Positions 1-32,140 of a stretch of 32,140 nt of DNA are shown here, piece by piece. Numbering within the stretch: position 1 is the first letter of the stretch; every line of letters starts with the position of its first letter. Under the pieces are notes generated by a model. The model ran no database searches, was not told the origin of the DNA, and saw only the letters and a program-made list of their open reading frames with translations. The stretch is taken from assembly GCA_021825385.1 (NCBI GenBank), contig JAKAHU010000006.1, positions 1-32,140 on the forward strand, read 5' to 3'. This DNA comes from Chloroflexota bacterium (GTDB taxonomy: Bacteria; Chloroflexota; Limnocylindria; Limnocylindrales; CSP1-4). Both the position numbers and the translations under genes were made by a program.

Positions 1-2286
1 CGGTCCTCCGGCCAGCACCCGGCCGACCAGCTCCTCTCCCACCGGCAGCTCGATCACCGCTCCGCAACGGAGGCACACTCCGCCCTCGCCCTTGCGCCCC
101 ACCGGTCCCTGGTCGGCATCGTGGATCGCCCCAACAGGTTCGAAGTTCGTCGTGTAGTCGCAGGCCGGGTAGGCGGAGCAGCCCCAAAAGACGTTCCCGG
201 TCCGGCGGGCCCGTCGCGCCACGAGCCGGCCGCTGCCGCACCGCGGACAGGGAACCTCGAACGGCAGCTGGGCCGGCGGCGGCGGGCCGTCGCGCCGGAT
301 GTAATCGCACTCCGGGTAGCGCGAGCAGCCGACGAAGGCCCCGAACCGGCCTCGCCTGGCCACGAGCGTCCCCTCGCCGCACTGCGGACAGGGTTCGCCC
401 TCGCCCGCCAGCGGAGGCCCCTCCTCGCCCGGCAGGGGGCGTGACTCCTTGTGCTCGGGATAGAGCGAACAGGCGAGGAATCGGCCGTGGCGTCCGAGCC
501 GGATGACCATCGGATGGCCGAGCGAGCAGAGCTCGTCCGTGGCCTCGGTCGTGAAGTCGCGCCGGCGGAGTTCCCGTCGCTTCTCCTCGATCCGCTCGCG
601 GAGCGGGCGGTAGAACTCACGGAGCAGCGGTACCCACTCCCGCTCACCGCGGGCGACCTCGTCGAGCTCCTCTTCCATCCGGGCCGTGAAGGCGACATCG
701 ACGTAGTCGCCGAAGTGCTCGACGAGCAAGTCGGTGATGATCTCGCCGATCAGCTCCGGGCGAAGCCGACGGTCCTCCACCCGAACGTAGCCGCGGTCGA
801 GGATCGTCGAGATCGTGGCCGCGTAGGTCGACGGGCGCCCGATTCCGTACTCCTCGAGCGCCTTGATCAGGGTCGCCTCGGTGTAGCGTGGCGGCGGCTC
901 GGTGAAGTGCTGGCTCGGGGTCACCTCGACGACCGTGGTCAGCTCACCCTCGGCCAGGGCCGGCAGTTGCCGTTCCTCCTCCTCGGCCGCCTTCTCCTCG
1001 TCATCCCGACCTTCGGTGTAGACCCGGGCGAACCCGTCGAACAGGGTCCGGGTCGCGCTCGCCCGCAGCTGATATGGACCGGCCTCGAGCTCGACCGTCG
1101 TTGTCTCGAGCTCCCGGGCGGCCATCTGCGAGGCGATCGCGCGCTGCCAGATTAGGCGGTAGAGCTTGAGTTCCTCGGGCTTCAGATCGGCGCGGAGCGA
1201 GTCCGGGTCGCGCCGGAAGCTCGTTGGGCGGATCGACTCATGAGCTTCCTGGGCGCCCTTTGCCTTCGTCCGGTAGACCCGGCCCCGGGGCGTCGTGTAC
1301 GACTCACCGAACCGCTCATGGATGACCTCGCGCGCCTCGCCCATGGCCACGCTGGCGATCGCGGTCGAGTCGGTGCGCATGTAGGTGATCAGGCCCAACG
1401 GACCGTCGGCGGTGTCGACGCCCTCGTACAGCCGCTGGGCGATCGACATCGTCCGCTTCGGGCTGAAGCCGAGCTTGCGGCTCGCCTCCTGCTGGAGGGT
1501 CGAGGTGGTGAAGGGCGGCGCGGGACTGCGCTTCTGGATCCGCGTCCGGACCCCGCGCACGACCGGACGCAGGCCGAGCAGCGCGTTCGCGTGCCGGGCG
1601 GCGGTCTCGCCGTCGCCGATCTCGACCGGGCGGCCGTCGATCCGGGACACCTCGGCCCTGAACCGCGATCCATCGGCTGTGGCCAGGAGCGCCTCGAGGG
1701 TCCAGTACTCGCGGGCCACGAAGGCGGCGATCTCGCGCTCACGCTCGACCACGAGGCGGACCGCGACCGACTGGACCCGACCGGCCGACAGACCGCCGCG
1801 AACCTTGCGTGACAGGAGCGGGCTGAGCGTGTAGCCGACGAGCCGGTCGACGATCCGGCGCGCCTGCTGGGCATCGACGAGGTTGCGATCGATCTCGCGC
1901 GGGTGCGCGAACGCCTCGTGAATGGCGCTTGCGGTGATCTCGTTGAAGGTCACCCGGCGGATCTTCTCCGGTGGTAGGCCGGCCGCCTCGGCAACGTGCC
2001 AGGCGATCGCCTCGCCCTCCCGATCGAGGTCCGTCGCAAGGTAGATCGTGTCGGCGCGGGCGGCGGCCCGGGCAATCGCCTCGACGTACTTGCGCCGGTC
2101 CGCCGAGACGACGTACTCAGGCCGGAAGTCGTTCTCGACATCGACCCCGAACTGGCCCTTGCCCGGGTTCTCGGGCAGGTCGCGGACATGACCATACGAG
2201 GCCAGCACCCGATAGCCCGGGCCGAGGTAGCGTTCGATCGTCTTCGCCTTGGCCGGCGACTCGACGACCACGAGGTGTGGGCTCAT
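1..2286 (-). CDS. topA: DNA topoisomerase I (type IA), 3' end truncated by window edge
   Basis: Own translation from ATG at 2286: MSPHLVVVESPAKAKTIERYLGPGYRVLASYGHVRDLP..., DLDREGEAIAWH, active-site region GLITYMRTDS, and C-terminal Cys repeats (CPQCG...CSRYPECDY, CPRCG...CSAYPACDY). Absent from the ORF track because it runs off the left edge. Confidence 0.97.
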   Translation of the reverse strand, partial: MSPHLVVVESPAKAKTIERYLGPGYRVLASYGHVRDLPENPGKGQFGVDVENDFRPEYVVSADRRKYVEAIARAAARADTIYLATDLDREGEAIAWHVAEAAGLPPEKIRRVTFNEITASAIHEAFAHPREIDRNLVDAQQARRIVDRLVGYTLSPLLSRKVRGGLSAGRVQSVAVRLVVEREREIAAFVAREYWTLEALLATADGSRFRAEVSRIDGRPVEIGDGETAARHANALLGLRPVVRGVRTRIQKRSPAPPFTTSTLQQEASRKLGFSPKRTMSIAQRLYEGVDTADGPLGLITYMRTDSTAIASVAMGEAREVIHERFGESYTTPRGRVYRTKAKGAQEAHESIRPTSFRRDPDSLRADLKPEELKLYRLIWQRAIASQMAARELETTTVELEAGPYQLRASATRTLFDGFARVYTEGRDDEEKAAEEEERQLPALAEGELTTVVEVTPSQHFTEPPPRYTEATLIKALEEYGIGRPSTYAATISTILDRGYVRVEDRRLRPELIGEIITDLLVEHFGDYVDVAFTARMEEELDEVARGEREWVPLLREFYRPLRERIEEKRRELRRRDFTTEATDELCSLGHPMVIRLGRHGRFLACSLYPEHKESRPLPGEEGPPLAGEGEPCPQCGEGTLVARRGRFGAFVGCSRYPECDYIRRDGPPPPAQLPFEVPCPRCGSGRLVARRARRTGNVFWGCSAYPACDYTTNFEPVGAIHDADQGPVGRKGEGGVCLRCGAVIELPVGEELVGRVLAGGP

Positions 2287-2438
2287 ATCGTCGGGGAGTC
2301 TAGCATTGGCCTCTCACCGGCCCGTCGACGGGCTATCGACGAGGAACGCCCACCAGGGCGACCCCGCCTCGATGCTCGAACGGAGGGGACGATCAGGACG
2401 ACCGGCGGACGGTTGGAGGGCGCGACCGGCGGCCGGGC

Positions 2439-2780
2439 TCAGATCTCGCGAACGCGGCGCAGGAAGTCCTCGTCGATCTCGACCTCCGGCTCGGCCTCGG
2501 GGAGAGCCGGCGCCCCGGTCCCGGGCCCAAGCCGGGCTCGGCCGGCACCGCGCTCCGGCGCCGCCTCGCCGGACGAGCCGGGCGGTAGCTCGACGAACCG
2601 GATCGTGGCCAGCGGAAAGACGAAGGTCGACTCGATGTGATCGACGAACACCGGCCGCTGGCCGTTCATCGTCCGCAGGTTCGTGCAGATCAGCGCCCCG
2701 TCGCCGGGCGACGGCATCGCGAACAGGTCGGCCAGGAGCGGCTGCTCGTTGGCGATGTGGATCACGACGTCGTGGATCAT
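2439..2780 (-). CDS. conserved hypothetical small protein between topA and the CAP-domain gene
   Basis: 113-aa ORF co-oriented with its neighbours; MIHDVVIHIANEQPLLADLFAMPSPGDGALICTNLRTMNGQRPVFVDHIESTFVFPLATIRFVELP looks like a genuine beta-rich domain with an acidic/Pro tail. Confidence 0.7.
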   Translation of the reverse strand: MIHDVVIHIANEQPLLADLFAMPSPGDGALICTNLRTMNGQRPVFVDHIESTFVFPLATIRFVELPPGSSGEAAPERGAGRARLGPGTGAPALPEAEPEVEIDEDFLRRVREI

Positions 2781-2808
2781 CGGAGGCCGGTCCCCGAGGA
2801 CGGGGCGA

Positions 2809-4476
2809 TCACGGACGGTAGAAGTCGACCACGAGCCGGACTCGCCCGGCGCTGACCCAGACCCCGATCCCGACCCGGGTGTAGAGCGGATTCATCAGGA
2901 TGCGGTAGTGGTCTCCGTTCCAGGCCTTCTCGCTCTGGTAGAACAGGTGCGTGGCGAGAACGGCCGCGAACGGGTCACCCGATCGGCAGCCGATATTCTC
3001 GGCCCAGTCGTAGCTGGTGTAACCGGCCCGGCTCAGACGATCGCCCGGGGTCCCGCCCACGAAGTGGCTGCACAGGTTGCCGGTGGCGAGCAGCTTCGCG
3101 TACGGCCGCGAAACCCGGTTCGAGATCCCGGCGTCGAGCACGAGCGGCGCGACGTCCCGCCCACCGGGACTCGAGCAGGCGCCCGAGGAGGTCACCCAGC
3201 CTCCCTGGCGAGTGCAGTTCATCAGTCGCAGGTAGTAGGTTTCGACGGCGGACCAGGCCCCTGATCCGGTCACGCCCCCGCCAGCCGGGGTCGGTGAGGG
3301 TGCCGGTTTCGGCGTCGCGGTGGCCGACTGCGTCGTCGCCGGTCTGGGCGTGGGCGACGGGCTTGGCGCGACGACCGTGAACGAGCCTCGGGCTGCCCGC
3401 TCGAGGGCCACGCCGTCCCGCGAGCGCGCGCTCCCCCGGACCGCAGCCGTCACCGTCGCCCCCGCCGGGAACGGGGCCGCCGGCTCGAACACGAGGACCG
3501 TATCGTCCTCGACCCAGCTGATCCGACCTTCGACCGCCCGGCCGCCGGTCGTGACCGCGAACGCGGCCGCGGTCGAGCGCCGGTCCATCGGGGTCGTGAA
3601 GCGAACCGAGACGGTCGCCTGGCGAGCCACGTCCCGAGCGCCGCGGAGCGGGCGGAAGCGCACGACGGCCGGCGCCTCGGCGGTGATCACCGTCAGCGCC
3701 TCGACCGGCGCGAGCTGGCCACCGTCGGCGTCCCGGGCCGAGTCGGCGATCCGGAGGGTGTAGGTCGTCCCCGCCCGAAGCGGCGCATCGGGGACGAACC
3801 TCAGCTGGACCGAAGGCGCAGCCCCCGCCTGGGGGGCGAACGAGCCGGCGACCGGAGGCTCGATCGAGAACGCCGCCGTCACCGAGGCAACGTCGATCGG
3901 GCGGTCGAAGGCGAGACTGAACGAAGTCTCGGGAAGCACCCTGTCACCGACCGTGCCGTCGGCCAGGATCCGCGCCCGCGTCGCCGGCCGGATCGTGAAC
4001 GCTGCCCGGGCCGGGGTTTCGAGCGTCGCTCCGGCGCTGTCGTGAGCCGTCGCGTCGACGGTCACTGTGTAGTACGTCGCCGGCCGCCAGCCTGAGCTCG
4101 GGGTCACGACCAGCCGAGTGCGCGCGGCGTTCCAGGCCAACCTTACCTGGGTTGGCGGATCGATCCTGAGTGCAGCCACGACGCTCGCCGGGTCCATCGG
4201 GGTGGCGAACTCGAGCGTGATCGGCCCGTACGGGGGCTGGTTCACTCGGAGGTCCGTCCCGAACCGGACGGCGGCCACGGGCGCAAGCGTGCTCGGCGGC
4301 CGGGCGGTGCTCACCGACGGCACGACCGCGCCGATCATCGCCACCACGAGCAACGCCCCCACCCCGAGCGCCAGGCCCAGCCGGGCCGCGACCGAGCGAC
4401 GGAGCACGGCCGAGAGATAGACGAGGACCATGACCGGAACGGCGAGCAGCGCCGCGGCGAGCGTTCGCATTCGCAA
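2809..4476 (-). CDS. membrane-anchored/secreted protein with repeated Ig-like (Big_5-type) domains and C-terminal CAP/SCP (YkwD-like) domain
   Basis: N-terminal hydrophobic segments; three repeats with 'ITLEFATPMDPASV', 'FSLAFDRPIDVASV', 'VSVRFTTPMDRRST' motifs; Ser/Pro/Thr linker; C-term 'LCSHFVGGTPGDRLSRAGYTSYDWAENIGC...NGDHYRILMNPLYTRVGIGV' typical of CAP domains. TTG start at 4476 preceded by AGGAGA. Confidence 0.85.
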   Translation of the reverse strand: MRMRTLAAALLAVPVMVLVYLSAVLRRSVAARLGLALGVGALLVVAMIGAVVPSVSTARPPSTLAPVAAVRFGTDLRVNQPPYGPITLEFATPMDPASVVAALRIDPPTQVRLAWNAARTRLVVTPSSGWRPATYYTVTVDATAHDSAGATLETPARAAFTIRPATRARILADGTVGDRVLPETSFSLAFDRPIDVASVTAAFSIEPPVAGSFAPQAGAAPSVQLRFVPDAPLRAGTTYTLRIADSARDADGGQLAPVEALTVITAEAPAVVRFRPLRGARDVARQATVSVRFTTPMDRRSTAAAFAVTTGGRAVEGRISWVEDDTVLVFEPAAPFPAGATVTAAVRGSARSRDGVALERAARGSFTVVAPSPSPTPRPATTQSATATPKPAPSPTPAGGGVTGSGAWSAVETYYLRLMNCTRQGGWVTSSGACSSPGGRDVAPLVLDAGISNRVSRPYAKLLATGNLCSHFVGGTPGDRLSRAGYTSYDWAENIGCRSGDPFAAVLATHLFYQSEKAWNGDHYRILMNPLYTRVGIGVWVSAGRVRLVVDFYRP

Positions 4477-4554
4477 TAGACAGTCTCCTGGCGCGTGGCT
4501 GGGGGTCGACGGCGCTGGGCCTGTCTCGGCCGGTGGGGGCTCCGGCGGTCCGGG

Positions 4555-5970
4555 TCAGGGTAGCACCCCGTCGCCGGGCGGGGCAACCGCGGCCGGATCG
4601 TCGCCGGCCCGCGGATCCACCGTCGGCGTTCCCCCGGCCGCACCGCGCCGGCGACGGACGGTCCGGGGCTCGACCCCGGCCAGCCGACCGGCCGGCTGGT
4701 ATCGCCCGTAGGCCCCGATCACGAGACCGCGCATCTCGAGCAGGGTGAGCACGCCCAGGACCGAGGCAACCGGGAGGTCGCACGCCGCCACGAGCTCGTC
4801 CACGGTCGCCCGGCCCGTGATCAAAGCCTCGGCGACGAGCCGCTCGGTCACGCCCAGCTCGGCCAGGACGGCGATCGGGCTGCCCTGCCGACGCGGCCCG
4901 GCGCGACGACCGGTGGATGCCCGGTCGGCGCCGTCACCGGTAAGGCCGAGGTCCTCGAGCAGTTCCGGCACACCGGCCACGATCCTGGCCACCCCTCCAT
5001 AGGTGCGGAGGAAGGCGAGGCAGCCGCTCGAAGCCGGGGCATCGAGCCCGCCGGGCACGAGGAAGCACTCCCGGCCCTGCTCGAGCGCCCAGTCGGCGGT
5101 GATCAGGGCACCGCTCCGCGCTCCGGCCTCGACCACGACCGTCGCATCGGCCAGACCGCTGATCACCCGGTTTCGACGCGGGAAGGTCCAGCGCGTCGGC
5201 TCCATCTCCGGGGCGAGCTCGGAGACGACGGCCCCGGCCCGAGCAACGATCTCGTCGGCCAGGCGGGCGTGGGCCCGGGGGAAGACGCGGCCGTGACCAC
5301 CACCGAGCACCGCCACCGTCCGTCCCGCCTCGGCGACCGCGGCCGCGTGGGCGGCGCCGTCGATCCCGACCGCCAGCCCGGACACGACCACCGCCCCCAC
5401 ATGGGCAAGCGCCGTCGAGATCCGAGCCGCCACCCGCCGGCCGGCGTCCGAGGGACGCCGCGTGCCGACCACCGCCACGGCGTGCGCCGGCGAGAGCGCG
5501 GCCGGATCGCCGCGCAGGAACAGGACCGGGGGCGGCAGCTCGATCGAGCGAAGGCGTGCCGGATACCGCTCGTCCTCGAGGGTCAGAGCCTCGAGGCCGA
5601 GCTGCCGCATCTGCGCCAGGAGGGCCTCGCCCCCGGCCACCGCGTCGAGCAGTCGATCGAGGAGGTCCGCCCCCAGGAGCTGCCGCCCGGGCTCCGCGGC
5701 GCTGCGCAGACTGGTGAAGCGAGCCGCCGCGCCGGGCCCGCGAGCGCTCTCGACGACCGCCCGTGCGGAGCCAAACCTCACCACCAGCTCGGCGAAGGTG
5801 AGCGGGCCGAGACCGGCGACCGAGGCGAGGATCGCCCAGGCATCGCGTTCGTCCGGCACCGGGGTGCCCCGCCTGGTCGATGGCGAGGGCACGACCTCCG
5901 GCGCCGGGCCGGTCGAGTCCCGCCCGGCCGAGGGATCGAGACGCGGTCCGGCCCGCCCGACACCGATCAT
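4555..5970 (-). CDS. dprA: DNA-processing protein DprA (DNA-protecting protein)
   Basis: Rossmann-like DprA core 'AVAVVGTRRPSDAGRRVAARISTALAHVGAVVVSGLAVGIDGAAHAAAV...GGLDAPASSG' plus C-terminal winged-helix region. ATG at 5970 overlaps the comM stop (TGATG), so the 595-aa ORF-track start is over-extended. Confidence 0.93.
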   Translation of the reverse strand: MIGVGRAGPRLDPSAGRDSTGPAPEVVPSPSTRRGTPVPDERDAWAILASVAGLGPLTFAELVVRFGSARAVVESARGPGAAARFTSLRSAAEPGRQLLGADLLDRLLDAVAGGEALLAQMRQLGLEALTLEDERYPARLRSIELPPPVLFLRGDPAALSPAHAVAVVGTRRPSDAGRRVAARISTALAHVGAVVVSGLAVGIDGAAHAAAVAEAGRTVAVLGGGHGRVFPRAHARLADEIVARAGAVVSELAPEMEPTRWTFPRRNRVISGLADATVVVEAGARSGALITADWALEQGRECFLVPGGLDAPASSGCLAFLRTYGGVARIVAGVPELLEDLGLTGDGADRASTGRRAGPRRQGSPIAVLAELGVTERLVAEALITGRATVDELVAACDLPVASVLGVLTLLEMRGLVIGAYGRYQPAGRLAGVEPRTVRRRRGAAGGTPTVDPRAGDDPAAVAPPGDGVLP

Positions 5971-7556
5971 CACCGCGCCCGCGCCGGTAGGCCAGCCGCC
6001 GCACCGGGCGAGCGGAAGCGGGCCGCCTCCTCGAGGTGCTCCCGCTCGACCGCGCCGTCGCCAGCCAGATCGGCAATCGTGCGCGCCACCCGGAGCAGGC
6101 GGGTCGTGCCGCGGGCCGAAAGCGCGGTCCGCTCGGCCAGTTCGACGATGACCGCCTCGGTCGCCGCCGACAGAGCGCAGGCGCCGCGCAGACGACGTCC
6201 CTCGATCCGCGCGTTCAGCGTCCCGTACCGCTCGAGCTGGCGGGTCCGGGCGGCCGCGATCCGGCGCGCGACACATGCCGAGCCCTCCGGGGGAGCGCCG
6301 CGCACGAGCGCGGCCGGGCGAACGCGCGGCATCGTCAACCACAGGTCGATCCGGTCACGCAGGGGACCCGAGATCCGGCTCGCATAGCGCTCCGCGACGC
6401 CGGAGGGACAGCGGCACGCTCCCGGCTCCGTCCCGGCCTGCCCGCAGGGACAGGGGTTCATCGCCGCGACGAGCTGGAAGCGGGCCGGGAAGGTCGTCGT
6501 GCGGCCGACCCGCGAGATCGCCACCTGGCCCTCCTCGAGCGGCTCACGGAGCGCCTCGAGCACGTCCCGCGAGAACTCCGGCAGCTCATCGAGAAAGAGG
6601 ACACCGTCGTGGGCCCGGGTGACCTCGCCCGGGGAGAGACGAGGCCCGCCCCCGACCATCGCGGCATACGAGATCGTGTGATGCGGAGCCCGGAACGGGC
6701 GCTGCCGGACGAGCTCCGTGACCGCTTCGCCGGCCACCGACCGGACGACCGTGGCCTTCAGGGCCTCCCGCTCGTCGAGCGGCGGGAGGAGCGTTGGGAT
6801 CGTCCGCGCCAGCAGCGTCTTGCCCGAGCCGGGCGGACCGACGAGGAGCAGGCCGTGGCCGCCGGCGAGGGCGATCTCGAGCGCCCGGCGAGCCTCGAGC
6901 TGGCCGCGAACCTCGGCCAGGTCCGGCCAGCCGGCCTCGGGCTGGGCGAGCGCCGCCCGGTCCGGCGGCTCGGCGCCCGTCCCGGGCCCGTCCCCGGCCG
7001 GGGCCACCAGCTCGATCCGAACCGGCCTGCTGGACGCCTGTCCCCCAGCCCGTCCGCCGCGGAGCAGGTCCGCCGCCTCGCGCAGCGTCGCGGCCCCGGC
7101 CAGCTCGAGCTGGCCGGCCAGGCGTGCCTCGGCCACGCCCTCGGCCGGCACGACGACCCGCCGCACGCCGCGCCGGGCGAGGGCGGCGACCATCGGCAGC
7201 AGGCCCGGCACGGTCCGCAGCTCACCGCCCAACGACAGCTCGCCGATCAGCGCCCAGCGACCGGTGGCCCGCAGCTGCTCGGAGCCCAGGAGGATCGCAA
7301 CCGCGATCGCGAGGTCGAGCGCGGCCCCGCCTTTGCGCAGGTCGGCCGGGGCCAGGTTGACCGTGATCCGCCGGGGCGGGAAGGCGAAGCCGCTGTTGCG
7401 GATTGCGCCCCGGACGCGCTCGCGGGCCTCCTGGAGCGCGGCATCGGCGAGGCCGACGATCGAGAACCCCGGCAGGCCGGGGGCGACGTCGACCTCCACC
7501 CGGATCACCCGGCCGTCGAGACCATGAAGCGTCGCCGAGAGGACGGTGGCCAGCAT
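5970..7556 (-). CDS. comM: YifB/ComM-family Mg-chelatase-like AAA+ ATPase
   Basis: MLATVLSATLHGLDGRVIRVEVDVAPGLPGFSIVGLADAALQEARERVRGAIRNSGF...; Walker A VGPPGSGKTLLAR; 'FRAPHHTISYAAMVGGGPRLSPGEVTRAHDGVLFLDELPEF'. Confidence 0.95.
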   Translation of the reverse strand: MLATVLSATLHGLDGRVIRVEVDVAPGLPGFSIVGLADAALQEARERVRGAIRNSGFAFPPRRITVNLAPADLRKGGAALDLAIAVAILLGSEQLRATGRWALIGELSLGGELRTVPGLLPMVAALARRGVRRVVVPAEGVAEARLAGQLELAGAATLREAADLLRGGRAGGQASSRPVRIELVAPAGDGPGTGAEPPDRAALAQPEAGWPDLAEVRGQLEARRALEIALAGGHGLLLVGPPGSGKTLLARTIPTLLPPLDEREALKATVVRSVAGEAVTELVRQRPFRAPHHTISYAAMVGGGPRLSPGEVTRAHDGVLFLDELPEFSRDVLEALREPLEEGQVAISRVGRTTTFPARFQLVAAMNPCPCGQAGTEPGACRCPSGVAERYASRISGPLRDRIDLWLTMPRVRPAALVRGAPPEGSACVARRIAAARTRQLERYGTLNARIEGRRLRGACALSAATEAVIVELAERTALSARGTTRLLRVARTIADLAGDGAVEREHLEEAARFRSPGAAAGLPARAR

Positions 7557-7645
7557 GGGCTCACCCTAGCCGCGACCGCTCACCTCGAACGTATCCGGAG
7601 GCCCGGCTCCGGCGTATCAGCCCGTTACCGGCCGGCGACGCTGAC

Positions 7646-8824
7646 TCAGTGACGCCCGGAGGCCACCGCCCGGGCCGCGGCCGGGGCCGCCATGGCCTTG
7701 TCGATCGCCCGGGCAAACTCGAGCAGCGAGCGCCCAAGCACCGAGTCCGCCTTCGTGAACATGAACGGGGCACCCGCGTTCAGGGCGCTGATCGCGCCCC
7801 GGTACTCGTTCACGATCTGGTAGTCGATCGTCCGCCGGAGGGCGCCCTCGGCATTCTTGACGCTGATTCCGGTGAACGCATTCGAGCGGTTGAGAACGAG
7901 CCGGACCTTCTCCTCGGGGTAGCCCAGGTGGCCGATCGTCTCGAGCACCAGCCGCACGTTCTTCAGGCACGAGAGGTCGGCGGTCATGACCACGAAGATC
8001 GTGTCGGCGGTGTCCAGGACGCGCAGGTTTACCTCGTCCAGCCGCTTGTCGATGTCGACCACGATGTCGTCGTACGAGGCTCGGAGCTGGTCGAGAATGG
8101 CCGAGATGTGCTCCTGGGTGACCAGCTCGGCCGTCTCGGGCGAGGGCGGCGCGAGGAGCAGGTCGACCCCCGAATCATGCTCGACGAGGACCTGGCGAAT
8201 CAGCTCCGCGTCGATCGAGGGAGCGGTGACGACATCGACGATGCTCTTGCGGTCGAGGCCGAGGTCGAGAAAGACGCGGTGGTCACCGAACTGGAGGTTG
8301 CCATCGACCAGGACGACCTTGCGACCGAGCTCGCGGTGGAGCGCGATCGCGGCGTTGATCGCGATCGTGGTCGTGCCCACCCCGCCCTTGGCCCCATAGA
8401 AGGCGTGGATCCGCCCCAGCGGCGGGCGTCCAACGAGCATCTCCCGCGGAGCGAACCGGGTCAGCAGGCTCCTGATCCGGGCCAGCAGCTCGGCCGGGTG
8501 GAACGGCTTGATCAGGAAGTCATCGGCTCCCGCCCGGAGGGCGCGGACCTTCTGCTCGACCTCCCGTTCGGCGGTCAGGATGATCAGCGGCACGTGGTGG
8601 GCCTCGCCCTCCTCGGCCCGGATCTTGGCCGCCACCTGGAAGCCGTCGAGCTTCGGCAGGGAGACATCGAGCAGGACCAGCGCCGGCTCCTCGGCCGCCC
8701 AGAGCCGGAGGCCCTCCGCGCCGTCGGAGGCGACGATGACCTCGTAGCCCTCCTGCTTGAGGGTGTAGGTCAGCAGGCGCTGAACGTTCGCATCATCGTC
8801 GACAACGAGGATCTTGGCCGACAT
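7646..8824 (-). CDS. response-regulator receiver domain fused to CpaE/ParA-like P-loop ATPase
   Basis: N-term MSAKILVVDDDANVQRLL...LVLLDVSLPKLDGF...KPFHPAELLARIRSLL (receiver domain); C-term 'RIHAFYGAKGGVGTTTIAINAAIAL' deviant Walker A of the MinD/ParA/CpaE class. Confidence 0.92.
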   Translation of the reverse strand: MSAKILVVDDDANVQRLLTYTLKQEGYEVIVASDGAEGLRLWAAEEPALVLLDVSLPKLDGFQVAAKIRAEEGEAHHVPLIILTAEREVEQKVRALRAGADDFLIKPFHPAELLARIRSLLTRFAPREMLVGRPPLGRIHAFYGAKGGVGTTTIAINAAIALHRELGRKVVLVDGNLQFGDHRVFLDLGLDRKSIVDVVTAPSIDAELIRQVLVEHDSGVDLLLAPPSPETAELVTQEHISAILDQLRASYDDIVVDIDKRLDEVNLRVLDTADTIFVVMTADLSCLKNVRLVLETIGHLGYPEEKVRLVLNRSNAFTGISVKNAEGALRRTIDYQIVNEYRGAISALNAGAPFMFTKADSVLGRSLLEFARAIDKAMAAPAAARAVASGRH

Positions 8825-8917
8825 TGGGTCCTTCCCATCCTCCTGCCCGGGCCTCGCCACGGGTTCTGCACCGCAGCACCCGCGACCACTCGCCAGAGCA
8901 CCTGACGCTGTCGGGCG

Positions 8918-8923
8918 ATTATA
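8918..8923 (-). promoter_or_regulatory. candidate -10 element (TATAAT) upstream of the receiver-CpaE gene
   Basis: Exact TATAAT on the minus strand about 95 nt upstream of the ATG at 8824, in the 8825-9080 intergenic gap; no convincing -35 seen. Confidence 0.35.
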
Positions 8924-9080
8924 GGCACGCCGAGCGCTCCTCCAGGGCCGATCGGAACGCCCGGCCCGGAAGCCAGGCCGGCTGCTCCTCGTCGGCGCCC
9001 GGTGCCGGCCCGCGCGACCGCGATCGTCCGAACGAGGCGCATGGCGGCTGGCCGGTGAGCCTGACCAGCGGGCGCCCCCC

Positions 9081-10001
9081 TCAACCCGCCGCCCGGCTCG
9101 GCCCGGGCCCAGCCGGTGGCTGATCGGGCTGCATCCCGCGATCGACGAACGCGCTCAGGGGCTCGAGCAGGCGGGTGAACTCGACCGGGATGACGTACTT
9201 CGTCGACGGGCTCGCGCCGAGCGCCTTGAGCGCCTCGAGGTACTGGAGGGCCATCGTCTTCTGGTCGACGCCCGACGCCGCCCGGTAGATCCGCTCGAGG
9301 GCTTGGCTGAAGCCCTCCGCCCGCAGGATCGCCGCCTGGCGCTCACCCTCGGCCTTGAGGATCTCCGACTGCTTCTGGCCCTCGGCGACGTTGATCGCCG
9401 CCTGCCGGGTCCCCTCCGACTCGGTGATCACCGCCCGCCGCGTCCGCTCCGAGCTCAGCTGGCGGTTCATCGCATCCTGGACGTCGCGGGGCGGGATGAT
9501 CTCGCGGATCTCGACCGTTGTCACCTTCCCGCCCCAGCGTTCGGTGACCTCGTCGAGCTTGACCCGCAGGACCTCGTTGATCTGCTCGCGCTTGGACAGG
9601 ACCTCGTCGAGGAGGATGTCGCCGATCACGGCCCGCAGGGTCGTGGTCGCGATTCCCTGCAGGGCGCCGGGGAAGTTGACCACGTTGACGACGCTCCGGA
9701 GCGGGTCGTTGATCTTCCAGTAGATCAGGAAGTCGACGTTGATCGGGGCGTTGTCCTTGGTGATCGTGGTCTGGCTGGGGATCTCGATGAACTGCTCGCG
9801 CAGGTCCACCTTGACCGGCCGGTCGATGATCGGCACGAGGAAGCGCAGGCCGGGCTCCCGGACGAGCTGCTCGTTCGTCCGGCCCAGGCGGAAGACGACC
9901 ATCTTCTCGTACTGGTTGACGATCCGGACCGAAAGGTAGACCACGATCAGCAGGAAGACGAGGATGACGGCGAGAGTGGCGACCCCGGCGGCCAGTTCCA
10001 C
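9081..10001 (-). CDS. SPFH/Band 7 (stomatin/slipin-like) membrane protein
   Basis: 'VRIVNQYEKMVVFRLGRTNEQLVREPGLRFLVPIIDRPVKVDLREQFIEIPSQTTITKDNAPINVDFLIYWKINDP...'; GTG start at 10001 with AAAGGAG upstream. Confidence 0.93.
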   Translation of the reverse strand: MELAAGVATLAVILVFLLIVVYLSVRIVNQYEKMVVFRLGRTNEQLVREPGLRFLVPIIDRPVKVDLREQFIEIPSQTTITKDNAPINVDFLIYWKINDPLRSVVNVVNFPGALQGIATTTLRAVIGDILLDEVLSKREQINEVLRVKLDEVTERWGGKVTTVEIREIIPPRDVQDAMNRQLSSERTRRAVITESEGTRQAAINVAEGQKQSEILKAEGERQAAILRAEGFSQALERIYRAASGVDQKTMALQYLEALKALGASPSTKYVIPVEFTRLLEPLSAFVDRGMQPDQPPAGPGPSRAAG

Positions 10002-10019
10002 GATGACGGGCTCCTTTCG

Positions 10020-11411
10020 CTATGCGCCTGGCCCGACGGTCGACGGATCGGGCGATCCGCCTGGCCGTCCGGCCGGCTCCACGATGACGACCAGACCCTC
10101 CCGGGCGACAATTCGGACCGGCGCCCCCCGCTCCAGCGGCCGGCCGTCGACACTCCGGGCCGTCCACTCCTCCCCGGCCGCGTAGACCGAGCCGACCGGG
10201 GCGAGCGGATGGCGGACCTCGCCGAGCGTGCCCGGGCCGGGCGCGTTCGAACCCACCAGCGCAGGCGAGGCGGCGAGGCGACGACTGCGCACGGCGGCGA
10301 CTGCGATCAGGCCCATGACCAGCCCGGTCACGGCGGTCATTCCGACCACGAGCGGCAGGGCCACCGAGACGTCCGGCGCGGTTGGATCACCCGGCGTCGT
10401 GTACAGCGCGGAGGCGCCCAGGGCGAACGCGACGAGCCCCCCGACGGTGAGCAGCCCGTGGCTGGTCACGGTCGCCTCGAGGACGAACAGGACGATCCCG
10501 AGCCCGATCAGGAGGAGGCCGGCGACGTTGAGCGGCAGGCTCCCGAAGCCGACGAAGGCGAGGATGATCGCCAGGGCGCCCAGGATGCCGGTCACGAAGT
10601 TCGGGTTCTGGAGGTCGAACAGGAGCCCGTAGAAGCCGATCGTGAACAGGATGAAGGCCACATTCGGATCGGACAGCAGATGGAGGAAGGCCTGGAGCGG
10701 GTTCATCGGCAGGTTGCGCACCTCGGCCCCGGCGAGGGCCAGCGGCGTGGCTCGACCGCGAACCGAGACAGTCCGACCGCTGGCCGCCCGGAGGACCTCC
10801 TCGATCGTGTTCGCGATCCCGTCGACGGCCCCGACCGCCACCGCTTCGGCCGCAGACGACGATTTCGCCTCGGTCACCGTCGCCACGGCCCATTCGACGT
10901 TTCGGCCACGGGCCTGGGCGATCGCGGTGATGTTCGCCACGGCGTCGTTGCGCACCTTCTGGCCGAGTGAGCCGGGGATGTCCTCACCGCTGCTGCTGAT
11001 CGGCGTCGCCGCGCCGATGTTCGTCCCCTCGGCCATCAGTGCGACATGGGCCGAGAGGGTGATGAACGTGCCGGCACTCGCCGCCCGGCTGCCGGCGGGA
11101 GCCACCCAGACGATCGTCGGCAGGGGCGCCTCGAGGAGCGAGGAGGTGATCCGGCTGGTCGCGTCGAGCGCGCCGCCGGGCGTGTTCAGCTCGATCACGA
11201 CCGCGGCCGCGCCATCCTGCTCCGCCTTCGCCAGACCACCGGCGATATACCCGGCCATCACATTGTCGACGATCCCCGAGGTGGGCATCAGGTAGACGAA
11301 CGGCGACCCGGTCGCGCCGGCAGCGGTGACCGCCCCGGCCGCGATCCCGGCGACCCCGAACCCGAACGCAACCCGGGCGAGCCGGGACAGGAGACGGTCG
11401 ATCCGGCGCGT
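10020..11411 (-). CDS. NfeD-family membrane-bound ClpP-class serine protease; start codon unresolved
   Basis: 'ELNTPGGALDATSRITSSLLEAPLPTIVWVAPAGSRAASAGTFITLSAHVALMAEGTNIGAATPIS' protease domain, multi-TM region and C-terminal NfeD OB-like domain; paired with the SPFH gene. ORF-track start at 11537 (GTG) lies deep in the upstream NUDIX gene; see finding on start. Confidence 0.88.
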   Translation of the reverse strand, partial: TRRIDRLLSRLARVAFGFGVAGIAAGAVTAAGATGSPFVYLMPTSGIVDNVMAGYIAGGLAKAEQDGAAAVVIELNTPGGALDATSRITSSLLEAPLPTIVWVAPAGSRAASAGTFITLSAHVALMAEGTNIGAATPISSSGEDIPGSLGQKVRNDAVANITAIAQARGRNVEWAVATVTEAKSSSAAEAVAVGAVDGIANTIEEVLRAASGRTVSVRGRATPLALAGAEVRNLPMNPLQAFLHLLSDPNVAFILFTIGFYGLLFDLQNPNFVTGILGALAIILAFVGFGSLPLNVAGLLLIGLGIVLFVLEATVTSHGLLTVGGLVAFALGASALYTTPGDPTAPDVSVALPLVVGMTAVTGLVMGLIAVAAVRSRRLAASPALVGSNAPGPGTLGEVRHPLAPVGSVYAAGEEWTARSVDGRPLERGAPVRIVAREGLVVIVEPAGRPGGSPDPSTVGPGA

Positions 11412-11430
11412 GGCGCACCTCCTGGACCGA

Positions 11431-12024
11431 TTATCGCACCGCCTGCCCGGGCCCCTCCAGGAAATCGAAGACGAGCGCGCTCCAGGTCTCGAGGCGGTCC
11501 CGCAGCGCGGCGACCTGGTCGGGGGAGGCGAATCCACCGCTCAGCTTGTCGGTCTCGCGGACCCTGGCCGGTCGTCCGCCGGCCTCGGCCACGAAGACGA
11601 TGCCCAGATGCACCCGGCCGACCTCCGTCTCGTCGTCGTTGAGCAGGCCGACGAGCCGGAAGTCGGGCACGAAGGCCGCCTCGAGCTCCTCGTGCCACTC
11701 CCGGAGCAGACCGGTCCGGATGTCGCCGTCACCGGGATTCAGGTGCCCGCCGACACCAATCGAGTAGCGCTCATGGAGGCGCTCGTCGCCGCCCGCCCGG
11801 GTCCGGCGCATCAGGAAGTAGCGTCCGGCATCACGCAGGACGAGATAGGGAATCACCTGTTTGTGGGCCGGGTCGCGCTCCATCGCCGCCCGAGGCTCGA
11901 ACCGGCCCTCGGTCGCGATCGTCGCCAGCACCGCCTCCAGCCCGTCGGCTGAAACGCCTCGCCAGCCACGGCCGCGGATCACCCGGTCACGGGGTACGAC
12001 GAGGACGAGCTCATCAGCGCCCAC
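11431..12024 (-). CDS. NUDIX-like hydrolase
   Basis: 'YSIGVGGHLNPGDGDIRTGLLREWHEELEAAFVPDFRLVGLLNDDETEVGRVHLGIVF' Nudix-box-like (REWHEEL). Likely GTG start at 12024 overlapping the tyrA stop by 11 nt. Confidence 0.75.
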   Translation of the reverse strand: MGADELVLVVPRDRVIRGRGWRGVSADGLEAVLATIATEGRFEPRAAMERDPAHKQVIPYLVLRDAGRYFLMRRTRAGGDERLHERYSIGVGGHLNPGDGDIRTGLLREWHEELEAAFVPDFRLVGLLNDDETEVGRVHLGIVFVAEAGGRPARVRETDKLSGGFASPDQVAALRDRLETWSALVFDFLEGPGQAVR

Positions 12025-12946
12025 CGGGACCGCCTTCGGCGGGATCGCCGTCCGCTCGCCCGCCGTCCTTCGGAGCGCGGTCCTCGAGCCGCTCGCGGAC
12101 CGCGGCAAAGGCGGCTAGGAGGCGGATCGGGTCTGGCCCACCCGGTGCCTCCAGGGCCAGCCGCCAGCGCTCGAGGACATCGAGCACGACCGCCAGCCGG
12201 GCCGCGACCTCGGCTCCGTTGGTGGCCACGATCCCGGCCGCCATGGCCGGGTCGCCGCGAGCAATCCGGGTCATGTCGCGCCACGCCCCGGCGGCGAGAT
12301 CGCGGGCGAGCGGCCAGGCTGGATCGGGCCGCCGAGCGATCCCACCGGCGACGGCCTCGGCCAGGGCCGCGGCCAGAATCAGGGGCAGGTGGCTGACGGC
12401 AGCGGTCGCCGCGTCGTGCTCGGCGGCGGTGAGCCGCACGGGTCGGGCCCCGCAGGTGCGGGCAAGCAGCGCGACCCGTTCGAGGTCGGCCTCGCCGGCC
12501 GACCCACCCGGCACGATCACCCACGGCCGGTCCTCGAACAGCTCGGCCGTCGCCGCGCCGAAGCCGGTCGTCTCGCGACCGGCCATCGGGTGACCACCGA
12601 CGAAGGGCAGCCCGAGCGCGTCCGCCCGCGCCACGATCGCGCCCTTCGTGCTCGCCACGTCTGTGATCGTCGTCCCGGGGGCCAGCGCGTCGGACCACGG
12701 GCCGGCGAGGTGATCGAGCAGGGCGAGGCAATCGAGCGGCGGGGCCGCGAGGACGACCAGGTCCGCCCCGTCGAGCGCGTCCGCCGGCTCGCGGGGCGCG
12801 GCGTCGACGACCCCGGCGGCCAGGGCCGCCCGCGGCCCGGCGCCCGACGGGCTCCAGGCACTGATCGAGAACCCGCCCTCCGAGCGGCGCACGGCACGGG
12901 CGATCGAGCCCCCGATCAGACCGAACCCGAGCAGGGCGATCCGCAT
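12014..12946 (-). CDS. tyrA: prephenate dehydrogenase
   Basis: ATG at 12946: MRIALLGFGLIGGSIARAVRR...TDVASTKGAIV...FVGGHPMAGRETTGFGAATAELFEDRPWVIVPG. Confidence 0.9.
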   Translation of the reverse strand: MRIALLGFGLIGGSIARAVRRSEGGFSISAWSPSGAGPRAALAAGVVDAAPREPADALDGADLVVLAAPPLDCLALLDHLAGPWSDALAPGTTITDVASTKGAIVARADALGLPFVGGHPMAGRETTGFGAATAELFEDRPWVIVPGGSAGEADLERVALLARTCGARPVRLTAAEHDAATAAVSHLPLILAAALAEAVAGGIARRPDPAWPLARDLAAGAWRDMTRIARGDPAMAAGIVATNGAEVAARLAVVLDVLERWRLALEAPGGPDPIRLLAAFAAVRERLEDRAPKDGGRADGDPAEGGPGGR

Positions 12947-12981
12947 TCCAGATCCGGGCCGCGATGGAGCGTCCGTGGCCG

Positions 12982-13284
12982 TCAGTCGATCCAGCCGGGA
13001 GCGCCGCGTCCGCGTCCCGTGTCCGGTCGCTCCGCTCCGGCAGGCCCCTGGCGTCGGCGCCCCCGGCGACGCTCGGCCACCCGCCGTTCGCCGGTCGCCG
13101 GGGGTGGCCCCGGATCGTCGGCCGGGTTCTGGCGACGGGTGCGCTCGCGCCGCTCGGATTCTCGCCGCTCCGGGTTCATGTACGCGCCGCAGCGTGGGCA
13201 GCGGCGTTCCTCGGCGAACAGCGACTCGACCGGCGAGACGGTGTAGATCTGGCGCTGACACGACCAGCACACGAGGCGGGGCAT
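12982..13284 (-). CDS. small zinc-ribbon protein with Arg/Glu-rich tail
   Basis: MPRLVCWSCQRQIYTVSPVESLFAEERRCPRCGAYMNPERRESERRERTRRQNP: two CxxC knuckles then ERR-type repeats. Confidence 0.7.
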   Translation of the reverse strand: MPRLVCWSCQRQIYTVSPVESLFAEERRCPRCGAYMNPERRESERRERTRRQNPADDPGPPPATGERRVAERRRGRRRQGPAGAERPDTGRGRGAPGWID

Positions 13285-13375
13285 GGCGTCATCCTAGCGC
13301 CGCAGGCGAACGGCCGCGGTCGGCCCCGTGGCACCGGGCACGCCGGCAAGCGCGAGCCTCGCCCGGCCAGCCGCC

Positions 13376-14743
13376 TCAGACCCTGGGCAGCGCGGCCAGC
13401 GCCTCCCGGACCTTCTCGGCCGGGTACTCATAGTCCTCGAGCGCGCCGCTCAGGTACCGGTCGTACGAGGCGAGATCGAAGTGACCGTGCCCAGACAGGT
13501 TGAACAAGATCACCTTCGGCGTGCCGGCCTCCCGGGCCGCGAGCGCCTCGTCCATGGCCGCCCGGATCGCGTGGGTCGACTCCGGTGCGGGCAGGATCCC
13601 CTCGGCCCGGGCGAACTGGACCCCGGCCGCGAAGCTCGCCCGCTGATGGACACTCCTGGCCTCGATGTAACCATGCTCCTTGAGCAGACTCACCAGCGGC
13701 GCCATGCCGTGGTAGCGCAGGCCGCCGGCGTGGATCGGCTCGGGGATGAAGTCGTGGCCCAGGGTGTGCATCTTGACCAGCGGCGTGAGCCGGGCGGTGT
13801 CACCGAAGTCGTAGGCGTAGACGCCCCGGGTCATGCTCGGCGCCGCCTCGGGTTCCACCGCGATGACCCGGTAGTTCGTCCCGTGGCGGAAGTTCCGGCC
13901 GAGGAACGGGAAGCTCAACCCGGCGAAGTTCGAACCGCCGCCGGCACAGGCGATGATGACGTCCGGCTCCTCGCCGGCCATCGCCATCTGCTCGAGCGCC
14001 TCGAGCCCGATCACCGTCTGGTGGAGGAGGACGTGGTTGAGCACCGAGCCGAGGGCGTACTTCGTGTCCTCGCGCGTCGCCGCATCCTCGACCGCCTCGC
14101 TGATCGCGATCCCGAGCGAGCCCGGACTATCGGGGCTCTCGGCCAGCACCCGCCGGCCGTACTCCGTGGTCGGGCTCGGGCTGGCCACGACCTGCGCGCC
14201 ATACGTCTCCATCAGGAACCGCCGGTACGGCTTCTGATCGTAGCTCGCCCGGACCATGTACACCTTGACCTCGAGGCCGAACAGCGCCCCGGCGAAGGAG
14301 AGGGCGCTCCCCCACTGGCCCGCCCCGGTCTCGGTGGCCAGGCGCGTCACGCCCTCTTCGCGGTTGTAGAACGCCTGGGCGATCGCCGTGTTCGGCTTAT
14401 GGCTGCCGGCCGGGCTGACGCCCTCGTACTTGTAGTAGATGTGAGCCGGCGTATCGAGCGCCTGCTCGAGGCGGCGGGCGCGGTGGAGCGGGCTGGGCCG
14501 GTAGAGCCGGTAGGCGTCGCGGACCGGGCCGGGGATCTCGATCTCGCGCTCGGTGCTCACCTCCTGGCCGATCAGGGCCATCGGAAAGAGCGGCGCGAGG
14601 TCGGCCGGTCCGATCGGCTGGCCCGTCCCGGGGTGCAGAACCGGCGCCGGCGGAACGGGCAGGTCGGCGCAGATGTTGTACCAGGCCCGCGGGATCCGGT
14701 CCTCGTCGAGCACGAACTTCGTGCGCCCGTCCCTGTCAGCCAT
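13376..14743 (-). CDS. trpB2: tryptophan synthase beta-like protein, TrpB2 type
   Basis: [29 protein letters not shown]...[15 protein letters not shown]...[18 protein letters not shown]...[29 protein letters not shown]...[23 protein letters not shown] before ATG 14743. Confidence 0.93.
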
Positions 14744-15614
14744 GATCTGAAACTCCTTCCCGCAGGTGCGCTCGACCGGCGCGACGATCAACCCCGCCGG
14801 GCGAAGCGTACGTGCTCCGCCGCCGGCGGCGCAAGGTGCGCCCGGCGAAGGCGACCAGCGGGGCCAGCGGGAGGAACGGAGCGAGCGGGAGCAGGACCGC
14901 CTCCCCGACCGGAGCGCCGGGCCGGGCCAGCGACCCGAGTGACCCGTTCGATCCGCCCGACGCGGCCGCGTTCAGAGCGCCCGGCCGCTCACCCGGACGG
15001 CAGGGCCGGCCGGGCGGCTCGAGCCGTCGCTGACGACCGGGTGGTCCAGCCACGTCGCCCGGACAGGGTGGCCGGAGCCGGGCCGTGTCCGGGGCCGGGG
15101 ACACCGTCGGCGGTGGAGCAACGCTCGAGCCCTCCGGACTCGGACCGGGGGTCGCGTCCACCGGCGGGGTCGCCCTCGGCGTCGGTTCGCCGGGCCGCGG
15201 CCGGACGGTCGGCGCGGGCAGTCCGCTCGGAGGCGGGCTGGGTGCGGGCGCGGCCCCGCGTCCGGGAGATCGTCGCGGGCTCGGCCCTGGCTCCGTGTCG
15301 GAGGCCGGGGGCGTCGGCGTCGGACCGAGCCCAAGGCCGCCGCCAGGGGGGAGCGGGCCGGACGGGAGCGGGGACGCCGGCGCCGGCGTGACGAACGGCG
15401 TCGCCGGCCTGCCGCCCGGCGGCGCGGGCGTGGCGAGGGAGGGGGCGGTGGTGGGCGGCAGTGGGCTTCGGGCCGCCGTCGACGGTGTCGGCGCCGGCGC
15501 CCGGACCGGCGGCTCCGGCCAGGAGCCGAAGCCAATCAGGATCGTCGCCCCCAGGAGCGTCAGATTCAGCAGACCGAGAGCCAGGACGAGATGAACGCGC
15601 TCGATCGAGGACAC
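14736..15614 (-). CDS. Pro/Thr/Ser-rich membrane protein with N- and C-terminal hydrophobic segments
   Basis: N-term TM '[24 protein letters not shown]', long Pro/Thr/Ser linker, C-term '[28 protein letters not shown]'. Likely GTG start at 15614; stop overlaps the trpB2 start by 8 nt (ATGGCTGA). Low-complexity composition lowers confidence. Confidence 0.55.
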
Positions 15615-15690
15615 GGCGACGACGCTCTCCTGCGTGGGCACTCGGGGCTGGCGAGCCACATTCCGCGCCGGCCATGCTAGCAGAGCCGGA

Positions 15691-16353
15691 TCAGCCGCCC
15701 AAGGGCACCTCGAGCACCGACTCGTAGCGCGCCGGTCCGCCACCGCTGTGGCTCTCGAAGAGGACCACCCGGTCGGCGACCCATTCCCTGCTGAACCCTC
15801 CCGCGGCGGCGATGAGGGCCCTCGCCGTCGCCGGCCCCGCCCGCACCCCGTCGGCCCGGGCCAGGGTCAGGTGCGCCCGGAACGGACGCTCCTCCGGCGG
15901 CCAGCCGAGCTCGGCCAGGGCCACGGCCAGGTCTTCGGCGAGGGCGGCGAGCTGTTCGGCGCCGTCCGTCACCCCAAGCCAGAGGACCCGCGGCCGAGCC
16001 GGGCTCGGAAAGGCGCCTCCGCCGGCGATCCGGATCGGGAAGGGCCGGGCCCGGGCCGCGGCGGTGCGGATCGCCGCCTCAACGGCTGGGCGTCGTTCGT
16101 CGAGGGTCGGGCCGAGGAAGCGCAGGGTCAGGTGGAGCCCCTCGATCCGGACCCAGCGCACCTCACGCCCGTCGCCGCCCGCCTCCTCCGCCGCCGAGGC
16201 GCGGACCCGCTCGACGAGGCGACCGACCTCGTCCCGGACGGAGTCGGGCAGCGGCACGCCCACGAACAACCGCCGGCCCGGCAGGAGCTGCTGCTCACGC
16301 CAGCGCGGCAGCGGGCGACCGGCGGGCGGGCGGTCCGGCGGGGTCGGGGTCAA
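15691..16353 (-). CDS. thpR: RNA 2',3'-cyclic phosphodiesterase (2H/LigT family)
   Basis: Two H-x-T/S-x motifs 'HLTLRFLG' and 'HLTLAR', 'RLFVGVPLPDSVRDEV'. TTG start at 16353 overlapping the ppa stop; ORF-track 294-aa start is over-extended. Confidence 0.88.
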   Translation of the reverse strand: MTPTPPDRPPAGRPLPRWREQQLLPGRRLFVGVPLPDSVRDEVGRLVERVRASAAEEAGGDGREVRWVRIEGLHLTLRFLGPTLDERRPAVEAAIRTAAARARPFPIRIAGGGAFPSPARPRVLWLGVTDGAEQLAALAEDLAVALAELGWPPEERPFRAHLTLARADGVRAGPATARALIAAAGGFSREWVADRVVLFESHSGGGPARYESVLEVPLGG

Positions 16354-16886
16354 GCCGGGCCGCCGGGCCGCTCGTGCTCGCGCTCGTACGCCAGCCGATC
16401 GTTGCGCAGGACCTCGAGGGCGCGCTCCCGGACCTGCCACCCGAGAACCTCGGTCTCCTTCTCCTCGAGCAACTTGTACGTGTCGAAGAAGTGCTCGATC
16501 TCGACCAGCCGATGCGGCCGGACCTGATCGAGGCGCTCGATGTGGCCTTGGTGGGGATCGCCCAGGGCGACACACAGGACCTTGAAGTCGAACCCGTGCT
16601 CGTCTCGCATCTCGAGCCCGCCGATCGGCCGGGCCCAGACGTGGCAGCCGGTGAATGTCGGCTCGTCGATGATCAGCAGCGCGTCGGTGTGATCACCGTC
16701 CGCGGCCCGGGTCCCCTCGACGAAGCCGTAGTCGAAGTTGTAGTGCACGGCCGAGGCGAGGACGCGGTCGAGCCGGAAGACACCCGCCTCCTCGTCGTAC
16801 TCGTACTTGTTCCGACTGCCGCGCGGAATCTCGACCACCAGCTCGACGATCTCGGGGAACCGCTCGGCCAGCGGTCGAGGCGCCAC
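16350..16886 (-). CDS. ppa: inorganic pyrophosphatase (family I)
   Basis: VEIPRGSRNKYEYDEEAGVFRLDRVL...HYNFDYGFVEGTRAADGDHTDALLII...GCHVWARPIG. Confidence 0.95.
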   Translation of the reverse strand: MAPRPLAERFPEIVELVVEIPRGSRNKYEYDEEAGVFRLDRVLASAVHYNFDYGFVEGTRAADGDHTDALLIIDEPTFTGCHVWARPIGGLEMRDEHGFDFKVLCVALGDPHQGHIERLDQVRPHRLVEIEHFFDTYKLLEEKETEVLGWQVRERALEVLRNDRLAYEREHERPGGPA

Positions 16887-16896
16887 CGGTGCGCGC

Positions 16897-18018
16897 TCAG
16901 TCGTTGTAGAGCCGCTCTTCGATCAGCTTCTCCTGGACCGTCCGGCCGTTCGGATCGAAACAGGAGAACTCGAAGTGCTTCTCGAACTCGAGGTCGAGGC
17001 TGTCCTGGCCGCCACGGTTCTTCTCGACCGAAACGACGATCCAGTCACGGAACCGCTGCGCCTGGTAGGGGTTGAACTCGATGTTCACCTTGGCCACGAT
17101 GTGGTACTTCTCGTTCAGGATCAGGATGATGTCCGCCTCGTAGTTGATCGCCGACGAGCCGCGCAGGTGGAAGTTGCGCAGCCGGCTCGCCTTCAGGCCC
17201 TCCTTGTCGGCGGCCACGATCGCGATCATCGGGACCTCCTCGGACAGAGCGATGTCCTTGAGTCCGTTGACCACGAAGGTGACCTTCTCCGTCTCGGAGC
17301 TCGGCTCCGGGATCTGGGGCACCTTCTGGAGGTAGTCGACGACGACCAGCAGGCGCCGGTCGCCCGACAGCGCCCGGTGCTGCTGGACGAGCCGGCGGAT
17401 GTTGTCGACCGTGCTCACGGTCTGGGAGCCGCGAAGCAGGAACAGGTTCTGGCCGTAGCGCGCGATCCGGTCGAGGCTGGGGCGCAGGCGCGGATTGTCG
17501 GCCAGCTGGGCAGTGCCGCTCCCATCGGCCATCCACGTGCCGAGGATCTCCCGGCGGACGTCCTGGATCTTGATCGCACCGGTGCGGTGGGGCAGGTGGG
17601 CGAGCGCCGATTCCATCGCCACGAGCCGATTGAGCAGGTATTGCTCGTCGTGCTCGAAGCACAGGTAGAGGACGTTCGCCTGACCACCCGAGGCGACATT
17701 GCGCGCCATCTGGAGGGCCATCGTCGTCTTGCCCGTCCCCTGGGCGCCGCCGATCAGGAGCAGTTCCCCGGCCCGCAGGCCGGTCCCGATCGTCTTGTCG
17801 AGCGGCGTGAAGCCGAGTGGCACCGGCTGATACTCCCCGACCCGGCCGCTGGTGACCTTGTCGTTCAGGTCGATCAGCACGTCCAGGGCGGAGCGCGGCG
17901 CCATGCTGCCGTTGTCGGTGTCGAGCCGCCAGGACGCCTTTGGCGTCGGCGGAGCGCTCGGATCGGCGGCCTCAGTGTCCACGGATTCGTACCCTCCCGG
18001 CGGTGATCCTCGGGCCAT
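16897..18018 (-). CDS. stand-alone DnaB-helicase C-terminal-domain-like RecA-fold ATPase
   Basis: Walker A 'GELLLIGGAQGTGKTTMALQMARN', 'YLCFEHDEQYLLNRLVAMESA', Walker B-like 'RLLVVVDYLQKV', 'DIILILNEKYH...VEKNRGG'. No DnaB N-terminal domain. Confidence 0.85.
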   Translation of the reverse strand: MARGSPPGGYESVDTEAADPSAPPTPKASWRLDTDNGSMAPRSALDVLIDLNDKVTSGRVGEYQPVPLGFTPLDKTIGTGLRAGELLLIGGAQGTGKTTMALQMARNVASGGQANVLYLCFEHDEQYLLNRLVAMESALAHLPHRTGAIKIQDVRREILGTWMADGSGTAQLADNPRLRPSLDRIARYGQNLFLLRGSQTVSTVDNIRRLVQQHRALSGDRRLLVVVDYLQKVPQIPEPSSETEKVTFVVNGLKDIALSEEVPMIAIVAADKEGLKASRLRNFHLRGSSAINYEADIILILNEKYHIVAKVNIEFNPYQAQRFRDWIVVSVEKNRGGQDSLDLEFEKHFEFSCFDPNGRTVQEKLIEERLYND

Positions 18019-18098
18019 GGTAGCACCGGTCCCGACCGGTCCCGCCGCTCCCCATTCGGCCCAGCCGGCCCCGGACCATCAGCGCACCGGCCGGTCGA

Positions 18099-19490
18099 TC
18101 AGCGGGGCAGCGCGGCCAGTTCGAACCACAGTCGAACGACCGTCCGGATCCCGGTCTCGTAGTTGCGCAGGTCCATCGCTTCGTTCGGTGCGTGGGCGTG
18201 GTCGTCGGGCGGGGTGAACCCGAGCAGGACCACCGGCAGGCCCAGGATCGACTCGAAGCTGGCACAGACCGGGATCGAGCCGCCCTCCCGGATGTAGAGC
18301 GGGGCAACCCCGAACGTCGCCTCGATCGCCCGGGCCGCGGCCTTCGTGGCCGGGTGGTCGATCGGGGTCAGGCTCGGGCGTCCGCCGTGCTGGCGGACGA
18401 CCTCCACCCGCACCCCGGGCGGCGCGATCTCGCCGATGTACGAGACGAGCAGATCGGTGATCCGGTTCGGGTCCTGGTCGGGCACGAGCCGGCAGGTGAT
18501 CTTGGCGTGGGCATGGGCGGGGATGATCGTCTTGCTCCCCTCACCCTGGAAACCGCCCCAGATCCCGTTCACGTCGAGCGTCGGCCGGGCGCCCCGGCGC
18601 TCGAGGGTCGTGTAACCGGCCTCACCCACGAGGGCCGGCACGCCGATCGACCGGCGGAACGCCTCCTCGTCGAACGGCAGGGCCGCGAACGCCGCCCGAT
18701 CCGCCGGGGTCAGCGGGCGCACGTCATCGTAGAAGCCGGGCACCAGGATCCGGCCGTCGGGACCCTTCAGGGCGGCGATGATCGTGGCCAGCGCGTTGGC
18801 CGGGTTCTGGACCGTCCCTCCATACGAACCCGAGTGGAGGTCGACCGTGCTGCCGTGGACGTCGACCTGAACCGCCGCCAGGCCGCGCAGGCCGATCGTG
18901 ATCGCCGGCCGGTTGCCGTCGAAGAAGCCGGTGTCGGAGATGACCACGAGGTCCGCCGCCAGCCGGTCGCGATTCGCCTCGAGCCAGCGGTCGAGGTTGA
19001 CCGAACCGCTCTCCTCCTCGCCCTCGAAGACGAACTTCAGGTTGACCGGCAGGCCGCCCGTGGTCGCCAGGAGCGCCTCGGTCGCCCGGAGATGGAGGTG
19101 GACCTGACCCTTGTCGTCGGCGGCACCCCGGGCCTGCAGCCGGTCGCCGACGACGATTGGCTCGAAGGGCGGTGACTCCCATTCCTCCAGGGGATCGACC
19201 GGCTGGACGTCGTAGTGACCGTAGACGATGACCGTCGGGGCGCCCTCGGCGTGGAGCCAGTCGCCGTAGACCACCGGATGGCCGCCGGTCTCGGCGACCT
19301 CGACGTGCTCGACCCCGATCCTGCGCAGGTCGGCCGCGATGGCATCGGCCGCCGCTCGGCAGTCGGCGGCATGCTCGGGCAGAGCGGAGATGCTCGGGAT
19401 GCGCAGCAGGGCCTCGTACGACTCGAGTCGCCGCTGGCGCGTCCGGGCGAGATACTCCTCGATGTCAGGGGTGGGCTCAGCCGGCATCAT
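18099..19490 (-). CDS. M20-family metallopeptidase (dipeptidase)
   Basis: 'VIVYGHYDVQPVDPLEEWESPPFEP...ARGAADDKGQ...KFVFEGEEESGS...SGSYGGTVQNPANAL' typical M20 dinuclear-zinc motifs. Confidence 0.94.
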   Translation of the reverse strand: MMPAEPTPDIEEYLARTRQRRLESYEALLRIPSISALPEHAADCRAAADAIAADLRRIGVEHVEVAETGGHPVVYGDWLHAEGAPTVIVYGHYDVQPVDPLEEWESPPFEPIVVGDRLQARGAADDKGQVHLHLRATEALLATTGGLPVNLKFVFEGEEESGSVNLDRWLEANRDRLAADLVVISDTGFFDGNRPAITIGLRGLAAVQVDVHGSTVDLHSGSYGGTVQNPANALATIIAALKGPDGRILVPGFYDDVRPLTPADRAAFAALPFDEEAFRRSIGVPALVGEAGYTTLERRGARPTLDVNGIWGGFQGEGSKTIIPAHAHAKITCRLVPDQDPNRITDLLVSYIGEIAPPGVRVEVVRQHGGRPSLTPIDHPATKAAARAIEATFGVAPLYIREGGSIPVCASFESILGLPVVLLGFTPPDDHAHAPNEAMDLRNYETGIRTVVRLWFELAALPR

Positions 19491-19573
19491 TCAACCTCCG
19501 GGGTTCAGCCTGGGCGCGAGTCGACAGCCCGAGACGGCTCGGGCGCCGTCCGTGGCTCGTGATCGCCGCCCGA

Positions 19574-21523
19574 TCAGGCCGGGCTGGGACGCGGCTTCGG
19601 ACTCGGGGCAGGAGGGTTCACCCCGCCGCCGGCGCTGGCCGTCCCGGTCGGCGGAGGGCTCGCCGCCGCGAGCGGTGGACCAGCGTGCCTGTCCTCCTTT
19701 GGTGGCAGATCGGAGAACAGCTGCTCGAACCCCTCCCCATCCACCGTCTCCTCGGCCACGAGCTTCTCGGCCAGGGCCGTCAAGCGGTCCTTGTGGGCGA
19801 CGAGGACCTCCATCGCCCGCGCATAGTTGCGGTCGATGATCGCTCGGACCTCCTCGTCGATCTGGCGCGCCACGTCGTCGGAGTAGTTCCGCTGCTCGCC
19901 GATCTCACGGCCCAGGAAGACGAGCTCGTCGCGCTTGCCGAATGAGAGCGGGCCGAGCTTTTCGCTCATCCCAAACTCGGTGACCATCCGCCGGGCGAGC
20001 ATCGTCGCCTTCTCGATATCGTTCGAGGCGCCGGTGGTCGTGTCGCCGAAGATCAGCTTCTCGGCCGCGTTACCGCCGAGCAGGCCGGCGATCTTGTCCT
20101 CGAACTCGGACTTGCTTTGCAGGTAGCGGTCCTCGGTCGGCAGGGCCATCGTGTAGCCGAGGGCCATGCCCCGGCTGATGATCGTCACCTTCTGGACCGG
20201 GTCGCACTTGGGCAGGACCCGCTGGACGATCGCGTGGCCGCCCTCGTGGTAGGCGATGACGACCTTCTCCTGGTCGGAGATGATCCGGCTCTTGCGCTCC
20301 GGGCCGGCCACGATCCGCTCGAGCGCCTCCTGGAACTCGGGCATGCCGATCGTCTTCTTGTTGCGGCGCGCAGCCAGGATCGCCGCCTCGTTGACCAGGT
20401 TGGCCAGGTCGGCACCCGAGAAGCCGGGCGACTGGCGGGCGATGTTCTCGATGTCGACCGACTTGTCGAGCGGCTTGCCCTTCGTGTGCACCTTGAGGAT
20501 CGCCACCCGGCCCTTCATGTCCGGCCGGTCGAGGATCACCTGGCGGTCGAATCGACCGGGCCGCAGGAGGGCCGGATCGAGGACGTCGGGGCGGTTCGTG
20601 GCCGCGACGACGATCACGTTCGTGTTCGTGTCGAACCCATCCATCTCGACCAGGATCTGGTTGAGGGTCTGCTCGCGCTCGTCGTGCGAGCCGCCCAGGC
20701 CGGCGCCGCGCTGACGCCCGACCGCGTCGATCTCGTCGACGAAGACGATGCACGGGCTGTTCCGCTTGGCCTGGTCGAACAGATCGCGGACGCGCGACGC
20801 ACCGACCCCGACGAACATCTCCACGAACTCGGACCCGGAGATGCTGAAGAAGGGCACGCCGGCCTCGCCGGCGACCGCGCGGGCCATCAGGGTCTTGCCC
20901 GTGCCCGGTGGTCCGACGAGCAGGACACCGCGCGGGATCCGAGCCCCGAGCGAGTTGAACTTCTCGGGGTACTTCAGGAACTCGACGACCTCCTGGAGCT
21001 CCGTCTTGGCCTCGTCCACCCCGGCCACGTCGGCGAACGTGACGACCGTCTTGTTACCCAGGAACATCCGGGCTCGGCTCTTGCCAAAGCTGAGCGCCTG
21101 GTTGTTCGTCCCCTGGGCCTGACGCATCATGAAGAAGATGAAGCCTCCGATCAGGATGATCGGCAGCAACCCGGTCAGGATCAGGCCGAGCCAGGACGTG
21201 TCGGGCGGCTTCTCGGCCTTGTAGACGTCCCTGCCCAGGTCGATCCCGCCGGCCTTCGCGGCCGTCTGCATGTCGGCGTAAACGTTGGTCAGGACGCTGG
21301 GGACGACCGTCGAGTACGACTTGCCGTCCTTGAGCGTCACGGTCAGGGTCTGCTCCTGCTGGACGACCGAGGTCACCCTGCCCGACTGGACGTCGTCCAG
21401 GAACTGCGAGTAGCCGGTCGTGGGCTGGTTCGGGGCCTGGATCAGCCAGGCGTAGAGAAGCGCGACGGTGCCCATCACGAGGATGAGCATCACGACACCG
21501 TTGCGCAGGAACTTGGCGTTCAA
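19574..21523 (-). CDS. ftsH: ATP-dependent zinc metalloprotease FtsH
   Basis: Walker [26 protein letters not shown] '[26 protein letters not shown]', HExxH as '[10 protein letters not shown]'. TTG at 21523 with GGAGG 6 nt upstream is the more likely start than GTG 21556. Confidence 0.95.
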
Positions 21524-21755
21524 GAGGGGCCTCCGGCTCAGACGGGCCGGTGCCACGCACCGGCTCGTGGACCGAGTATAGCGTCCGGCCGGTCGATGGC
21601 CTCGTGACGGCCCCGCGCGGGTGGTGCGGACGGTGGGCCGGCCTCGGGCCCGGTCGATGATCCCTCAGGAGGGTGCCCACCCGCGCCGGGCCGAGCGGGC
21701 GGCCTGGCTCATCGCACCCGCACCCGGCGGGTCGGGATTGCGCGGCGGTGATCGC

Positions 21756-21830
21756 TGGTAGCGGAGGGCGGATTCGAACCACCGACCAAGGGCTTATGAG
21801 TCCCCTGCTCTACCACTGAGCTACTCCGCC
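21756..21830 (-). tRNA. tRNA-Met(CAU), CCA encoded
   Basis: Minus strand GGCGGAG-TA-GCTC-AGTGGTA-GAGC-A-GGGGA-CTCATAA-GCCCT-TGGTC-GGTGG-TTCGAAT-CCGCC-CTCCGCT-ACCA folds as a cloverleaf; anticodon CAT. Confidence 0.93.
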
Positions 21831-21926
21831 ACGGGCAGGATTCTAGCAAACGGGCGTGCTCCCGGCGAAACCCCTCGTCGGGGCGACCCGGGGTGTCACG
21901 AGCTCCACCGGATCGACATGCCACCC

Positions 21927-23009
21927 TCAGGGGCGGACCTCCGCCAGCGCGCCGTCCACGAAGACACGGATCTTCTCAGGCGGAAGCCGCACCAGCACAT
22001 CACCGGCCGGCAGTTTCCGGCCGCGGGCAACGCTCGCTTTGGCCGGATGACCGGCCACCTCGAGGGCGATCACGCGCACACTGCCCTGATCGAGGATCCC
22101 GGTCACCCTGGCGGCCAGCGTGTTCTCCCCCGGCTCGGTGGTCAGCTCGAGGTACTCCGGACGGACCCCGACCTCGATCCGGCCGGCGGGCAGTCGGACT
22201 GGATCGTAGCTCGATCGGAGCTTCGTTCCGCCGAACACGAGTCCATCTCCATCGATGCTGGCCGGGAACAGGTTCATCGCCGGCGAGCCGATGAAGTAGC
22301 CGACGTAGGTCGTGCGCGGGTATTCGAACAGTTCCTCGGGCGAACCGCGCTGGACGACCCGGCCTTCGCTCATCACCACGACCTCGTCGGCGAAGGTCAT
22401 CGCCTCGTTCTGGTCATGGGTGACGTAGACGACGGTCAGCCTGAACCGCTCGGTGATCTCCTTGATCTTGCGCCGCAGAAGGAACTTGAACTGGGGATCG
22501 ATGACCGTCAGTGGCTCGTCCATCAGGAGCGCCGCAACGTCCTCGCGGACCAGGCCCCGGCCGAGGGAAATGAGCTGTTTCTCGGCTGCCGTCAGGGCCC
22601 GTGCGGGCCTGCCCAGCTCGCGCTGGAGGTCGAGAACCTCGGCGATCTCGGCGACCTTTCGAGCGATCCGCGGACGCGGCCACTTCCGGCACACGAGCGG
22701 GAAGGCGAGGTTGTCGTACACGGACATCGCGCCGTAGATCACCGGGAACTGGAACACCTGGGCGATGTTCCGCCCCGCCGTCGGAAGATCCGTGACGTCG
22801 CGCTGGTCGAACAGCACCCTGCCCCGCGTTGGCCGCACCAGCCCTGAGATGACGTTCAGCATCGTCGTCTTGCCACAGCCCGACGGCCCCAGCAAGGCGT
22901 ACGTGCGACCGTCCTCCCACACCAGGTCGAGCGGGTTCAGGGCCCAGGCCGACTCGTGGGCGGACTGCGTGTACGTGTGGCCGACCCCTCTCAATGTGAT
23001 CCGTGCCAT
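21927..23009 (-). CDS. ABC transporter ATP-binding protein (sugar/polyol importer type), non-canonical signature motif
   Basis: Walker A LLGPSGCGKTTML, Q-loop QVFQFPVIY, Walker B ALLMDEPLTVID, H-loop VTHDQNEAM, but signature LTAAEKQLISLGRGL instead of LSGGQ; C-terminal TOBE-like region. Confidence 0.9.
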   Translation of the reverse strand: MARITLRGVGHTYTQSAHESAWALNPLDLVWEDGRTYALLGPSGCGKTTMLNVISGLVRPTRGRVLFDQRDVTDLPTAGRNIAQVFQFPVIYGAMSVYDNLAFPLVCRKWPRPRIARKVAEIAEVLDLQRELGRPARALTAAEKQLISLGRGLVREDVAALLMDEPLTVIDPQFKFLLRRKIKEITERFRLTVVYVTHDQNEAMTFADEVVVMSEGRVVQRGSPEELFEYPRTTYVGYFIGSPAMNLFPASIDGDGLVFGGTKLRSSYDPVRLPAGRIEVGVRPEYLELTTEPGENTLAARVTGILDQGSVRVIALEVAGHPAKASVARGRKLPAGDVLVRLPPEKIRVFVDGALAEVRP

Positions 23010-23035
23010 CGAATTCGGGTCTCCGAGCTGGGCGG

Positions 23036-24097
23036 TCAGGGTGCCGCAACGAGCCGGTCGTCCGGACCAAAGGCAAACAGCCGATCCGGATTGATCGCCA
23101 CCGGCACGTCGGCGTTGAGGGCGAAGCCGTGGACGCCTTCGATCTGCAGGACGAGTGGACCGAACGGAGTCTCAACGTGAATGAACGTTTCCGACCCCGA
23201 GACCTCCGAGAACGTGACCGTGCCCACCACGTCGTCGGCTGAGCCAAGTTCGAGCTCGACCGCCCGGATCCCGAATTGATACCTGCCCGGGCCCAGCCCG
23301 CGCATGTGGGCGGGAAGTGCCAGTGACCGGCCTCCGCCGAGGCGGATCAGACCGTCCTCGATCGCTCCGCTGACGACATTCATCGGTGGATCGTTGATGA
23401 CGGCGGCGACCGCAGTCGTGGCCGGCCGGTCGAAGACGTCGTCGGGTCGACCAGCCTGGAGCAGGCGCCCCTCGTGCATCACCAGGACGACGTCACCGAG
23501 CATCATCGCCTCCGCTGGCTCGGTCGTCGTGTACAGAACGATCGCGTCGCCTTGATCCGAGAACAGGCCCCGCAGCTCCTCGCGCATCGCCTCGCGCAGC
23601 TTGTAGTCGAGGTTCGCCAAGGGCTCGTCGAGGAGCAGCACGTCGGCGCTCCGTGCCAGCGCTCGCGCCAGGGCCACCCGCTGCTGCTGCCCGCCCGACA
23701 GCTGGCTCGGCCGACGGTCCTCGAAGCCGCGCAGGTTGACTCGCTCGAGGACGGCCCGCGCCCGTTCCCGCGCGACGTCGACCGACAGTCCGCGCCGCCG
23801 GAGCGGGAAGGCCACGTTGTCGAGGACACTGAGGTGCGGGTAGTTGATGAACTGCTCGTACACCATCGCCACGTCGCGTTCCCAGACCGGCCGGGTGAGG
23901 AACGACTCTCCGTCGAGCTCCAGCCGCCCGCTGTCGACCCGCTGGAGGCCAGCGATCGTGCGCAGGAGCGTCGTCTTCCCGGCCTGGGTCCGGCCGATCA
24001 GGGTATGCAGACGACCACGCTCGAGCGTGAAGCTCAGGTCGTCGAGATACCGGACCCGGTCGACCGTCAGGCTCAACTGTTCCGCGATCAGCGCCAT
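23036..24097 (-). CDS. ABC transporter ATP-binding protein (sugar/polyol importer type), H-loop His replaced
   Basis: Walker A LIGRTQAGKTTLL, Q-loop MVYEQFINYPHLSV, signature LSGGQQQRVALARAL, Walker B VLLLDEPLANLD, but YTTTEPAEAM where a VTHDQxEAM-type H-loop is expected. Confidence 0.9.
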   Translation of the reverse strand: MALIAEQLSLTVDRVRYLDDLSFTLERGRLHTLIGRTQAGKTTLLRTIAGLQRVDSGRLELDGESFLTRPVWERDVAMVYEQFINYPHLSVLDNVAFPLRRRGLSVDVARERARAVLERVNLRGFEDRRPSQLSGGQQQRVALARALARSADVLLLDEPLANLDYKLREAMREELRGLFSDQGDAIVLYTTTEPAEAMMLGDVVLVMHEGRLLQAGRPDDVFDRPATTAVAAVINDPPMNVVSGAIEDGLIRLGGGRSLALPAHMRGLGPGRYQFGIRAVELELGSADDVVGTVTFSEVSGSETFIHVETPFGPLVLQIEGVHGFALNADVPVAINPDRLFAFGPDDRLVAAP

Positions 24098-24106
24098 CTG
24101 CGCCCC

Positions 24107-24952
24107 CTACCGGATCGCACCGGCAAGGTGGCCGCGCGACAGGAACCGCTCCACGAGCACGGCGATGATCACGAGAGGGGTGACTGAAATCAGGGCCGAG
24201 GCGGACAGGGTCCACCATGGCGTGACCGACGAGTTCAGAGCCACGATCGCCACCGGCAGGAGCTGGGTCTGAGTGAAGGTCAGGGTGAAGGCGAAGAAGA
24301 AGTCGTTCCAGCCAAAGATGATGCAGAACAGACCGGCCACGATGATCCCGGGCAGGGAGTTGGGCAGGACGACCGACACGAACGCCCGCAGCGGCGTGCA
24401 GCCGTCGAGCATCGCCATTTCGTCGAGCTGGCGGGGCACGTTGTTGAAGAAGTCGACCATCACCCAGACCGCGATCGGCAGCAACAGCGCGATGTAGACG
24501 ACGATCAGCCCGAGCTGGCTGTCGAGCAGGCCCAGGAAACGCAGCATCAGGAAGAACGGGATGCCGAGCACGACCGGGGGCAGGATCCGCTGCGACACGA
24601 AGAAGAACACGATGTCCGAGTTCTTGGCGAAGCCAAGTTGATAGGTGAACCGCGACAGCCCGTAGGCCGCCAGGGTGCCCAGGACGATGCTGATCGTGCT
24701 CGCGCCGAGGGTCACGATGATGCTGTTCAGGTAGGGCTGCACGATGTCGATCCCGCCCGTGCCGCCGAACAGGCTCGTCCAGCCACTGAGCGAGGGCTCG
24801 TACTGGAGCCAGGGCAAATAGGTCGGTCCGCTGGTCACGCCGTTGACCGTCTTGAAGCTGGTGGTCAGAGCCCACAGGAACGGGGCCACGACGAACATCG
24901 ACCAGAGCACGATCGTGCCGTACTTGAGCACCAGGTACAGCCTCGACATCAT
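24107..24952 (-). CDS. ABC transporter permease (MalG-like, CUT1 type)
   Basis: MMSRLYLVLKYGTIVLWSMFVVAPFLWALTTSFKT... six hydrophobic segments, EAA-like loop 'QLDEMAMLDGCTPLRAFVSVVLPNSLPGI'. Start overlaps the previous gene by 4 nt (ATGA). Confidence 0.92.
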   Translation of the reverse strand: MMSRLYLVLKYGTIVLWSMFVVAPFLWALTTSFKTVNGVTSGPTYLPWLQYEPSLSGWTSLFGGTGGIDIVQPYLNSIIVTLGASTISIVLGTLAAYGLSRFTYQLGFAKNSDIVFFFVSQRILPPVVLGIPFFLMLRFLGLLDSQLGLIVVYIALLLPIAVWVMVDFFNNVPRQLDEMAMLDGCTPLRAFVSVVLPNSLPGIIVAGLFCIIFGWNDFFFAFTLTFTQTQLLPVAIVALNSSVTPWWTLSASALISVTPLVIIAVLVERFLSRGHLAGAIR

Positions 24953-25947
24953 GCCTTCCTCCCGGCCAGGACGCGGTTCAGGCCCCGAGCAATGAACGTC
25001 AGCGACACGATCATGATCACCAGGTACGTGAAGGAAAGCGAGGCCGCGTAGCCGATCTGGAAGTCCCGCAGGCCCCGGATGTAGATGTAGTAGCTCGTCG
25101 TCTCGGTCGCCGTTCCGGGACCGCCGGAGGTCAGGACGTAGACGGTTTCCATGATCTTCGAGGCCTCGATCAGGCGGATGATGATCGCCCCCACCGAGAT
25201 CGGGCCCATGAGCGGGAAGGTCACCCTGAAGAAGGTCCGGATCGGTCCGGCTCCGTCGATCGCCGCCGCCAGGAACGGCTCTCTGGGCAGGCTCAGCAGA
25301 CCCGCCAGGAGCAGCAGCACCATGAATGGCGTCCACTGCCAGATCTCCACGATCATCACGCTCACCACGGCCGGTCCGCTCGCCGTCAGCCAGTTCTGGG
25401 CCGGCAAGCCGAGGAGCGCCATGACGTCATTCGCGGGACCGAGTGACTCATGAAGGATCGTGCGCCAGATCACGGTCATGATCACCGGCGTCGTCATCAT
25501 CGGCACCAGGAACAGGACCCTGAAGAAGCGCCGGGCCTTGACCTCACGCCAGACGGCCAAGGCGAGCGCGAAGCCGAGCACGTACTCGATCACCACGGTT
25601 CCGACCGCAATCACCGCCAGCCGGCCCAGCGAAGCCCAGTAGCGCTGGTCGGCAAAGAGCCGCTCGTAGTTCGTCGTTGCAATCCAGTCGAGGCCGGGCT
25701 GAGAGACGTTCCAGGATGAGAAGCTGACCCGGATCGTGAACAGGAGCGGGAACAGGATGATCAGGAGCAGGACGATCAGGCCCGGCAGCAGGAACAGGAG
25801 CTTGTAGGGCCGAATCGACGAGTCGCCACCCGAGTGCCCGGAGCGACGCCCTGGTCGCCCCCCATCGGTGGCCGACCGATCAGTCGAGCCGGGTCCGGTC
25901 GAGGCCTGCCCGCCCTCCGCCACGGTCACTTGATCTTCCTGACCCAT
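24949..25947 (-). CDS. ABC transporter permease (MalF-like, CUT1 type)
   Basis: 'YKLLFLLPGLIVLLLIILFPLLFTIRVSFSSWN...EPFLAAAIDGAGPIRTFFRVTFPLMGPI'. ATG at 25947 is preceded by GGAGGA; the ORF-track start at 26025 abuts a strong hairpin and is less likely. Confidence 0.9.
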   Translation of the reverse strand: MGQEDQVTVAEGGQASTGPGSTDRSATDGGRPGRRSGHSGGDSSIRPYKLLFLLPGLIVLLLIILFPLLFTIRVSFSSWNVSQPGLDWIATTNYERLFADQRYWASLGRLAVIAVGTVVIEYVLGFALALAVWREVKARRFFRVLFLVPMMTTPVIMTVIWRTILHESLGPANDVMALLGLPAQNWLTASGPAVVSVMIVEIWQWTPFMVLLLLAGLLSLPREPFLAAAIDGAGPIRTFFRVTFPLMGPISVGAIIIRLIEASKIMETVYVLTSGGPGTATETTSYYIYIRGLRDFQIGYAASLSFTYLVIMIVSLTFIARGLNRVLAGRKA

Positions 25948-26030
25948 CGCTCCTCCAGCGCCCCGACTGGGTGCCTGATCACCCACGATATCAGCATGGG
26001 AACTCACGCTGACCAGTTCTGCCATGGAAT

Positions 26031-26065
26031 GCGAGCGGGTCGAGGTTGAACCTCGACCCGCTCGC
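26031..26065 (-). promoter_or_regulatory. 17-bp-arm perfect inverted repeat (hairpin) between solute-binding protein and permease genes
   Basis: GCGAGCGGGTCGAGGTT-G-AACCTCGACCCGCTCGC; begins 17 nt after the solute-binding protein stop; no T-tract follows on the minus strand (ATTCCATGG). Confidence 0.85.
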
Positions 26066-26082
26066 CGCGCAAGAGCACGAAG

Positions 26083-27735
26083 CTACGGGGCGTCCTCGAG
26101 GGCGACGACATTCGCGTACGCCTCGCGGACGCGATCGACGCCCACCCGCTGCACGATCTGGCGCCATTCGGCCGCCACACCGTCAAGGGCCTCTTGGGGG
26201 GTCTTCTGGCCGGCCAGCGCGTCAGCCACGCCGGCGGCCATCGAGGTCATGAACTCGTTGACGCCCGGAACCCGAAGGTCGAAGACGCGGTTCGGCTTGC
26301 CTTCCATCCCTGCCAGGGTGTCGACGTAGGTCTTGACCGTGGCCGGATCCCAGCCCAGGTTGGACTCCCAGAACTTCGGGTCGAAGTCACTCTTGCGGAA
26401 GGGGTTGACCCCGAACCGACCGATCCGGAGGTCGAGACTGTGGTTGGCCTCGTTGGAGAAGAAGCACAGGAAGTCGAAGGCCATGTCCTGGTTCTTGGAC
26501 AGGTTCGACACCGCGACGCCCCAGCCCCAGGTGATGTACGGGGCCCGGTTCGGAACATCGAAGTGCTCCCACTGGCCGGTGAGCCGATTCCAGACCTCAG
26601 TTGCCCCGGGCAGCGGGGCCGCGGCAACCTTGTTGCGGATCCGGCTCTTCGGTTCCTGAGCCTGGATGAACGCATCGTCCCAGGTGTAGCTCATCAGGGT
26701 CTGGCCGCCACCGAACGAGAGGATCTCGTCACCGAGACCGAAACTGCTGCCGCCCGGCGGGAACGCCTTCTGGGCATCAACGAACAGCTGCAGCCCCTTG
26801 ACGAAGCCGGGTGTGTTGATCAGCGGCTCCATCGTCTTCAGGTCGAAGAAGAAGCCGCCCTTGACGTTCGGGTTCTTGGCGTAGGGAGCCGCCCGGCCGA
26901 TGAACGCCGAGAACATCAGGTCGTCGCGCTTGGTGACCTCCGCGCTGCCGTAGTTCGGCTGGCCGTCTCCGTCCCAGTCCCAGCCAGAGAAGTACGTGGC
27001 GATTTCGTTGTACTCCTCCCAGGTCTGCGGCACTCGCAGGTCCTTGCCCGTCTCCTGCTTGTACCGGGCCTGCAGCTGTGGGTTGTCGAACACGTCGGTC
27101 CGGTACTTCAGGTAGTTCCGGTCGCCGTCCACCGGGTACTGGATCATCTTGCCGTTCCAGGTCGCGACGTCCTTGTAGTTCTGGGTGACGTCCTGCATCC
27201 CGCTGACGGACAGATACTGATCCGGAACGGGCGCCTCATACGGATTCAGATCGCCGATCCAGAGCGACCCGTTGAAAAACACGTCGTAGGCGTTCTGCCC
27301 GCTCTGGAGCGGGATGAGGATGCGCTGGAAGAGGTCACCGAAGGGGACGTGAACGACGTTCACCTTGGCGCCGGTGAGATCCTCGAATTGCCTGGCGTGC
27401 AGGTCGGTCGGCTCGCCCATGACCGGCACAGCGTGCGTGATCACGTTCAGGGTCCGGCCCGAGTAGTCCTTTTTCGAGATCGCGTCGTACGAGCAGGGGC
27501 CGGGCACGTCGGTGGCCGTCCCGTACACCGCGTAGTCCGAGCCGTACTTGGCGTAGCTGATCTCGCCGGCGCTCCCGCCCGCGGCCGGCGAGGCACCGGA
27601 TGCGGCCGGGGCGCCAGATGCCGGCGCGCTGCTGGGACTCTCGACCGCCGTCCCGCCACAGCCCATCACGAGGGCCAGCGGCAGAGTCACCAGAAGCGTC
27701 GCCCTCCTCCCCCGCCATACGCCTGCCCTTGTCAT
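26083..27735 (-). CDS. extracellular solute-binding lipoprotein of the ABC importer
   Basis: Lipoprotein-type leader 'TLLVTLPLALVMGCGG', Ser/Ala/Pro linker, 'QFEDLTGAKVNVVHVPFGDLFQRILIPLQSGQNAYDVFFNGSLWIGDL...WEEYNEIATYF' solute-binding fold. Confidence 0.92.
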   Translation of the reverse strand: MTRAGVWRGRRATLLVTLPLALVMGCGGTAVESPSSAPASGAPAASGASPAAGGSAGEISYAKYGSDYAVYGTATDVPGPCSYDAISKKDYSGRTLNVITHAVPVMGEPTDLHARQFEDLTGAKVNVVHVPFGDLFQRILIPLQSGQNAYDVFFNGSLWIGDLNPYEAPVPDQYLSVSGMQDVTQNYKDVATWNGKMIQYPVDGDRNYLKYRTDVFDNPQLQARYKQETGKDLRVPQTWEEYNEIATYFSGWDWDGDGQPNYGSAEVTKRDDLMFSAFIGRAAPYAKNPNVKGGFFFDLKTMEPLINTPGFVKGLQLFVDAQKAFPPGGSSFGLGDEILSFGGGQTLMSYTWDDAFIQAQEPKSRIRNKVAAAPLPGATEVWNRLTGQWEHFDVPNRAPYITWGWGVAVSNLSKNQDMAFDFLCFFSNEANHSLDLRIGRFGVNPFRKSDFDPKFWESNLGWDPATVKTYVDTLAGMEGKPNRVFDLRVPGVNEFMTSMAAGVADALAGQKTPQEALDGVAAEWRQIVQRVGVDRVREAYANVVALEDAP

Positions 27736-27787
27736 TCAGCTGCTCCTTCCTCTCCCGTGTTCCATCCCCTGTCCCTGGGCATCGGCA

Positions 27788-28840
27788 CTACGGCACCAGA
27801 ACGGCGCGGCCCTTGATCCTCCCGGCGTGGAGGTCGTGGAGCGCCTCGTTCGCCTGCTTCAGCCCGTACTCCTGGACAGCCAGCTTGACCAGGCCGCGGT
27901 CGGCCAGCGACATCAGCTCGTTCAGCTCGGCCCACGTGCCGACGAGGTTGCCGATGATGTTGCGCTCGGTGATGATCATGTCGACGGCCGGGATCGTGAT
28001 GTTCTCGCCGTAGCCCACGATGTAGTAGTTGCCCATGGCGCGAGTCATGGCCAGGCCGAGGCTCGTCGTGCCGTGCTCGCCGACGAAGTCGATCACCGCC
28101 TCTGCACCATTCCCCGAGGTGAGCGACAGGACGGCCTCGAGCGCGCCCTCCCCGGCCTTCACCAGGTGGTCCGCGCCGCACTCCCTGGCCAGGCCCAGGG
28201 AGAGATCCGATCGGTCGACGACGATGATGTCGGCGGCGCACATCGCCTTCAGGCACTGGATGCCGATGTGGCCAAGGCCACCGGCGCCGATCACGACGCA
28301 GTACTGGCCGGCGACGAGTTCGCGTGCCGCCTTCTTGGCCACGTGGTAGGCCGTCAGTCCCGCATCGGCGTAGGGCGCCACGTCCTTGGGGGCCAGCGTC
28401 GCCGGCAGCTTGACGAGGTTCCGTACCGACGTGGCCAGAGCCTCCGCGTAGCCGCCATTCGAATCGAGGCCGGGAAAGCGCCCCGGTCCATGCATATCGT
28501 GGCCACGGCGGTTGGTCAGAGACAGCCCGTCGGTGATCTTGGGGTGGACGATCACCGGGTCGCCCTTCCTGAGGCCCTCGACCTCAGTACCCATCTCCTC
28601 GATCCAGCCCGCGTTCTCGTGACCCATGATCAGGGGTAGCAGCGCCTGCCCCGTGGGATCCATGTGAGGACGCCAGACACCCTCGATGATGTGCAGGTCT
28701 GTCCTGCACACACCGGCGCCACCGATCCGCACGATGACGTCCGAGGGGCTCGTGATCCGGGGGTCGGGAACATCCTCGTACTCGACCCAGCTCGGTGCGG
28801 TCAGCTCTTCGTCGTACCGGTGCAGAACCTGTGCCTTCAT
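27788..28840 (-). CDS. zinc-dependent-type (MDR) alcohol dehydrogenase, NAD(P)-dependent
   Basis: 'GGAGVCRTDLHIIEG', 'IMGHENAGWIEEMG', Rossmann 'VIGAGGLGHIGIQCLKAM...IIVVDRSDLSLGLARECGAD'; SD GGAGAGG upstream of ATG 28840. Confidence 0.93.
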   Translation of the reverse strand: MKAQVLHRYDEELTAPSWVEYEDVPDPRITSPSDVIVRIGGAGVCRTDLHIIEGVWRPHMDPTGQALLPLIMGHENAGWIEEMGTEVEGLRKGDPVIVHPKITDGLSLTNRRGHDMHGPGRFPGLDSNGGYAEALATSVRNLVKLPATLAPKDVAPYADAGLTAYHVAKKAARELVAGQYCVVIGAGGLGHIGIQCLKAMCAADIIVVDRSDLSLGLARECGADHLVKAGEGALEAVLSLTSGNGAEAVIDFVGEHGTTSLGLAMTRAMGNYYIVGYGENITIPAVDMIITERNIIGNLVGTWAELNELMSLADRGLVKLAVQEYGLKQANEALHDLHAGRIKGRAVLVP

Positions 28841-28983
28841 TCCCAGAACCTCTCCCGCTGTCGCTCACCCTGCCTGACGTACGGACCGCGAGCCACTGAC
28901 CCTGACGGGCGCGAACGTCCAGTCCGCGCGCGGATGGATTCGCGGGCACTCGAACCCGCCAGGGCCGTCACCAGGTCACGGCG

Positions 28984-29003
28984 GGGCATCGGATCCGATG
29001 CCC
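28984..29003. promoter_or_regulatory. 20-bp perfect palindrome, candidate operator
   Basis: GGGCATCGGATCCGATGCCC, identical to its reverse complement; in the 28841-29225 gap between iclR-type regulator and alcohol dehydrogenase/ABC operon. Confidence 0.5.
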
Positions 29004-29225
29004 ACTCAAACCTGCTGGGCCGGGCCGAACGCAATCCGCCTCCTCCGTCCAGGTTTCGCGCCGACGAGGGCCTCGCGCCACGCTGCCACGCGTCACGCGG
29101 GCACGTTCCACCCAACGTTCTCGATGGGCGCGTCGAGGACCAGTAGGCTAGTGAAGACGCGGAGCGCCGGTCCAGCGGATTTCAGATACTGCGAACCTGC
29201 GCCACCAGCGAGGGTCTGACGAAGC

Positions 29226-30035
29226 TCAGGAGCCGGCCTGACCAACCGCAAGGATGTTCGAGGATCGTCGAGCCGAGGCGACAACGAGACCGACCAGCCG
29301 GTCCGCCTCGAACTCGAACTGCTCTGGCGGCAGACCCACCGCGATCGCCGCCGGCGGGCGCCCGACAGGCGTGAGAATCGGCGCCGCGACGCAGGTCAGG
29401 CCTGACACCCCTTCCTCGAGATCGAGGGCGAAGCCACGGCGGCGGGTCAGCTCGAGGGACTCGGCCAAGATCTCGCGCCGCGTCACCGTGCGTGAGGTGA
29501 GCGCAACGAGCGGCCAGTCATCGAGCAGCTCGTTCACCTGGCGCTTGTTCAGGCTGGCCATCAGGACTTTGCCCAGAGCCATCGTATGAGCGGGACCCCG
29601 AAGACCGGGCCGCAACAGGCGTTGATGCTCGGCCCCAGGGAATGACTGGGCGGCTGCGATCGTGATCTCTCGACCCACCAGTCGGCCGATCACCGCCACG
29701 CCCCTCACGGCCGCGGCCAGGGAGGCTAACTCACCAGACAGCTCCGGGAACGGATCGAGGCGTCGGTCGAGGCGCGCCAGCAAGAGGGGGAGGCGGTCCC
29801 CGAGAGTCAGGGAGCGGCTTGCGGTCCGCGCCAGATACCCCTCGTCGAGAAGGGTGTTCACCAGGTGGTAGGTCGTGCCCAAACTCAGCCCCAGGCTGGC
29901 CGCCAGGGCCTTCGGGTAGACCTCTTCATGTTCGGCAACGAACTCGAGGACGCGCAAGGCGCGCTGCACCGTGGACAGGGCGTCCCGGTGCTGCGAGCCG
30001 TTCTGGTCACTGCTCGCGTCCGGACCGATGGTCAT
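29226..30035 (-). CDS. IclR-family transcriptional regulator
   Basis: N-term winged HTH 'STVQRALRVLEFVAEHEEVYPKALAASLGLSLGTTYHLVNTLLDEGYLAR', C-term effector domain 'HTMALGKVLMASL...RRRGFALDLEEGVSGLTCVAAPIL'. Confidence 0.94.
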   Translation of the reverse strand: MTIGPDASSDQNGSQHRDALSTVQRALRVLEFVAEHEEVYPKALAASLGLSLGTTYHLVNTLLDEGYLARTASRSLTLGDRLPLLLARLDRRLDPFPELSGELASLAAAVRGVAVIGRLVGREITIAAAQSFPGAEHQRLLRPGLRGPAHTMALGKVLMASLNKRQVNELLDDWPLVALTSRTVTRREILAESLELTRRRGFALDLEEGVSGLTCVAAPILTPVGRPPAAIAVGLPPEQFEFEADRLVGLVVASARRSSNILAVGQAGS

Positions 30036-30389
30036 GAGGACCTCGCTCCACCCCCAAGATCAGCACAGGGTAGCGCACCCGTCAACGAATTCCCAGCCCA
30101 CCGGCCGTCTTGATTCAACCTTCCGGTCCCAGGGAGCGGCCGACCAGGTCGTCCTCAGGTTGCCCGGATCGAGCCGACCCATTGCCCCATCCGTACCAGG
30201 CGCCACCAGGACGAGTGCGTTCTTGATCGGTCGGCCTGGTCCGTCGATCGTGCCCCTGTCGGCGACAAGCGGACCTGGGGATGGATCGATGAGCCAGATC
30301 ATCACTTCGCTCGAGCCGGGAGGGCCCCTGGCGGCCACGCCTGCCGGATCGAGCCAGCCTTGGCAACCGAACTCAGCCTGGCAGAGGCC

Positions 30390-31052
30390 ATGATCCCGAG
30401 TGTCGGTCGGATCCTGCGCCTCGTCTTCCAGCGGCCGGCTTCCGAGCCGGCCGAGGAACCGCCTCCGAGCGGCGGGCCGCCGGCCCAGCCCGAGGTCGAG
30501 TTCTCCGCCTACGGCGAGGACTGCCGGGTCTACGGCCGGATCCAGCTGGCCGCCGAACGCCTCTCCGACATGCTCAATACTCACGACCAGGTCCTGCTCG
30601 TGTCCGTGCTCGTCGAGAGTCTGGCTGACGGGTGCACCTATGCCGTCGACGAGGTCAAGATCGCGCGCGACGAGCTCCTGGTTGTCGAGGCGCTCGGACC
30701 GCGAGGAAACCCGGGGCGCCGAACCCGGACCCGCCCCTATCCGCTGGCGGTCAAGCTCGGCCCATACGAGGTGCGCGGCTACGTCCACGTGACCCCCGGA
30801 GCGGACGTCCTGAACGCCGTCCGTCGCCGCCGGCCGATGGTGCCCTTGACGGACGCCTCGATCAGCTACGTGTGCGGGGGAGCCCTTCGGCGACGCCATG
30901 CCGCGACGCTCCTGTTCAACCGGGAATGCGCCGACTGGCTCGCCCTGACCGACGACGAGGCGATCGACTTCCCGGAGCTGCCGTTTCCGGTCAGCGCGGG
31001 CCCTCTGGTGAAAGACTTCACCGGCCAGGTGCTTACCTTCCAGGACGCGTAA
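30390..31052 (+). CDS. conserved hypothetical protein, only convincing plus-strand gene
   Basis: 'VEFSAYGEDCRVYGRIQLAAERLSDMLNTHDQVLLVSVLVESLADGCTYAVDEVKIARDELLVVEA...' reads as a real protein; start (ATG 30390 vs TTG 30360) uncertain. Confidence 0.7.
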   Translation: MIPSVGRILRLVFQRPASEPAEEPPPSGGPPAQPEVEFSAYGEDCRVYGRIQLAAERLSDMLNTHDQVLLVSVLVESLADGCTYAVDEVKIARDELLVVEALGPRGNPGRRTRTRPYPLAVKLGPYEVRGYVHVTPGADVLNAVRRRRPMVPLTDASISYVCGGALRRRHAATLLFNRECADWLALTDDEAIDFPELPFPVSAGPLVKDFTGQVLTFQDA

Positions 31053-31057
31053 GCCGA

Positions 31058-31090
31058 CCCGCCCAAGCGGGCCGACGCCCTCCTCAGGGC
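31058..31090. terminator. two small hairpins in the convergent intergenic gap (possible bidirectional terminator)
   Basis: CCCGC-CCAA-GCGGG (31058-31071) and GCCCT-CCTC-AGGGC (31077-31090) between convergent stops at 31052 (+) and 31103 (-); no T-tract. Confidence 0.4.
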
Positions 31091-31102
31091 AGCTCGAACT
31101 CC

Positions 31103-32140
31103 TCAGGCCAGCCCGAAGCGCGCCAGGGCAGTCTGGGCGAGCAGTCCGCCGATCGCCAGGGAGCTCGTGGCCGCCGGGGAGGGCGCATTCCGGACGTGGA
31201 CAACGCGCTCCGATCCCCCGAGGTCGAAGTCGTCGAGCAGCCGCCCATCGCGACCGAGCGCCTGAGCCCGGACGCCCGACGGCCCGAACACCAGCTGATC
31301 GGCACGCAGCTCAGGGACGTAGCGCCGGAGCTGGGCCAGAAAGGCCGCCGCCGACCAGTCCCGCCACAGTTCGGCCAGACCGGTCCGCCAGTACCGAGCG
31401 GCAAGGCGCAAGAATCCCGGATAGGAGAGCGTGGCCACGAGATCCGTGAGGCGGACGTCGCGCCGTCCGTATCCGTCCCGGGCGAAGGCGAGGACGGCGT
31501 TCGGACCGGCCCACACGGCTCCGTCGATCCGCTTTGTCAGATGGACGCCCAGGAACGGGAAGCGGGGGTCCGGAACCGGGTAGATCAGCCCGCGCACGAG
31601 GTGCCGCGCCTCGGGCGTGAGGGTGTAGTAATCGCCCCGGAAGGGGATGATCCGGGGCACGTCCGGGCCGGTCTCGCCGCCCAGCGCTGCGACCCGGTCG
31701 GCCCACAGACCCGCGCAGGCGATCGCGCCGCGGGCCACGACCGCGCCGCGGGGGGTGGCCAGGACGACCTCGCCCCGACCCTGCCTGATCCCCGTCACCG
31801 CCCGCTCCGTTTCGATCCGCCCGCCGCGGGCCACGATGTCGTCGGCGAGGCCGTGAGCGACGTCCCGAAAGTCGACGATTCCGGCCCGCGGGCTCCAGAG
31901 CGCCCGCAGGCCGCGGGCGTGGGGCTCGATCTCCCGGATCCGCTCGGGCCCAACTGACTCCAGTCCCTCGACCCCGTTCGCCCGGGCCCGCTCCTCGAGC
32001 GTCGCCAGCCGCGCCAGCTCGTCCTCGGTCACGGCCACGACGAGCTTGCCGGGGCGCGAGAAGGGGATCCCCTTCTCCTCCAGGTATGCCTCCAGGAGCG
32101 CTCTGCCCTCCCGGCACAGACGAGCCTTCAGGGAGCCGGG
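31103..32140 (-). CDS. lhgO: FAD-dependent L-2-hydroxyglutarate oxidase-like protein, 5' end truncated by window edge
   Basis: Reading frame stays open to the edge (PGSLKARLCREGRALLEAYLEEKGIPFSRPGKLVVAVTEDELARL...); 'YPVPDPRFPFLGVHLTKRIDGAVWAGPNAVLAF', 'GPSGVRAQALGRDGRLLDDFDL...HVRNAPSPAATSSLAIG'. Confidence 0.9.
   Translation of the reverse strand, partial: PGSLKARLCREGRALLEAYLEEKGIPFSRPGKLVVAVTEDELARLATLEERARANGVEGLESVGPERIREIEPHARGLRALWSPRAGIVDFRDVAHGLADDIVARGGRIETERAVTGIRQGRGEVVLATPRGAVVARGAIACAGLWADRVAALGGETGPDVPRIIPFRGDYYTLTPEARHLVRGLIYPVPDPRFPFLGVHLTKRIDGAVWAGPNAVLAFARDGYGRRDVRLTDLVATLSYPGFLRLAARYWRTGLAELWRDWSAAAFLAQLRRYVPELRADQLVFGPSGVRAQALGRDGRLLDDFDLGGSERVVHVRNAPSPAATSSLAIGGLLAQTALARFGLA

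Follow-up and report, generated by a model that had tools for sequence, protein, structure and literature searches.

A GlpS/GlpT-type importer in Chloroflexota with a predicted heterodimer of one consensus and one degenerate ATP site

Introduction

In ABC transporters, each ATP site is built from the Walker A and B motifs and the A-, Q-, and H-loops of one subunit together with the signature of its partner, an established arrangement that is also stated in PMC7756269. MalK of the maltose importer and UgpC are canonical homodimers, and mutation of a single MalK subunit severely impairs maltose transport, as reported by Davidson and Sharma (1997). That result makes the need for two catalytic sites in such importers a question. 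Importer ATPases can also be heterodimeric without being asymmetric, as both DppD and DppF hydrolyze ATP (PMC12136057). GlpS and GlpT, the two ATPases of the glp importer, are already known, as is the importer itself (PMC7912956, PMC11505543). Here we analyze a stretch of 32,140 nucleotides from a Chloroflexota bacterium (the window), which encodes two MalK-like ATPases, A and B. An original prediction made from the letters of this DNA had proposed that they form one consensus and one degenerate ATP site.

Results

The two ATPase intervals given by the original prediction proved exact. It had left the strand unstated: both genes are read from the minus strand, and in both intervals the plus strand contains stop codons. 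ATPases A and B share 29% identity and are thus two different ATPase genes. NCBIfam held no model specific for GlpS- or GlpT-type ATPases, and the top matches there were to UgpC, below the cut-off. The AlphaFold2 model of B (pLDDT 91) had MalK of MalFGK2 as its top PDB match (2r6g_A, TM 0.85), and its TOBE_2 match scored 20.5 bits against a cut-off of 21. The features are collected in Table 1.

Table 1. Positions of the ATPase, permease, and neighboring features in the window
Feature	Position	Strand	Details or basis
ATPase A, GlpT-type MalK-like	23009-21927	minus	360 aa (P0001); ABC_tran, OB_MalK, and TOBE_2 profiles; tree
A degenerate signature LTAAEKQLISLGRGL, LTAAE at LSGGQ position	22551-22595	minus	alignment
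A intact H-loop YVTHDQNEAM	22398-22427	minus	alignment
A Asn at MalK Arg47 position	22854-22856	minus	N in 109/109
A D-loop TVIDP (SNLDA in MalK)	22494-22508	minus	same in 109/109 A proteins
ATPase B, GlpS-type MalK-like	24097-23036	minus	353 aa (P0002); profiles, tree, AlphaFold2
B intact signature LSGGQQQRVALARAL, LSGGQ	23657-23701	minus	alignment
B H-loop YTTTEPAEAM, Thr replacing switch His192	23504-23533	minus	T/S in 107/107
B Q-loop VYEQFINYPH, Glu replacing Gln82	23834-23863	minus	Glu in 3/107 B proteins
Permease P2, MalG/GlpQ-like	24952-24107	minus	start at MMSRLYLV
P2 EAA loop EMAMLDGC, Glu present	24398-24421	minus	alignment of P2 proteins
Permease P1, MalF-like	26025-24949	minus	profile, alignment
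P1 EAA loop LAAAIDGAG, without Glu	25246-25272	minus	alignment of P1 proteins
Solute-binding protein, SBP_bac_1, distant GlpV homologue	27735-26083	minus	profile, sequence comparison
Zinc-binding medium-chain alcohol dehydrogenase (ADH), first operon gene	28840-27788	minus	top PDB match 1h2b
IclR-family regulator, probable regulator	29226-30035	minus	profile, upstream position
tRNA-Met	21830-21756	minus	after ATPase A

Using E. coli MalK and UgpC from the K-12 genome for alignment and numbering, we examined the motifs of both proteins. ATPase A has intact Walker A (GPSGCGKTT) and Walker B (LLMDEP) motifs, Gln82 in the Q-loop VFQFPVIY, an aromatic A-loop residue, Asp158-Glu159, and His192, and its signature is not LSGGQ; the Walker motifs, Q-loop, H-loop, and signature agree with the original prediction. 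ATPase B carries Lys42 in its Walker A motif (GRTQAGKTT), Asp158-Glu159 in its Walker B motif (LLLDEP), and LSGGQ, and the predicted exchange of the H-loop His for Thr falls at H192 of the references. Further departures had not been foreseen: B has Val at the A-loop position (MalK Trp13) and so no aromatic residue there, Glu at Q82 in B, the D-loop TVIDP in A, and an asymmetry of the permeases that is linked to that of the ATPases. By standard ABC dimer geometry, the site formed by the Walker motifs of A and the LSGGQ of B would be intact, and every defect would fall on the site formed by the Walker motifs of B and the signature of A. From the motifs, neither an A2 nor a B2 homodimer would have a complete site. 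The proposed pairing of one consensus with one degenerate site thus follows from the motifs and this geometry, and the trait is fixed across the family.

Relatives were collected by scanning genome contigs, plasmid records, and further genomes, which yielded 107 loci with B directly followed by A. Complementary motif losses were found in all 107 adjacent pairs, from several phyla, and in 105 of them under the strictest definition of the signature; the other two A signatures, LTAGE and FTGAE, are not LSGGQ either. Both LSGGQ glycines are substituted in 105 of the 107 paired A proteins. Among all A proteins, the A-loop Tyr, Gln82, Glu159, and His192 are each present in 109/109 and a consensus LSGGQ in 0/109, most having LTADx. 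Conversely, LSGGQ, Lys42, and Glu159 are each present in 107/107 B proteins, with Asp158 also invariant, and His192 in none (Thr in 101, Ser in 6). Nine controls (MalK, UgpC, and seven other MalK-type ATPases encoded at these loci) kept R47, Q82, D158-E159, and H192 wherever these were covered, and their signatures were canonical apart from the minor variants LAGGD and ISGGQ. With canonical controls and 107 of 107 pairs from several phyla, the pattern is neither chance nor sequencing error. Because the pairs share a single ancestry, they represent long conservation and not 107 independent events. When Alphaproteobacteria were searched with B alone, 24 of 240 genomes gave matches, and A adjoined B in 24/24. 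Distances among A and B proteins were correlated (r = 0.95), which in part reflects shared organism history. In the class of the window, A was present in just 3 of the 151 genomes, a patchy distribution. An apparent B-A fusion at L048 was rejected because runs of N mark an assembly gap there; L042 lies at a contig edge. At L036:1188-2243, on a 3.6-kb contig, A was found with no B detected beside it; this A gene has an internal stop and is probably a pseudogene or an error.

In the family tree, A and B each form a single clade, set apart by a long stem of about 1.7 changes per column, and both clades divide congruently into types I and II, with support of 91/89 or better. This congruence indicates that the asymmetric pair is older than the split. 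Type I corresponds to the glycerol operon glpD-S-T-P-Q-U-V-K, as on pRL9 of R. johnstonii 3841. Type II has the order ADH-SBP-P1-P2-B-A and is the operon of the window, where an IclR regulator lies upstream. The resemblance to GlpS/GlpT noted in the original prediction therefore holds as homology, since glpS and glpT of pRL9 group with B and A, but the operon of the window is not the glycerol glp operon and belongs to a sister branch of it. Type II operons were found in Chloroflexota, Streptomyces, an Actinobacterium, Rhodoferax, Marinovum, a Rhizobiaceae genome, and many Pelagibacteraceae (SAR11; L015-L034); an Ensifer plasmid locus truncated by the end of its record shows P1-P2-B-A. No promoter was detected in a scan of the DNA upstream of the window operon. 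In the window, ftsH (named from sequence) lies beyond the tRNA-Met gene, and a homologue of L-2-hydroxyglutarate oxidase (31103-32038, minus strand; NCBIfam NF008726, above cut-off) lies upstream of the IclR gene and is probably unrelated.

The permeases are asymmetric as well. In the coupling helix of P1, the EAA Glu is present in 0 of 83 proteins, with Gln in 53/53 from type I operons and Leu or Met in 30/30 from type II; in that of P2, 81 of 82 proteins carry it. The residue aligned with MalK Arg47 is Asn in all A proteins (109/109) and basic, either Arg or Lys, in 100/107 B proteins. We take Arg47 of MalK to be the contact of the EAA Glu in both MalF and MalG. If this is right, the P2-B pair has retained the contact and the P1-A pair has lost both partners, which suggests that A would dock on P1 and B on P2. 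The coupling helix is received by the Q-loop region (F81-Y87 in MalK; PMC7658222), and this segment too is fixed yet different in the two ATPases, with FQFPV in A and YQQFINY in B.

Neither the window operon nor the other type II operons had glpD, glpK, glpR, or a DUF2160 gene (GlpU) nearby. The type II SBP matches GlpV (61 bits) and not UgpB or MalE, and P2 scores 117 bits against GlpQ and about 46 against UgpE and MalG. The AlphaFold2 model of the SBP is poor (pLDDT 55), and searches of solved structures returned no specific SBP relative. Type II SBPs are 51 to 78% identical to that of the window, so their cargo is probably common to them. Our best guess, held with low confidence, is a small alcohol or polyol, which the GlpV-like SBP would bring and the alcohol dehydrogenase of the operon would probably oxidize. 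Beside the type II operons of Streptomyces, Rhodoferax, and Marinovum lie regulators of the GAF or sigma-54-activator kind, and DhaR, below cut-off, is the only NCBIfam match of those in Streptomyces and Marinovum. Such DhaR-like or sigma-54-activator regulators adjoin type II operons outside Chloroflexota at L005:497-2170, L035:261-2177, and L038:209-2170.

Discussion

The locus has the features of a CUT1 (type I) importer: an SBP_bac_1 protein, two BPD_transp_1 permeases with EAA loops, and MalK-like ATPases with an OB/TOBE domain. A homodimer of ATPases is usual for CUT1, though not strictly defining, and here there are two ATPase genes, each lacking part of a site. Our main reading, to which we give a probability of roughly 0.7, is a MalFGK2-like importer with an obligate A-B heterodimer that has one consensus and one degenerate ATP site. 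In the consensus site, which would hydrolyze ATP, A would supply Walker A/B, Q-loop, and H-loop, and B the LSGGQ. The degenerate site would combine the LTADx-type signature of A with the Walker A/B motifs of B, a subunit that lacks both the aromatic A-loop residue and the His of the H-loop. Since B always keeps Lys42, Asp158, and Glu159, this site most probably still binds MgATP, and it would serve as a structural clamp that turns ATP over slowly or not at all, at a cost of about one ATP per cycle. Most probably, A sits under P1 and B under P2. Several points count against this reading. The degenerate site keeps its catalytic Glu, unlike many degenerate exporters (PMC7756269), so slow hydrolysis is possible, and B has a His, Tyr, or Trp five residues beyond the A-loop position that could stack on adenine. 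In addition, DppD/DppF shows that a heterodimeric pair of importer ATPases may have two active sites (PMC12136057), and the 107 pairs go back to one ancestral event.

The same invariant Lys42, Asp158, and Glu159 would also fit a reading in which both composite sites hydrolyze ATP, with LTADxKQ as a working signature and the Thr or Ser of B, along with the Walker B Glu, sufficing at the second site. The heterodimeric, bifunctional DppD/DppF is a precedent for such an arrangement (PMC12136057). However, DppD and DppF retain their functional motifs, whereas one site here is defective in signature, A-loop, and H-loop alike, and the replacement of both glycines in nearly every paired A protein makes two working sites unlikely. 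It is less likely again that the degenerate site is regulatory instead of a clamp, for example sensing a nucleotide or partner through the TVIDP D-loop and the C-terminal domains. That D-loop is invariant in A and unlike the one in MalK, and MalK regulatory-domain models match both subunits, with B just under the cut-off, but a clamp role suffices and has an exporter precedent (PMC7756269).

Multitask CUT1 ATPases do exist (PMC7658222), and the genome has other MalK-like ATPases, so that A and B might be separate homodimers or one of them might energize another importer in the manner of MsmX. We consider this very improbable, as neither homodimer would have a full site, B and A are strictly adjacent, and the permeases show a matching asymmetry.

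We give an even chance to the broader reading that importers of the GlpS/GlpT type make up a widespread and so far undescribed class of MalK-type transporters with one catalytic site and matched permeases (A with P1 lacking the EAA Glu, B with P2 retaining it), and that a second branch in Chloroflexota, Streptomyces, and SAR11 carries a probably alcohol-like cargo. We found no open-access paper describing the GlpS/GlpT asymmetry; the founding 2012 paper on the Rhizobium glycerol ABC importer (Ding et al.) lay outside that search, so priority is unsure. A natural MalK-fold importer in which only one site is intact would allow the two-site requirement to be tested and offer a bacterial system, amenable to experiment, to set beside degenerate-site exporters like CFTR and TAP. 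The analysis also points to an uncharacterized transporter branch in SAR11.

The closest known system is GlpSTPQUV of Rhizobium leguminosarum pRL9 (L009:13304-23366), which matches the window in its ATPase pair, in the order of the two genes, and in the motifs they have lost, and to whose GlpQ and GlpV the P2 and SBP of the window are related. It differs in that the window operon has ADH and IclR genes and the order SBP-P1-P2-B-A, lacks glpD, glpK, and the DUF2160 gene (GlpU), and has its A and B in a separate sister clade. MalFGK2 and UgpAEC (CUT1) share the MalK fold with its OB/TOBE regulatory domain, the two permeases, and an SBP, but their ATPases are homodimers, whereas the window has a predicted asymmetric heterodimer and one permease without the EAA Glu. 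RbsA and NupO (CUT2) are likewise from importers with one degenerate ATP site (PMC11466899); their domains are fused and have lost the Walker A Lys, and in NupO the Walker B acids too, whereas the window has separate subunits that keep the Walker residues. Finally, TM287/288, BmrCD, TAP, and CFTR also combine a consensus with a degenerate site through complementary motif loss (PMC7756269), but they have the exporter fold and have commonly lost the Walker B Glu that the window keeps.
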